A stretch of 64,000 nucleotides of DNA from Sorangium aterium (GTDB lineage Bacteria > Myxococcota_A > Polyangia > Polyangiales > Polyangiaceae), in NCBI RefSeq assembly GCF_028368935.1, contig NZ_JAQNDK010000001.1, positions 806,001-870,000 of the forward strand, written 5' to 3'. A program made the position numbers and the translations under genes. The notes below the pieces were generated by a model. That model worked only from the letters and a program-made list of their open reading frames with translations, was not told where the DNA came from and made no database searches. Below, one piece after another: positions 1-64,000 of the stretch (position 1 is the stretch's first letter; every line of letters begins with the position of its first letter).

Positions 1-2
1 GC

Positions 3-224
3 CACGGCCGCGTGGATCAGATGCCCGAGGTCCGGCAGGCGACGCCGATGACGATGGGCTGGTGCCTCGAGTGCCACAGGGCGCCGGAGCGCCACCTCCG
101 CCCGCTCTCGGCGATCACGGACATGGACTGGGACCCGGGCCCCGACGCGGAGCGGATCGGCCGGCAGATCGCGCAGCAGCTCGGCGTGCGGCACCTCGTC
201 CACTGCTCGGCCTGCCACAGGTGA
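3..224 (+). CDS. actA: Alternative complex III multihaem cytochrome c subunit ActA (3' end only)
   Basis: This is the C-terminal 73 codons of a multihaem cytochrome c whose start lies before the window. Two CxxCH haem-binding motifs are visible (CLECH and CSACH), the second right at the C-terminus. The segment between them is charged and has no membrane helix, as expected for a periplasmic haem domain. It lies directly upstream of actBCDEF, the position of the pentahaem subunit ActA in known alternative complex III operons. ActA takes part in electron transfer within the quinol:acceptor oxidoreductase. The haem motifs are seen directly; the ActA name comes mainly from gene order. The 155-base gap to actB holds no other gene. 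Confidence 0.82.
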   Translation, partial: HGRVDQMPEVRQATPMTMGWCLECHRAPERHLRPLSAITDMDWDPGPDAERIGRQIAQQLGVRHLVHCSACHR

Positions 225-379
225 GCGCGCGCGGGCGCGAACGGAGCGACACACAGGGGATCATCGAGGAGCGACCAGGACACCTACGAGAGCGCGAGAG
301 GACGAGGGGCCATGGGCGGCCAGCAGCGGAGCGCCGTCAGGGCGGCGGCGCGGATCCAACGATGACCTGAAGAGGGACG

Positions 380-3300
380 ATGGCTGATCAGAAACAGATC
401 CCGTGGAGCGCCGCGCTCGACGGCAAGACGGGTAAAGCGTACTGGCGCAGCCTCGCGGAGCTCCTCGAGTCACCAGAGCTCGTCGAAGCCGCGGCGCGGG
501 AGCTCCCGCCAGGCGTGGGCGATCCGGCCGCGATGAGCCGGCGGCGCTGGCTCGAGCTCCTCGGCGCGGGCATGGCGCTCGCCGGCGTGTCCGGGTGCAG
601 ATCGAGGGCTGGGGACAACATCGTCCCTTACGTGACGACGCCGCCCGAGGTGACGCCGGGCGTGCTCCGGTATTACGCCACCAGCCTGGATCTCGACGGG
701 TTCGCGACGGGCGTCCTCGTCGAGAGCCACGAGGGGCGGCCGACGAAGGTCGAGGGCAATCCGCAGCACCCGGCGAGCCTCGGCTCGACCGGCGTCTACG
801 AGCAGGCGTCGGTGCTCGGCCTCTACGATCAGCACCGCGCGCGCGCGGCGCGCCGCGGCGCGGCCCCGGCGACGTGGCGCGCGTTCGTCCAGCAGTTCGA
901 GGGCGCCCGGAGCGATCGCGGCGCCGGGCTCCGGTTCGTCCTTCGGCCCACCGGCTCTCCGCTCCTCCTCGACCTCATCGGCCGCGTCCAGGCGCGCTAT
1001 CCGGCGGCCCGGTTCACGTTCTACGCGCCCGCTCGGTCGGCGCACCCGGCGCGCGGGGCCGAGCTCGCCTTCGGCGCTCCGCTCCAGGCGCAGTACGACT
1101 TCCGGACAGCCGACGTCATCCTCGCGCTCGACGCCGACTTCCTCGCGTCGATGCCGTTCAGCGTGCGGTATGCGCGCCAGTTCGCGGAGCGCAGGCGCGT
1201 CGGCTCGCCGACAGGCACCATGAACCGGCTCTATGTGATCGAGCCCGGGCTGACCCCGACGGGGAGCATGGCCGATCACCGCCTGCGCAAGCGGCCGAGC
1301 GACGTGCCGGCGATCGCCGCGGCGATCGCGGCCGAGCTGCTCCTGATCGAGGGCGCTCGCCCGGGGCTGATCCCTCCCCAGGCGCTCGGCGCGCTCGATC
1401 CGCTCCGGGCGCGGGTCAGCGAGGCGGAGCGGCGCTTCGCCCGGGCGGTGGCGCGCGACCTCGCGCGCGGGGGCGCGGCGAGCGTCGTCGTCGCGGGGGA
1501 GCGGCAGCCTCCCGGGGTGCACGCGCTCGCGCACCTCATGAACGCGGCGCTCCGCAACGACCGCGCGGCGTGGACCACCGCGGGGACCTTGATCACGGCA
1601 GGCGCCGCCGAGCAGGACCTCACGGCGCTCGCCGAGGAGCTCCGCCGCGGCGCCGTCGATACCCTCGTGCTCCTCGAGAACAACGTGGTTTACACGGCGC
1701 CCGCGGATCTCGAGCTCGCGGCGCTGCTCCGCGCCGTCCCGAGCCGGGTCTACCTCGGGCTCTACGAGGACGAGACCGCCGCGGGCTGCGACTGGTTCGT
1801 GCCCGCAGCGCACGATCTCGAGGCCTGGGGAGACGCGCGCGCGTACGACGGCACGAGCTCGCTGATCCAGCCGCTCATCGAGCCCCTCTTCCAGGGCAGG
1901 ACCGCCGCCGAGGTGCTCGCGGTGTTCGCGGGCGAGACGCAGAAGAGCGCGCGCGACCTCCTGCGCGACGCCTGGGCCGCGCGCCGGGGCGGCGCCGACT
2001 TCGATGCGTTCTGGGAGGACGCGCTCCGGCGCGGGCTCGTCGAGGGCACCGCGGCCCCGCGCGAGGACGCCACGCTGCGGCTCGACGGGGTGACCGCGGC
2101 GCTCGCGCAGCTCTCGGCGGCGGCCCCGCCGAGGGCGGACGCCATCGAAATCGCCTTCTCGGCCGACGCGAGCGTCTATGACGGCCGGTTCGCCAACAAC
2201 CCGTGGCTCCTCGAGCTGCCCGATCCCATGACCAAGCTCACCTGGGACAACGCAGCGCTGCTCAGCCCGGCGACGGCGAAGGCGCTCGGCGTCGAGAGCG
2301 AGGATGTGGTCAATCTCGAGCTCGGGGGGCGGACGATCTCGATACCGGTCCTCGTCGCGCCGGGGCACGCCGACGGCACGGTGTCGCTCGCGCTCGGTTA
2401 CGGGCGCAGCGGCGCCGAGTCGATCGCCGCGGGGGTGGGGTCCGACGCGTACCGGCTCCGCACCGCGGCTGCGCCCTTCTTCGCGGCAGGCGCCTCGGTG
2501 ACGAAGCGGCCGGACCAGAAGCACAAGCTCGCCCTGACGCAGCGGCACTGGAGCCTGGAGGGGCGCCCCATAGCGCTCTCGGTCCCCCTCGCCGTCTACC
2601 GCGAGCGCCCCGACTTCACGGAGCCGCTCAAGGGGCCACAGCCGTCCCTCATGCCCCCGACGCCTCCCCCCGGGGCGCCGAAGGACCAATGGGCCATGAC
2701 GATCGATCTCACGATCTGCACCGGCTGCAGCGCGTGCGTCACCGCGTGCCAGGCAGAGAACAACGTCGTCGTGGTGGGCAAGGAGGAGGTCCTGAACAGC
2801 CGCGAGATGCACTGGCTCCGCATCGACACGTACGTGGTGGACAACCCGCGAGACCCGAGCGACCCGGCCGTCGTCCACCAGCCCATGCTGTGCCAGCACT
2901 GCGAGAAGGCGCCGTGCGAGTACGTGTGTCCCGTGAACGCGACGACGCACAGCCCCGACGGGCTCAACGAGATGACGTACAACCGCTGCGTCGGGACACG
3001 GTTCTGCTCGAACAACTGCCCGTACAAGGTCCGCCGCTTCAACTGGTTCGATTACGGCGAGCTCCGCGCGTACAACACGGGGCTCACGAAGCTCCAGCGC
3101 AACCCCGACGTGACGGTGCGGGAGCGCGGCGTCATGGAGAAGTGCACCTATTGCGTCCAGCGGATCCGCCGGGCGGAGATCGCCGCGCGGGTGGAAGACC
3201 GCGCGATCCGCCCCGGAGAGGTCGTCACCGCGTGCCAGCAGGCCTGTCCGACGCAGGCGATCCAGTTCGGCTCCCTCGCGCACGGAGAGACGGCGATGGT

Positions 3301-3415
3301 GGCGTGGCGGGGCGAGCCGCGGAGCTACGCGGTGCTCCACGACCAGGGCACCCGGCCGAGGACGATGTACCTCGCGCGCGTCGACAACAAGAACCCGGAG
3401 CTCGACGAGCCGTGA
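380..3415 (+). CDS. actB: Alternative complex III iron-sulfur subunit ActB (molybdopterin-oxidoreductase-like plus ferredoxin domain)
   Basis: The 1011-residue protein fuses a molybdopterin-oxidoreductase-like part (about 80-730) to a C-terminal four-cluster ferredoxin part (about 770-960). The Cys motifs include [11 protein letters not shown] from C780, [20 protein letters not shown] and CTYC followed by CQQACP. In the ActB family the first part is a remnant that carries no molybdopterin. The N-terminus has a twin-arginine motif (SRRRWLEL, residues 53-60) after an unusually long leader, then a hydrophobic stretch ending at Cys73. This suggests Tat export of a folded Fe-S protein, possibly with lipid attachment. 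AGAGGG sits just before the ATG. Role: moves electrons from the quinol-oxidising membrane part towards the haem subunits. The stop overlaps the actC start. Confidence 0.93.
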
Positions 3416-4758
3416 CGGAGCCCCTCATCCTCGGCCGGCCAACCGACGAGGAGCTCTCCGAAGAGCTCCTGTCGGTCGTCTGGAAGCCGCGTTCCAGGCT
3501 GTGGTGGGCGGCGTTCGCCCTGACCGGCGCCGGGACGGTCGTGCTCGCGCTCGCCGTCCTCTACACCGTCACCACCGGCATCGGTGTCTGGGGAAACAAC
3601 ATCCCGGTGGGCTGGGCGTTCGGGATCATCAACTTCGTGTTCTGGATCGGCATCGGCCACGCGGGGACGTTCATCTCCGCGATCCTGCTCCTCCTGGAGC
3701 AGCGCTGGCGCACGAGCATCAACCGGTTCGCCGAGGCGATGACCCTCTTCGCCGTCATCCAGGCGGGCATCTTTCCGCTCCTGCACCTCGGCCGGCCGTG
3801 GTTCGCCTACTGGCTCGTCCCCTACCCCGCGACCCTGCGGGTATGGCCCCAGTTCAAGAGCGCGCTGCCGTGGGACGCCGCGGCCGTGTTCACGTACTTC
3901 ACGGTCTCTCTCGTCTTCTGGTACATCGGGCTCATCCCCGACTTCGCGGCCCTCCGCGACCGGGCGCCCAACCGCCTCCGCCGGGTCGTCTACGGCGTCC
4001 TGTCGCTCGGCTGGCGCGGCTCCGCTGTCACCTTTCGTCACTACCGGCTGCTCTACGGGTTGCTCGCCGGGCTCGCGACGCCGCTCGTGCTCTCGGTGCA
4101 CTCGATCGTGAGCACCGATTTCGCGATGGCGCTCGTCCCGGGCTGGCACTCGACCATCTTCCCCCCGTTCTTCGTCGCCGGGGCCATCTTCTCCGGGTTC
4201 GCGATGGTGCTGACGCTGCTCATCCCGGCGCGCCGCATCTTCCACCTGGGGAACGTCGTCACCCAGCGGCACATCGACAACCTGAGCAAGCTGGCGCTCG
4301 TCACCGCCTGGATCGTCATCTACTCGTACATCATCGAGCTCTTCGCCGCCTGGTACAGCGGGTCGGAATACGAGATCTACCAGTTCTTCGTCGCGCGCCC
4401 CGCCGGGCCGAACGCCGCGATCTTCTGGGCGCAGATGATCTGCAACGTGCTCGTCCCCCAGCTGCTCTGGTTCCCGCGGGTCCGGAGGAACATGCCCTTG
4501 CTCTGGATCATCTCCATCCTCCTGAACGTCGGGATGTGGTCCGAGCGGTTCGTGATCATCGTCATGGGGCTGCAGCGCGAGTTCATCCCGTCGGCGTGGC
4601 ACGCCTACCACCCGACGTACGTCGATATCTCGATGTTCATCGGGACGATCTGCTTCTTCCTGCTGCTCGTCCTGATCTTCCTCCGCCTCTTCCCGTTCAT
4701 CCCCGTGGCCGAGGTCAAGGAGCTGAACCACGAGCTCAGCCACAAGGAGGATCACTGA
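3412..4758 (+). CDS. actC: Alternative complex III quinol-oxidising membrane subunit ActC (NrfD/PsrC family)
   Basis: The 448-residue multi-pass membrane protein belongs to the NrfD/PsrC family and matches ActC in length. Conserved-looking stretches include [13 protein letters not shown] and LHLGRPW in the first half and [24 protein letters not shown] in shortened form around residue 230. About ten hydrophobic segments can be counted. The start is GTG at 3412, which shares GTGA with the actB stop, giving four-base overlap and probable translational coupling. The family role is quinol binding and oxidation on the periplasmic side, delivering electrons to the Fe-S chain of ActB. Order and spacing make the assignment secure. 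Confidence 0.93.
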
Positions 4759-4759
4759 G

Positions 4760-5293
4760 ATGAGGAGAGGACTGCTCGCCGAGTTCGAGACGCCCGAGGC
4801 GATGCTCCGGGCGATCGCGGAGCTCAGGAGCCGGGGATACCGGCGGCTCGACGCGTTCACGCCGTACCCGATCCACGGCATCGACGAGGCGCTCGGGCTC
4901 CGCCGCTCGCCGCTCAACTGGATCATCCTGCCCTTGGCGCTCGCGGGCACCGCGGGCGGCTACCTCGTCCAGTGGTTTTGCAATGCGTACGACTACCCGC
5001 TCATCGTGGGCGGGCGGCCGGCGCACGCGGCCCTGGCCTTCATACCTATCACCTTCGAGATGATGGTGCTCTCGTCCGCCCTCACCGGGTTCGTCGTGCT
5101 GCTCGTCCTCGCCCGGCTGCCCGAGCTCTGGCACCCGGTGTTCGACGTCCCCGGGTTCGAGCGCGCGTCCATCGATCGGTTCTGGGTCGGCATCGACGCC
5201 CGCGATCCAGCGCTCATCAGCCCCATCACCGAGCGAGATCTCACCGAGCTCGGCGCCGTCACGGTGGCCTGGGCCGGAAAGGAGCGCTCATGA
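4760..5293 (+). CDS. actD: Alternative complex III subunit ActD (DUF3341 family)
   Basis: This 177-residue protein has a short soluble N-terminal part containing YPIHGIDEALGL, then two membrane helices (about 53-73 and 93-117). The C-terminal soluble part holds FWVGIDARDP. This layout is that of the DUF3341 subunit ActD. A strong AAGGAGG lies ahead of the ATG, one base after the actC stop. Its role in the complex is structural; no cofactor motif is present. It ends in an ATGA overlap with actE. Confidence 0.92.
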   Translation: MRRGLLAEFETPEAMLRAIAELRSRGYRRLDAFTPYPIHGIDEALGLRRSPLNWIILPLALAGTAGGYLVQWFCNAYDYPLIVGGRPAHAALAFIPITFEMMVLSSALTGFVVLLVLARLPELWHPVFDVPGFERASIDRFWVGIDARDPALISPITERDLTELGAVTVAWAGKERS

Positions 5294-5922
5294 CGCGCGG
5301 ATGGCTCCTCTCGCTCTCCTGCCTGGCCGCGGCGCTCTGCCTCTCGTGCACGCCGGTGACCACGGCCGACGCCGAGCCCGGCGACGCTGACCTGCTGGAT
5401 CTCGAGCGCATGCTCCGCCAGCGGCGCTTCGCGCCCTACCAGCCGACAGACCTCTTCGACGACGGCTCGGTCATGCGCCCCCCGCCGGCGGGCGCCGTGC
5501 CGAACGACCGCGTGACCGGCGATCCCGGGCTCACCCACGGGTTCACGGGTGAAACGTACGTGGCGCGCATCCCGGTCCCGGTGACCATCGAGCTGCTCCA
5601 GTACGGGAAGGAGCGCTTCGAGATCCACTGCGCCGCCTGCCACGGGGTCGCCGGAGATGGAGAGTCGGAGGTCGCGCGCAACATGACGCTGCGGCGCCCG
5701 CCGTCCCTCGTCGACACGCGCGTGCAGGCGTTCCCGCCCGGCCGCATCTACCGGGTCATCGTCGAGGGCTACGGCCTCATGCGCTCGTACGAGACGCAGG
5801 TCCCGCTGATGGAGCGCTGGGCGATCGTGGCCTATGTGAAGGCACTCGGGAAGAGCCGCGCCACCGCGCTCGACGCGCTCCCCCCGCCCCTCCGCGAGCG
5901 CGCCCGGAAGGAGCTCCAGTGA
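5290..5922 (+). CDS. actE: Alternative complex III monohaem cytochrome c lipoprotein ActE
   Basis: The 210-residue protein begins with a hydrophobic signal ending in a lipobox-like Cys at residue 20 (LCLSC), so it is probably a membrane-anchored periplasmic lipoprotein. A single haem c motif, CAACH, lies at about residue 117, and Met residues such as the one in YGLMRSY could supply the sixth haem ligand. This is the ActE layout. The ATG shares ATGA with the actD stop. It probably passes electrons towards the CtaC haem or a soluble carrier. Longer upstream starts in frame exist but would run through actD, so they are rejected. Confidence 0.9.
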   Translation: MTRGWLLSLSCLAAALCLSCTPVTTADAEPGDADLLDLERMLRQRRFAPYQPTDLFDDGSVMRPPPAGAVPNDRVTGDPGLTHGFTGETYVARIPVPVTIELLQYGKERFEIHCAACHGVAGDGESEVARNMTLRRPPSLVDTRVQAFPPGRIYRVIVEGYGLMRSYETQVPLMERWAIVAYVKALGKSRATALDALPPPLRERARKELQ

Positions 5923-7106
5923 ACCGGCGATTCCCCATCTTCCGGGGCGGCCGCGCGATCGTGTCGAGGTCCCTCGGCCTCGCGCTCCTCGGCGCCCTGC
6001 TCCTCGTCGTCGGCGCGTTCGTCGACCGGGAGCGGCTCTTCTACGCCTACCTCGCGGCCTACGCCTTCGCCGTGACCACGGCGGTCGGGGCGCTCCTGTT
6101 TCTCATGATCTGCCACGCCATGGCCGCGACATGGCCGGTGGCCGTCCGCCGCCTCGCGGAGGCGATCGTCGGGACGCTGCCGCTCCTCTGCGCGCTGTTC
6201 GTCCCGCTCCTGTTCGGCCTCGGCGCGCTCTACGGGGAGTGGCTCCGCCCCGAGTCGATCGCCGACGAGCACGTCCGATCCATCGTGCTCCACAAGACGC
6301 CTTACCTGAACCTCCCCTTCTTCCTCGTGAGGACGGGGATCTACTTCACGGTGTGGCTCGTCTTCGGCGCCCTGCTCCGGCGCGGCTCGATCCAGGGCGA
6401 CGCGACCCCGGCGCTCGCGGACAGCCGGCGTCTCCGCGTGATCAGCGTCGCCGGCCTCCCGCCCGTCGCGCTCACGCTCTCGTTCGCGGCCTTCGACTGG
6501 CTCATGTCCCTCGCGCCGACGTGGGTGTCGACGATGTTCCCCGTCTACGTGTTCGCCGGCGGCTTCGTCGCGGCGATCGCGCTGCTCACGGTGCTCGCGT
6601 TCGCCGCCGAGCGCGCCGGGCTCCTGCCCGGGCTGAACGCGTCGCACTACTACGCGCTCGGCCGGCTCCTCCTCGCGTTCACCATCTTCTGGGCCTACGC
6701 CGCGTTCTTCCAGCTCCTGCTGATATGGATCGCGAACAGGCCCGAAGAGGTGGAGTTCTACGTCCTCCGCTCCCACGGCCCGTGGGCGGTCGTGTCCGTC
6801 GTCCTCGTGCTCACGCGGTTCGTGATCCCCTTCGTGATCCTGCTCAACTACAGGATCAAGCGGCGCCCGGCCTGGCTGTCGGCCGTCGCCGCCTGGATCT
6901 TCGTCGCGCACTACCTCGACATGCACTGGCTCGTCGCGCCCGAGGCCCCCGGCGCTCGCGCGCCGTTCCACTGGCTCGACGCGGCGGCGCTCCTCGCCGT
7001 GGTCGGCTCGTGCGTCGCGTTCACCGTGCTGCGGGCGCGCGGCAAGCCGCTCGTCCCCGTCAACGACCCGGCGCTGCCGGCCGCCTTCCGCTACGAGAGC
7101 GTATGA
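5919..7106 (+). CDS. actF: Alternative complex III second NrfD-like membrane subunit ActF
   Basis: The 395-residue multi-pass membrane protein has roughly ten hydrophobic segments and is the paralogue partner of ActC. Visible landmarks are MICHAMAATWPVAVRRL near residue 70, HKTPYLNLPFFLVR near 126 and HYLDMHWLV near 330. The start is GTG at 5919 inside the actE stop (GTGA overlap). In the complex it pairs with ActC in the membrane; a direct role in quinol chemistry or ion movement has been discussed for the family but cannot be read from sequence. It is followed by another ATGA overlap. Confidence 0.92.
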   Translation: MNRRFPIFRGGRAIVSRSLGLALLGALLLVVGAFVDRERLFYAYLAAYAFAVTTAVGALLFLMICHAMAATWPVAVRRLAEAIVGTLPLLCALFVPLLFGLGALYGEWLRPESIADEHVRSIVLHKTPYLNLPFFLVRTGIYFTVWLVFGALLRRGSIQGDATPALADSRRLRVISVAGLPPVALTLSFAAFDWLMSLAPTWVSTMFPVYVFAGGFVAAIALLTVLAFAAERAGLLPGLNASHYYALGRLLLAFTIFWAYAAFFQLLLIWIANRPEEVEFYVLRSHGPWAVVSVVLVLTRFVIPFVILLNYRIKRRPAWLSAVAAWIFVAHYLDMHWLVAPEAPGARAPFHWLDAAALLAVVGSCVAFTVLRARGKPLVPVNDPALPAAFRYESV

Positions 7107-7495
7107 CGTCCAACTATCGCCGTCCCGACGTGCACCAGGAAGAGGATGTCGTCCAGTGGAAGATGATCCTCGCCGTCGCGTTCGCCATCGTCGTGATCTT
7201 CATCGTCCTGGGCCTCTGGGCCTGGATGCTCATGCGCGGGCGCGAGGCGGAGCTCCGCCCCGCGGGGAAGGGCGCCGAGCGTGCCCGTGAGATCTCCCTG
7301 CCGCGCGACGAGGTGGCCGGGGTGGATCAGCGCATCTTCCGGCGCGAGGCGATGGGCGAAGAGGGCATCGGCACGGCGCTGAACCGCCGGAAGCGCGAGG
7401 AGCTCGGCCGCTTCGGCTGGGTCGACCAGAGCCGCGGGCTCGCGCAGATCCCGATCGAGGACGCGATGAATCTCGTCGTGGAGGAGAGCCGCTGA
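7103..7495 (+). CDS. Small single-helix membrane protein linking the ACIII and caa3 genes
   Basis: This 130-residue protein has a short cytoplasmic-type N-terminus, one membrane helix (about 23-46) and an outside tail. The tail ends in a motif-like block, FGWVDQSRGLAQIPIEDAM. Similar tails (GWVD followed by IPI and AM) are remembered from small proteins found near actF, SCO and caa3 genes in other bacteria, so it may help assembly of, or contact between, the two complexes. No cofactor residues are seen. It overlaps actF by four bases (ATGA) and the SCO gene by one base (TGATG). The gene is clearly real from position, but its function is unknown. Confidence 0.8.
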   Translation: MTSNYRRPDVHQEEDVVQWKMILAVAFAIVVIFIVLGLWAWMLMRGREAELRPAGKGAERAREISLPRDEVAGVDQRIFRREAMGEEGIGTALNRRKREELGRFGWVDQSRGLAQIPIEDAMNLVVEESR

Positions 7496-8327
7496 TGAGG
7501 ATGCACCACCTGTCCACCACGGCGTTTCTCGCGCTCGTGCTCGCGCGCGCGCCGGTCGCGGCCGCCGCCGAGCCGCCGTCGCTCCCGCCCGCCGCGCGCG
7601 AGGCCGACATCGAGGAGCGCCTCGGGAGCGCCATCGACACGGCGCTCCCCTTCACCGACATGGATGGGCGGCGCGCCCCGCTCGCCGAGCACTTCGACGG
7701 GCGGCGGCCGGTCCTCCTGGTCCTCGCCTATTACCGCTGTCCGACGCTCTGCGGCCTCGTGCTGCGCGGCCTGGTCGCCGGCATGGCGAAGCTCGATTAC
7801 CGGCTGGGCGAGGACTACCGCGCGCTCACGGTGAGCTTCGATCCGCGGGACACCCCGGCCACGGCGGCGCGGAAGAGGACAGCCGCGCTGTCGGCCCTCG
7901 GCCTGGCCGGCGCGCCGACGCCGGAGACCTGGCCCTTCCTGACCGGCGCGCTGCCCGAGATCCGCGCGCTCGCAGGCGATCTCGGCTTCCGGTTCGCGTA
8001 CGACCCCCAGACGGAGCAGTACGCGCACCCCGCCGCCGTCTTCGTCCTCACGCCGCAGGGCCGCATCTCGCGGATCCTCTATGGCATCGAGTTCTCCCCC
8101 CTCGATCTCCGCCTCTCGCTCCTCGAGGCGAGCCGGGGGCAGATAGGCACCCCGCTCGAGCGCGTGCTCATGACGTGTTATCGCTACGACCCCGCGAGCC
8201 GCCGGTACGGCCCTTATGTGGCCGGCTTCCTGAGGCTCGGCGGGGCCGCCATCCTGGCCTGGGTCGCCGCGGTGGTCGCCTTCTTCGGCTGGCAAGGGCG
8301 GCAGCGCAGGAGACTGGAGCGCGCGCG

Positions 8328-8331
<4 letters not shown>
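7495..8331 (+). CDS. SCO1/SenC-family copper chaperone for cytochrome oxidase
   Basis: The 278-residue protein has an N-terminal signal (to about residue 25), a thioredoxin-fold SCO domain and a C-terminal membrane helix (about 243-265). Copper-binding residues are visible: the CxxxC motif YYRCPTLCG near residue 80 and the later His in EQYAHPAAVF near 179. SCO proteins deliver copper to the CuA site of oxidase subunit II, which is encoded by the next gene. The C-terminal anchor is less usual than an N-terminal one, but the first hydrophobic stretch could also stay uncleaved. The start ATG overlaps the previous stop by one base, and the end overlaps ctaC by four. Confidence 0.93.
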
Positions 8332-9412
<1,081 letters not shown>

Positions 9413-9416
<4 letters not shown>

Positions 9417-11071
9417 TGGCCCACGAGGTCGAGGGGACAGCGCCCGTCCACGGCGCGCACGAGGTCGATTATCTTCGCGCCGGCGCGGGCGTGCGATCGT
9501 GGCTGCTCACGACCGATCACAAGCGCATCGGGCTCATGTTTTACGTGCTCGTTGTGCTGATGCTCCTGCTCGGCGGCGCCTTCGCGCTGGTCCTCCGGAC
9601 CGAGCTCTTGACCCCCGGGCCCACCGTGATCAGCGCGGCGATCTACAACCGCATGTTCACGCTCCACGGCGTGGTCATGGTCTGGCTCTTCATGATCCCG
9701 TCGATCCCGAACATCTTCGGGAACTTCGTCCTCCCGATCATGATCGGCGCCAAGGATCTCGCCTTCCCGCGCCTCAACCTGGCGAGCCTCTACGTCTACG
9801 CGATCGGCGCCGTCGTCACGCTGGCGGCGACGATCGCCGGGGGCGCCGACACCGGCTGGACGTTCTACCCGCCGTACAGCACGACCACGCCCGCGGGCGT
9901 CCTTCCGGTCGTGATCGGCATCTTCATCCTCGGCGTCTCGTCGATCATGACGGCGGTGAACTTCATCGCCACGACCCACACGATGCGGGCCCGCGGGATC
10001 AGCTGGGGGCGAGTGCCGCTCTTCGTGTGGGCCATCTACAGCACGAGCATCATCATGCTGCTCGCGACGCCCGTCCTCGGCCTGACGATCCTGCTCGTCG
10101 GGCTGGACCACGTCTACCATTTCGGCGTCTTCGATCCGACGCTCGGCGGCGATCCCGTGCTGTTCCAGCACCTGTTCTGGTTCTACTCCCACCCTGCCGT
10201 CTACATCATGGTGCTCCCGGCGCTCGGGGTCATCAGCGAGGTGGTCTGCACCTTCGCGCAGCGGCAGCCGGCGTCCTACTGGGCGATCGCCCTCTCGTCG
10301 TTCGGCATCGCGCTGATCGGGTTCGCGGGGTGGGGGCACCACATGTTCGTGGCCGGGATGAGCGAGCTCGACGCCGGGATCTTCGGCGCGTTCTCGATGT
10401 TCATCGCCATCTTCTCCGCCATCAAGGTCTTCACCTGGGTGGCGACGCTGCACAGGGGGGCCATCCAGTTCAACACCCCGATGCTCTATTTCTTCTGGTT
10501 CCTGTTCCTCTTCGTCTTCGGCGGCATGACGGGCGTCGCCGTGGCCACGCAGTCGCTCGACGTCCACTGGCACGACACCTATTTCGTCGTCGCCCACTTC
10601 CATTTCATCATGGTGGGCGGCACGCTCACCGCGTTCCTCGCGGCGGCGCACTACTGGTTCCCCAAGATGTTCGGCCGCGCCTACTCGGAGCCGATGGGGC
10701 TGCTCACGTCGTTCGGGGTGTTCCTTGGGTTCATCCTGACGTTCCTCCCCCAGTTCCTGGCGGGCAACGCCGGGATGCCGCGCCGCTATTACAGCTATCC
10801 GGCGCAGTACCAGTGGCTGAACGTCCTCTCGACGGGCGGGGCCTACCTGCTCGCGGGCGCGCTCGTGCTCGCGCTGCTCAACCTCCTCATCGCCCTGCGC
10901 TGGGGGCCGCGCGCCAGCGCCAATCCATGGAGGTCCCGGAGCTACGAGTGGATGACGCCGCCCATCCCGCCGGAGCACAACTTCCCCGTGACGCCGGTCA
11001 TCGATCGCGGCCCGTACGATTACCACCTGACCGAAGAGGAAGCCCATGCCCGAGTCTCAACCGCCCGCTGA
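9413..11071 (+). CDS. ctaD: caa3-type cytochrome c oxidase subunit I (haem-copper oxidase, A2 type)
   Basis: The 552-residue catalytic subunit has about twelve membrane helices. Haem and CuB ligands are all present: FTLHGVVMVW (low-spin haem), YSHPAVY (H260 for CuB), GWGHHMF (CuB pair) and VAHFHFIMVG (haem a3 and haem a). The helix VI motif is Tyr-Ser-His-Pro-Ala-Val-Tyr, so the Glu of A1 oxidases (HPEVY) is absent and Tyr258/Ser259 mark the A2 type, as in Thermus caa3. The D-channel entry Asp (GAKDLAFPRLN) is kept. It reduces oxygen to water and pumps protons. Two ATGs lie in tandem at 9413 and 9416; the first overlaps ctaC. The 3' end overlaps ctaE by 26 bases. Confidence 0.96.
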
Positions 11072-11708
11072 GCAGCTCGCGCCGGCGCGGCTGGCCATGC
11101 AGTTCGAGGATCTCGAGAAGCAGACCCACGCCGCGCATTTCGGCATGTGGATCTTCCTCGCCAGCGAGGTCCTGCTCTTCGCCGGGCTCTTCGCCCTCTA
11201 CGCCTCCTACCGCGCGGTCTTCGGTCACGAGTTCAGCGCCGGCGTCGCGCACAACAACGCCGTCATCGGGACCTCGAACACAGCGATCCTCCTGACGAGC
11301 AGCCTGCTCGTCGCGCTGAGCGTCTACGCCGTGCGCCTCGACCGGCCCACGATGGCCGGCCGCCTCCTGCTCGGCGCCATCGCGCTCGGCCTCGCCTTCC
11401 TCGTGCTGAAGGGCGTCGAGTACACCCAGCACTTCCACGAGGGGATCTTCCCCGGCTCGGCCTACCGCTTCGAGGAGCTCCCGCAGGCCGGCGCGAAGAT
11501 GTTCTTCACCCTCTACTTCCTGACGACCGGGCTCCACGCGATCCACGTCACGGCGGGGCTCGTGGTCCTCGGCTGGCTCACGTGGGGGTGCTTCCGGCGC
11601 CGGTACGGCGCGGGCAACGACACGCACATCGAGCTCGGCGGCCTCTACTGGCACCTGGTCGACGTGATCTGGATATTCCTCTGGCCGATGCTCTACCTGA
11701 TGCACTGA
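11046..11708 (+). CDS. ctaE: Cytochrome c oxidase subunit III
   Basis: The 220-residue protein has about five membrane helices and the subunit III signatures HFGMWIFLASEVLLFAGLF (shared start of the fold), LKGVEYTQHF, TGLHAIHVTAGL and YWHLVDVIWIFLWP near the C-terminus. It supports proton uptake and stability of subunit I. The ATG lies 26 bases inside the end of ctaD, preceded by GAAGAGG as a ribosome-binding site, so it is read from the same mRNA in a shifted frame. Confidence 0.95.
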   Translation: MPESQPPAEQLAPARLAMQFEDLEKQTHAAHFGMWIFLASEVLLFAGLFALYASYRAVFGHEFSAGVAHNNAVIGTSNTAILLTSSLLVALSVYAVRLDRPTMAGRLLLGAIALGLAFLVLKGVEYTQHFHEGIFPGSAYRFEELPQAGAKMFFTLYFLTTGLHAIHVTAGLVVLGWLTWGCFRRRYGAGNDTHIELGGLYWHLVDVIWIFLWPMLYLMH

Positions 11709-11734
11709 TGCACCGCTAACGGCACGTTGCGCCC

Positions 11735-12067
11735 ATGACCGTCAAGCACCTCTCCTCGCGGACCTACGTGATCGTCTGGCTCCTCCTGATGGGGCTGACG
11801 CTCGCCTCCTACCTGCTCTCGCTGGCCCACCTCGGCGAGGCCGACGTCGTCGCGGCGCTGCTCATCGCCACGGTGAAGACGCTGCTCGTGCTGCTCTTCT
11901 TCATGCACCTCATCGAGCAGCGCTTCACGAACGCCCTCCCCATGATCGTGGCGGCGCTCCTCGTCGGCCTGATGCTCACGATGATGCTCAGCGACGTGAC
12001 GAGCCGCCAGGCGATCTTGCAGCGGCCGATCCCGCTGCCCCGGCCGCCCGCGGCCACGCCCCGATGA
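11735..12067 (+). CDS. ctaF: Cytochrome c oxidase subunit IV (small membrane subunit)
   Basis: The 110-residue protein has three hydrophobic helices (about 9-29, 37-60 and 67-87) and the family stretch TVKTLLVLLFFMHL, typical of the prokaryotic COX4/CtaF-CyoD group. The tail is Pro-rich. It begins 26 bases after ctaE, without overlap, and appears to be the last gene of the respiratory operon. No clear Shine-Dalgarno is seen, so the start rests on fit to the family N-terminus. Confidence 0.9.
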   Translation: MTVKHLSSRTYVIVWLLLMGLTLASYLLSLAHLGEADVVAALLIATVKTLLVLLFFMHLIEQRFTNALPMIVAALLVGLMLTMMLSDVTSRQAILQRPIPLPRPPAATPR

Positions 12068-12404
12068 CGGCCGCGCCCCGGTGATCGGTCCGTCGCGCGA
12101 GCGCGCCCGCCGGCGCGGGGCGTAGCGCGCCGTCGTCGCGCGGCGACGGGGGCTCGCCCGCGTCGCGATGGCCGCGCGGCGCCGTCGCGCGTCGCGATGG
12201 ACGCGCGGTCGAGCTCGTCCGGGCGACGCAGGAGCTCGGCTGTCGTCGGAGGGCGCGCGACGCCGATCTCACCGCATCGGGCGCCGCTCACATGGCCTAT
12301 CCGCCGCCCTGTTTCAGGCCTACAAACACGTGCTCTCGGTGCCGCGCGACGGCCCTGCGGAAGGGTGTCTGCGCCTCCGGCATTGAACGTTCGTAGGAGC
12401 GATC
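12068..12404. other. Intergenic stretch after the respiratory operon
   Basis: These 337 bases hold no convincing gene; the short open frames are Arg-rich and have no start context. The DNA is rich in GTCGCG and GCGCGG words, with a near-repeat of GTCGCGATGG around 12164 and 12191. A less GC-rich patch at about 12297-12330 is the most likely place for the promoter of the next lipoprotein gene, but no good -35/-10 pair was found. Confidence 0.6.
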
Positions 12405-13112
12405 ATGAAGAGGTGGATTGGGCGGGCCGCGGTCCTGTGCGGCCTCGCCGCGGCCGCGTGCACGGCCGGCCCCGCGGACGCGCCGTGGCTCGCGGACGGG
12501 GACGGGTCTCTTTCGCTGGACTGGGCGGCGGCCTCTCCGACGGCGTTCCGCGGCGCCCCCGGGAACGTCGACCCGAGCGCGCCGTGCTCCGCGCGGGTCC
12601 TCTTCACGGAGGCCTTCGCGGACAACGCGACCCGGTGGAGCCTCGCGGCGGGGTGGGAGATCGGGCCGGCGAGGGCGTCGAGCGACCAGCGCGCGGGGTT
12701 CCCCGATCCGGCGAGCGATCACACCGAGGCCGGCGACAACGGCGTGGCGGGCGTGGTGCTCGGCGGCAGCCCGAGCGTCACCGCGCCGCACCCGCAGCGC
12801 TACCTGACGAGCCCCGCCGTCGACGTGCTCGTGAGCGGGCGAGTCACGCTGTCGTTCTGGCGATGGCTGAACACGACCTACCGCAACAAGGCGCGCGTCG
12901 AGGTCTTCGACGGATCGCGCTGGCGGATCGTCTACGAGTCTCCGCACGACGATGTCACCGAGTCCGGATGGAAGCGCGTCACCTACGACCTCACGCCCTA
13001 CAAGAGCTCGAGCTTGCGGGTGCGGTTCGGCTACAGCGCCGTCATCGCCTTCGGCGGCGCGCCCATGTCGGGCTGGAACATCGACGACGTGCAGATCAGC
13101 GCCTGCCGCTGA
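12405..13112 (+). CDS. Putative secreted lipoprotein with a jelly-roll (MAM/peptidase-associated type) domain
   Basis: The 235-residue protein has an N-terminal lipoprotein signal ending LAAAAC (Cys about 19). The rest has the look of a beta-sandwich: an opening LFTEAFADNATRWSL, an inner TLSFWRWLN and a closing WNIDDVQI. This resembles the C-terminal jelly-roll repeats found in secreted peptidases and adhesins, where the final ID-DV-I strand is typical. There is no catalytic motif. AGGAG precedes the ATG at good spacing. It is not part of the respiratory operon. The domain call is by pattern only; the function is unknown. Confidence 0.7.
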   Translation: MKRWIGRAAVLCGLAAAACTAGPADAPWLADGDGSLSLDWAAASPTAFRGAPGNVDPSAPCSARVLFTEAFADNATRWSLAAGWEIGPARASSDQRAGFPDPASDHTEAGDNGVAGVVLGGSPSVTAPHPQRYLTSPAVDVLVSGRVTLSFWRWLNTTYRNKARVEVFDGSRWRIVYESPHDDVTESGWKRVTYDLTPYKSSSLRVRFGYSAVIAFGGAPMSGWNIDDVQISACR

Positions 13113-13136
13113 ATCGGCTCATGGCCCGAGCGGGAG

Positions 13137-13162
13137 AGCGCTCGCGGGCTCCCGCGAGCGCT
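13137..13162 (+). terminator. GC-rich hairpin after the lipoprotein gene
   Basis: A perfect 12-bp inverted repeat (AGCGCTCGCGGG and its complement) with a 2-base centre lies 24 bases after the stop codon. No T-run follows on the + strand, so it may act as a weak or factor-assisted terminator, or protect the 3' end. Confidence 0.45.
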
Positions 13163-13326
13163 GTGAAAAGACACACCCAGGGCGTTATTCTCCTTTCCTG
13201 ACGACAATTTTCGCTCCCGGGTCCGCCATGGCTCGCCCTGGCACCTCGCTTGCTCAACCCAGCCTCGGAGCGCGCGAGGACGTAACCCTGCGCCAACCTG
13301 TGCCAAAAGAAAGGACGGATCGAACC

Positions 13327-14373
13327 ATGGCCATGCAGAAGAAGCGAAAGGTGCTGAAGGCGCCGTTCATCGTCACCGTCGCCGCGGCGGCCTCGCTCGC
13401 GGGCGCGGTGGCCCTGCCGGGGTGCAATCCCACGGTGACGAGCGGCGGCTGCCCCGAGTCGGCGCCGGAGGTCGGATCGAGCTGCGAGGAGGACGGTCTT
13501 AGGTGCAACTATGGTAAGGAGACGTGCGGCCTCCCGATCGACAGCACGTGTGAGAGCGGGGAGTGGTATGAGGAACCCACGGTGGCCTGCAACCCGCCGG
13601 AGCCACCGGCGTGCCCCGCGGAGGTGCCGGAGGCCGGCAGCGCCTGCGACCAGCCCGGGAAGAGCTGCAACTACGACACCACCGGTTGCCCCTCGGTGGT
13701 GACGTGCGGTGACGACGCCACGTGGTCCGACCCGATCTCACCGGCCTGCAACCCGCCGCCGCCGGTGTGCCCGGTGGAGATGCCGAAGGCCGGTAGCGCC
13801 TGCGCGGAGCCCGGGACGACCTGTAACTATGACGCCACCAGTTGCCCTGCGCTGGTGAGCTGCGGTGACGACGGCACGTGGTCCGAACCGATCTCACCGG
13901 CCTGCAACCCGCCGGCGCCGGTGTGCCCCGAGGTGATGCCGACCGACGGGGATCCCTGCGTGGCGGCGGGCGGGCCCTGCCCCTACGAGATGATGACCGG
14001 CTGCGGCCCGATGCCGACCCAGGCCGTGTGTGTTCAGCAAAAGGACACCTGGAGCTGGCAGGTAGCCGAGATCTTCTGCAACCCGCCGCCCCCCGACGTC
14101 TGTCTCAACGCCGCCACCGAGGACGCGTGCACCAACCTCGGGCCGGCGTGTCGCTGGCTCACGCCAGGCTGCGGCGACGCCTCGACGACCCCCGTGCTGG
14201 CCGAGGCGGGCTGCTTCCCGAGCCAGGGTTGCGAGGTCGACGCGGCGTGTCCGAGTGGGACGCGCTGCCAGGAGATCGTCATCAACCCCTGTTACAAGGA
14301 GGCCTGTGACGCCTGCGGCTCGACGGTGAAGGTGTGCGCGCCGCCGGGCGGGCGCCCGAGCACGTCGCCGTGA
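13327..14373 (+). CDS. Cys-rich repeat lipoprotein of unknown function
   Basis: The 348-residue protein starts with a basic signal (KKRKVLKAPF) and a hydrophobic core ending in the lipobox LPGC, so it is probably exported and lipid-anchored. The mature part is very rich in Cys and Pro. It is built from units of about 52 residues with the shared pattern CP-E-P-AGSAC, CNYD, CGDD-TWS and PISPACNPP. The last 80 residues are a different Cys-rich block (QGCEVDAACPSGTRC). Such proteins are common at myxobacterial surfaces but have no known role. The start at 13327 is chosen because AAAGGA lies 11 bases ahead; ATG at 13333 is a possible alternative. Confidence 0.75.
   Translation: MAMQKKRKVLKAPFIVTVAAAASLAGAVALPGCNPTVTSGGCPESAPEVGSSCEEDGLRCNYGKETCGLPIDSTCESGEWYEEPTVACNPPEPPACPAEVPEAGSACDQPGKSCNYDTTGCPSVVTCGDDATWSDPISPACNPPPPVCPVEMPKAGSACAEPGTTCNYDATSCPALVSCGDDGTWSEPISPACNPPAPVCPEVMPTDGDPCVAAGGPCPYEMMTGCGPMPTQAVCVQQKDTWSWQVAEIFCNPPPPDVCLNAATEDACTNLGPACRWLTPGCGDASTTPVLAEAGCFPSQGCEVDAACPSGTRCQEIVINPCYKEACDACGSTVKVCAPPGGRPSTSP
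13609..13920 (+). repeat. Two 156-bp tandem coding repeats inside the Cys-rich lipoprotein
   Basis: Units at 13609-13764 and 13765-13920 are each exactly 156 bases (52 codons) and highly similar. A diverged unit precedes them (from about 13450) and another follows (from 13921). The unit boundary is the codon before the first Cys of each block. Confidence 0.8.
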
Positions 14374-14379
14374 GCGCCT

Positions 14380-14421
14380 CCAGGGGCGGCGAGCGCCCGT
14401 CTCCCGTCTTGCCGCCCCCGG
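14380..14421 (+). terminator. Possible terminator hairpin after the Cys-rich lipoprotein
   Basis: An 11-bp stem with one mismatch (14380-14390 against 14411-14421) and a 20-base loop lies just after the stop codon. There is no T-run, so the call is weak. Confidence 0.28.
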
Positions 14422-14443
14422 ACTGCCCGCCTAGCGTGATCCC

Positions 14444-15250
14444 ATGAAGGACGCCCCCGACGCAGAGCAGGACAGCGCCGCTGACGCAGAGGCGCCGCGC
14501 GGGCAGCGCGCCCCCCTCCCGCCCGCGAGCGACGCGGTGCGCGCCGAGTGGGGGCGGCGCGTCGAGGCCGAGTACCGCTCGGCGGCGATCACACAGCACC
14601 TCACGCTCTGGCTGATCCAGATGGGCGCGTCGCCGGATCTCATCGACGACGGCCTCCGCATCGTCAAGGACGAGCTCGCGCACGCGCGCCTCAGCCATCG
14701 CGTCCACGCCCGCGCGGGCGGCGGCGCCTTGCCGGCGCTCCGCCGCGAGACGCTCGGGCTCAGGAGCAGCGGAGACGAGCCGCTCGAGATGGCCGTCGCC
14801 CGGGCGGGCGTGGAGGTGTTCTGCCTGGGGGAGACGGTCGCGGTCCCGCTCTTCAAGGTGCTCCGCGAGGGGTGCACCGTGCCTGTCGCGCGCCGGGCGC
14901 TCGACCGCATCCTGCGCGACGAGGTGCGGCACCGCGACTTCGGCTGGACGCTGCTCCGTTACCTGCTCGAGCAGCCGTGCGCGCCGGCCGTGCGGCAGCT
15001 GGTCGAGCGCGAGCTCCACTCCATGTTCACGCGGCTGCGCAGGAGCTACATGCCCCCTGGCGGCGCGAAGCGCGCGGCGATCTCGGACGACGACCGCGCC
15101 TGGGGCCTGATGCCGACCGCTCGGTACGGCGAGATCCTCGAGCGCGCCGTGGAGCGGGACTACGTCCCTCGCTTCGGCGAGCACGGTCTGGATGCGACCG
15201 CCGCGTGGCGCGCGGCGACAGCGCCCGATCGGTCCGCCACGCCCCCCTGA
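14444..15250 (+). CDS. Ferritin-like di-iron domain protein
   Basis: The 268-residue protein has a disordered first 30 residues and then an all-helical core. Four carboxylate/His motifs fit a di-iron four-helix bundle: EAEYRSA near residue 41, DELAHARLSH (ExxH) near 80, EVFCLGE near 125 and DEVRHRDF (ExxH) near 164. Two ExxH pairs plus two further Glu residues are the ferritin-like signature. Substrate and role (oxidase, oxygenase or iron handling) cannot be told from sequence. It stands alone on the + strand, converging with the Rieske oxygenase gene. The start ATG has no strong ribosome-binding site; the first 20 residues could be shorter in life. Confidence 0.75.
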   Translation: MKDAPDAEQDSAADAEAPRGQRAPLPPASDAVRAEWGRRVEAEYRSAAITQHLTLWLIQMGASPDLIDDGLRIVKDELAHARLSHRVHARAGGGALPALRRETLGLRSSGDEPLEMAVARAGVEVFCLGETVAVPLFKVLREGCTVPVARRALDRILRDEVRHRDFGWTLLRYLLEQPCAPAVRQLVERELHSMFTRLRRSYMPPGGAKRAAISDDDRAWGLMPTARYGEILERAVERDYVPRFGEHGLDATAAWRAATAPDRSATPP

Positions 15251-15380
15251 GCCGGACGCTTCCCGTCCGCCGCGCGGCGCCGCAAGACTGCCGCGCCTCG
15301 TGCGCCGGACCCCGCCTGCCCTCCCACACAGCGCCGCCAGAGCTCGGTCTTCCAGGCCTGGAGCCTGCGCGGACGGGCCG

Positions 15381-16388
15381 TCACGCCATCACGCGGATCA
15401 CCCGCCGCTCCGGCAGGCTCGCTCGCCTCTGCTCCCATTCGCCGCGCGCCGCCGACTCGAGGATGCGGCGCAGGAGCAGCGCTGGTGCGTCCGCCTCGAC
15501 GTGGTGCTCGCGGAGGGCCCCCGGTTCCGCGCAGGCGAGCTCCGCGCTCTCCAGGAGGATCCGGTCCTGCCGGAGGATCGCCGGCTCTTCCTGGCGAAAA
15601 CGCACGCGCGCCCCGAAGGGCAACGCCCTCGCGATCATCCACTCCAGGCGGCACCGATCGGGCGCGGTCGGGACGAAGTGCAGGACGATCCGGCGCGAGG
15701 GTCCTCCCAGCGAGCGCACCTCGACGCGGTCGGGGAGCTTGAACGAGAGCAGCGTCTGCTGCGACCGCTGCCCGGGCGCGCCGCCGTCCTCGGGGACCGG
15801 CCCGCGCAGCGTCATCCCGTCGGGCGTAGACCGCAGCTCGAGGAGCTCCTCGCGCAGGCCGCGGAAGAGCGCGGTGTAGAACTGCCAGTGAGTCCACGGG
15901 TGCGCAAACGCTGGATGACACCAGTCGAGGTTGTTCTCCAGGCCTTTGATGGAGGCGCACCCGAGCTCCACCGAGCCCTGATCCCAGCGGTGCGCCGCAA
16001 AGCCGTCGATGCTCGGCGCGGGCGGCGGCGCTCCGCCGTGGCTCTCGCCGAGCCAGACCCACACATACCCGTCTTGCTCCGCGCACGGGAACGCGGGGAC
16101 ACCGCACCTCTCGGGGATGCGCCTGCCCCCCGCGAGCGACGGGATGTGCACGCACTCGCCGCCGCCGCTGTATCTCCAGCCGTGGTATCCGCACGCCAGC
16201 GCTCCCTGGGTCACGCGCCCGAGAGACAGCTTGACGCCGCGGTGGCAGCAGCGATCCGCGAGCGCGCGGGGACGGCGGCCGCCTCCGCGAAATACGACGA
16301 TGTCCCGATCGAGGACCCGGACCGCTCGAGGGGCATCCCCGAGCTGCGAGGACGCACAGGCAACATACCAGTACTCCCTGAGGAACAT
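15381..16388 (-). CDS. Rieske non-haem iron oxygenase, VanA/PAO-like
   Basis: The 335-residue protein starts MFLREYWYVACASSQLG, a form common in vanillate demethylase-like Rieske oxygenases. The 2Fe-2S ligands are seen as CCHRG and, 17 residues later, CGYHGW. The mononuclear iron site is NNLDWCHPAFAH, which matches N-x-x-D-x-x-H-x-x-x-x-H. It would hydroxylate or demethylate an organic substrate using electrons from a separate reductase, not found here. The start at 16388 is favoured over the ATG at 16409 because GGAGG lies seven bases ahead of it, and the upstream ATG is inside the operator palindrome. It lies just downstream of a TetR gene on the same strand, which probably controls it. Confidence 0.88.
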   Translation of the reverse strand: MFLREYWYVACASSQLGDAPRAVRVLDRDIVVFRGGGRRPRALADRCCHRGVKLSLGRVTQGALACGYHGWRYSGGGECVHIPSLAGGRRIPERCGVPAFPCAEQDGYVWVWLGESHGGAPPPAPSIDGFAAHRWDQGSVELGCASIKGLENNLDWCHPAFAHPWTHWQFYTALFRGLREELLELRSTPDGMTLRGPVPEDGGAPGQRSQQTLLSFKLPDRVEVRSLGGPSRRIVLHFVPTAPDRCRLEWMIARALPFGARVRFRQEEPAILRQDRILLESAELACAEPGALREHHVEADAPALLLRRILESAARGEWEQRRASLPERRVIRVMA

Positions 16389-16405
16389 GACCTCACCTCC
16401 AGCAA

Positions 16406-16419
16406 ACATTCATGAATGT
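16406..16419. promoter_or_regulatory. TetR-type operator palindrome ahead of the Rieske oxygenase
   Basis: ACATTCATGAATGT is a perfect 14-bp palindrome lying 18 bases upstream of the chosen Rieske start. On the minus strand one half extends to TACATACATT. It is closely related to the site at 17063-17080 across the TetR start, so one regulator probably binds both. Repression of the oxygenase until a ligand is bound is the simplest reading. Confidence 0.75.
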
Positions 16420-16433
16420 ATGTAATTCGACAT

Positions 16434-16451
16434 AAAAAACGCGCTCAGCGC
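16434..16451 (-). terminator. Weak hairpin plus T-run at the TetR stop codon
   Basis: On the minus strand GCGC-TGA-GCGC is followed by G and six T. The TetR stop codon TGA is the loop. The stem is only 4 bp, so it may only partly end transcription before the Rieske gene. Confidence 0.35.
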
Positions 16452-17062
16452 TGGAGCCCGCGCAGGAACGTCGCGACCATGCGGCGCACGACGGCCCTCG
16501 ACTCCAGCACCTTCGGGTCCATGAGGTGCAGCGCGGTCGCTCCGTGCACGAGGCTGACGGCCGCGAGGGCGGCAGCCCTCGGGTCGGTGGCGCGGTCGAT
16601 CTGGCCGGCCGCTATGCCCTTGCGCACGAGGTCGGCGACCATGTCGACCAGGCGGCGCGCGCTCGCGATCTTCTGCTGGAATCCTGGCTCGAGCTCGGGC
16701 GTGAGCTCGGTCTTGAACAGCGTGATCGAGAGGACCGCGCGGTACTCCGGATCTTCGTCGAGGTACTCGAGCGATCGCGTGAGCAGGCGCTCGATCGATT
16801 CGAGCGGCGAGTACCGGGGCGACAGCGCCTCGGCGAAGACCTCGTTCGCCTTGGCGCAGCGCTCGCCGATCAGCGCCGAGTAGAGCTCCACCTTGCCCTT
16901 GAAGTGCCAGTAGACCGCGCCCCGCGTCAGCCCGGCTTCCGCCGCGACGTCCTGCAGCGTCGCCGCCGAGTATCCCCTGCGGCTGAAGACGCGCAGCGCC
17001 GCGTCGAGGATCTGCTCGCGGGTCGCCGCTGCTTCCTCCTTCGTCCGTCGCACCCACTTCAT
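16445..17062 (-). CDS. TetR-family repressor, AcrR/TtgR-like
   Basis: The 205-residue protein has an N-terminal helix-turn-helix of the AcrR type: RRTKEEAAATREQILDAAL in parts, then LQDVAAEAGLTRGAVYWHFKGK (recognition helix about 40-48). The C-terminal helical half is the ligand domain. Start MKWVRRTKEEA at 17062 fits AcrR-like N-termini; an ATG two codons upstream at 17068 is also in frame and lies inside the operator. Sites at 17063-17080 and 16406-16419 point to self-control and control of the Rieske gene downstream. Most AcrR relatives sense hydrophobic or aromatic compounds, which suits an oxygenase partner; the ligand is unknown. Confidence 0.88.
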   Translation of the reverse strand: MKWVRRTKEEAAATREQILDAALRVFSRRGYSAATLQDVAAEAGLTRGAVYWHFKGKVELYSALIGERCAKANEVFAEALSPRYSPLESIERLLTRSLEYLDEDPEYRAVLSITLFKTELTPELEPGFQQKIASARRLVDMVADLVRKGIAAGQIDRATDPRAAALAAVSLVHGATALHLMDPKVLESRAVVRRMVATFLRGLQR

Positions 17063-17080
17063 ATACATTCACAAATGTAT
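17063..17080. promoter_or_regulatory. AcrR-like operator over the TetR start
   Basis: ATACATT, four bases, then AATGTAT form an inverted repeat that begins directly at the TetR start codon. On the minus strand it reads ATACATTTGTGAATGTAT, which as I recall equals the core of the E. coli AcrR operator. Binding here would block initiation of the repressor's own gene. Confidence 0.75.
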
Positions 17081-17211
17081 GTTAGCAAGCCCGATCGTCA
17101 CCTGGTCGGCGGCGGATCGCGGAGCGCGCGGGGTGGGGCCGCCGTCGTGACAGGCAAGGCGATCTGGCGGAGAGGACGCGAGATCGGGTCGTGAAGACGC
17201 CGGACCCGGGC

Positions 17212-17724
17212 TCAGGTCGCGAAGACGGCGAACTCGGGGCTGTAGACGACCACGCCTCGGGCGCGCTCGAGCGCACCGTGCGCGAGCTCGATCGCCATGA
17301 ACGCCTCGTCCGCCGCGTACTCGTTGCCGAGGCCGTACAGGCTTGCCTTCTTGAACCCGAACCGCGCGTAGTACTCGGGCGATCCGAGGACGACGGCGAA
17401 CGCGAAGCCGGCGTCCCTGCACGCCGCGATCCCTCGTCGCGCCAGCGAAGAGCCGATGCCGCGGCCCTCCAGCCCAGGAGAGACCGCGAGCGGCGCGAGG
17501 CCGACGCCTTTGCCGGGGACGCCGTCGCCGGCGATCGTCACGGGGCTGAACAGGACATGTCCGACGATGCCCGTGTCCGTCACCGCGACGAGCGACACGG
17601 CCGCGCGCCCCGCATCCCGCAGCCTGTCCACGAGATCCGCCTCGAGCGCCGAGGGAAACGCCGCGAGGTGAACGGCGCGGATCCCCGCTTCATCCCCCGC
17701 CCGTTCGGGCCTGACGTCGATCAT
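17212..17724 (-). CDS. GNAT-family N-acetyltransferase (YhbS-like)
   Basis: The 170-residue protein has the GNAT fold order: IRPE-like start (MIDVRPERAGDEAGIR), a beta strand with GHVLFSPV, then LAPLAVSPGLEGRGIGSSL. In that last block, the RGIGSSL loop is the acetyl-CoA pyrophosphate-binding motif. VLGSPEYYARFGF near residue 120 is typical of the YhbS subgroup. The acceptor is unknown. It lies upstream of the TetR gene on the same strand but 131 bases away with an operator between, so it is probably a separate unit. Confidence 0.88.
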   Translation of the reverse strand: MIDVRPERAGDEAGIRAVHLAAFPSALEADLVDRLRDAGRAAVSLVAVTDTGIVGHVLFSPVTIAGDGVPGKGVGLAPLAVSPGLEGRGIGSSLARRGIAACRDAGFAFAVVLGSPEYYARFGFKKASLYGLGNEYAADEAFMAIELAHGALERARGVVVYSPEFAVFAT

Positions 17725-18249
17725 CGACGCCCCCCTCCAGACAGACGCCCCTCGGCCGATCCGCCCGCGCGAGGGGCAGCGTCCGGCACCGCCCCCCGCC
17801 CGCGAGCGGCGTCAAGCGCCAAGGAGGGCGTGGTTATGACAGACCATGTCCGACCGGGTCGACACCTCGATAACGCCGCCGCCTCTCCAGTTCTCCACAG
17901 GAGTTCTCCACAGGACATCCCCTGGACAACAGCTGGATTCTGTCGATTACCATCGCCGCGCAAGCCTCTTCTCGTCATGGCCATTCGGGCAGCCTAGCGG
18001 AACCCCGCGCCGCAGGGTGAACCGGCGCCAACAAGACAATGCAACTAACTGTAATTACTATAGTTTTTCCATCCACAGGCCCCGCCGTCCGCCCCTGACA
18101 GGTTGGGACAATGTCCGTCCGATCGATCCCTTTCCCGACGGGTCGAAGATGACTATCCATGGTAGACATCAAGAACGCGGCGCGACGGCGTGTCTCTCGC
18201 ATGAGCGTGTAAATGGCGCGCCGGAATGCTTCGTTTTGGAGGAGACTTC
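17725..18249. other. Divergent intergenic region with an AT-rich patch
   Basis: These 525 bases separate the GNAT gene (minus strand) from the orphan gene (plus strand). Open frames here lack starts with ribosome-binding sites. The segment at about 18030-18080 is strikingly AT-rich for this genome, with TAATTACTATAG, and probably carries the promoter of the orphan gene. The 13-bp direct repeat at 17890-17915 is listed separately. Confidence 0.6.
17890..17915 (+). repeat. Two adjacent 13-bp direct repeats
   Basis: GTTCTCCACAGGA occurs twice with no gap. Each copy contains TTCTCCACA, one base from a DnaA-box consensus. Regulator binding sites are also possible. Confidence 0.7.
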
Positions 18250-18843
18250 ATGGAAAAGATCTCGCTCACGTACTTTGTCGACTTCGTTCTCAAGGCCGGG
18301 ACGCCCAAGCTGACGGGCGTCAGGGAGTTCAAGGAGCGGAAGGACGAGCTCTACACGGACTTTTACAGGCAGGTGCGAGAGGCGATCGTCGACATGCACA
18401 GGAGCGGAAAGCCCACCAGCGTGCTCGACGGCTTCCTCGCCGCGCAGCACGACGAGCGGCGCCGCCGCATCTACCCGTCGGTGGTGAACGGATATCGCAA
18501 GTTCCTCGCCTCGACGAAGATGACGTGGTTCGAGCCTCCGGCGTCGACGTATCGCCTCGGCGATCTCGAGATCAACGTCAACCCGGAGCTCGGGCTCGTC
18601 ATCGATGGGACGCCGCATGTCATCAAGATGTATTTCCGCGGGGAGCCCCTGTCGTCCAAGCGCGTCTCGGTCGTGCTGAACCTGCTCATGAACGGGCTCG
18701 CAGAGAGCACGCCGGGCGGCGCCTTCGCGGTGCTCGACGTGCGGAACGCCAAGATTCACACCTTCAAGGTGCCGAACCCGCGGCTCAGCTTGCTCCTCCG
18801 CGGCGAGGCGGCCTCCTTCGCCACCATCTACACCGGGCTGTGA
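18250..18843 (+). CDS. Orphan protein of unknown function
   Basis: The 197-residue protein is not recognised. The start at 18250 is supported by GGAGGA six bases ahead; an in-frame ATG at 18226 is less likely. There is no signal or membrane helix, so it is probably cytoplasmic. The first 100 residues look helical and charged (REFKERKDELYTDFYRQ). The second half is strand-rich: LGDLEINVNPELGLVIDG, then VIKMYFRGEPLSSKR. The order Glu-Leu-Gly-Leu, Ile-Asp-Gly, then Ile-Lys recalls a PD-(D/E)xK nuclease core, but this is only a guess. It stands alone, behind an AT-rich leader unlike its surroundings, which hints at acquisition from elsewhere. Confidence 0.7.
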   Translation: MEKISLTYFVDFVLKAGTPKLTGVREFKERKDELYTDFYRQVREAIVDMHRSGKPTSVLDGFLAAQHDERRRRIYPSVVNGYRKFLASTKMTWFEPPASTYRLGDLEINVNPELGLVIDGTPHVIKMYFRGEPLSSKRVSVVLNLLMNGLAESTPGGAFAVLDVRNAKIHTFKVPNPRLSLLLRGEAASFATIYTGL

Positions 18844-19210
18844 TCGCTGCGCCGCCGAGCGAGGCGGCGCCGCGCAGGCATCGCACCACGTCATCTCCCG
18901 GCGTCCACCGAGCCCACGACGCCCACCGCGACGCCCACTGCGACACCGGCGTTGCCGCGCCACGCGCCCTCCGCCGCTCATGCCGGCGGGGGCGCGCGGC
19001 GCTCGCGCCCGCCCGGTGCAGGACGCGCACCGGGTGGACGCGGGAGCCGAAAGGTCGATGTCACGACGACGACGCCGTGACGCCATGACGCGACGACGCG
19101 ACGACGTGACGACGTGATGACGCGACGCCGCAATGAATGGCGCACACGCAATAGGGCTGTAGGAGATCGACGCCTCTGGCCTCATCGCAGAACGTACAAG
19201 CAGAGTAAAA
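18844..19210. other. Intergenic stretch with ACG-rich simple repeats
   Basis: No gene is supported in these 367 bases. Bases 19061-19128 are a low-complexity run of ACG and TGACG words, with (C)GACGACG recurring. The DNA just before the next gene (19135-19210) is less GC-rich and is the likely promoter area. Confidence 0.6.
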
Positions 19211-20566
19211 ATGACCGATTCAGAGAAAGAGAACTACGATCGCTCCGGCAGTTTCGTTTATCCTCGGGCTGCCATGGACCGCCGCGCGCAGATCACCGCA
19301 ACCCCGCTTCATGTGCCCAGCATTCTTGTGGTCCTTGATCCCGCGTGGCCGGCGCTTTTCAGCCTGTGCCTCGCGGTGGCGCCGGGCTGCGGGGTGCTCC
19401 TGCACCGCTGCGATGCGGCCACCGCCGCGACGATCGCCGCCGAGCGGCGGCCGCTCGCGATCCTCCTGTCCAACAGCGTCTACGCAAGGGATCCGGCCGA
19501 TTTCGAGGCGCTCGCCCGGGACGTCCACTCGACGCTGCTGCGGCTCGACGAGGAGGTCAGCGAGCGAGAGCTCGAAGCGATGCTGAACGGGGCGCTGCGC
19601 GAGACGCGCGAGATGAACGCGCAGCGCGATACGGGGCGGCGCGACGAGGGCGGCGGGCGCTACACGATGATCGGGGCGCAGCGCAGCGAGACCTTCGGCT
19701 CCAAGGGGTCCTCGGGCGCGGACTCGCGCGCTCCGCTGCGGGCGGGCGCGAGCGCCGATCCCCGCCTCGCGCCGCGGGTCCGCGAGACGTCAACGAGCCA
19801 CAGCACGCTGCCGCCGCCCTCGGCGCGCTCCGCCGCCCCGCCGTCGGCCCGGGCGCCCCTCGCGAGCCACGCGCTCACGCCGGTGCCCCCGTCGAGCGCG
19901 CCGCCGTCATTCCGCTCCCCGCCGTCGGTGCCCTCGGCGCCGCCGCTGGCGCGCACGCAGCCCAGCGCTTACGCGCCGGGCGGGTCGCAATCGACACCGC
20001 CGCCCTCCGCCCGCTCGCTCCCGAGCCCTGCGTATGCGCACGCGGAGACCGCCGCGAGCGGCCGCCTGTCGAGCCTGCCCCCGTCGTCGCGCCCCGAGCC
20101 CCTGTCGAGCCCGCCCCCGTCGATGCGCTCACAGCTCCTGTCGGGTCCACCTCCGTCGACGCGCGCACAGCCGAGCGCGCCGCCGGTCCCCTCGTCGCGC
20201 CCTCTACCCGGGGGCCCTGCGGCGCGCCGGCCCACGCCGATGCCGTCGAGCGGGCAAGCTGGGCCGCCCTCCTCCAGGCGCAGCCTGCCGAGCCCGCCGT
20301 CCCTGCGCACGATGGCGAACTCGCCCCCTTCCGTACGCTCCGTCCCGCCCGGCATGCTCCCGGGCGCCGAGCCCCCGCCGTCGATCAAGACGATGGGCCC
20401 CCTGTCGGCGCGGATGGCCCCGGCGTCCTCGGTGCGCCCCGAGCTGTCGCCGCGCTCAGGCGTGCGAGAGCGGGGCAGCGAGGAGCTCGACGCCGTGTTC
20501 GAGGATCAGAAGCTGCCGCTCGACGCGCTCGCGCGGGGCAACCGCGGCAGCACGACCACGCGCTGA
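19211..20566 (+). CDS. Protein with an N-terminal receiver-like region and a long Pro/Ser-rich tail
   Basis: The 451-residue protein has an alpha/beta N-terminal part (about 35-130): ILVVLDPAW, then LAVAPGCGVLLHRC, then RPLAILLSNSVY. This spacing recalls a degenerate response-regulator receiver domain without the phospho-acceptor pattern. From about residue 160 to 430 it is low-complexity, with more than 25 PPS or PPSxR-type units, and surely disordered. The C-terminus turns acidic (SEELDAVFEDQKLPLD), perhaps a short binding segment. No ribosome-binding site is clear; ATG at 19274 is an alternative start. Function unknown. Confidence 0.6.
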   Translation: MTDSEKENYDRSGSFVYPRAAMDRRAQITATPLHVPSILVVLDPAWPALFSLCLAVAPGCGVLLHRCDAATAATIAAERRPLAILLSNSVYARDPADFEALARDVHSTLLRLDEEVSERELEAMLNGALRETREMNAQRDTGRRDEGGGRYTMIGAQRSETFGSKGSSGADSRAPLRAGASADPRLAPRVRETSTSHSTLPPPSARSAAPPSARAPLASHALTPVPPSSAPPSFRSPPSVPSAPPLARTQPSAYAPGGSQSTPPPSARSLPSPAYAHAETAASGRLSSLPPSSRPEPLSSPPPSMRSQLLSGPPPSTRAQPSAPPVPSSRPLPGGPAARRPTPMPSSGQAGPPSSRRSLPSPPSLRTMANSPPSVRSVPPGMLPGAEPPPSIKTMGPLSARMAPASSVRPELSPRSGVRERGSEELDAVFEDQKLPLDALARGNRGSTTTR

Positions 20567-20602
20567 AGCCCGGGCCAGAGCGTTTTCCGCCCACCTCTGA
20601 CA

Positions 20603-20789
20603 CATGCCGAGCAGAGCGGCATGCCGAGCAGAGCGGCATGCCGAGCAGAGCGGCATGCCGAGCAGAGCGGCATGCCGAGCAGAGCGGCATGCCGAGCAGA
20701 GCGGCATGCCGAGCAGAGCGGCATGCCGAGCAGAGCGGCATGCCGAGCAGAGCGGCATGCCGAGCAGAGCGGCATGCCGAGCAGAGCGG
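20603..20789 (+). repeat. Eleven perfect 17-bp tandem repeats
   Basis: The unit CATGCCGAGCAGAGCGG is repeated 11 times without a change (187 bases). Each junction makes GCATGC. The last seven bases of the unit, AGAGCGG, are also the first bases of the left inverted repeat of the adjoining insertion sequence, so the array runs into the IS end. Because 17 is not a multiple of three, all frames stay open across it, but there is no sign it is a gene. Confidence 0.95.
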
Positions 20790-20858
20790 CGGTCACCCGC
20801 ACAGGAGACGGGCCCAGATCGGCGTTTTCGGCGCGCAAGCGCACTCCAGTCTCAGGAT
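20783..20858 (+). repeat. Left terminal inverted repeat of the IS
   Basis: It pairs with 22297-22371. Blocks kept in both include GGTCACCCGC, ACGGGCCCA, CGTTTTCGG, AGCGCACT and AGTCTCAGGAT. Confidence 0.85.
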
Positions 20859-20907
20859 CCTACACATCTCGCTTGATGTGTGCTGGGCGACGTGATCAAA
20901 GCTGCGG

Positions 20908-22293
20908 ATGGGTTCACCCGCAGCAGAGAACGCGGCCGCACTCGCCGAGGAGATGAGCGACGCGCCCTTCGGCGATGTGCGGCTTTCGAAGCGCCAGAGC
21001 AAGCTGGTGCAAAAGCTGGCGCAGGCGCCGGACAAGAGCTTCCCCTCGCTGCTGTCCGACAGCGAGCTGGAGGCTGCGTACCGTTTCTTCGGCAACGACG
21101 CCGTCACGCCCGCGGCGATCCTGGCTCCGCATGTGCGCGCCACCCTCGCGCGCATGGAGGCCGAGCCGGTCGTGCTCGCCATCCATGACACCACGACCCT
21201 CTCCTTCCGCTCGGACGGCCAGCGGCAGGGGCTCGGCCGGCTGCGCTCCTCGGGGCAGACGTTCTTCGCCCACTTCACCTTGGCCGTCAGCGGCGATGGG
21301 GTGCGTCGCCCGCTCGGCGTGCTCGCTCTGAGCACGCACGTGCGCGACGAGGACACGACGGGCAACGAGCACGACCGCTGGGGAGAGCAGGTGGAACAGG
21401 TCGCTGCCCTGGGCTGTGCTCCGCACGCCTTGGTGCATGTCATGGACCGCGAGGGCGACGACTACGGCCTGTTCGCGCAGCTGCTGGGCGCAGGGCATCG
21501 GTTCGTGATCCGGCTGGCACACAATCGCCTCGTCGAGGCCGCCGCCCTCGGAGAGGAGGCGAAACTTGAGCACGCGCTCGCGCAAGTTCAAGCGGTCGCT
21601 GTGCGCGAGGTAGAGCTTTCCCCACGGCCGGCGGGCAACCGTAGCCCTCAACAGAAACGCCTGCATCCCACCCGTGCCGGACGCCTGGCGAAGCTCGCCC
21701 TTGGCAGCACGCGCGTGACGCTGCGACGACCCAGATCGCAGCCGCGTGAGCTGCCGGCGACACTCTCGCTTCAGGTCGTGCGTGTCTGGGAGCTCGAGCC
21801 GCCGCCGGGCGAAGCGCCGGTCGAGTGGGTGCTGCTCACCAACGAGCCGGTCGAGTCCGGCGAGCAGCTGACGCAGCTGGTCGACTGGTACCGGGCGCGC
21901 TGGATGGTGGAGGAATTCTTCAAGGCCCTGAAGACCGGGTGCGCCTACGAGAAGCGCCAGATCGAGGACCTGCACGGCTTGCGCAACGTGCTGGCGCTCT
22001 TCGCGCCCATCGCCTGGCAGCTATTGCTGCTGCGCAGCGAGGCTCGGCGCGCTCCGGAGCAGCCCGCGACCGCCGTGCTCACGCCCACCCAGCTCGCGGT
22101 GCTGCGGGTCTTCGCGCGCAAGCCCCTGCCCGAGAACGCCACGGCCCGCGATGCCTTCCTGGCGATCGCCGCGCTCGGCGGACACCTCCGGCGAAACGGC
22201 GAGCCCGGCTGGCAGACCTTGGGCCGTGGCTACGAGCAGCTCCTCACCCTCGTTCAGGGCTGGAGCGCCGCGAGGGAGGTGGGGGAAATATGA
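20908..22293 (+). CDS. IS4-family transposase
   Basis: The 461-residue protein carries the DDE-type signals of the IS4 family: IHDTT near residue 91 (first Asp), VMDREGDDYG near 180 (second Asp) and the YREK signature WYRARWMVEEFFKALK near 335, where Y-x2-R-x3-E-x6-K is exact. The N-terminal part (GDVRLSKRQSKLVQKLA, then AAYRFFGND) resembles the DNA-binding region of Tn5/IS50-like enzymes. It would cut and move the element bounded by the inverted repeats. The frame is intact, so the enzyme may be active. The start at 20908 lacks a clear ribosome-binding site. Confidence 0.92.
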   Translation: MGSPAAENAAALAEEMSDAPFGDVRLSKRQSKLVQKLAQAPDKSFPSLLSDSELEAAYRFFGNDAVTPAAILAPHVRATLARMEAEPVVLAIHDTTTLSFRSDGQRQGLGRLRSSGQTFFAHFTLAVSGDGVRRPLGVLALSTHVRDEDTTGNEHDRWGEQVEQVAALGCAPHALVHVMDREGDDYGLFAQLLGAGHRFVIRLAHNRLVEAAALGEEAKLEHALAQVQAVAVREVELSPRPAGNRSPQQKRLHPTRAGRLAKLALGSTRVTLRRPRSQPRELPATLSLQVVRVWELEPPPGEAPVEWVLLTNEPVESGEQLTQLVDWYRARWMVEEFFKALKTGCAYEKRQIEDLHGLRNVLALFAPIAWQLLLLRSEARRAPEQPATAVLTPTQLAVLRVFARKPLPENATARDAFLAIAALGGHLRRNGEPGWQTLGRGYEQLLTLVQGWSAAREVGEI

Positions 22294-22296
22294 TCA

Positions 22297-22371
22297 ATCC
22301 TGAGACTCCAGTGCGCTGAGCACCGAAAACGTCGAGATGGGCCCGTATCCGAAGCGGGTGACCGTCGCTCT
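22297..22371 (-). repeat. Right terminal inverted repeat of the IS
   Basis: It is the reverse complement partner of 20783-20858, one base shorter. Its outer two bases form part of the stop codon of the neighbouring oxidoreductase gene. Confidence 0.85.
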
Positions 22372-23893
22372 AGCGGGGGCGGGTGAGCCACGATACGGTG
22401 GAGCCCGCGGCGCGCTCGAGCAGATCGCCGGCGATGTCGATCAGCGCGGGCGGAGCGGGCGCGCCGAGGTCGCGGCCGAGATCGACGAGGATGCGGTCGA
22501 CGCACTCCATCGCGCTCGAGGCGGCGAGATCCATCCCCGCGCCGCGCCCTCCGGCGGCGCGCCCTGCGAGGTACAGCCCCCGCACGGGCGTGTACACCGC
22601 CGGCCGCGCGCGGCCGACCTGGCCCGGCGTCTGCGCTGTCCCCGCCGCGATCTCGCCGCCAGGGGCGCACGCCTCTCGACCTCCGTCCGCGGGCGAGCCG
22701 TCGATGAAGATCGCCTGGGAGAGCAGGCCGGGCACCGCCGCCGACAGCGCGCGCAAGAGCTCGTCGACCGTCGCGCCGGGTCCACCGCGCGAGGCGCCGC
22801 CGCTCCCACCAGGTACGGCGCACGCGCAGAGGAGCTCATGCCCGGGCGGCGCGAGCGACGGGTCGAAGCGCGTCGGCGCGAGGCAGTAGAACGGGAGCGC
22901 CGGCGCGCCGGCGCCGCCGGCGAGACCGGCGAGCGCGCCTGCGGCGACGAGGCGCCTGCGCAGCCCGATCTTGACCTCGACCAGCCTCGGCCGCGGCGTG
23001 ATCGCACGGACGCGCGCCACGTAGGCGTCGGGGAAGTGCGGCTCGCCGACGAGGCCCGAGACCGTGCGCAGGAGCCCGGCCGCGCTCACCACGATCCGCG
23101 CGGGGAGCGCCGTTCCGTCCTCGAGCTCGACGCCGCGCACCCGACGATCGCGCACCAGCACGCGGCGCACGGTCGTTCCCGTCCACACGGCGGCGCCGAG
23201 CTCCCGGGCCAGGCGGCAGAAGACCTCGGGGATCCGCGACCCGCCGCCCTCGGGATAACGCTGCCGGCCGGCGCGGGCGAGCCGGCGCAAGGAGAACAGC
23301 GCCTCGCCCGCCGATGCCTCGGTTCCTGGCAGCAGCAGCGGCAGGCCAAGCAGCCCGCCGAGCCGAGCGGCGGCCGCGGCGCGCGGGATGAAGCGGGCCA
23401 CGTACGCCTCGGCCGTCACGTCGTCGCACGCCGCCAGATCGACGTCGCGCATCGCCCCCGCGTGCGCGAAGAGACGCGCAGCGCCCGCGGCCTCCAGCGG
23501 CGTGAGGTCGAGGCCGCGCGCGAGATCCAGGGCGGCCCCAGGGAGCCGGAGGAGATCGGCCTGCAGGACGACGCGGCGAGCGCGCGCTGCCCCGGCGCGG
23601 GCGCCCGCGAAGCAGAGCGCGGCCGGCTCGTCGTCCTGCCGGAAGGTGATCGCGTCGCCCTGGCCCACGCGGCGGAGCACGTCGCCGAGCGGGCCCTGCT
23701 CGCCACAGCCGAGCATGTGCGTGGCTGTGTCGACACGGAACCCGTCCCTCTCGTAAGCAGCAGAGGAGCCGCCCAGGCGGCGCTCCCTCTCGACGAGCAG
23801 GGTCGGGATGCCGGCGTGCGCAAGGAGGAGCGCCGCGGCAGCACCGCCGACGCCAGACCCGATCACCACTGCGCGCAAGGGAGCCTCGTCCAT
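22370..23893 (-). CDS. CrtI-like FAD-dependent oxidoreductase (phytoene desaturase/isomerase family)
   Basis: The 507-residue protein starts with a dinucleotide-binding fold, AVVIGSGVGGAAAALLL followed by the acidic LLVERERRLGG, typical of the phytoene desaturase/carotenoid isomerase group. A second FAD contact, GLYLAGRAAGGRGAGMDLA, is near the C-terminus, and VVSAAG is in the middle. Substrate cannot be told; no other carotenoid gene is near. ATG at 23893 is preferred because the family begins a few residues before the GxGxxG motif. The stop TAG at 22370-22372 takes its last two bases from the IS end, so the original tail may have been a little different. The NAD/FAD core is complete. Confidence 0.82.
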   Translation of the reverse strand: MDEAPLRAVVIGSGVGGAAAALLLAHAGIPTLLVERERRLGGSSAAYERDGFRVDTATHMLGCGEQGPLGDVLRRVGQGDAITFRQDDEPAALCFAGARAGAARARRVVLQADLLRLPGAALDLARGLDLTPLEAAGAARLFAHAGAMRDVDLAACDDVTAEAYVARFIPRAAAAARLGGLLGLPLLLPGTEASAGEALFSLRRLARAGRQRYPEGGGSRIPEVFCRLARELGAAVWTGTTVRRVLVRDRRVRGVELEDGTALPARIVVSAAGLLRTVSGLVGEPHFPDAYVARVRAITPRPRLVEVKIGLRRRLVAAGALAGLAGGAGAPALPFYCLAPTRFDPSLAPPGHELLCACAVPGGSGGASRGGPGATVDELLRALSAAVPGLLSQAIFIDGSPADGGREACAPGGEIAAGTAQTPGQVGRARPAVYTPVRGLYLAGRAAGGRGAGMDLAASSAMECVDRILVDLGRDLGAPAPPALIDIAGDLLERAAGSTVSWLTRPR

Positions 23894-24169
23894 GACGTCA
23901 CGAGAACATATCGCGGAGCGCCCCCGCGCGGCGCGCGCCGCACCGCCGGCAATCACGCGGAAACCGCGCTGGAATCACGTGAGGAGACGCGAGGAGACGC
24001 GAGGAGACCTGAGGAGGCGCGAGGGGAGGCCGCAGGATGCGAGGAGACGCGTGAGCCACGTAAGAGGACACTGGGCCACGCGAGGAGACACCGGGCTACG
24101 CGGAATCACGCAGGGCAAGGCAGCGCAGCACACCGCGACTCGACAAAGCGCCGAGGCGCGCGCCGAGCG
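23894..24169. other. Divergent intergenic region with 10-bp periodic repeats
   Basis: No gene is seen between the FAD oxidoreductase and the next kinase. Bases 23981-24050 are seven units of exactly 10 bp based on GAGGAGACGC, four close to perfect and the rest degenerate. Looser copies follow to about 24100. Confidence 0.7.
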
Positions 24170-24199
24170 TTGACCCTCGAGAGCGGCCCCCCGTAGAGT
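24170..24199 (+). promoter_or_regulatory. Possible sigma-70-type promoter of the zinc-ribbon kinase
   Basis: TTGACC at 24170-24175 and TAGAGT at 24194-24199 are separated by 18 bases. The start would be near 24206, giving a leader of about 20 bases before the ATG at 24226. Confidence 0.45.
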
Positions 24200-24225
24200 G
24201 TAGCCTTGCAGCCGACGTGCCCGCT

Positions 24226-25932
24226 ATGAAGACCTGCCCGCAGTGCCATCAGCGTTACCCGGCCGACAGCGCCTTCTGCTTCATCGACGGCTCGTCGCTC
24301 GTCTCCGAGAAGGATCCCCGCATCGGGACGTCGATCGCGGGCCGCTACGTCATCGAGCAGGGCCTCGGGATCGGCGGGATGGCCACGGTCTACAGGGCGT
24401 ACAACAAGCTGATCGGCACCCCGTGCGCCATCAAGATCCTGAACCGCGAGTTCGCGCAGGACACGACGACGCGGGAGCGCTTCCGGCGCGAGGCGCGGCA
24501 CGCGCAGCGGCTCGCGCACCCGAACATCATCGAGATCTTCGATCAGGGCGACACCGACGACGGGCTGCCCTTCCTCGTGATGGAGCTGCTCCAGGGGACG
24601 AGCCTCGCCGACGTGGTGGAGCGCAGCCGGGTGCCGCTCGCGCGGGCGCTGCCCATCTGGGTGCAGATGGCGCGCGCCCTCGGCCGAGCGCACGACTTCG
24701 ACGTCGTTCACCGCGATCTCAAGCCGGAGAACGTGTTCCTGCTGAAGGGCGACTGGGTGAAGCTCCTCGACTTCGGCATCGCCCGCTGCGCGCAGGACGC
24801 GCGGCTCACCAACCTCGGCGAGATCTTCGGCACACCTCAGTACATGGCGCCCGAGCGCAGCACGACGATCGACGCGGGCCCCCCGGCGGACCTCTACTCG
24901 CTCGGGGTCATCATGTTCGAGATGATCACGCAGCGGCTGCCGTTCGACGCGCCGGATCCGGCGAGCTGGATCCTGAAGCACATGAACGAGCAGCCGCCGC
25001 ACCTCAAGGAGCTGGCCCCGGAGATGCCGGACGCGCTCGACCGCCTCGTCAGCGCCCTGCTGGCGAAGGATCCCTCCGAGCGCCCCGTCGACGCGTACCG
25101 CGTGCTCGCGGAGCTCGAGGAGATCGCGGCCGCGAGCCGGATCGCGCTCCCCCCGCCGCCGGAGGCGATGCCGCGCGACTCGGCCGTGCGCTCGAGGGGC
25201 GCCGGGCGCGATCCCTGGGTCAGCCGGCTCGATCTGTTCGAGCGGATGACGGCCCGCGCGTTCGGCCCGTCGGCGCCGGCAGACATCCAGCGGCAGCTCG
25301 ACGCGCTGCGCGGCGTCGTGCGGGAGCACGCCGACCTCCGCTCGAGGGCCCTCGACGAGCAGCGGCGCCTCGAGGGCGTCGCCGAGGAGTGGCGGGACGG
25401 CCGGATGCAGATCGGACGGGCGATGGATGCGCTCACGGTTGACGCCTCGCTCACGCGCGACGAGGCCCGATCCTTCCGCGCCAGGGTGGCGCCGCTCAAC
25501 GCGGCGACGCAGGCGTTCGTCCCCGAGGTGCTGATCGCGCACAAGGAGGCCGTGCGCTGGGAGGGCCGGTGCGGGTTCGCCGAGCCCTACCTCGAGCTCG
25601 CCGCCAGCTACCGCAGGCTGGCCGAGCTCGTCGAGGGCTGGTACGCGTCGCGCAAGGCGGACTACGAGGCGGAGAGCGAGGCGATCGCCCGCGAGCACGA
25701 GGTGGCCGAGGTGGACGCGCAGATCAAGAAGCTGCGCGAGCGCCTCGAAGAGCTCGACAGGCAGCTCGAGGCGCGGCGCCGGGAGTCCCAGGAGCGCATC
25801 GCCGAGATCGGGCGCAGGGTCGATCAGCTCGACGCCGAGCTGCTCCACCTGGCCAGCCGCTTCTGCGCGCCGCTCCGATCGAAGCCGGAGCTCGGCTCGC
25901 TCTTCGTGGAGCTCGAGCGGCTCGCCGGCTGA
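24226..25932 (+). CDS. Cytoplasmic Ser/Thr protein kinase with N-terminal zinc ribbon and C-terminal coiled coil
   Basis: The 568-residue protein begins with a short Cys motif (C4, C7, C18: [15 protein letters not shown]), then a complete Hanks-type kinase domain (about 40-305). Seen are the Gly loop [13 protein letters not shown]70 in [13 protein letters not shown] (D164), DFG at 182-184 and APE at 208-210. The C-terminal 250 residues are helical, with a clear coiled coil about 480-540 rich in Glu and Arg. There is no membrane helix, so unlike most bacterial STPKs it should be soluble. ATG at 24226 is preferred to GTG at 24217. Targets unknown. A second kinase at 40845 shares the Cys motif. 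Confidence 0.9.
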
Positions 25933-26142
25933 CCGCTCCGCTCCGGCGCGCCTCGGGCGCACACCGTGGCGGCGTGTCGCAGGTCGCGGCGCTCCGGCGA
26001 GGGCTTCCCTGCGGCGCGCGTGGATCTGGCTCGGACGCGCCCCCGCGGGGCTCGACCCGGCGGCGCGGTATTCCTCCGCCGCCCGCCGTCGCGCCGCGCG
26101 TCAGCACGGTCGCCACGCCCCGTGCGTACTAAGCTACCCGCC

Positions 26143-29100
26143 GTGACGCCCGACCCCGCACCCGAGGCGCGGCGCTCCTCGCCGCCGCGCGCGCCGGGAC
26201 GCGTGCGCCGCGCCGCCTCCGCCGTCGCGGCGGCGCTCGGGCTCACGCTGACGTTCGCGGGCGCCGCGGCCGTCGGCGTCGCGCTCCACCTCGACACGCC
26301 CGCCGCGCGCCGCGTGGCCCGCGACGCCACGAACCGGCTCCTCGGCTCGCTGTTCCAGGGGCGGATCGTCGCCGACGAGATCGACGCGCTCAGCCTGAGC
26401 GGCGTGCGGATCCGATCCGCGGTCGCGCTCGATCCACGGGGGAACAAGGTGATCCGCGCGAGCGGCCTCGAGGCGCGCGCCGACGTGCTCCCGATGCTCC
26501 GCGGCGCGCTCTTCGGCGCGGGCCCGCTCCGCATCGAGGTCCCATACATCCGGGTCGAGCAGGCCGACGTGCTGGTCCAGGACAACGGCGCGGGGGGCGT
26601 CACCCTCGGCGACACGTTCACGCCGCTACCGCCGCGAAGCCCGCCCTCGTCCGCGCCCGGGGGGCCTCCGCGCGACGTCGTCGTCGCCCTCTCGCACGTC
26701 GAGATCGGGCGCGGGTGGGTCCACGGGCAGGCCGCTCCGCCGCGCGCGCTGGACGCCGACGTCAGCCGGCTCTTCGGGTCGGTGCACGTCGGCCCGGAGG
26801 GGGTCGCCGTCGACGTCGATCAGACGGGCCTCGTGGATCGCGCGTTCCTTCCGGCCAGGACCGCGGGCACGGCGAACTACCACCTCCGCGCCGGGGACAA
26901 GGTCCGGATGTGGAGCAGCTTCGCCGGTCGGCTCGCCGACGTCGAGGTCACCGCGCGGGCCGTGCTCGACGAGGAGCACCTCGAGGCGCAGGCGAGCGTC
27001 CCGCGCGCCACGCCGGAGCAGCTGCGGAGCCTCCTCCCGGATCACCCCCTCACCGAGCCGATCTCCGCGCGCGTGGCCGTGAACGGCCAGCTCCCTCAGC
27101 TCGACGTGGTGGCGTCGGCCTCGGCAGACGCTGCCGGCCCGGCGGGCGGTGGCCTCGCCCTCACAGGGCGGCTCGACGTGGCGGGGCCCGTGCGGCTCGA
27201 CGCGGAGGTGCAGGCGCGCGACGTGGATCTGCGGCTCTTCGGCGTACGCCTCTCGCCCGATGCGGCGAGCGGCGCGACGCCGACGCAGACGGGCGCGGCG
27301 CCCGTCCCGGCCGGCGCGGCGCCGACGCAGACGGGCGCGGCGCCTGTCCCGGCCGCGCCCACCCTGCCACGCGCCGTGCGCGCCCTGACCCACGCCGCGC
27401 CCGCCCTGCCCCGCGTTGCGCCCGCCCGCGCTGCCGCGGCGAAGCCCGCGCCGGAGCGCGGCTCCGGGCCGGCGGACGCGGCGCCCTTGATCACCGCGGA
27501 CGGCCGGGTGCGCGTCGAGCTCGGGGACCTGCTCCGGCTCTCCGTCGAGGCGCAGACCGAGCCCACCGCGCTGCTCGGGCAGCGCGTGCCGGCGGCGGAC
27601 GTCCACCTCGTCCTCGACCGCGGCGAGCTCGACGCGCGCGTGCACCTCCACGAGCCGGGCGCTCCGATCGACGCCGCCGTCTCGCTCCTGCCGGGCGGCC
27701 AGGGCATCCGCTTCGCGGCGACGGCCGACATCCCGGCGATCGCCGCGGCGCCACGCCTCGCCGGGAGCGTCGACGGCGCCGGCCGCGTGCGCGTCGAGGG
27801 GAGCCTCCGCGCGGGAGCGCTCGACGCGCGCGTCGAGGGCGCGTTCGCCGGGCTCCGGGCCGGCCCGGACGTCGCGCTCGCCAGCGCGCGCGTCGCGGGG
27901 CGGGTCTCCGGGCCGATCGACGCGCTCTCGATCGACGCCTCGCTCTCCGGGAAGGAGGCGCTCGCCGGCGGCCACACGCTCGACGAGGTCACCGCGCAGA
28001 TCTCCGGCCCGCTCGCCTCGCCGAAGCTCCGCGCGACGATCACCGACGGCGACGACTCCCTGAGCGCCTCCGCGCGGCTGAGCTCCACTCCCCTCGCCCT
28101 CCGCGACGTCGAGCTCCAGCTGAAGCGCGACGGCGCCGCGGTCGCGGGGAAGATCACGGCGATCAGCCCCTCGCCCGGCGGGCTCGCCGTCGAGGGGCTC
28201 GATCTCTCCTCGGCCGAGCTCGGCTCGTTGAAGGGCCGGCTCGCGGTGCGGGGCGATGACGTGACCGGGCGCCTCCGGGGCGACGGCATCGACGTCGGCC
28301 GCGTGGCCCGGATGATCGGGATACCGCTCCGCGTGCGCGGGCGCGCGGAGGTCGACGTCGCGCTCGATCGGGACCGCGAGAGCGGGCGCTCGGGCCACGT
28401 GCGGCTCGGCCTCACGGGGGGCGAGATCGCGTTCCTGTCCGGCATCTCGGCGGAGCTCACGGCGACCTTCGAGCGCGACCAGGTCAAGGCCGACGGCTCC
28501 GTGCGCATCGACGCGAAATCGCCGCAACCGAACGGGAACGGCGGGCAGCCGCCGAACGGCGCGTGGAACGGCGCCCTGCCGCGGTGCGCGGGCACCCTCG
28601 CGAGCGTGCGCGTGTCGGGCGCCGAGGGCACGCTGGACGGGCCCCTCCTGCGCGCGGAGACCTGGACCACCCTGGTCGGAAAGGCCGAGGTCGCCGCGGA
28701 GGACTGGGACCTCGGCTGCCTCGCGCAGCTCATGCCGATCGCGCACATCGTGAGCGAGGTGCGCGGCAAGCTCACGACCAGCTTCCGGGTGTCGCGCGCG
28801 GCCGGCGAGCCGTTGCCTTCGCTGCACGACGTGCTCGTGCGGACGCACGGCCTCGCGCTCGCCGGGCCGCATCGGCTGGACGCCGAGCGCCCGGCCTGGG
28901 AGTCGCGCTTCGTCGACGCGCAGCTCAAGGGCTCGTTCAGCGGCGCGACAGGCAGGGCGGACGCCGCGCTGACGCTGTACGACGGCGGGCTGCTCGCCGA
29001 CGTCTCCGGCACGATCGAGCTCGATCTCGAGGCGCTCACGGGGCCGCCCGCGAGCCGGTGGTCGTCTCTCCTGCGCTCGCCCATCGCCGCGCACGCCTCC

Positions 29101-31254
29101 ATCCCGCGACGCGCGATGGACCAGCTCGCCACGCTGCCCTCGTTCGTGCGCGAGGCGCTCCCGCCGGTCGCCGGCGAGGTGCGGATCGACGCGTACGCCA
29201 GCGGCACGATCGAGCGTCCGTTCCTGACGGCGCGGACCCTCTGGTGGGGCTTCACCTATGCGCCGCCCGGCGTCTCGGGCGCGACGGATCTCCTGTTCCC
29301 CACCGACCTCGACGCGTGGGTCACGTACGACAGCGAGAAGGCCACGCTGGACGCGCACGTCACGCGCGGCGCGGCCGAGATCGCGACCGTGAGCGCCGAG
29401 GTGCTCGCGCCGCTCGAACGCCTGCTCGGGGGCGTCCCGGCGCGCGCGCGCAAAGGCGCGCCTCCGCCCCCCGCGTGGACCGGCTCCTTCCGCGCGACGC
29501 TGCGCGAGGTCCCGCTCGGCGAGATCCCCCTGCTCGCCGACAGCGGCATCGCCGGGCGCGTGAGCGGCGAGATCGAGATGCGCGGCCTCAACATCGCGCC
29601 GTCGCTCAAGGCGCGCCTCACGGTGCCGGGCGTCACGCTCGGGAACGACCTCGCCTTCGAGCGCGGCGTGCTCGCGCTGCGGATCGACCCGATGCGCGAG
29701 GCCGGGCGCGGGAACCTCCGCGTCACCGAGCTCGCCCTCGAGGGCCGGCGCGGCGGCAAGATCCGCGCGAACGCCTTCGCCAGCGTGCGCTTCCGCGACG
29801 GGTTCATCCCGGTCCTCGACGGCGAGCGCACGGACCTCGCCCTCTCCGCGGAGCGCTTCCGGCTCGCGGCGCTCCAGCCGCTCGTCGGCGGGCTGCTGAG
29901 CAAGGTCGATGGGACGCTGGACGGCGACCTCCGCATCGAGCTCGGCGGCCCGTCCGACGCCGACGGGAACCTCCGCGCCCAGCTCCAGGTCACGGACGGC
30001 GTCGTGCACATCCCGGAGCTCGGGCAGGAGCTGCGCGACGTGGCCGCCCGCATCACGGCCGAGGGCGGCGTCCTCCGGATCGAGGGCTTCCGCGCGGCGG
30101 GCACGACCGGGATGGCGCAGGGCTGGGCCCTGTTCCGGCTCGCCGGGCTCGCGCTGCGCGACGGCGCCGGGGCGCTGACCATCGCCGAGGACCAGGCCCT
30201 CCCGCTCACGCTCGAGGGGGTGCCGCTCGGGACCGCCTCCGGGGCGCTGTCGTTCATCGCGGAGAAGAAGCCGGGCGAGCTCGCGCTGTACGTGACGGTC
30301 CCGGAGGTCCCCACGCTCCGCGTCTCGCTGCCGGCCACGAGCAGCCGCGACGTCCAGCCGCTCGACGACAACCCCGACATCTCCGTCTCGCACCCGCTCG
30401 GGCCGGAGAAGCAGCGGCGCGCGGCGGACGCGCTCCGCTACACCGTGACGTTCGACGTGCGCGACGCGTTCGTCAGCGGCGCGGGGCTACGGCTGCGCCT
30501 GAGGGGCGCCGAGGACGCGCCGCCGCGCGTCGTGATCGGCGAGGACACGCGGGTGTCGGGCGGCATCGAGGTCACGCGGGGCGAGCTCGAGATCTACGGC
30601 AAGGCGTTCGAGATCGAGGGCGGGCGCGTGCGCCTGCGCGAGGAGGAGGCGTCGAACCCGCACCTGAACGTCACGGCGCACTGGGACGCCCCCGACGGCA
30701 CGCGCATCCACGTCGACTTCAACGGCAACCTCCGGCCCATCACCGACAGGTCGCTGCGCTTCACCTCGAGCCCGCCGAGCTCGCAGCAGGACATCCTCGC
30801 GCGGCTCTTGTTCGGCGCCGATTTCTCGGAGGGCGCGCAGGCCGCGGGCGCCGAGACCCCCGCGGGCCTCGCGGCCGGCGGCGTCGCGGCGTCGGTCGGC
30901 AGCGAGATCGCGGCGGCGCAGTTCAACGCGCTGCTGAGCGGCATCGCGCCGCTGCGCGGGCTGACGACGCGGTTCGGGACGACGTCGGAGGGCACGCTGC
31001 GGACGAGCGTGGTCTACCGGCTGAGCGACAACCTGACGGCGCAGGCGACCTTCCAGGAAGGCGCGCAGCAGAGCGCCTCGGCGGCACCGAGCGGGCCGAC
31101 CCCCGGTGGGACGGCGAGCGAGCGCGGCACGCGGACCGAGGTCACCATCGACTGGCGCTTCAACGAGCACTGGACGCTCCGCGGCACGGTGGGCGTCGAC
31201 GAGCGCCAGACGACCTCGGGCATGCTCGACCTGCTCTGGCAGTATCGATACTGA
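26143..31254 (+). CDS. tamB: TamB-like inner-membrane-anchored envelope protein (DUF490 C-terminus)
   Basis: The protein has about 1703 residues: a basic N-terminus, one membrane helix (about 24-46), then a very long beta-rich body of short repeated strands, as in AsmA/TamB-type bridge proteins. The last 350 residues carry the TamB (DUF490) features: VTRGELEIYGKAFEIEGG, LRFTSSPPSSQQDILARLLFG in parts, and a barrel-like ending DLLWQYRY. TamB-type proteins span the periplasm and are linked to lipid transport and outer-membrane assembly. The start is uncertain: GTG at 26143 is chosen as it puts the helix near the N-terminus; GTG at 26122 is also in frame. The 210 bases after the kinase hold no other gene. 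No tamA neighbour is present. Confidence 0.85.
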   Translation: MTPDPAPEARRSSPPRAPGRVRRAASAVAAALGLTLTFAGAAAVGVALHLDTPAARRVARDATNRLLGSLFQGRIVADEIDALSLSGVRIRSAVALDPRGNKVIRASGLEARADVLPMLRGALFGAGPLRIEVPYIRVEQADVLVQDNGAGGVTLGDTFTPLPPRSPPSSAPGGPPRDVVVALSHVEIGRGWVHGQAAPPRALDADVSRLFGSVHVGPEGVAVDVDQTGLVDRAFLPARTAGTANYHLRAGDKVRMWSSFAGRLADVEVTARAVLDEEHLEAQASVPRATPEQLRSLLPDHPLTEPISARVAVNGQLPQLDVVASASADAAGPAGGGLALTGRLDVAGPVRLDAEVQARDVDLRLFGVRLSPDAASGATPTQTGAAPVPAGAAPTQTGAAPVPAAPTLPRAVRALTHAAPALPRVAPARAAAAKPAPERGSGPADAAPLITADGRVRVELGDLLRLSVEAQTEPTALLGQRVPAADVHLVLDRGELDARVHLHEPGAPIDAAVSLLPGGQGIRFAATADIPAIAAAPRLAGSVDGAGRVRVEGSLRAGALDARVEGAFAGLRAGPDVALASARVAGRVSGPIDALSIDASLSGKEALAGGHTLDEVTAQISGPLASPKLRATITDGDDSLSASARLSSTPLALRDVELQLKRDGAAVAGKITAISPSPGGLAVEGLDLSSAELGSLKGRLAVRGDDVTGRLRGDGIDVGRVARMIGIPLRVRGRAEVDVALDRDRESGRSGHVRLGLTGGEIAFLSGISAELTATFERDQVKADGSVRIDAKSPQPNGNGGQPPNGAWNGALPRCAGTLASVRVSGAEGTLDGPLLRAETWTTLVGKAEVAAEDWDLGCLAQLMPIAHIVSEVRGKLTTSFRVSRAAGEPLPSLHDVLVRTHGLALAGPHRLDAERPAWESRFVDAQLKGSFSGATGRADAALTLYDGGLLADVSGTIELDLEALTGPPASRWSSLLRSPIAAHASIPRRAMDQLATLPSFVREALPPVAGEVRIDAYASGTIERPFLTARTLWWGFTYAPPGVSGATDLLFPTDLDAWVTYDSEKATLDAHVTRGAAEIATVSAEVLAPLERLLGGVPARARKGAPPPPAWTGSFRATLREVPLGEIPLLADSGIAGRVSGEIEMRGLNIAPSLKARLTVPGVTLGNDLAFERGVLALRIDPMREAGRGNLRVTELALEGRRGGKIRANAFASVRFRDGFIPVLDGERTDLALSAERFRLAALQPLVGGLLSKVDGTLDGDLRIELGGPSDADGNLRAQLQVTDGVVHIPELGQELRDVAARITAEGGVLRIEGFRAAGTTGMAQGWALFRLAGLALRDGAGALTIAEDQALPLTLEGVPLGTASGALSFIAEKKPGELALYVTVPEVPTLRVSLPATSSRDVQPLDDNPDISVSHPLGPEKQRRAADALRYTVTFDVRDAFVSGAGLRLRLRGAEDAPPRVVIGEDTRVSGGIEVTRGELEIYGKAFEIEGGRVRLREEEASNPHLNVTAHWDAPDGTRIHVDFNGNLRPITDRSLRFTSSPPSSQQDILARLLFGADFSEGAQAAGAETPAGLAAGGVAASVGSEIAAAQFNALLSGIAPLRGLTTRFGTTSEGTLRTSVVYRLSDNLTAQATFQEGAQQSASAAPSGPTPGGTASERGTRTEVTIDWRFNEHWTLRGTVGVDERQTTSGMLDLLWQYRY
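27271..27354 (+). repeat. 42-bp tandem duplication inside tamB
   Basis: Two copies (27271-27312, 27313-27354) differ at two bases and encode a 14-residue Ala/Pro/Thr unit (TQTGAAPVPA core). They lie in a Pro/Ala linker. Confidence 0.85.
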
Positions 31255-31318
31255 GCCGAGCGCGGCCGCCTCGGCCCCGCGCGACAGCGATCCCTCTCTG
31301 GATCTCCGGCGCGCGGGG

Positions 31319-31816
31319 CTAGCGCGCGGCCCGCGGGGGCAGCGTGACCTCGCGGCCGCCGACGCGCAGCGTGGGCGGCTCGGCCTCGACGAGCAGCGGG
31401 GCGAGCTGCGTCTGCGCATGGCGTGAGAAGCGCGCCTCGAGCGCGCCGCTCCGGGCGCGCGCGTACACGACGCCGTCCTCGCCGAGGGAGAGCGTCGCCG
31501 GATCGAGCGGCTCCTCCGTGCCGTCGAACAGGAGCAGCGAGACCGCGCCGCCCTCGCCGATCCGGAGCGCGTCGACGAAGAGCGGCGCGTCGTCGGCCTG
31601 GAAGTAACACCAGTCGTAGCCGTTCGTGAGGATCGGCCGGCCGTCGTCCGGGTGCCGCCCGATCCAGGACCGGAGCCCACGCTCGATCGCCGGATGGTCG
31701 ACCCGGGCGCCGTCGTGCCAGAAGCGGCCCTCGCGATCGAGCCGGATCGAGCTCTCGCGGGAGGTCCCTGGGGGCGGCGCGAAGCGGAAGAAATCGGGAT
31801 GGTCGCCGGGTTTCAT
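31319..31816 (-). CDS. DUF1285-like small protein
   Basis: The 165-residue protein resembles DUF1285 proteins in length and in the opening block IRLDREGRFWHDGARVDHP, where a polar strand-turn pattern with a conserved W-H is typical. WCYFQADDAPLFVDAL follows in the middle. It is cytoplasmic by look, strand-rich, and of unknown function. It converges with tamB and is divergent from the methyltransferase gene. The family call is from memory and moderate. Confidence 0.6.
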   Translation of the reverse strand: MKPGDHPDFFRFAPPPGTSRESSIRLDREGRFWHDGARVDHPAIERGLRSWIGRHPDDGRPILTNGYDWCYFQADDAPLFVDALRIGEGGAVSLLLFDGTEEPLDPATLSLGEDGVVYARARSGALEARFSRHAQTQLAPLLVEAEPPTLRVGGREVTLPPRAAR

Positions 31817-31857
31817 GGGTCACCTCGCAGGAGAGATGCGGCCCGGCGCGGCGAATC

Positions 31858-31893
31858 GCAAGGAGCGCAAGGAGCGCAAGGAGCGCAAGGAGC
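31858..31893 (+). repeat. Four copies of a 9-bp repeat
   Basis: GCAAGGAGC is repeated four times in tandem in the divergent region between the DUF1285-like gene and the methyltransferase gene. Confidence 0.85.
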
Positions 31894-31930
31894 ACGGGCA
31901 GCGCGCGGCGCGGAGTACTATAGCGGGCCC

Positions 31931-32689
31931 ATGGGAGCCCAGACGGCAGAGGTCGGCACGGACGAGCGCCTGCGCGCGACGCGGGCGTACTACGACGAGT
32001 TCTCGGCGCGCTACGAAGCCCGGCGCGGAGGGCGCGATCCCGGGGGCTACCACGACCTCGTCGACGCGCTCGAGGTCGACTTCGTGCGCCGCTTCGGCGA
32101 GGGCCGCGACGTGCTCGAGGTGGGGTGTGGGACCGGGCTCCTGCTCGCGCGGATCCGCGCGTTCGCGCGCGCCGCGCGCGGGGTCGATCTCTCGCCCGGC
32201 ATGCTCGAGCGCGCCCGGGAGCGCGGGCTCGACGTCGTGGAGGGGAGCGCGACCGACCTGCCGTTCGCCGACGAGAGCTTCGACGTCGCGTGCTCGTTCA
32301 AGGTGCTCGCCCACGTGGAGGACGTCCGCCGCGCGCTGTCGGAGATGGCGCGGGTGGTGCGGCCCGGCGGGCACGTGATCGCCGAGTTCTACAACCCCTA
32401 CAGCCTGCGCGGGCTCGTGAAGCGGCTCGGCCCGGCGGGCGCCATCAGCGACGCGACCCGGGAGAGCGCCGTGTTCACGCGCTTCGACGCGCCGAGCGCC
32501 GCCGCCGCTCTGATGCCGGACAGCGTGCGCGTCGTCGCCTCGCGCGGGGTGCGCATCGTGACGCCGTTCGCCGCCGCGATGCGCGTGCCCGGCCTCGGGC
32601 GCCTCCTGCGCGGGGCGGAGTGGGCGCTGTGCGACACGCCGCTCGCGCAGCTCGGCGGGTTCTGGATCGCCGCCGCGCGGAAGGCGTGA
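31931..32689 (+). CDS. SAM-dependent class I methyltransferase
   Basis: The 252-residue protein has the Rossmann methyltransferase motifs in order: VLEVGCGTGLLLARI (motif I, SAM binding), a second acidic strand end GVDLSPGMLERA, ATDLPFADESFDVA (motif II/III region) and VVRPGGHVIAEFYNPYS. The UbiE/Methyltransf_11 type fits best. The acceptor is unknown. TACTAT at 31916-31921 could be a -10 element, which would place the mRNA start about at the ATG. It converges closely (18 bases) with the next gene. Confidence 0.88.
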   Translation: MGAQTAEVGTDERLRATRAYYDEFSARYEARRGGRDPGGYHDLVDALEVDFVRRFGEGRDVLEVGCGTGLLLARIRAFARAARGVDLSPGMLERARERGLDVVEGSATDLPFADESFDVACSFKVLAHVEDVRRALSEMARVVRPGGHVIAEFYNPYSLRGLVKRLGPAGAISDATRESAVFTRFDAPSAAAALMPDSVRVVASRGVRIVTPFAAAMRVPGLGRLLRGAEWALCDTPLAQLGGFWIAAARKA

Positions 32690-32707
32690 GCCGCGCGGCT
32701 CCCCCGG

Positions 32708-33769
32708 TCAGAACCGGCCGGTGAGCCCCGCGAGCATGCCGCCGGGGAGCACGGAGATCGTCGGCGCGGCGGTGAAGCTCGGCGGCGGCGGCGGCACGGG
32801 GCGCGTCCGGAAGGAGACCCGCTCGGGGACGAACGTGATCTGCGCGTGGGCGATCCCGGCCGCGGCGAGCGTCGCGAACGCCCCGAAGGCCACGCGGTTG
32901 ACGGCGGCCGCGGTCCCGATACGGCTGTTCAGCGCGTCGATGTCGACGCTCTGCACCGGGCCGCCGCCCTGCCCCGAGTACCTCGGCGAGACGTCGACGT
33001 TCTCGTAGCTGGCCAGCGCTATCGCCGAGACGATCGAGGTCCCGCCGGCGACGGCCTGGCTGACCAGGAAGAACCAGCCGAGCCCGTCGTCGCCGTTCTG
33101 GAACTGCCCCACGCCGAAGGGCAGCATCGCTGTCCAGCGGGAGTTCTGCGCCACGACCCGCTCGCGCCCCGCGAGGCGATGGAGCTCGGCGACCCAGCGG
33201 CGCTCGTCCTCGCGGCTCCGCTCGATCCGCAGCCGCGCCGCGCGCTGCGCCTCGGCCCTCTGCCGCGTCACCTCCTCGATGCGCGCCCGGATGCGCGCCC
33301 GGACCGCGGTGAACCGATCGATCACCTCGGGCTGGAACACCGCCGGGTTCGGCGAGTACACCGGGTTGTCGAGGAGGATCTGCTCGATGTACGCGTCGGC
33401 CTCGCCCGTGCGCCGAAGCGCCACGAGCGCCGCGGCGGCGAGGCCGCGCGCCCGCTCGATCAGGCCGGGCTCGGAGATCCTGCACGGCTTGCCCTCCGCC
33501 TCGATCGGCCCGCGCTCGCAGGGCGCGTTCGCGGGATCGAGCATCGCCGCGAAGCGGCTCACGGCCTCCTCGTAGTGCCCGGCGTCGAAGCGCGTCTTGG
33601 CGAGCTCGAACTGCTGCACGTCGTCGGCGCGCGCCGGCGCCGCGAAGCAGAGCGCGAGGGCGGCGGCCGCCGCCGCCGCGAGGCGCCGCGGCGCGCGCAG
33701 GGCGCGGCGGCCCCCGACCGATGGGGAGCGAGCGCCGGGAGATCTCCTGCCTGGAGTTCGCGCAGCCAT
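32708..33769 (-). CDS. Exported TPR/coiled-coil protein with C-terminal membrane segments
   Basis: The 353-residue protein has a basic N-terminus and a signal peptide ending APARA (about residue 48). Then comes a TPR-like helical pair (FELAKTRFDAGHYEEAVSRF) and a helical part rich in Arg and Glu (about 150-200). The last third has LPFGVGQFQNGDDGLGWFFLVSQ in part, which recalls DUF5683-type membrane segments, with hydrophobic stretches near 228-255 and 288-305. It probably sits in the envelope. It is last in a run of minus-strand genes behind the kinase; they may be co-transcribed, with an 85-base gap. Function unknown. Confidence 0.7.
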   Translation of the reverse strand: MAARTPGRRSPGARSPSVGGRRALRAPRRLAAAAAAALALCFAAPARADDVQQFELAKTRFDAGHYEEAVSRFAAMLDPANAPCERGPIEAEGKPCRISEPGLIERARGLAAAALVALRRTGEADAYIEQILLDNPVYSPNPAVFQPEVIDRFTAVRARIRARIEEVTRQRAEAQRAARLRIERSREDERRWVAELHRLAGRERVVAQNSRWTAMLPFGVGQFQNGDDGLGWFFLVSQAVAGGTSIVSAIALASYENVDVSPRYSGQGGGPVQSVDIDALNSRIGTAAAVNRVAFGAFATLAAAGIAHAQITFVPERVSFRTRPVPPPPPSFTAAPTISVLPGGMLAGLTGRF

Positions 33770-33854
33770 GCGGAAGGGGTGCGCCGTGATGTAGCGGAGT
33801 TTGGGCGGGGATGCTGAGAATTCCGGAGCGGACGCCCCAATGACGGCGATGCCG

Positions 33855-35768
33855 TCAGCCGGACGGCCAGGAAACGGTGTTCGGCTCGCCGGCCACCAGC
33901 GTCACGTTGCCGACGCGCGCCGCTGCATCCGGCGTAGCAGGCGTGAAGAGGCAGCTCCCGCTCCAGGACACGTCGTTCAAGGTCACGGCCTGCGGGGTGC
34001 CCGCGTAGCCGATCAGGCCGATCTGCGGGCACGCGACCTGCGCGCTCGGCGGCGCGCCGCTCAGGACGACCATGCTGGGCAGGATCTCCAGCTTGTGGAT
34101 GATCCGCTGCGGCGCGGAGACGCCGGGCTTCGGCGCCACGACCGAGATGACGCCCGAGTACGGCTTGCAGCACCGCGAGCTGGGCACGCTGATGTGAACG
34201 GTGTGTGTGCCGATCTTCAGGGGCGTGACCTTGTTCGCGCCGAACCAGCTGAACTCGACGCCATCGAGCACCAGCTTGGCGCCGCTCGGGACGATCTGGA
34301 AGACGACATCGCGCACCACCGGGACGTCTTCCGTCGGCGCGGTGGAGGGCGGGCTCTGCGGCAGCGGGTGCCGCGCGCGGGGCCGCGGCGCGCTCGCGAG
34401 CTCCGTGGCGCTCGGCGCGACCGCGCGCACGTTCGGCGACGGGATGAGGGCGTCGATGGGCGGCGTCGGCGGCGCCGCCGTCGGCTCGACCGCTGCGAGC
34501 GCTTCCGCGTCCACCGGCGGGTCGCGGAGCGCGCGGGCGATCGTGAACGCGGCGAGGCCGAGCGCCACCGACCCGAGCGCGACGAGCAGCGCGCGCAGCG
34601 CGAGCTTCTTCCGGTTGCGGCTCGCGTTCAGCTTCGAGAGCCGCTTGAGGATGGTGAGGTCGTTCGGCGCGAGGGCCAGCGCCCGGTTGTAGTCGGCGGC
34701 CGCGCCGGGCACGTCGCCGCGCTTGCGGCCGGCCTCCGCGCGCGCCACGAGGCGCGGGACGAGCCGCGCGGCGTGCCGCTCGGCGTAGCCTGCCGGGTCG
34801 GCGAAGTAGGCGGCGAGCTCGGCGCGCGGCTCCGCGATGCCGAGCGCCGTGAGCTCGGCCCGGATCTGATCCGCGAGCGCGCGAGGGCTCGCCGAGCGGG
34901 CGACGATGTCGTGCGCGAGGGCGCCCGCGACGATGCGGCTCCAGCGCGCGCCCACGGTGGGTCGCTCGCGCTCGGCCTCCGGGTAGAGCCCCTCGAGCAC
35001 CTTGCGGAGCACCTGCGCCGGGTTCTTGCCCTCGAACGGCAGGTGCCCGACGAGGCACTCGTAGAAGAGCACCCCGAGCGCGAACACGTCGGTGCGCGCG
35101 TCGACCTCGCCGCCCTCGATCTGCTCCGGCGCCATGTGCGCCGGAGAGCCGAGCACCTGCCCCGTCGAGGTGACGCCCTGGGCGTCGAGGATCTTGGCGA
35201 TACCGAAGTCGGTGAGCTTGATCACCACGCTCGCGCCGTCCCGGCGGCTTTCACCGTCGCGGTCGGAGGGCAGCTCGACGAGCACGTTCTCCGGCTTCAC
35301 GTCGCGGTGGATGATCCCCGACGCGTGCGCGTGCTCCAGCGCGTCGCACAGCTCGAGCACCACCGCGGCGCCGATCTCGGCCGGCATCTCGCGGTGGGCG
35401 CCCAGGATCTTGCGCAGCGTGGCGCCGCGGAGCAGCTCGACGACGAGGTAGCGCTCGCGGTCCTGCTCGCTGGAGACGTCGTACACCTCGACGATGCCGG
35501 GGTGGCGCAGCTTCGCCGCCGCGCGCGCCTCGGCGACGAAGCGGGTGCCGACCTCCGTGTTCTCCCGGAGGTGCTTGTGGATGATCTTGACGGCGACATC
35601 GCGGCGGAGCCGCGGGTCGCGGGCGCGGTAGACCGTGGCCATCCCGCCGTGGCCTAGCTCCTCGATCAGCTCGTATTTCTCGAGCTTCGGGAGGACTTCC
35701 GCGCCCGCGTTCCTGGAGAGAGGTTCCTGCTCGCCCGACGAGCCCCTATCGCGGGCGGGCAGGCTCAT
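33855..35768 (-). CDS. Transmembrane Ser/Thr protein kinase with extracytoplasmic tail
   Basis: The 637-residue protein has a complete kinase domain (about 32-300): [13 protein letters not shown]61 in VAVKII, HRDVKPEN (HRD 154-156), DFG at 187-189 and APE at 213-215. A TPR-like pair follows (about 340-376), then one membrane helix (390-411), a Pro-rich linker and an outside domain (about 470-637). The outside part contains VPSGAKLVLDGVEF, in the style of PEGA domains, and four Cys residues. The ATG overlaps the pyruvate kinase stop (ATGA), so translation should be coupled to pyk. The outside domain would sense an unknown envelope signal. Confidence 0.92.
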   Translation of the reverse strand: MSLPARDRGSSGEQEPLSRNAGAEVLPKLEKYELIEELGHGGMATVYRARDPRLRRDVAVKIIHKHLRENTEVGTRFVAEARAAAKLRHPGIVEVYDVSSEQDRERYLVVELLRGATLRKILGAHREMPAEIGAAVVLELCDALEHAHASGIIHRDVKPENVLVELPSDRDGESRRDGASVVIKLTDFGIAKILDAQGVTSTGQVLGSPAHMAPEQIEGGEVDARTDVFALGVLFYECLVGHLPFEGKNPAQVLRKVLEGLYPEAERERPTVGARWSRIVAGALAHDIVARSASPRALADQIRAELTALGIAEPRAELAAYFADPAGYAERHAARLVPRLVARAEAGRKRGDVPGAAADYNRALALAPNDLTILKRLSKLNASRNRKKLALRALLVALGSVALGLAAFTIARALRDPPVDAEALAAVEPTAAPPTPPIDALIPSPNVRAVAPSATELASAPRPRARHPLPQSPPSTAPTEDVPVVRDVVFQIVPSGAKLVLDGVEFSWFGANKVTPLKIGTHTVHISVPSSRCCKPYSGVISVVAPKPGVSAPQRIIHKLEILPSMVVLSGAPPSAQVACPQIGLIGYAGTPQAVTLNDVSWSGSCLFTPATPDAAARVGNVTLVAGEPNTVSWPSG

Positions 35769-37192
35769 TCAACGACCTTCACCCGAATCGTGTTGGTCGA
35801 CCCCGAGACACCGACAGGAGCGCCGAAGATGGTGACGAGCTTGTCGCCCGGCGAGACGAGGCCGTTCGCAAGCAGGTACCCGGTGGCGCGCTCGACCATC
35901 TCGTCCGAGTTCCGGAGCGCGTCGACGGGGAACGGCACCACGCCCCAGAGCAGCGCGAGGCGCCGGCGCGTCGTATCGTTCGGCGAGAAGGCCACGATCG
36001 GCACGACGGGGCGCGCCTTCGACGCGTACCGCGCGGTGAGGCCGCTCTCGGTGAACGCGACGATCAGCTTCGCGCCGATGTCCTTCGCGATGTCGCAGGC
36101 GGCGCGCGCGGTCGCCTCGGGGACGTTGGCGCGCTGCCCGGGCTGCTCGCTCGAGAGGTAACGGTAGAACGAGCTCTGCTCGGCCTCCGTCACGATGCGG
36201 GCCATCATCCGCACGACGAGCGGCGGGTGCGCGCCGGTCGCGGTCTCCTGAGAGAGCATGACCGCGTCGGTGCCGTCGAAGACGGCCGTGGCCACGTCGC
36301 TCGCCTCGGCGCGCGTCGGGCGCGTCGCGGTCACCATCGACTGGAGCATCTCGGTCGCGACGATGACCGGCTTCTGGTGCACGCGGGCGAGGCCGAGGAT
36401 CTCGCGCTGGATGATCGGCACCCGCTCCGGGTTGAACTCCACGCCGAGATCGCCGCGCGCGACCATCACCCCGTCCGAGGCGAGGATGATCGCCTCGAGG
36501 TTGTCGATGGCGCCTGGCGTCTCGATCTTGGAGACGATGGGCGTCGGGCGACCCCAGGCCTCGCAGATGTCGCGGACGTGCCGGACCTCGTCCGCGTTGC
36601 GGACGAACGAGAGGGCGACGTAGTCGACCCCCTGCGCAAGGCCAAAGCTGAGGTCGGCCTTGTCCTTCTCGGTCAGCGCGGAGATGCGCACACGCCTGGC
36701 GGGCAGGTGGACGCCGACGCGATCGCGCAGACGTCCGCCCTGCGTCACGCCGGCCTGGACGCGGTCCCCTTCGACCTTGGTCACGGTGACGACGACGCGG
36801 CCGTCGTCGATTAGGACGACGTCGCCCGGCTGCAGATCGGACGCGAGCCCCTCGTAGAGGATCGGGATCTCGCCGGGCGTCGCGACAGGGCTGTCCCTGT
36901 TCGCCTCGGTCAGCCAAACGGTAGCCCCGTCAGTCACCTCGAAGGTGTTGCCGGGGAAGCGACCGGCTCGGATCTTCGGGCCGCAGAGGTCTTGCAGGAT
37001 AGCCACAGGCTTCCCGCATGCCTCCGCAGCCGCACGGACCGTGGCGATTGCTTTGCCATGATCCTCATGCGAGCCGTGAGAGAAGTTGAGTCGAGCGACA
37101 TCCATACCGGCGCGGATGAGCTGCTCCAGCGTCGTTTGAGAGTCACACGAAGGGCCAATGGTACAGACGATTTTCGCTCTGCGTACGAGCAC
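35765..37192 (-). CDS. pyk: Pyruvate kinase
   Basis: The 475-residue enzyme turns phosphoenolpyruvate and ADP into pyruvate and ATP, the last step of glycolysis. All catalytic blocks are present: KIVCTIGPSC at the start, ARLNFSHGSHEDH, the active-site SKIETPGAIDNLEAI, ARGDLGVE and ATEMLQSM. The usual SGETAKG is here SQETATG, a small departure in a non-catalytic loop. The C-terminal allosteric-type domain is full length. The gene lies in the minus-strand run after rpsO-pnp and its stop overlaps the start of a Ser/Thr kinase gene. Confidence 0.97.
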   Translation of the reverse strand: MLVRRAKIVCTIGPSCDSQTTLEQLIRAGMDVARLNFSHGSHEDHGKAIATVRAAAEACGKPVAILQDLCGPKIRAGRFPGNTFEVTDGATVWLTEANRDSPVATPGEIPILYEGLASDLQPGDVVLIDDGRVVVTVTKVEGDRVQAGVTQGGRLRDRVGVHLPARRVRISALTEKDKADLSFGLAQGVDYVALSFVRNADEVRHVRDICEAWGRPTPIVSKIETPGAIDNLEAIILASDGVMVARGDLGVEFNPERVPIIQREILGLARVHQKPVIVATEMLQSMVTATRPTRAEASDVATAVFDGTDAVMLSQETATGAHPPLVVRMMARIVTEAEQSSFYRYLSSEQPGQRANVPEATARAACDIAKDIGAKLIVAFTESGLTARYASKARPVVPIVAFSPNDTTRRRLALLWGVVPFPVDALRNSDEMVERATGYLLANGLVSPGDKLVTIFGAPVGVSGSTNTIRVKVVE

Positions 37193-37480
37193 GGGCGGAG
37201 CATGCCACGAGCAGGGGTCGCGACACTACCCTGATTGTGAACGAGCCATGCGGACTTCACCGGATTCCAACAAAGCAGCTGGCAGATGAGCCGCAGCGCG
37301 GCGCGGCGCACGCGCGCGTCAACGCAGCAGCGGAGCGCGCTGGCCTGCATGAGGGCGGCGATCCGCGCGCACGGCCGCGGATCGCTGCGAATCGGGGCTC
37401 TCTCTGAGGGGGAGTCAGCGGCGGGAGGGCTCGGGCGCGCGCCGCAGCGCGGCATGAGGTCCCGCCTGGGGGGCTTGTGA
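37193..37480. other. pnp-pyk intergenic region with a hairpin
   Basis: These 288 bases hold no gene. A perfect 10-bp stem with an 8-base loop (37358-37367 and 37376-37385, GCGATCCGCG) lies about 96 bases after pnp and could end or stabilise the pnp transcript; no T-run follows. The pyk promoter should lie in the last 80 bases, where the GC content drops. Confidence 0.5.
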
Positions 37481-39754
37481 CTAGGAGCGGCGCTCTCGGC
37501 GCTCGCGCGGCGGTCCGCCGCGATCGCGCTCCATGCCGGGCCGCGATCCGCGATCGCCGCCGCGATCGCCGCCTCGCCCGCCCGGTCCATCGCGCCGCGG
37601 CGGCGGGCCGGCGTCGCGCGCCTGCGCCATGCGCTCGCGCGCCCGATCGCCCTCTTCGCCTTCGGGGAGCGGGAGCAGCTCGCGCCGGCTCAGCCGGATC
37701 TTCCCCTCGCGATCGACGCTCAGCACCTTCACGTCGAGCGAATCTCCCTCCTTGACGACGTCCTCGACGCGCTCGACGCGCGTGTGGGCCATCTCCGAGA
37801 TGTGCAGCAGGCCGTCGGTGTTCGGGAGGATCTCGACGAAGGCGCCGAAGTCGGTGATGCGCTTGACCGTCCCCTTGTAGGTCGCGCCGACCTCGGGCTC
37901 GGCCGTCAGGCCCTTGATGATGTCGAGCGCCCTCTTCACTGCGTCGGAGTCGGCCGACGCGACGTTCACCGTGCCGTCGTCCTCGACGTCGATCGCGACC
38001 CCGGTCTGGTCGACGATGCCCTTGATGGTCTTGCCGCCGGGGCCGATGATGAGCCGGATCTGGTCGGGCTTCACGCGCACCGTGGTGATCCGCGGCGCGT
38101 ACTGGCTGAGCTCGGGCCGCGTGGTCGGCAGCGTCTCGAGCATCTTGCCCAGGATGTGGAGCCGCCCCTCGCGCGCCTGATCCAGCGCCTGCGCCAGGAT
38201 CTGCCGGCTCAGGCCCGCGATCTTGATGTCCATCTGGATCGCGGTCACGCCGCGCGAGGTGCCGCAGACCTTGAAGTCCATGTCGCCGAGGTGATCCTCG
38301 TCGCCGAGGATGTCCGAGAGCACCGCGTAGCGCTGGCCCTCCATGATGAGCCCCATCGCGATGCCAGCGACGGGCGACTTGATCGGCACGCCCGCGTCCA
38401 TGAGCGAGAGGCACCCGCCGCAGACGGCCGCCATCGACGACGAGCCGTTCGACTCGAGCGTCTCCGACACGATGCGGATCGTGTACGGGAACTGATCCGG
38501 CGCCGGGATCATCCGGGAGAGCGCGCGCTCGGCGAGCGCGCCGTGGCCGATCTCGCGCCTGCCGGGGCCGCGGAGCGGCTTCGTCTCGCCGGTCGAGAAG
38601 GGGGGGAAGTTGTAGTGGAGGTAGAAGCGCTTCCACGTCTCCCCCATCAGGCCGTCGATCTTCTGCTCGTCGGTCGAGGTGCCGAGCGTCGTCGTGACGA
38701 TCGCCTGCGTCTCGCCGCGCTGGAACAGGGCGCTGCCGTGCACGCGCGGGAGCAGGCCGACCTCGCACATGATCGGCCGGATGCTCCTGCCGTCGCGACC
38801 GTCGATGCGCTTGCCCTCCTCGATCACGTAGGTGCGGACGACGTGCGCCTTGCGCTCCTCGAACTCCGCCTTCACGAGCCCCTGGAGGGGGAGGAGCTTC
38901 TCGGCGCCGAGCTCGGCGTTCAGCGTCTCGGTCAGCTTCTTCTTGAGCGAGCTGTACCCATCGTAGCGCGCCTTCTTGTCGGTCACCTTCGTCGCGGCCT
39001 TCAGGTCCTCGTCGACGATCTGGGCGACGCGCCGCTTGATCTCCTCCGGCAGCGCCGGCGCGACGAACTCGCGCTTCGATTTGCCCACCGCGGCGCGCAT
39101 CTTCTCGATCAGATCGAGGACCGGCTGCGCGGTCTCGTGCGCGAACATCAGCGCGTCGATGATCTCCGTCTCGGTCGCCTCGGCCGCGCCGCCCTCGACC
39201 ATCACGATCGCGTCGCGCGAGCAGGCGACGACGAGGTCGATGTCGCAGCGCTCGATGTCGGCGACCGTGGGGTACGCCACGAACTCGCCGTCGAGCCGGC
39301 CCACGCGCACGCCCACGACCGGCCCGTGCCAGGGGATGTCCGAGATGTGCAGCGCGGCGCTCGCCCCCGTCAGGGCGAGGACGTCCGCCTTGTTCTGCTT
39401 GTCGCTGGAGAGGACGGTCGCGATGATCTGCGTGTCCCGCTTGAAGCCCTCCGGGAAGAGGGGGCGGAGCGGGCGATCCATGAGGCGGCTCGAGAGGATC
39501 TCCTCCTCGCGCTGGCGCGCCTCGCGTTTGAAGAAGCCGCCGGGGATCTTTCCGGCGGCGTAGGTCTTCTCGACGAACTCACAGGTGAGGGGGAAGAAGT
39601 CGAGGCCCGGCCGCTCGTCCTGAGAGACGGCGGTCACGAGCACCATGGTATCGCCGTAGGTGACGAGCACGGCCCCGTGGGCCTGCTTGGCGAGGCGGCC
39701 GGTCTCGAGGGTGAGGGCACGGCCGCCCACCATGACGGATTCACGAACGAACAT
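37481..39754 (-). CDS. pnp: Polynucleotide phosphorylase
   Basis: The 757-residue exoribonuclease has two RNase PH-like domains (about 5-225 and 315-535) around a helical linker. KH (RLIIGPGGKTIKGI, about 556-570) and S1 (GATYKGTVKRITDFGAFVEI, about 620-690) RNA-binding domains follow. Catalytic-type motifs such as PLRPLFPEGF, FFKREARQ and VAGIAMGLI are present. A Gly/Arg-rich tail of about 45 residues (RDGPGGRGGDRGGDRG) follows S1, common in GC-rich genomes. It degrades mRNA from the 3' end. ATG at 39754 is chosen; a GTG eight codons upstream is possible. It follows rpsO on the same strand, the classical order. Confidence 0.97.
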   Translation of the reverse strand: MFVRESVMVGGRALTLETGRLAKQAHGAVLVTYGDTMVLVTAVSQDERPGLDFFPLTCEFVEKTYAAGKIPGGFFKREARQREEEILSSRLMDRPLRPLFPEGFKRDTQIIATVLSSDKQNKADVLALTGASAALHISDIPWHGPVVGVRVGRLDGEFVAYPTVADIERCDIDLVVACSRDAIVMVEGGAAEATETEIIDALMFAHETAQPVLDLIEKMRAAVGKSKREFVAPALPEEIKRRVAQIVDEDLKAATKVTDKKARYDGYSSLKKKLTETLNAELGAEKLLPLQGLVKAEFEERKAHVVRTYVIEEGKRIDGRDGRSIRPIMCEVGLLPRVHGSALFQRGETQAIVTTTLGTSTDEQKIDGLMGETWKRFYLHYNFPPFSTGETKPLRGPGRREIGHGALAERALSRMIPAPDQFPYTIRIVSETLESNGSSSMAAVCGGCLSLMDAGVPIKSPVAGIAMGLIMEGQRYAVLSDILGDEDHLGDMDFKVCGTSRGVTAIQMDIKIAGLSRQILAQALDQAREGRLHILGKMLETLPTTRPELSQYAPRITTVRVKPDQIRLIIGPGGKTIKGIVDQTGVAIDVEDDGTVNVASADSDAVKRALDIIKGLTAEPEVGATYKGTVKRITDFGAFVEILPNTDGLLHISEMAHTRVERVEDVVKEGDSLDVKVLSVDREGKIRLSRRELLPLPEGEEGDRARERMAQARDAGPPPRRDGPGGRGGDRGGDRGSRPGMERDRGGPPRERRERRS

Positions 39755-40311
39755 TGGGATTTCAGCTCTCTCTCGCACGATCGCGAGGGCCGCTGCGTGC
39801 GGCGCTACGCCGAGCGCGAGGGGCTGCTCTTCTTCCTCGGTTCCTGCGCAGGAGCCGAGCTGCTGCGCACGAAGCGAAGACGAAGATGCGCGAAGCCCGC
39901 GCTCGGGAACGGCGAGGCGCGATCGCCCCGCCGGTCCGTGGTCAATGAATGACCTCCTTAGAGCGTCCGCTCCGCTCTCGCCAGCGCAAAACGCAGGCGT
40001 TCAGGGGCGCGTGCCGCAAAACCTCCCGAACGGAAGGGGCCGGAACGGCCGCGTGTGCATGGGTGCTGGAGCGGAAAGGCGCGCACGGAGCCGCAGATGA
40101 GCCAGGCCGCACCCGGGCTGGGCCGCGGGCGGGACCGATCGCACATGGGCGGGCCGCTGGGGTGAATCGCTGGTGGTGGGATGGATCAGCAGGTGGGACA
40201 GACAGGCCCAGCGGGCAGACGGCAGGCGGGGTCGCCTGCTCTCGCGCAGCGCCAGCGTGCGAGGCGCGCCTCGCCCGGGGGCGGCAGGCCTGATGGCCCG
40301 GAAATCCGCGA
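39755..40311. other. rpsO-pnp intergenic region
   Basis: These 557 bases are longer than the usual rpsO-pnp gap. They hold no credible gene. A 16-bp perfect palindrome, GCGAGGCGCGCCTCGC, lies at 40259-40274, about 40 bases after rpsO, and may form a hairpin at the rpsO 3' end. A separate pnp promoter is possible but not identified. Confidence 0.55.
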
Positions 40312-40578
40312 CTACTTGCGGAGGTTGAGGCGGCTGATGAGGCCGCGGTAGCGCTCGATGTCGACGCGCTTCAGGTAGTCGAGCTGCCGGCGGCGCTGGC
40401 TCACCAGCTTCAGCAGGCCGCGGCGGGAGTGGTGGTCCTTCTGGTGCGTGCGGAAGTGCTCCTGCAGCTGATTGATCCGCTCGCTGAGGAGGGCGATCTG
40501 GACCTCCGGCGACCCGGTGTCGCCGTCGTGGATCGCGTACTTCTGGATGATGTCCGTCTTCTGAACAGAATGCAGCAT
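40312..40578 (-). CDS. rpsO: 30S ribosomal protein S15
   Basis: The 88-residue protein is a full-length S15: [34 protein letters not shown] and [16 protein letters not shown] are all diagnostic. It binds 16S rRNA in the central domain of the 30S subunit. Start ATG at 40578 is supported by GGAGAG just upstream. The promoter at 40751-40778 gives a leader of about 165 bases, long enough for control by S15 itself, as known in several bacteria. Confidence 0.97.
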
Positions 40579-40635
40579 GGCTGGCTCTCCATGGCCCTGC
40601 CGGTGCGCTACCGAGCGTCCGGGCCGGCTCGTCTT

Positions 40636-40649
40636 CTCCGAAAACGGAG
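40636..40649 (-). promoter_or_regulatory. Small hairpin in the rpsO leader
   Basis: CTCCG-4 bases-CGGAG forms a stable 5-bp tetraloop hairpin about 58 bases ahead of the rpsO start. It could be part of an S15 autoregulatory structure; only the hairpin itself is seen. Confidence 0.35.
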
Positions 40650-40750
40650 GAACGGAACCGGCGGCTGGCCAAGTGACGCCTGAATGTGAGCCCCGCGCCC
40701 GTAGTGGCGGGAGCCCGCGAAGTTCAGGCCAGTGAGCTGAGGAGCGCGCG

Positions 40751-40778
40751 AGTATACGCAGGTGCCTCGGTCCGTCAA
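40751..40778 (-). promoter_or_regulatory. Sigma-70-type promoter of rpsO-pnp
   Basis: On the minus strand TTGACG (40778-40773) and TATACT (40756-40751) are separated by 16 bases. This is the clearest housekeeping promoter in the window. Transcription should start near 40744. Confidence 0.75.
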
Positions 40779-40844
40779 CGCGGTCGACGCGGGCCGCGCG
40801 ATTTGTCACCCCCAGAACGGCCGATTGGTTACCCTCGGTCGGCG

Positions 40845-42497
40845 ATGCCCGGCACCATCCGGCCCCCCGACGAAGCCTCCCGACCGCAGTCGGACGCGCG
40901 CGGCTCGCAGTCGGACCTTCATATCGCGAACGCGATGACGAGCCTCTCCTCCTCCGCCACCGCGCTCTCGACCCCCGCGAGCGACAACTCGACCCCCAAG
41001 GTCTGCCCCACCTGCGGGGTCCGTTACCCGGCCGAGTTCAGGGTTTGCCCGCGCGACGCCGCGACGCTCGACGAGTCGGAGGACGACGCGGTCCGCGACG
41101 ATCTCGTCGGCAAGACGCTCAACGAGACGTACACGGTCGTGCGCGTCGTCGGCGAGGGCGGCATGGGGCGCGTCTACGAGGCGCGCCACACGCGGATCTC
41201 CAGCAAGCGGTTCGCCATCAAGATGCTGCACCCGGAGTTCGCGCGGCAGCCTCAGGTGATCTCGCGCTTCCAGCGCGAGGCCGAGGCCGCGGCCGCGGTG
41301 CAGAGCCCGTACGTCGTCACCGTCTTCGACGTCCACCGCACCGCGGAGGGCCGTCCGTTCCTCGTGAACGAGTTCCTCGAAGGCAAGGAGCTCGCCGACT
41401 ACCTCAACGAGGCCGGCAAGATGAAGACCGGCCCCGCCGTGCGCATCGTCCGGCAGATCTGCAAGGCGCTCGCAGCGGCCCACGCGAAGGGCGTGGTGCA
41501 CCGCGACATGAAGCCGGAGAACGTGTTCCTCACCGGCGACCTCGCGATGCCGACCGCCAAGGTGATCGACTTCGGCATCTCCAAGGTCGACGACGCGCCG
41601 GGCGCCGCGCTCACGCAGACCGGCATGATCATGGGCACGCCCTCGTACATGGCGCCGGAGCAGGCCCGCGGCGAGCGCGTCGATCACCGGGCGGACATCT
41701 ACGCCGTCGGCGCGATCCTCTACTGCGCCCTCACCGGCAGCCGCCCGTTCGACCGCAACGATCCGACCGCGACGCTCACCGCGGTGCTCACCGAGGACCC
41801 GCCCCGCCCGCGCTCGCTCGAGCCGAGCATCCCCGAGCCGCTCGAGATGATCATCCAGCGGGCCATGGCGAAGGAGCCCGGCCATCGGTACCAGACGATG
41901 GAGGAGCTCGACGCGGAGCTCGCGCTCTACGACACAAGCGAGGCCGAGCCCAAGGAGCTCGACGCCCCCGGCGTGCCCGGGCCGCGCGTGTCGATGCCGT
42001 CGGCGCCGCGCGTGGCGCCGACGATGCAGCTCCGCCAGGCGCAGCAGGTGAGCATGGCGAGGCCGCTCATCCTCCTGCTCTTCGCGCTCGGCCTGTTCTG
42101 GGTCGCCGGCAGCCTGGTCACGCTCGTCACCGCGATCATCCGCCTGTCGCGCGGCGGTCAGGTGACCGACAACCTGACGGGCCTCGAGGCCGTCCTGCTC
42201 GCGTCCGGGATCGGCTTCGCGCTGATCACCCCCGCGCTGATCAGCGCGAGCCACGTGCGCAAGACCGTCTGGAACAACAGCATGAAGGCGGTCGATCTGG
42301 CCGACAACCTGCGCCGGCCGATCGTGGTCGGCCTGTGCGCCTACGGCTTCGCGTCGCTGCTCGTGCGGGTGGTGGAGGCCGTCGTCCTCCGGCGCGCGGC
42401 CGGCGTCGCGTGGCCCATGTGGGACGTCGTGCTGTTCGCGGTCGGCGCGGTCGGCGCCGCCGGCGCGTACCTCTTGCTCCGCAGCGAGAGCCGGTAG
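40845..42497 (+). CDS. Ser/Thr protein kinase with zinc-ribbon motif and four C-terminal membrane helices
   Basis: The 550-residue protein has a disordered N-terminus, a Cys motif (C54, C57, C68: [15 protein letters not shown]) and a full kinase domain (about 95-365). Motifs are [13 protein letters not shown]126 in [13 protein letters not shown] (HRD 219-221) and DFG at 242-244. After a linker there are about four hydrophobic segments between residues 405 and 545, with short loops and no outside domain, so sensing would be within the membrane. Its Cys motif closely matches that of the kinase at 24226. It converges with ruvX. ATG at 40845 is used; the ATG 30 codons later could also serve. Confidence 0.9.
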
Positions 42498-42554
42498 CCC
42501 CGGCGCTCCCGGGCCGCGCGCCTCCCGGTCGAGGCCAGAGCGGGGTGCAGCGGT

Positions 42555-42980
42555 CTAGCCCCGCCGGTCCAGCCACGCCTGGAGCAGCAGCGCCGCCGCC
42601 GCCCCGTCGACGCGCTCCTTGCTCTTTCGCCCCGAGACGCCCCCGTCGCGCAGCCGCCGGGCCGCCTCGACCGTCGTCAGCCGCTCGTCGACGAGCTCCA
42701 CCTCGACGCCGGCCGCGTCGGCCAGCGCCTGCGCGAAGGCCGCCGCCCGCCGCGCGGCGGGCCCCTCGTCCCCGTTCATCTCGAGCGGCAGCCCCACGAG
42801 GAACCGGGTGATGCCTTCGTCCCGGGCGAGCGCCGCAAGGGCCTCCAGGAGCGCCTTCCGGTTCCGCCCGTCGAGCAGCGGCCGCGGGTGCGCGTAGAGC
42901 CCGAGCTCGTCGGTCACGGCCACGCCGACGCGGGCCTTCCCAAGATCGATCGCCGCAGCGCGTGCCTTCGCCTTCGCCAT
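42555..42980 (-). CDS. ruvX: Putative pre-16S rRNA nuclease / Holliday junction resolvase-like YqgF
   Basis: The 141-residue protein is a YqgF/RuvX-family RNase H-fold nuclease of normal length. The first strand AAIDLGKARVGVAVTD holds the catalytic Asp, LVGLPLEMNGDEGP is the family loop, VDERLTT holds the second acidic residue, and DGAAAALLLQAWLD gives the third. The family is linked to 16S rRNA 5'-end processing. Start ATG at 42980. It is divergent from hisS across a 114-base promoter region. Confidence 0.92.
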   Translation of the reverse strand: MAKAKARAAAIDLGKARVGVAVTDELGLYAHPRPLLDGRNRKALLEALAALARDEGITRFLVGLPLEMNGDEGPAARRAAAFAQALADAAGVEVELVDERLTTVEAARRLRDGGVSGRKSKERVDGAAAALLLQAWLDRRG

Positions 42981-43056
42981 GCCTCTGGAAAGACCCCATA
43001 GCCTTCGGGCGACGCGCCGGCGAGACCCGAGCGTCACCCGGAAGCATCCGACCGGC

Positions 43057-43085
43057 TTGACCCGCTCGCCAGCACCGACCATAAG
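43057..43085 (+). promoter_or_regulatory. Sigma-70-type promoter of hisS
   Basis: TTGACC (43057-43062) and CATAAG (43080-43085) are 17 bases apart. Transcription would start near 43091, only about four bases before the ATG, so the mRNA would be almost leaderless. Confidence 0.55.
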
Positions 43086-43094
43086 CGCCGCGCG

Positions 43095-44381
43095 ATGGAA
43101 CTGCGCGCGGTACGGGGGATGAACGACATCCTCCCCGAAGAGGTGGAGCGCTGGCACAAGCTCGAGGGGGCCTTCCGCCTCCACGCGGAGCTCCACGGCT
43201 ATGCCGAGGTGCGCACGCCGCTGCTCGAGCCGACGGAGCTCTTCCGTCACCAGATGGGGGAGACGACGGACGTGGTCGAGAAGGAGATGTACTCCTTCGA
43301 ACGCCACGGCGATCACCTCACCGTCCGCCCCGAGGGCACCGCGGGCGCCGCGCGCGCCTACGTCGAGCACGCGGTCCACGCGAAGGAGCCGGTCACCCGC
43401 TGGTACTACCTCGGCCCGATGTTCCGCGGGGAGCGGCCGGCGAAGGGGCGCTACCGCCAGTTCTACCAGGCCGGCTGCGAGCTCTTCGGCGATCCCGGGC
43501 CGCTCTGCGACGCCGAGACGATCGACCTCGTCGCCGGCTTCCTGCAGCGCATCGGCATCGGCGAGTTCGTCGTCCACGTGAACTCGCTCGGCGGCGCGGG
43601 CACGCGCGACCGCTACCGCGACGCGCTGCTCGCCCACTACACGCCGCGCAAGGACGAGCTCAGCGAGGACTCGCAGCGCCGCCTCGCGAAGAACCCCCTG
43701 CGCATCCTCGACTCGAAGGACCAGCGCGATCACGAGGTGTCGCGCGACGCGCCGTCGATCCTCGACCTGCTCGACGACGCGGACCGGGCGCACTGGGACG
43801 GCGTGCGCCGATGCCTCGACGTGCTCGGCGTGAACTACGTCGTCGATCGGTCGCTCGTTCGGGGGCTCGACTACTACACGCGCACGCTCTTCGAGGTGAA
43901 GGCGACCGCGGGCGATCTCGGCGCCCAGAGCACGCTCGCGGGCGGCGGCCGCTACGACGCCATGGTCGCGGGGCTCGGCGGGCCGAGCGTGCCCGCGATC
44001 GGCTTCGCGATGGGGATGGAGCGGCTGCTCACGATGATGCCCGGCGCCTCGCCCCGCCGGAGGCCCGGCTGCTTCCTCGCCCCGCTCGGCCAGAGCGGCG
44101 CGGATCAGGCGCTCGTGCTGGCGAAGCAGCTGCGCGCGCTCGGCGTCCCTGTCGAGCTCGACGGGCGCGGCGGGCGGCTCAAGGCGATGCTCCGGCGCGC
44201 GGACTCCCTCGGCGCGCGGCTCTGCGTGATCCTGGGCGACTCGGAGATCGAGCGCGGCGTGCTCCAGATCAAGGATCTGGTGGCGCACGTGCAGGAGGAG
44301 ATCCCGCTGGAAGGTGCGGCGCGCGTGCTCGCGGATCGGGCCCTCGAGGCGTCGCCCGGCGGCCAGCGGGGAGCGCGTTGA
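43095..44381 (+). CDS. hisS: Histidyl-tRNA synthetase
   Basis: The 428-residue class II synthetase charges tRNA-His. Motif 1 region YAEVRTPLLEPTELF, motif 2 MFRGERPAKGRYRQFYQAG and motif 3 AIGFAMGMERLL are present. The histidine-specific blocks LVRGLDYYTRTLFEV and LAGGGRYDAMV are also present, and the C-terminal anticodon-binding domain is full length. A near-consensus promoter lies just upstream and there is no ribosome-binding site, which fits a leaderless start. The following gene begins 11 bases after the stop. Confidence 0.97.
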   Translation: MELRAVRGMNDILPEEVERWHKLEGAFRLHAELHGYAEVRTPLLEPTELFRHQMGETTDVVEKEMYSFERHGDHLTVRPEGTAGAARAYVEHAVHAKEPVTRWYYLGPMFRGERPAKGRYRQFYQAGCELFGDPGPLCDAETIDLVAGFLQRIGIGEFVVHVNSLGGAGTRDRYRDALLAHYTPRKDELSEDSQRRLAKNPLRILDSKDQRDHEVSRDAPSILDLLDDADRAHWDGVRRCLDVLGVNYVVDRSLVRGLDYYTRTLFEVKATAGDLGAQSTLAGGGRYDAMVAGLGGPSVPAIGFAMGMERLLTMMPGASPRRRPGCFLAPLGQSGADQALVLAKQLRALGVPVELDGRGGRLKAMLRRADSLGARLCVILGDSEIERGVLQIKDLVAHVQEEIPLEGAARVLADRALEASPGGQRGAR

Positions 44382-44392
44382 CCTCCGAAGCG

Positions 44393-46159
44393 ATGGGAGC
44401 GCAGGGCTGCTCGCGAGGGGCGCGCGGCGCGCCGGCGGGCGAGGGGCGGGGCCGCGCTCGGCGCGCGCGATCGGCGCTGTCGCTCGCCGCGGCGCTGGCC
44501 GCGCTCGCCGCGCCGTCCGTCGCGGCGGCGCAGCTCGGCTTCGGCCAGCCCGGCATGTCGCAGCCGCCGCCCGCGAGCGCGCCGAAGCCGCCGCCCGGCA
44601 CGCCGGAGACGCACGCGGCGCCGACGTCCGAGGAGAGCCCGATCCAGACCCAGGAGCCGACCCTGCCGGAGGACCCGCTGGCGGTGCCGCCCGCGGTCAA
44701 GAAGCAGATCGGCACGAACGACGTCGGCGAGTGGGAGCGCGGGCGCGCCGCGGAGATCCAGCGCGACTGGTACGGCCCCTATTACAGCGAGCGGAGCGGC
44801 AGCTACCAGTTCAGGACGGTCTTCCCCCTGTGGGCGGAGCGCCGGATGCCCGGCGACCGCGCCACGATGGTGACGCCGCTCTACTACAACCGCCGGAGCA
44901 AGGACGTCGACGCCGACGTGCTCTTCCCCTTCTTCTGGAAGCTCCGGGACGAGAACACGTACACGACGATCGTCGGCCCGTTCATGCACCGCGAGTCCGA
45001 GGGTCGCCCCGCGAGCCCCGGGCGGGCGGCAGAGCCGGGCCGGCACGACAACTGGCTCGCGCCGCTCTTCTTCGAGGGAAAGCGCGACGACGGGAGCGGC
45101 TACTTCCACATCCCTCCCCTGCTGACCTTCACGCATCACACGGCGCAGAGCGGCTTCAACCTGGTCGGCCCCCTCTACTGCAGCTGGAAGGGCGGCCCCG
45201 CGTGCGACGTGCGCTCCGCCGACAAGATCCACCTCGGCCTGGCCCCCCTGTACTTCTACGGCCGCGACGAGAGCAGCGAGTACGAGGTCATCCCGCCGCT
45301 CTTGCACTACTACCACTACAGCGACGTCGGAGAGCGCTCCACCAACGTGTGGGGCCCGCTGATGTGGCAGCACTCCCGCAAGGGCGACGTGTTCAACCTC
45401 ATGCCCTTCTACTGGCACAGCTGGGGCAAGAACTACGATCGCACGACGCTGTTCCCGTTCTTCCACTACGGGTACGAGGGCAACAAGAGCCTGCTCATCA
45501 CGCCGCTCTTCCTGAAGGCGCGCGGCGAGGAGGGGGAGAGCACCTTCGCGACCTGGGGCTACGCTCGCTACCGAGGGCGGACGGAGCTCGACATGATCAC
45601 GCCGCTCTTCTGGCAATACCGGGATCCGGCCATCGATCTCGAGCGGACGTTCCTGCTCCCGTTCTATTACCGGGGCACCTCGCCGCGCAGCGATGATCTC
45701 GTCCTCTTCCCCTTCTATGGCCGCTTCAAGCGCCACGGGTTGAGCGACACCACGTGGCTCACGCCGCTCGTGCGGCACACGCGGGATCTCACCGGCTGGG
45801 AGACGGACATCTATCCGTTCTTCTACTCGGGGAGGAACCGCGACTCGACGCACCTCGTCGCCGCGCCGTTCCTCTGGGACTTCGCGTCGCCGACCTCGCG
45901 CACCACGGTGGCCCTGCCGTTCTTCTTCCGGTTCGCGGACCCGACGTCGGTGACGCAGGTCGCGCTCAACACCGTGTACCGGGAGCACCGGGTGCGGAAC
46001 GGCAAGGAGTGGGAGTTCCACCTCGTCCCGCTGTTCTCGTACGGCGAGACCCCGGATGGTCACTGGTGGAACGTCCTGTTCGGCCTCGCCGGGTACACGC
46101 GCGCGGGCACGGCGGCGACGATGCGGGCGCTCTACGTCCCGATCAAGCTGAGCCAATGA
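44393..46159 (+). CDS. Exported repeat protein with aromatic PLF/PFF beta motifs
   Basis: The 588-residue protein has a basic N-terminus and a signal peptide ending SVAAAQ (about residue 47), then a Pro-rich stretch. From about residue 130 it is built of a short repeated motif, roughly every 20 residues. The motif is a Pro then two or three aromatic/aliphatic residues (TPLYY, LFPFFW, APLFF, GPLYC, MPFYW, LFPFF, TPLFW, LPFYY). About fifteen copies alternate with charged turns. This suggests an outer-membrane barrel or a beta solenoid. The start is ATG at 44393; a TTG at 44378 overlapping the hisS stop is possible. It shares ATGA with the COMM-domain gene. The protein is not recognised and its function is unknown. 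Confidence 0.72.
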   Translation: MGAQGCSRGARGAPAGEGRGRARRARSALSLAAALAALAAPSVAAAQLGFGQPGMSQPPPASAPKPPPGTPETHAAPTSEESPIQTQEPTLPEDPLAVPPAVKKQIGTNDVGEWERGRAAEIQRDWYGPYYSERSGSYQFRTVFPLWAERRMPGDRATMVTPLYYNRRSKDVDADVLFPFFWKLRDENTYTTIVGPFMHRESEGRPASPGRAAEPGRHDNWLAPLFFEGKRDDGSGYFHIPPLLTFTHHTAQSGFNLVGPLYCSWKGGPACDVRSADKIHLGLAPLYFYGRDESSEYEVIPPLLHYYHYSDVGERSTNVWGPLMWQHSRKGDVFNLMPFYWHSWGKNYDRTTLFPFFHYGYEGNKSLLITPLFLKARGEEGESTFATWGYARYRGRTELDMITPLFWQYRDPAIDLERTFLLPFYYRGTSPRSDDLVLFPFYGRFKRHGLSDTTWLTPLVRHTRDLTGWETDIYPFFYSGRNRDSTHLVAAPFLWDFASPTSRTTVALPFFFRFADPTSVTQVALNTVYREHRVRNGKEWEFHLVPLFSYGETPDGHWWNVLFGLAGYTRAGTAATMRALYVPIKLSQ

Positions 46160-46767
46160 GCTCTAGCGGCGCCGAGCTCCGCTGCCTCGGCGGATCGCCG
46201 CCGCCCCCGGAGCTCGCCGTCGACCTGCGGCGGCTCCTGGAGCTGCCCGAGGGCGCGCGGCAGCGCCTCTGGGAGGCGCTCGGGCCGAGCCTCGGCGAGC
46301 CGGTGCCCGCCGCCGTGGAGCGGCTCCTCGACGCGTTCTGCCGCCGGCACGAGGTCGCGTCCGACGCGCTCGCGCGGGTGCTCAAGGCGTGCCGCTTCCT
46401 CATCCGCGAGGCGAGCAAGTCCGACCTCGATCGCGCCGCGCTCGCGGCCGACATCGCCGCGCTCGCGCCCGGCCAGGACGCCGAGGAGATCCAGGCCGTC
46501 CTGCTCGCCGGCTACGACCAGGCCAGGGCGCTCGTGCGGCGGGAGATCGTCCGCGGCGCGCTGCTCGATCACGGCAAGCTGCTCACCGGCGTCGCGTGGC
46601 GCGTCGACACGATCGCGACCGCGAGCCGCGGGGCGAAGATCGCCGCCCCCGTCGTCGTCCTCACGCTGAGCTACCAGGAGGGCGACCTCCGCTCCCGCAT
46701 CACGCTCCAGGCGACCCCGGAGACGCTGAGCGAGCTCCAGCGGCTCTGCGCGCAGATCCTCGGCTGA
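46156..46767 (+). CDS. COMM-domain (COMMD-like) protein
   Basis: The 203-residue protein has a helical N-terminal part (about 20-135) and a C-terminal alpha/beta domain (about 138-203). The C-terminal domain reads LLTGVAWRVDTIATAS, then APVVVLTLSYQEGD and ITLQATPETLSELQRLCAQI. The W-R-V-D strand, the Pro-V-V-L-x-L strand and the last helix match the COMM domain, for example COMMD1. The helical part, with SDLDRAALAADIAALAP and a long helix leading into the COMM domain, fits the HN domain of COMMD proteins. In eukaryotes these form the Commander complex; a bacterial role is not known. The ATG overlaps the upstream stop (ATGA). The similarity is judged by eye. Confidence 0.75.
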   Translation: MSSSGAELRCLGGSPPPPELAVDLRRLLELPEGARQRLWEALGPSLGEPVPAAVERLLDAFCRRHEVASDALARVLKACRFLIREASKSDLDRAALAADIAALAPGQDAEEIQAVLLAGYDQARALVRREIVRGALLDHGKLLTGVAWRVDTIATASRGAKIAAPVVVLTLSYQEGDLRSRITLQATPETLSELQRLCAQILG

Positions 46768-46827
46768 TCGCGCGCGCGGTGTGGACGGACGCGCGGCGGC
46801 GTCCCGCCGGCGACAGCGCGGGCGCCT

Positions 46828-49050
46828 CTACCTGCTGCTGTCGCGCGCCTCCGCGCGGGGCGCGGAGTTCGCGGAGACGACCTCGGCGATCGCGGAGAGC
46901 GCGTCCTCGGCGGAGAACGGCTTCTCCAGGAGCGGGCGGCCCGACGAGGCGAGGAACCGCTCGACGTCCGCGCCGAAGCCCACGCCGGTCATGAAGATGA
47001 AGCCCTGCGCCAGCACAGGATCGCTCTCGCGGATCCGCGTGTAGAAGACGTCGCCCGACATGCCGGGCATGCGCAGATCGCAGAGCACGACGTCGAAGCG
47101 CTGCCCGCCCGCGAGCATCCCCATCGCGGCGTCGGCGCTGGGCGCGAGCGCCACCTCGTGCACGCGGCCCAGCTGATCGGACAGGGCGCGGGCGAGCGAC
47201 GCCTCGTCCTCCACCACGAGCACGCGCACCCGCTTCGAGACGAGCCGCGGCACCGGCGAGACGCTCGGCGTCGCCTCGTCCGTCCGCCCCGCCGCGGGCA
47301 GCGAGATGATGAAGCGCGCGCCGCCCGGCGGGACGCGCCCAGGGACCGGACTCTCCGCCGTGATCTGCCCGCCCGCGCGCTCGATGATCTCGCGGCTGAT
47401 CGACAGCCCGAGCCCCGTGCCGACCTCCGGGCCCTTCGTCGTGAAGAAGGGCGCCCAGATGCGCGGCAGGTTCTCCTCCGCGATGCCGGCGCCGGTGTCG
47501 CTCACCACGATCTCGACCGTCTCCCCGTCGCTCCGCGTCTCGACCGTCACCGTCTGATCGCGGGCCTCGTGCTTCGAGCTCGGCTTCGGGATCGCCTGGG
47601 CCGCGTTGACGAGGAGGTTCACGATGACCTGGCCGAGCCGGCCGTCATCCATGAGGATCGGCGGCACCTCGGAGAGGTTCTTCACGATCTGCGCCCGCTC
47701 GATGATCTGGCCGCGCGTGAGGCTCAGCGCGGACTCGACCGTGCGGTTCGCGTCCGTCAGCGTGCGCCGCGAGCCCTCGGGCTGCGGCGGGCTCGCGAAC
47801 AGCTTGAGATCGCGGACGATGTCGACGATGCGCTTGATCGAGTCGCGCAGCTCCTTCACGAGCTCCGACGCGCTGGAGGCGGCGCTGCCCTCCATGCGCA
47901 CGTTCGGGCCGCGCAGGAGGCGGTCGAGCATGTCCAGGCCGAGCAGGATGAACGCCGCGGGGTTGTTGATCTCGTGCGCCACGCCGGCCGCGAGCGTGCC
48001 GAGCGTCGAGAGGCGATCGACCTGGATGAGCCGCGTGCGCGCCGCGTGCTCGGTGCTCACGTCCGCGAGGACGCCCTCGATCGCCACCACGCGGCCGCGA
48101 TCCGAGACGAGCGGGTACACCGTGCCGCGCGCGGTGATCGCGTCGCCGCCCCGCCGCCGTAGGCGCGCCTCGTAGGAGGCCGACGGGGCCCCGAGCTTGG
48201 CCCGCGCGACGGCGTCCTCGAAGCACATCACGCCCTCGGGATCGGCGTGCGCCTCCCCGAGGAAGCCCGGCGTCTTGAGCGCCTCGGTCACCGGCACGCC
48301 GAGGAGCCGCTCGGCGTGCCGGTTCAGGAACGAGAGCTCGCCGGACTCGGGGTCGAGCCGGAAGATGATGAGCGGCGCGTTGTCGAGGAGGTTCCTGTGC
48401 TGCTCCTCGAGCTCGCGGATCCTGAGCAGCCGCTCGGCGGCCTCGCGCTCCCCGGCGACGACGCGCAGCGAGCGATCCAGGCCGGCGCCGAGCGCGTCGG
48501 CGATCTCCTCGAGGAGCGGGATCGGCGCCGAGGCCGCCGCGCCGGCGTCTCCGTAGCCGACGACGAGCGCCGCGATGATCGGGGAGCCGAAGCCGCCGGC
48601 CCCGGCGCCGGCCGGCCCGGAGCGCGCGGGGTGGCCGGGCTCGGCGCCCGGAGGCGCGGCCCGCACCGGGAGCGCGACGTACGAGAGACACCCCTCGCCG
48701 GCCCCCATCTGGGCCAGCGCGTTCCCCGCGCGGTTGTCGTCGCAGGAGAACGGCTCGCCCTCGGCGAACACCCGCCGGAAGAGCGCCGCGGGCGCCGGCA
48801 GGCGCACGCCGAACGGGGCGGCGGCGAGCGCGTCGCCGCGGAAGACCGCGTACGCGCGGAGCCCGCCCTCCGGCTCCGGGAACACCACCGCGAGCAGCTG
48901 GAACGCGGCGAACCGGCCGACGGCCGCGGCGAGCTCCTCGAACGGCCTCGGCAGGAGCAGGTTCGAGTGGCGGGCCACGACGGTGAGGACGGCGTTCAGC
49001 GCGACGAGGCGGCCAACCCTCTCGCTCGCAGGCTCAGCGTGCATTTCCAC
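46828..49050 (-). CDS. Soluble hybrid histidine kinase (GAF-PAS-HisKA-HATPase-receiver)
   Basis: The 740-residue protein has a GAF-like N-terminus (about 20-200), a short coiled coil, a PAS domain (about 218-335) starting NLLDNAPLIIFRLD, and HisKA with the phospho-His in GVAHEINNP (about 356). HATPase motifs follow (LLVNAAQAI, DTGAGI, GTGLGLSIS), then a C-terminal receiver (about 620-735) with LCDLRMPGMSG and LLEKPF. No membrane helix is found, so it senses inside the cell. The phosphate would pass from His to its own receiver and on to an unknown partner. GTG at 49050 has GGTGAG five bases upstream; ATG at 49044 is an alternative. It follows the peptidase gene by 41 bases. Confidence 0.93.
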   Translation of the reverse strand: MEMHAEPASERVGRLVALNAVLTVVARHSNLLLPRPFEELAAAVGRFAAFQLLAVVFPEPEGGLRAYAVFRGDALAAAPFGVRLPAPAALFRRVFAEGEPFSCDDNRAGNALAQMGAGEGCLSYVALPVRAAPPGAEPGHPARSGPAGAGAGGFGSPIIAALVVGYGDAGAAASAPIPLLEEIADALGAGLDRSLRVVAGEREAAERLLRIRELEEQHRNLLDNAPLIIFRLDPESGELSFLNRHAERLLGVPVTEALKTPGFLGEAHADPEGVMCFEDAVARAKLGAPSASYEARLRRRGGDAITARGTVYPLVSDRGRVVAIEGVLADVSTEHAARTRLIQVDRLSTLGTLAAGVAHEINNPAAFILLGLDMLDRLLRGPNVRMEGSAASSASELVKELRDSIKRIVDIVRDLKLFASPPQPEGSRRTLTDANRTVESALSLTRGQIIERAQIVKNLSEVPPILMDDGRLGQVIVNLLVNAAQAIPKPSSKHEARDQTVTVETRSDGETVEIVVSDTGAGIAEENLPRIWAPFFTTKGPEVGTGLGLSISREIIERAGGQITAESPVPGRVPPGGARFIISLPAAGRTDEATPSVSPVPRLVSKRVRVLVVEDEASLARALSDQLGRVHEVALAPSADAAMGMLAGGQRFDVVLCDLRMPGMSGDVFYTRIRESDPVLAQGFIFMTGVGFGADVERFLASSGRPLLEKPFSAEDALSAIAEVVSANSAPRAEARDSSR

Positions 49051-49091
49051 GACATCTCACCACGTCAGCGCGCAGGGACGAGAGGCATTCT

Positions 49092-51494
49092 TCACTTTTG
49101 TCCGGCCGGCGGGTCGCCCGCGGTCGCCGGGGACGTAGGCAAGGCCGCCTCGCCCGCGCAGCGCTCGAGCAGGCGGAGGGCGGCGTCCCGGCGCTCCTCG
49201 CTCACGGCCGGCCCCGTGCCAGCGGCCCCGTCGTGCGCTGCGTACTGGGCGAACATCCTGCGGGCGGTCTCGACGTCCTCGACGCCGCACGCGACCACGA
49301 GCCGCAGCCGCTCGGCCTCGATCCAGACCCGCTGGACGGGCAGGTGGGCCGCGAGCGCCCGGTCCAGGCGATCGGCGGCCTCGTCGAAGCGGCCGTCGCT
49401 CAGGTAATGGCGGCCGAGCAGGTAATTGGGCAGGCCGTCGCCGGGGGATTGCGCGGCCCACGCGCCGAGCAGCTCCGCCGCCCGGAGCCTGTCGGGCGCG
49501 CCGCCGCGCGTGCCGATCAGCAGCTCGACGATGGCCGCGCGGGCGCGCTCGTCGTTCGCGGCGGCGATCTTCACGTCGAGCGTCCGGAGCCGGTCCTCGT
49601 CGACGAGCCGGCCGGCGACCTCGCGGTACCACGCCGCCGCGCGCTCCCTGTCGCCCGCCGCGAGCGCGACGTCGCCGAGCCGCTCCGCCGCGCGGTCGCG
49701 CAGGTGACGCGGGATCGACGCGTCCCCGGCGATGCCCTCGAGCTCGCGGATCCCCTCGCTCCGCTCGCCGGGCGCGTCGCTGGCGAGCCGCGTCTCCGCG
49801 ATGGCGATGCGCGGCGCGGGGCTCCGGTCGAGCGACAGCACGCGCCGGTACGCATCGATGGCGCCCTCGTGGTCGCCGCGCGCGCGCAGCTCCTCCGCCT
49901 CGTGGGTGCACGCGTCGACCACGTGCGGGCAGCGCCGCTCGAAGAGCGCCGGCCGATCGAAGCGGGCCTTCGCCTGCGCCTTCGCCGCGTCGGGGAGCGT
50001 GAGCGCGTCGAGATCGGCGTGCCACGCGCGCTCCATCGCCTCCCACGAGGCGCCGGTGATCTCCGGCAGCGCCTTGCCGCCGTACCAGGCGCGCACCGCG
50101 TCGGCGCCGTACGTCGCGCGCACGTGGCCGACGAACGCGCCGCTCACCGTGTAGGCGGTCGACGAGTTCTCGGCGAGGAAGCCGAGCGCGAACAGGCGCG
50201 CGAGCGGCGGCAGGATCCCGAGATCTTTCATCGCCTTGGCCCACGCGCGCGGGCTCAGGTCCTCGCCCTCCCTCGGCGAGCCGGCGACGGCGATCCCCTC
50301 GATGAGCCCCGGGTCGGGGAGCCACCCGCCGAGCCGCCCGGCGATCTTGAACGGGCCGCGGGCGAAGGCGCCGGCCAGCACGTGCATGATCTCGTGCCCG
50401 AGCGTCGGGTGCGGGTAGCCGGCGGCCTGCAGGTACACCTCGCGGCGCCAAGGCTTCGCGACGTACGTGCGCGACGCGCCCATGAGCGCGCCCTTCTGCG
50501 CCGCGCTCTCGAACAGGTAGGCGCGGACCCGGAGCGGCGCGCCGTCGACCACCGCGGGCGCCCCGAGCCAGCGCTCGCCGGCCTCGATGTGGGCGTCGCA
50601 CTCGCGCACGAAGCGCTGGACGTCGGCCTCGCGCATGCCGCGCGGGTAGACGACCTCGCAGCGATGGCCCTTCGAGAGCGCGCCGAGCTCGGCCGCGATG
50701 CTCTCGGAGGTCTGGAAGTGGCCGAGGCGCTCGCCCTCCAGGACGGTCGCGGCGCTCAGCGCGGCGCTCGCGACGCCGAGCAGGAGCAGCCCGGGCCGGC
50801 CCTGCAGCTGGAACGACACCCGCCCGCCCGCGTCGTGCACGAGGTGCTGCGCGAGCGCCGACGCGGCGAACAAGGTGGCCAGCGTCCCCGCGCGGTACGT
50901 CAGCAGCCCGGACGCGTCGACGACCGTGTCGTAGAGGGTGCCGCTGAAGAAGCCGGCGAAGGGGTCGTAGGCGAAGACGATCGGGCTCGTGTAGAAGCGG
51001 ACGGCGCTCACGCCGATCGAGCCGAGGGGGGCGGCGAGCGCCGCGAGGACGGCGACGAGCCGGCGCCGCCACGCCGGGCGGGGAAGCGCGGCGTCGTCGC
51101 GCCGGATGCCGGCGGCGAGCTCGCCCGCGACGGCGCCCCAGGCGCCGCCGAGCGCCGCGCCGAGCCCAGGCCCGAGGGCGAAGTGTGCCGAGCCGCCGAG
51201 CACGTCGCAGAAGCCGGCGCGCAGGCCGTGCGCCAGCGTGGTGGCGTACGCCACGACCGCGAGCAGGGCGCCGCTCGCGACGCCGCGGCGGAACGCCTCG
51301 ACGGGCGGCGGCCGATGCGCGGCGACGTCGAGGGCGGTCACGATCGCCGCGGCGGCCGGGACGATGAGGCCGGCGGCGAGCGCGCTCTCGTAGCCGGGGC
51401 CGTCGAAGAGGGGCAGGAAGCCGACGAGCGCCATCGCGATCGCGACGAGCGCGGCGCCGAGCCTCATGGCCGGTGAACGCAGCAGCGTGGGCAT
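49092..51494 (-). CDS. Membrane-anchored gluzincin-type metallopeptidase with TPR tail
   Basis: The 800-residue protein has about seven hydrophobic segments in the first 260 residues. A soluble part follows with HEIMH (HExxH zinc motif, about 376-380) and, about 30 residues on, GLIEGIA. Its Glu fits the third ligand of peptidase-MA/gluzincin enzymes. From about 515 to 740 there are TPR-like helix pairs (GDHEGAIDAYRRVLSLD, GRFDEAADRLDRAL). The likely picture is a membrane protein with an extracytoplasmic peptidase and TPR domain. Substrate unknown. The hybrid kinase follows 41 bases downstream, so the two may share a transcript. Confidence 0.75.
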   Translation of the reverse strand: MPTLLRSPAMRLGAALVAIAMALVGFLPLFDGPGYESALAAGLIVPAAAAIVTALDVAAHRPPPVEAFRRGVASGALLAVVAYATTLAHGLRAGFCDVLGGSAHFALGPGLGAALGGAWGAVAGELAAGIRRDDAALPRPAWRRRLVAVLAALAAPLGSIGVSAVRFYTSPIVFAYDPFAGFFSGTLYDTVVDASGLLTYRAGTLATLFAASALAQHLVHDAGGRVSFQLQGRPGLLLLGVASAALSAATVLEGERLGHFQTSESIAAELGALSKGHRCEVVYPRGMREADVQRFVRECDAHIEAGERWLGAPAVVDGAPLRVRAYLFESAAQKGALMGASRTYVAKPWRREVYLQAAGYPHPTLGHEIMHVLAGAFARGPFKIAGRLGGWLPDPGLIEGIAVAGSPREGEDLSPRAWAKAMKDLGILPPLARLFALGFLAENSSTAYTVSGAFVGHVRATYGADAVRAWYGGKALPEITGASWEAMERAWHADLDALTLPDAAKAQAKARFDRPALFERRCPHVVDACTHEAEELRARGDHEGAIDAYRRVLSLDRSPAPRIAIAETRLASDAPGERSEGIRELEGIAGDASIPRHLRDRAAERLGDVALAAGDRERAAAWYREVAGRLVDEDRLRTLDVKIAAANDERARAAIVELLIGTRGGAPDRLRAAELLGAWAAQSPGDGLPNYLLGRHYLSDGRFDEAADRLDRALAAHLPVQRVWIEAERLRLVVACGVEDVETARRMFAQYAAHDGAAGTGPAVSEERRDAALRLLERCAGEAALPTSPATAGDPPAGQK

Positions 51495-51703
51495 GGTCGC
51501 GTGGGACTCCAGAGCTGCCTTCGTAGCCGCGCCTGCCCGGAGAGGCGAGCGGGATGCGGGCGCCCCGGCGCGATCCAGCGAGCTGCGTCCTCGATGGACG
51601 GTGTCGACGTGGCGACGGCATATGAAGAGCCGTTTGGGCGGCCATGTTCGATAGTGCGCGCTTCTCCTTCCCTCCTCTTTCTGCTCTGCTCGCGCCCCGG
51701 TCC

Positions 51704-52954
51704 ATGTCCTCCCCGCCCGCCGGCCTGTCGCGCCACCCCGATTTCCTGCGCCTCTGGGCGGCGCAGGCCGTGAGCGCGGTGGGCAGCCGCATCAGCCGGA
51801 CGGCGCTGCCCGTGATCGCCATCGTGAGCCTCGGGGCCGACGCGTCGGGCGTTGCGGTCCTCTCCGCCGTGTCCACCGCGCCGGGCGTCCTCGCGGGCCT
51901 CTTCGCGGGCGGGCTCGTCGATCGCTCGCGCAAGCGGCCGCTGCTCGTCGGCGCGGATCTCGCGCGGGCGGCGCTGATCCTCTCGGTCCCGATCGCGGCC
52001 TGGACCGGCACGCTCACCCTGCTCCAGCTCTCCGTGGTGGCCGCGCTGGTGGGCATGGCCACTTCCCTGTTTCAGATAGCCGACAACGCCTACTTGCCGG
52101 CGCTGGTGGGGCAGGAACACCTGGTCAAGGCGAACGCCAGGCTGGAGGGGACCGAGGCCGCCGCGGAGATCGCGGGCCCCGGCGCCGCGGGCATCCTGAT
52201 CCAGGCGCTGACGGCGCCGGTGACGATGGTGGTGGACGCGCTTTCGTATCTCGTGTCGGCGGCGCTCCTCGGGCGCATCCGGGCGGCGGAGGCGCCGGCC
52301 GTCCCCGCGGGCGGCGGAGGCGACGGGGGCGCCTCGCTGGTCGAGGATCTCCGGGTGGGGCTGCGCCACGGCCTGGGCCACCCCGTTGTCGGGGCGACGT
52401 TCCTGGCGATGGGCGCCCACGCGCTCCTTCTCGGCGGGGCCTTCTCCGCGCTGTACATGCTCTATCTCCTGGAGCACCTGCTGCTGGACACGACCACGGT
52501 CGGGCTGATCATCAGCGTGGGCGGCATCGGCGCGCTGGGCGGCAGTTTCCTCGCGGGCTGGCTGGGCCGACGCCTCGGCGCCGGGCCGGCGATGATCCTC
52601 AGCCTGTTCATGAGTCAGGCCGGCTGCGCGCTCATCCCGCTGGCCGCGCAGCTCGGGCGGCTCGCGATCCCTGCCCTCGTTGTGCACCAGCTCGTCGGGG
52701 ACGCGTTCCTCATGGCCTTCATGATCCACGCGGTGAGCGCCCGGCAATCCATGCTGCCGTTGCACGTGCTCGGCCGGGTCGACGCCACGCTCCACGTGCT
52801 CACCGGGGCGCTCTTGCCGGCGGGAACGCTGGCAGCCGGCTGGCTCGCGGGGCGGATCGGCGTGGAGGCGACGGTCTGGGCGTTCGTCATCGCGGGGTTC
52901 GCAGCGCCGCTCCTGCTGGTGCGGCCCGCGGTCTGGCGGCTGCGGGCGGCGTGA
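51704..52954 (+). CDS. MFS transporter (exporter-like, MFS_3 type)
   Basis: The 416-residue membrane protein has about eleven to twelve hydrophobic helices. Start MSSPPAGLSRHPDFLRLWAAQAV fits the usual 'F-R-xLW' opening of this group. The inter-helix loop GGLVDRSRKRPLLVGAD is the MFS motif A (G-x-x-x-D-R-x-x-R-R-x). It resembles enterobactin-exporter-like and tetracycline-type efflux pumps; the substrate is unknown. An ATG 20 codons upstream (51644) would add a Phe-rich stretch with no ribosome-binding site, so it is less likely. The gene stands alone. Confidence 0.88.
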   Translation: MSSPPAGLSRHPDFLRLWAAQAVSAVGSRISRTALPVIAIVSLGADASGVAVLSAVSTAPGVLAGLFAGGLVDRSRKRPLLVGADLARAALILSVPIAAWTGTLTLLQLSVVAALVGMATSLFQIADNAYLPALVGQEHLVKANARLEGTEAAAEIAGPGAAGILIQALTAPVTMVVDALSYLVSAALLGRIRAAEAPAVPAGGGGDGGASLVEDLRVGLRHGLGHPVVGATFLAMGAHALLLGGAFSALYMLYLLEHLLLDTTTVGLIISVGGIGALGGSFLAGWLGRRLGAGPAMILSLFMSQAGCALIPLAAQLGRLAIPALVVHQLVGDAFLMAFMIHAVSARQSMLPLHVLGRVDATLHVLTGALLPAGTLAAGWLAGRIGVEATVWAFVIAGFAAPLLLVRPAVWRLRAA

Positions 52955-53008
52955 GGGCGCGCGGATTCGCGGGCGTGAGCCTGCATGCGCTCGATGGATG
53001 GGTGATCG

Positions 53009-58210
<5,202 letters not shown>

Positions 58211-59020
58211 CCTGGCCCCTCCGATCGCTGCCACGCCCGCGCGGCGGCTCCGGACGAAACGTCCCCACCCCCTGTCGACACGCAACGCTCCTGAATGTCG
58301 AATTCGTCGCGCCGCTCTGGCGAGAGAACCCGACGGCGTACTCGGACCGATGCTCAAGCAGCCAACCGTCGCTGCCTGTTGAAGCTTCTATAGCATACCT
58401 CTCCACATCGTCCGGTGTCGGCGCCTCCAATGCGTCAGCCCCTCTCCTTGCACACCAGTTGACGCCAGCGCTCCCGTCGCTCTCCTCCTTTTCTTCCGCC
58501 ATTTCAGGCCGCTCGGTATTGCGGCAATTCCCAGGCACCGAGTCGTGTCACAGGCGAGGAGCCGGGCTGTGGCCCAGGCGACGTGCCCAGTCATGGCTCG
58601 GCGACGAGTCCAGTCATGGCCCAGGTTCAGGCGAAGAGCCGGGCTGTGGCTCGGGCGACGTGCCCAGTCATGGCTCAGGCGACAATCTCGAACCGCGGCT
58701 CGGGCGACGACCCGGGTCGTGGCTCGGACGACGAGCCGAGTGGACGGGGCGAGGAGCCCCTCCCGCAGCGCGGCCACCTGCGCGCAGCCGTGCTCGTGCC
58801 GTGCGGGACGTCCCGCCGGGGCCCCCGGAGCGCGACCTGTTGCCGGATGCCGCAAACCATTGCGGAAGAGAGCAAGCGGTTGCGTACCGCCTCCGCGGCC
58901 TGGCGCCGCCCGGGCTCCCGTCGTCCGCCCCCTGTGTGATCTGTGCGCCTGCGCGCGGGATCTGCGCTGGCGGCGTGGGCGCCGCGGGCGCCGGTCCGGC
59001 ACCGCGGCGGCCGAAGAGCG
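58211..59020. other. Repeat-bearing intergenic region upstream of the giant kinase
   Basis: This stretch of 810 bases has no firmly supported gene. An open frame on the minus strand from about 58505 has no ribosome-binding site and runs into the kinase gene. A less GC-rich patch with CTATAG at about 58385-58400 may hold the kinase promoter. Bases 58551-58740 contain the repeats listed separately; the rest is featureless and GC-rich. Confidence 0.55.
58551..58676 (+). repeat. 49-bp imperfect direct repeat, two copies 77 bp apart
   Basis: Copies 58551-58599 and 58628-58676 differ at about three bases. The shared core is GCGACGTGCCCAGTCATGGC. A short part, CAGTCATGGC, recurs a third time between them. 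Confidence 0.85.
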
Positions 59021-59929
59021 TCAGCCGAGCAGCGGCTCCGCGCCGGCGGCCTCGCCCTCGGCGCCCTTGTCCTCGTCGAGCGGCACGTCCTCCTCGATCA
59101 CCTCTCCGGCGGCGGCCGCCGTGCGCCGCACGGCCGTGAGGCCGAGCTGGATCTGCGCCTTCACCGGGAAGACCTGCCGGAGCGTCGTCGCCCAGTCGTT
59201 GAACCAGTCCCGCAGGCCCTCGAGCCCCTCCCGTTGCTCCCGCCAGGCCCTCGCCAGCTCGGCCGCCGGCACCCGAGGCGGCTGCGCCTGCGCCCCGGCG
59301 CCGGCCTCGAGCCTCGCGAGCAGATCGCGCACCTGCTGCACCTTCGCCTCGGTCAGCCCGCGCGCCGCGAGGGTCCTGTGGACCTTCTTCGCGTCACCAT
59401 CGCTGTTCCTGGCGAGCCCCTCGAGGCGGCGGAGGTACGTCCCGACCGACGTGGTCACCGTCGACCCGAGCGGCTGCGGCTCCAGGTGCTTGAAGAACGC
59501 GGCCTCGAAGCCCTCGCGCCTCTCGCGCGCCACGACGCGGCGGATGATCGCGCGCGTGCGCGGGAACCACGTGTTCTCGAAGACGTCGACCTCCCGGAGC
59601 AGCTGCATCCGCTCGGCCCCCTCGACGCCCCCGCCGCTCGCGGCCTCCACCGCGGCCTCCGCGAAGAGGTGCTCGAGCGGGCGCTGCTCGCCCGCGGCGA
59701 GCTTGAACAGCCGCCACCCCTCGCGGTGCTCGTTCGCCGCGTAGCCCTCGCGACGCGCCCGCGCGATGAACGGCGCCGCCTGGACGTTGACGAGGAACCG
59801 GAGAGCGCGACCCAGGAGGTCCTGCTCGGCCGCGGTGAGCGCCAGCGGCAGGGACGCCTCGGAAGGCCCGGACGACGCGGGCCGCGCTCCCGGATTCCGG
59901 GAAGCGCTCGCGGACTTCGCTTTCGACAT
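59021..59929 (-). CDS. Helical protein of unknown function
   Basis: The 302-residue protein begins at an ATG with GAGGAGAAA upstream. A short Ala/Ser-rich head precedes a mainly helical body (about 30-260) rich in Arg, Glu and Leu, with FFKHLEPQPLGSTVTTSVGTYLRRL in shortened form near 145-170 as its most distinctive part. The tail is acidic (EEDVPLDEDKGAEGE). There is no signal, membrane helix or metal motif. It is not recognised; codon use is as in its neighbours. It is divergent from the MATE gene. Confidence 0.65.
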   Translation of the reverse strand: MSKAKSASASRNPGARPASSGPSEASLPLALTAAEQDLLGRALRFLVNVQAAPFIARARREGYAANEHREGWRLFKLAAGEQRPLEHLFAEAAVEAASGGGVEGAERMQLLREVDVFENTWFPRTRAIIRRVVARERREGFEAAFFKHLEPQPLGSTVTTSVGTYLRRLEGLARNSDGDAKKVHRTLAARGLTEAKVQQVRDLLARLEAGAGAQAQPPRVPAAELARAWREQREGLEGLRDWFNDWATTLRQVFPVKAQIQLGLTAVRRTAAAAGEVIEEDVPLDEDKGAEGEAAGAEPLLG

Positions 59930-60108
59930 GTCGTTTCTCCTCGCTGGCGCGCCTGGACTGGGCTCGAGCGCTCAGCGGCGTCGGCGGACTGCAAGCTGCG
60001 CGCCAGCGGGGTGGACGGTGGACTGTCGCCGCGCGTTCGCTACGTTACGCCGCGACTGAACAGGCCACCACGAGGCCGCTTTCCACCCGCTCCCAGGCGA
60101 GGAACCTG

Positions 60109-61539
60109 ATGCAATCGAAGTTTGGAACCGACCTGACGACAGGCAGTATCCCGAGACATATCGTGAGTTTCTCCCTCCCGATGCTGATCGGGGGCTTCCT
60201 TCAGACGACCTACAGCTTCATCAATGCCATCTGGGTCGGTCAGTTCCTGGGCACGGCGGCCCTGGCGGCCGTCACCGTGAGCTTCCCGGTCATCTTCACC
60301 ATCTTCGGCGTCGGGATGGGGATGACCCTGGCAACGAACATCCTCGTCTCGCAGAGCTTCGGCGCCAGGCGGTTCGATGAGCTGCGGCGCGTGGTCGACG
60401 GCTCCACCGTGCTGATCTACGGCCTGGGCCTCCTGCTGACCGCCCTCGGGGAGCTCTTCACGCCCCAGATCCTCCGCGCGATGGACACGCCGGCCGACGT
60501 CTTCGCGCCGTCGGTCAGCTATCTCCGCATCTACCTGCTCTCGCTGCCGTTCAGCTTCGGCATGTTCGCGCTCCGGAGCATGCTGCAAGGCACCGGCGAC
60601 TCCAAGACGCCGCTCTATTTCCTGCTCGGCTCCGTCGCGCTGACGACCGTCCTCGACCCGCTCCTCATCTTCGGGCGGCTGGGGCTGCCGGAGCTCGGCC
60701 TGAACGGGACGGCCTGGGCCACGCTCGTCTCTCAGGCCATCGCGCTCGTGGCGCTCAACCTGTACCTCCACGCCCGCAGGTCGCCGATCGCGCCGAGCTG
60801 GCCGCGCTTCGGCCAGCTCGGACCGACGATCCGAAAGACGCTCCGTATCGGCGCGCCGGCGGCCGTCCAGCAGTCGGTGGTGGCGCTGGGCATGGTCGTC
60901 GTGACGGGGATCGTGAACGGGTTCGGGGAGATCGCGACCGCAGCGTTCGGCGCGGCCTCGCGCATCGACCAGATCGCCTTCCTGCCGGCGATCAACATGG
61001 GGATGGCGATATCGACGCTCGCCGGGCAGAACCTCGGGGCGGGGCACCACGGCCGCGTGCGCGAGATCTTCGCGTGGGGTTGCCTGTTCAGCGGCGGGAT
61101 GACGCTCCTCATCTCGGCGGTGGCGGTCGCGTTCCCCGAGGCGCTCCTCAGGGTGTTCATCACCGATCCGGCCGTCATCGAGCTCGGCGTGTCGTACCTG
61201 CACACGGTCGGCGCGTGCTACGTGTTCTTCGGCCTCACCTTCGTGAGCAACGGCATCATCAACGGCGCCGGCGCGACCATGGTCACGACCGCGACGACGC
61301 TGCTCAGCCTCTGGGTCGTCCGCGCCCCGCTCGCGTACTGGCTCTCGCGCGAGATGCGCAACGTGAAGGGCGTCTGGTACGCCATCGCGGCGAGCTTCGT
61401 CGTGTCGATGATCACGGGCACCGCCTACTACGCCTCGGGGCGATGGAAGCGGGCCCTTGTCCAGAAGGCGCCTCCGGGCGAGGCGCCGAGGCAGGCCGAC
61501 CCCGCGCAGGCGTTTGCGAGCGAGGTCGGAGAGGCGTGA
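60109..61539 (+). CDS. MATE-family multidrug efflux transporter
   Basis: The 476-residue membrane protein has twelve hydrophobic helices and the MATE layout of two six-helix halves. Typical stretches are LPMLIGGFLQTTYSFINAIWVGQFLG at the start (shown in part: SLPMLIGGFLQTTY), TNILVSQSFGAR in helix 2-3, RSMLQGTGDSKTPLY in the first half and AGQNLGAG in the second. It exports organic cations or drugs in exchange for H+ or Na+; the substrate is unknown. AGGAA precedes the ATG. A strong hairpin follows the stop. Confidence 0.93.
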   Translation: MQSKFGTDLTTGSIPRHIVSFSLPMLIGGFLQTTYSFINAIWVGQFLGTAALAAVTVSFPVIFTIFGVGMGMTLATNILVSQSFGARRFDELRRVVDGSTVLIYGLGLLLTALGELFTPQILRAMDTPADVFAPSVSYLRIYLLSLPFSFGMFALRSMLQGTGDSKTPLYFLLGSVALTTVLDPLLIFGRLGLPELGLNGTAWATLVSQAIALVALNLYLHARRSPIAPSWPRFGQLGPTIRKTLRIGAPAAVQQSVVALGMVVVTGIVNGFGEIATAAFGAASRIDQIAFLPAINMGMAISTLAGQNLGAGHHGRVREIFAWGCLFSGGMTLLISAVAVAFPEALLRVFITDPAVIELGVSYLHTVGACYVFFGLTFVSNGIINGAGATMVTTATTLLSLWVVRAPLAYWLSREMRNVKGVWYAIAASFVVSMITGTAYYASGRWKRALVQKAPPGEAPRQADPAQAFASEVGEA

Positions 61540-61567
61540 GGGCGGCGGAAGCGCCCGCGCGGACCGG

Positions 61568-61599
61568 CCGCCCTGCGCGGGGGCTGCCGCGCAGGGCGG
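61568..61599 (+). terminator. GC-rich terminator-like hairpin after the MATE gene
   Basis: A perfect 13-bp stem (61568-61580 and 61587-61599) with a 6-base loop lies 29 bases after the stop codon. No T-run follows. Confidence 0.5.
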
Positions 61600-61796
61600 A
61601 AGGCCTCGGATCGCCGCCGCTCGGCCGCCTCGCGCCGTGGACGCGCGCCCGGTTTGCCTCGTCCGGTTCGCCCGCTTCGCCTCGCGCCGGTTCCCCTCGC
61701 CGCTCCCCCTCGCCTGATGACGCGCAGAGCGCGGGAACCTGACGCGCCCCCGTTCCGACTCATGCGGGGACCGCTCCTGGTCCGCGAGGAGAACCG

Positions 61797-62399
61797 ATGC
61801 AGCTCTCGAACAGCAGGTCACCCGAGGCCCCCGCCTCGACGCGGCGGCGGCGCGCAACCGCAGCGCTGGATCCCCGCCATACGCTGCTGATCTCGTGCTT
61901 CGACGCCGCGCTCCCCTTCGGACGGATGGGGCTCGCTGCCGACGGGGTGCCCTGCGCGCAGGTCCGATCGCCGGCGCACCTCGTGGCGCCCTGGAAGGAC
62001 AACGCCGAGAGCGAGAATGCTTCGCTCCTGCTGTCGCTCTCGATGCGGGAGACACACGACGTCGTGATCTGCGGCCACGTCCGGTGCGCGGCGCTCGAGG
62101 TGCTCCTCGACGGGGAACGCGATCGGCAGGCCTTCAGGCTCCTGTCGCAGGTGCCCGCGGCGCGCGCCACGATCGACCTCGTGCGCCACAACTACGTCGG
62201 CCTCCACCGCGACGCCCTCCGCGAGGTGACGGCCCAGGAGAACGTGCTGACCCAGCTCGATCACCTGCTCACCTACCCGCTCCTGGCGCAGGGAGGCGGG
62301 CCGCGCGTCCACGCCTGGCTATACGACGAGCGCGACACGTCGCTCTGGGCCTACTCCTTCGAGGAGTCGCAGTTCGCGCACCAGATCTCGCTCCGGTGA
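61797..62399 (+). CDS. Beta-carbonic-anhydrase-like protein with a changed Asp/Arg dyad
   Basis: The 200-residue protein has the beta-carbonic anhydrase order of motifs: Cys ligand in LLISCFDAALP (about 34), His and Cys ligands in VICGHVRCAAL (H93, C96) and the later ENVLTQLDHLLTYP, which fits the usual NV-xx-Q-xx-L-xx-P helix. The Cys-x-Asp-x-Arg dyad of active enzymes is here CFDAA, so the Asp stays but the Arg is lost. Zinc binding is likely, but normal CO2 hydration is in doubt. The N-terminal 25 residues are basic and disordered. GGAG lies seven bases ahead of the ATG. It converges with the helicase gene. Confidence 0.78.
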   Translation: MQLSNSRSPEAPASTRRRRATAALDPRHTLLISCFDAALPFGRMGLAADGVPCAQVRSPAHLVAPWKDNAESENASLLLSLSMRETHDVVICGHVRCAALEVLLDGERDRQAFRLLSQVPAARATIDLVRHNYVGLHRDALREVTAQENVLTQLDHLLTYPLLAQGGGPRVHAWLYDERDTSLWAYSFEESQFAHQISLR

Positions 62400-62486
62400 G
62401 GAAGAGCGCGGGTCGGAGAGCGCACGTCGGGCGGCACGAGTCAGAGCGCGCGACTCGGGATAGGGCGAATTCTGCCGGAATGACGG

Positions 62487-62554
62487 AACCGCCAAGGCGC
62501 CATAAGACGCCAAGATTTTGTGTTTTCTTGGCGTCTTATGGCGCCTTGGCGGTT
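62487..62554. terminator. 29-bp perfect inverted repeat between convergent genes
   Basis: Arms 62487-62515 and 62526-62554 are exact complements around a T-rich 10-base loop (TTTTGTGTTT). It lies between the ends of the carbonic-anhydrase-like and helicase genes and could terminate transcription both ways. Its words (CGCCAAG, GCGCCATAAGACGCC) are less GC-rich than the surroundings, so it may be an inserted repetitive element. Confidence 0.75.
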
Positions 62555-62586
62555 CAAACGACCCCGCCTTCAGTCAAAGCACTCCG

Positions 62587-64000
62587 TCACGGACTCGGAG
62601 GGCTTGAGTCCGAGAGCTCGCCGTCCCCGCCCTCGCCGCCGTCCGGCCCCCGGAGCTGCGCCGAGAGCAGGCCGACGAGCTCCTGCGTCGAGAGCTTGCC
62701 GGCGGCGTCCTTGCCGCCGAGCACCTGGGCCACGAGCGAGCGCTTCTCCGCGTGCAGCGACAGCATCTTCTCCTCGATCGTCCCGAGCGCCACCAGGCGA
62801 TAGATGGTGACCGGCCGCCGCTGACCCAGGCGGTGCGCCCGATCCGACGCCTGATCCTCGACCGCGGGGTTCCACCAGGGGTCGAGGTGGATCACGTTGG
62901 TGGCCGCCGTGAGGTTGATGCCGAAGCCCCCCGCCTTGAGCGAGATCAGAAAGAGCGGCGCCGACCCCTCCTGGAACTCGCGCACCCGCTCGGCCCGGGC
63001 CTTCCGGGGCGTCTCGCCGTCGAGGTAGACGTACGCGACGCCGCGCGCCTCGAGCGCCTCGCGCACCAGCGCGAGGTGCGACGTGAACTGGCTGAACACG
63101 AGCGCGCGCTGCCCCTCCGCGCACAGCTCGTCGACGAGCCCGAGGAAGCGCGCGAGCTTGGACGAGTCGAGCGCCGAGCGCGCGTCGTAGAGGCGCGGGT
63201 GCGAGGCGAGCAGCCTGAGGCGCGTGAGCGCCGCCAGCACCTCGACGCGCCGCTCCTGCTCGCGCCGGACCGCCCGGCTCGTCTCGAGGTCGGACAGCGC
63301 CGCGAGGCGCGCGTCCTCGTACAGCTGCCACTCGGCGCCCGAGAGCACGACCGGCACGCGCACCTCGGTGCGCGCCGGCAGCTCGGCCTCCACCTGCGCC
63401 TTGGTCCGCCGGAGGAGGAACGGGGCGAGCACGCGCCCGAGCGCGGGCCCGGCGGCGGGGTCGATCTGCCGCTCGATCGGCATGGCGTAGCGGTCGCGGA
63501 ACGCGTCCCATCCGCCGAGGAGGCCGGGGAAGACGAGCGCGAAGAGGCTCCAGAGCTCGCCGAGGTGGTTCTCGATCGGCGTGCCCGAGAGCGCGAACCT
63601 GAAGTCCGCCTGGAGCGCCCTCGCGGCGCGGAAGCGCTGGGTGGTCGCGTTCTTCAGGCTCTGCGCCTCGTCGAAGACGACCGTGGCGAAGCGCCGCGCC
63701 GCGAGGCGCGCGGCGTCGCGCACGAGCAGGCCGTAGCTGAGCACCATCACGTCGCCCGGGCCGAGCCGCGCGAGCGCGCCGTCGCGATCGGCCTCGTCCG
63801 CGTAGACCGTGAGGCGGAGGGAGGGCGCGAAGCGCCGCGCCTCGTCCTGCCAGTTGAAGGCCACCGAGGTGGGCGCGACGACGAGCGCCGGCCCGCGCTC
63901 GCCGCGCTCGAGCAGGACGGCGAGCGCCTGCACCGTCTTGCCGAGGCCCATGTCGTCGGCGAGCACGCCCCCCGCGCCCCAGGCCGCGAGCCGCACGAGC
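62587..64000 (-). CDS. SNF2-family DNA/RNA helicase-like ATPase (N-terminal part outside the window)
   Basis: About 471 residues of the C-terminal part are present; the gene runs off the window. SNF2/RapA-type motifs are complete from motif I onward: LADDMGLGKTVQ (Walker A), VVAPTSVAFNWQDE, VVFDEAQSLKN (DExx), ALSGTPIENHLGELWSLF, VFSQFTSHLALV, FLISLKAGGFGINL and AHRLGQRRPVTIYRLVA. These enzymes use ATP to move along or remodel DNA-protein complexes. The Gly/Asp/Ser tail is short. The missing N-terminus may hold a SWIM or HARP-type domain, which cannot be checked here. Confidence 0.95.
   Translation of the reverse strand, partial: LVRLAAWGAGGVLADDMGLGKTVQALAVLLERGERGPALVVAPTSVAFNWQDEARRFAPSLRLTVYADEADRDGALARLGPGDVMVLSYGLLVRDAARLAARRFATVVFDEAQSLKNATTQRFRAARALQADFRFALSGTPIENHLGELWSLFALVFPGLLGGWDAFRDRYAMPIERQIDPAAGPALGRVLAPFLLRRTKAQVEAELPARTEVRVPVVLSGAEWQLYEDARLAALSDLETSRAVRREQERRVEVLAALTRLRLLASHPRLYDARSALDSSKLARFLGLVDELCAEGQRALVFSQFTSHLALVREALEARGVAYVYLDGETPRKARAERVREFQEGSAPLFLISLKAGGFGINLTAATNVIHLDPWWNPAVEDQASDRAHRLGQRRPVTIYRLVALGTIEEKMLSLHAEKRSLVAQVLGGKDAAGKLSTQELVGLLSAQLRGPDGGEGGDGELSDSSPPSP

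Follow-up and report, generated by a model that had tools for sequence, protein, structure and literature searches.

A COMMD-type protein gene in Sorangium aterium and the type VI secretion spike genes that neighbour most of its bacterial relatives

Does a 64,000-nucleotide stretch of the Sorangium aterium genome (here, the window) encode a genuine COMMD protein, and if so, with which machinery does that protein work? COMMD1 to COMMD10 are eukaryotic proteins of the Commander/CCC assembly. In the passages of the Commander structure paper that treat their origin (Healy et al. 2023, Cell; PMC10187114), the authors state that they found no bacterial or archaeal sequence homologues of COMMDs and that the COMMD subunits likely arose on the eukaryotic stem. 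The original prediction from the window also framed COMMDs as mainly eukaryotic, which proved incomplete: bacterial COMMDs are already in the Protein Data Bank (PDB entries 9ZA1, 9ZA2, 9Q6A, and 9Q6C). Bacterial COMMDs as such are therefore not new; the new part is the genomic context of their genes.

The entry 9ZA1 ("COMM domain-containing protein") comprises 199 residues identical to the Sorangium cellulosum So0157-2 orthologue (locus L025), 170 of which (85%) are identical in the window protein. The compared part of 9ZA2 is found in a second COMM protein of S. cellulosum So0157-2, which is sited in a Tvp cluster (see below). Both entries, known here as chain sequences, have 8 chains. The pair 9Q6A/9Q6C (released 2025-10-01) is an octameric COMMD-like protein, MBK5214510, from a Flavobacteriaceae bacterium. 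Because 9ZA1 and 9ZA2 were absent from the matches in our structure library, which extends to 8 April 2026, they may be newer than that date. Among the papers listed by our literature search, none was about either entry, and the titles and opening abstracts that it covered (preprints and most subscription journals being outside its scope) contained no bacterial COMMD sequence homologue and no report connecting COMMDs to the type VI secretion system (T6SS). The depositors of 9ZA1 and 9ZA2 may well know part of the results given here.

A COMMD-type protein encoded in the window

The gene, at positions 46156 to 46767 of the plus strand, has an ATG start and a TGA stop, occupies the frame preferred by a codon-usage gene caller, and encodes a protein of 203 amino acids (P0001). 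All four stretches quoted in the original prediction (LLTGVAWRVD, APVVVLTLSY, ITLQATPETLSEL, and SDLDRAALAADIAALAP) were present in its translation. The Pfam COMM model, PF07258, matched residues 143 to 194 above its cut-off (E = 1.1e-5; 25.9 bits, cut-off 22.4). An AlphaFold2 model made with nine sequences (mean pLDDT 86.7, pTM 0.70) placed helices within residues 18 to 139, strands at 141 to 157, 160 to 175, and 178 to 186, and a last helix at 188 to 202, in agreement with the predicted COMM pattern of strands and a final helix. Together with an alignment to the COMM structure of COMMD9 (6bp6; VIA-align 2, rmsd 1.8 over 66 residues), these data delimit a C-terminal COMM domain of strand-strand-strand-helix form at residues 140 to 203 (46573 to 46764, plus strand). 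The conserved COMMD motif WRVD is intact at residues 148 to 151 (46597 to 46608, plus strand). According to the passages of Healy et al. 2018 that describe it (PMC6089597), the motif lies on the CCDC93-binding surface of COMMD9 and its Trp is strictly conserved; among 51 bacterial COMM proteins, W was kept in 48, R in 49, and D in 43.

The N-terminal part, residues 18 to 139 (46207 to 46572, plus strand), was modelled as an all-helical HN-like domain followed by a linker helix. Here the evidence was divided: the modelled fold supports the predicted HN domain (COMMD9 HN structure 4oe9; VIA-align 2, Z 9.9 over 117 residues), but the Pfam COMM_HN model, which is named for COMMD2-7/10, scored under its cut-off of 23 (15.3 bits, E = 0.029). 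That score is not decisive for COMMD membership, because human COMMD6 has no HN domain (as stated in part of PMC6089597). When the PDB was searched with the P0001 model by Foldseek, all 18 chains at E ≤ 0.001 were COMMDs or the octameric Flavobacteriaceae COMMD-like protein, and VIA-align 2 matched it to a full-length COMMD (8f2r_G) with a Z of 15.1 over 193 residues. With a COMM profile match far below an E of 0.01 and a COMMD fold over nearly the whole chain, P0001 is almost certainly a COMMD-family member, and a full-length one (HN-like fold plus COMM), as had been predicted.

In sequence comparison, P0001 alone matched human COMMD1 at an E of 0.008. Profile A3, an alignment of 51 bacterial COMM members, matched COMMD4 (7e-10), COMMD7 (2.5e-9), COMMD1 (4e-9), COMMD2 (5e-9), COMMD8 (5e-6), COMMD3 (1e-5), COMMD5 (4e-5), and COMMD9 and COMMD10 (0.002 each), so that nine of the ten human COMMDs preceded the first non-COMMD chain (E = 0.27); the one missed was COMMD6, the protein that has no HN domain in humans. 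The best stretches on the human proteins started in the N-terminal domain, and homology to several eukaryotic COMMDs extends past the COMM domain alone. Within the bacterial set itself, Pfam at E ≤ 0.01 recognised PF07258 in 42 of the 51 relatives and COMM_HN in 15. Sequence profiles thus connect the bacterial proteins with human COMMDs through both domains, in contrast to the 2023 statement, in the relevant passage of PMC10187114, that no such homologues were found.

The window genome (13.47 Mb, 7 contigs) had one place above the Pfam COMM cut-off. A profile of relatives, for which 150 of 203 first-look candidates were scored, likewise found a single COMM gene, in keeping with the single copy that had been proposed.

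Genomic context of bacterial COMM genes

COMM genes were found by profile search in 29 of the 183 genomes of the order, each genome counted once, and profile A3 had a match in 14 of 377 Myxococcota genomes. COMM genomes held one to five matches each, the fifth of G365 (on contig C953, E = 9e-4) being weak and dropped. Copies may be missed, as at most 16 candidates per genome were scored in the COMM survey and at most 9 in the p608 survey described below. All counts exclude weak P0001 matches (E = 8e-5 to 6e-4) in G172, G076, G183, and G216. Two of the 14 genomes matched by profile A3, G205 and G065, were dropped, as none of the genes called in the retrieved stretches contained the matching sequence. 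Outside this phylum, one of 199 sampled Planctomycetota genomes matched, namely, the starting metagenome-assembled genome (MAG) G285, which has a COMM gene but no match to DUF3540. The COMM contig of G285 is probably not misbinned, because the best relatives of one of its genes among Planctomycetota, the phylum compared, reach 70% (G429) and 64 to 81% (G461) identity. A phage or plasmid origin of the COMM gene was rejected: tblastn with P0001 gave no match when run against 72,556 plasmid and 50,697 phage records, and none of the 125 viral-contig stretches that matched patterns from A2 encoded a COMM relative.

We then considered 45 loci with 51 COMM genes, drawn from the search of the 183 genomes, from named loci, and from fetched stretches, and scored a COMM gene as linked if any of six spike/Tvp family profiles matched within 12 kb. 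At least one such family lay within that distance of 41 of the 51 genes, at least four of the six lay within it for 36, and TvpC/DUF3540 itself did so for 35; by comparison, the regions within 12 kb of DUF3540 matches cover just ~1 to 5% of the genome in the three genomes tried. Same-strand neighbours within 150 nt included a VgrG gene for 13 of the 51 COMM genes, a p608 gene for 11, and a PAAR gene for 6, with several 4-nt overlaps, and the order VgrG, COMM, p608, TvpAB, TvpB, TvpC, PAAR recurred. In this nomenclature, TvpAB denotes DUF2169 plus pentapeptide repeats, TvpB denotes pentapeptide repeats, and TvpC denotes DUF3540. The L019 cluster, the only one scanned with Pfam gene by gene, contained VgrG (Phage_GPD, Phage_base_V), DUF2169 with pentapeptide repeats, pentapeptide repeats, DUF3540, and, adjoining COMM, a PAAR-like domain fused to an S41 peptidase; other clusters were labelled by our own profiles, built from genes of several clusters. 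This gene set is that of the Class III Tvp system of Monlezun et al. 2026, as described in PMC13373197.

Ten of the 51 COMM genes were unlinked: the window gene and its five Sorangium orthologues, three genes in G416 and G417, and one in G285. Linkage depended on a single gene at L113 (one p608, at a contig end) and at L097 (one VgrG). Most COMM-linked Tvp clusters also carry the shaft-like p608; linked loci where none was called were L021, L033, L097, L102, and L122, some of them at contig ends. Tandem COMM pairs with a 4-nt overlap were present in G365 (two clusters) and G406, which suggests that COMM hetero-oligomers occur. Taken together, this context makes it likely that the bacterial COMM family is functionally tied to T6SS spikes.

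The p608 proteins are less readily identified. Eight of them had no Pfam family above cut-off (two had sub-threshold Gp5 matches), none matched a PDB sequence, and a structure model was useless (pLDDT 41). The p608 profile did match the C-terminal part (approximately residues 540 to 720) of two long VgrGs encoded in COMM-less clusters (whole-protein E = 4e-6 and 8e-6; best single stretch 0.0015 and 0.0006). Among the 33 VgrGs called in COMM loci, 19 were 471 to 491 amino acids long, the rest being fragments of 97 to 358 amino acids or longer proteins of up to 1004. Because its profile matches the C termini of long VgrGs and many VgrGs of these loci are short, p608 is read, from sequence, as the putative shaft of a split spike.

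Across the 183 genomes, COMM and p608 occurred together in 28, COMM alone in 1 (G414, an incomplete Sorangium MAG), p608 alone in 0, and neither in 154 (Fisher test, p ~3e-32). A TssC/VipB match was found in 29 of 29 COMM genomes (weakly in G139, 4e-6) versus 62 of the 154 others. Among the 91 genomes with TssC, the corresponding counts were 28, 1, 0, and 62 (p ~1e-22); related genomes are not independent, which limits both P values. Counted by genus, COMM was present in 11 of 83 and p608 in 11 of 83. When 356 genomes sampled across the phylum were searched, p608 was found in 9, all 9 of them COMM genomes. The p608 profile was itself built from genes next to COMM and is thus biased towards detecting p608 genes of that kind. 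At the level of sequence divergence, COMM distances hardly tracked those of cluster partners (Spearman 0.03 to 0.32 over 15 loci; 0.12 for p608), whereas the distances of TvpAB, TvpB, TvpC, and PAAR tracked each other (0.66 to 0.88). COMM is therefore no fixed partner of any one Tvp protein, and no single partner is singled out.

The unlinked window copy and its possible role

The window COMM gene stands apart from any such cluster: the surrounding 24 kb (34001 to 58000) contained no match to the six spike/Tvp profiles. Elsewhere in the same genome there are two p608 clusters, one on C5 (PAAR, TvpB, TvpAB, p608, VgrG) and one on C4 (PAAR, TvpC, TvpB, TvpAB, two p608), neither with a COMM gene in the stretch fetched, as well as another Tvp cluster without p608 and five TssC matches. 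As both p608 clusters lack COMM and the window gene is the sole COMM gene found in the genome, it probably serves them in trans. A similar arrangement was seen in G416 and G417, where p608 clusters lacking COMM exist alongside unlinked COMM genes; in G417 the distance between the unlinked COMM gene and a p608 gene of that contig is ~17 kb, beyond the 12-kb limit. In a tree of the 51 COMM proteins, linked and unlinked members were intermixed, and the label changed four times, with at least three changes forced by supported branches. Most simply, COMM is able to act in trans and has left its cluster on several occasions, although an unrooted tree gives these changes no direction; such intermixing is expected of a part with that ability.

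These observations lead us to propose, with a probability of about one-half, that COMM proteins of Polyangiales-type myxobacteria are cytosolic accessories (adaptors or scaffolds) for assembly of a split T6SS spike, with the window copy acting in trans. The split spike would consist of a VgrG hub, often short, and a separate shaft-like p608; a DUF4150/PAAR tip, loaded by TvpAB, TvpB, and TvpC, would cap it. Extended stretches of the spike proteins, or of cargo, would be kept by a COMM oligomer up to the moment of mounting. The model here is the human COMMD ring, around which unstructured regions of CCDC22 and CCDC93 wind (described in part of PMC10187114); by analogy, a bacterial COMM oligomer may hold spike or cargo segments in the same manner if bacterial COMMs form rings, as the title of 9Q6A/9Q6C (octameric) and the 8 chains of 9ZA1 and 9ZA2 would allow. 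What the data show is family membership, the predicted fold, the linkage of the family's genes, its co-occurrence with p608 across genomes, and, in the window genome, T6SS sheath genes and p608 clusters lacking COMM. From context and analogy we infer that COMM takes part in assembly, touches spike components, and forms a ring, and that the window copy acts in trans; for that copy specifically we regard action on T6SS spikes in trans through such a role as an even bet. Counting against this proposal are the lack of spike/Tvp matches in the 24 kb around the window gene, the COMM distances that hardly track those of any cluster partner, the linked loci with no called p608, the G285 copy in a genome with no DUF3540 match, the bias of the p608 profile, and the mild constraint on the window COMM gene.

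A different partner was suggested by the original prediction, in which the COMM gene is translationally coupled to an upstream gene for an exported repeat protein (588 amino acids; 44393 to 46159, plus strand; no Pfam family above cut-off). The Sorangium COMM might now act in, for example, envelope assembly, together with this protein or with a histidine kinase encoded nearby, leaving T6SS to its cluster-borne relatives. The repeat gene is directly upstream of COMM in all six Sorangium loci, where it is 80 to 89% identical to that of the window in the other five, hisS precedes it in the loci read (L025, L026, and L027), and the six COMM copies form one supported clade (98/93). Gene order is kept between close species anyway, however, and the coupling held only in part: the stop of the repeat gene overlaps the COMM start by 4 nt (ATGA) in the window, but such an overlap occurs in just two of the six loci (the window and L095), the others having gaps of 24, 88, 95, and 103 nt, so that spacing varies from -4 to 103 nt. 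The repeat protein accompanies COMM in 6 of 45 loci, all from Sorangium, and is absent from the other 39 as fetched, compared with T6SS spike genes beside 41 of 51 COMM genes; moreover, any meeting with a cytosolic COMM would have to take place before the repeat protein leaves the cytosol. Given that the family-wide link is to T6SS, the repeat protein is probably not the key partner of COMM, and we dropped it from that position; a Sorangium-specific job of this kind is kept as a rival that we consider unlikely.

Slightly less plausible is that COMM is specific to cargo, as an adaptor for, or immunity protein to, the effectors on the PAAR or VgrG of each cluster. The PAAR beside COMM can bear an enzyme domain (the S41 peptidase of L019), unlinked copies occur, and the lack of coevolution with the conserved Tvp core is what a partner of variable cargo would show. 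Set against this are the strongly conserved COMM core (W148 in 48 and R149 in 49 of 51), unexpected for an immunity protein, and the fact that COMM goes with the structural-looking p608 in 28 of 28 genomes. That same lack of coevolution with neighbours, together with the 10 of 51 unlinked genes and the G285 copy in a genome without DUF3540, would also fit COMM genes being mere passengers of variable T6SS islands with a T6SS-unrelated job. We find this very improbable, since COMM often sits inside the VgrG-COMM-p608-TvpAB order with short gaps or 4-nt overlaps and the genome-level co-occurrence holds where COMM is unlinked too, as in Sorangium. Assembly of the split spike remains our preferred reading.

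Comparison with known systems

The bacterial proteins resemble eukaryotic COMMD1 to COMMD10 in their HN-like plus COMM architecture, fold, WRVD motif, and profile homology. They differ in being bacterial, in that one gene rather than ten was found in the window genome, and in that most bacterial relatives neighbour T6SS spike genes. The Flavobacteriaceae protein of 9Q6A/9Q6C has a similar fold (Foldseek and VIA-align 2) at 10 to 16% identity in structural alignments; by sequence, neither P0001 nor the COMM profiles matched it. A chlamydial protein, CT584/Cpn0803, resembles COMMD9 in fold and is tied to type III secretion, according to a section of PMC6089597. Its structure matched the P0001 model weakly (3q9d; Z 4.6), and it too was absent from the sequence matches of P0001 and the COMM profiles; whereas the chlamydial protein is associated with type III secretion, the neighbours of most bacterial COMM genes belong to type VI.

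The families that surround most bacterial COMM genes are those of the Class III Tvp system of Serratia marcescens (TvpAB, TvpB, TvpC, Paar1, and VgrG1), as set out in portions of PMC13373197. To go by the same portions, S. marcescens VgrG1 has a long beta-prism of its own, whereas the VgrGs of COMM loci are often short and a separate p608 is usually present. Among the listed passages of that paper containing "COMM," none concerned a COMM-domain protein. The family lies mostly inside or beside such clusters, in contrast to the window gene, which is outside any cluster in the 24 kb scanned.

If the link to T6SS is functional, a simple bacterial system amenable to genetics would become available for the COMMD family, whose basic biochemical role is not yet clear, and an unsuspected component would be added to the assembly of T6SS spikes. 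A broader scenario, which we offer as speculation and think improbable, is that bacterial contractile injection systems have used COMM rings as a scaffold since ancient times (for assembly of the split T6SS spike in the case of myxobacteria) and that a module of this kind, acquired before the last eukaryotic common ancestor, gave rise to the ten COMMDs of eukaryotes. Were that true, tandem COMM genes would be a bacterial parallel to eukaryotic COMMD heterodimers.

Finally, we compared rates of evolution at the window locus. Between the window and L025, dN/dS was 0.52 for COMM, 0.26 for hisS, and 0.30 for the repeat gene, and across all Sorangium pairs, the COMM value ranged from 0.39 to 0.68. 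The window COMM gene thus evolves faster than its neighbours, under mild constraint.

Genes near COMM in Sorangium

An exported-looking repeat protein, in which TPLF/FPFF motifs recur, is encoded at window 44393-46159 (+), and a Pfam scan of it gave no family above the cut-off. Its gene directly preceded COMM in 6/6 Sorangium loci and was found in none of the remaining 39 COMM loci within the stretches fetched. The window also encodes a 1733-aa protein combining a protein kinase, an nSTAND1 NTPase, and many WD40 repeats (53009-58210, −).

p608 and tandem COMM genes

Members of the p608 family include those at L063:8952-10778 and L019:2989-4344 (coordinates local to each fetched locus), among others. 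No Pfam family scored above the cut-off in any of eight members scanned; judged from sequence, p608 would be an uncharacterized, shaft-like part of split T6SS spikes. Three Tvp (T6SS spike-assembly) clusters carry tandem COMM gene pairs with 4-nt overlaps (L098:8486-9720, L100:5864-7131, and L104:2007-3331), from which hetero-oligomers are possible.

COMM in a planctomycete and in deposited structures

The COMM gene of a Phycisphaerales MAG (L028:10001-10606, L126:812-1417), in which no DUF3540 was found, and one myxobacterial COMM were sisters in a tree of COMMs (support 97/92); a transfer may lie behind this. Separately, each deposited chain contains a second copy of the end of the 9ZA2 COMM domain, ∼35 residues long (PDB 9za1_A, 221-255; 9za2_A, 237-271), which may stem from the construct.
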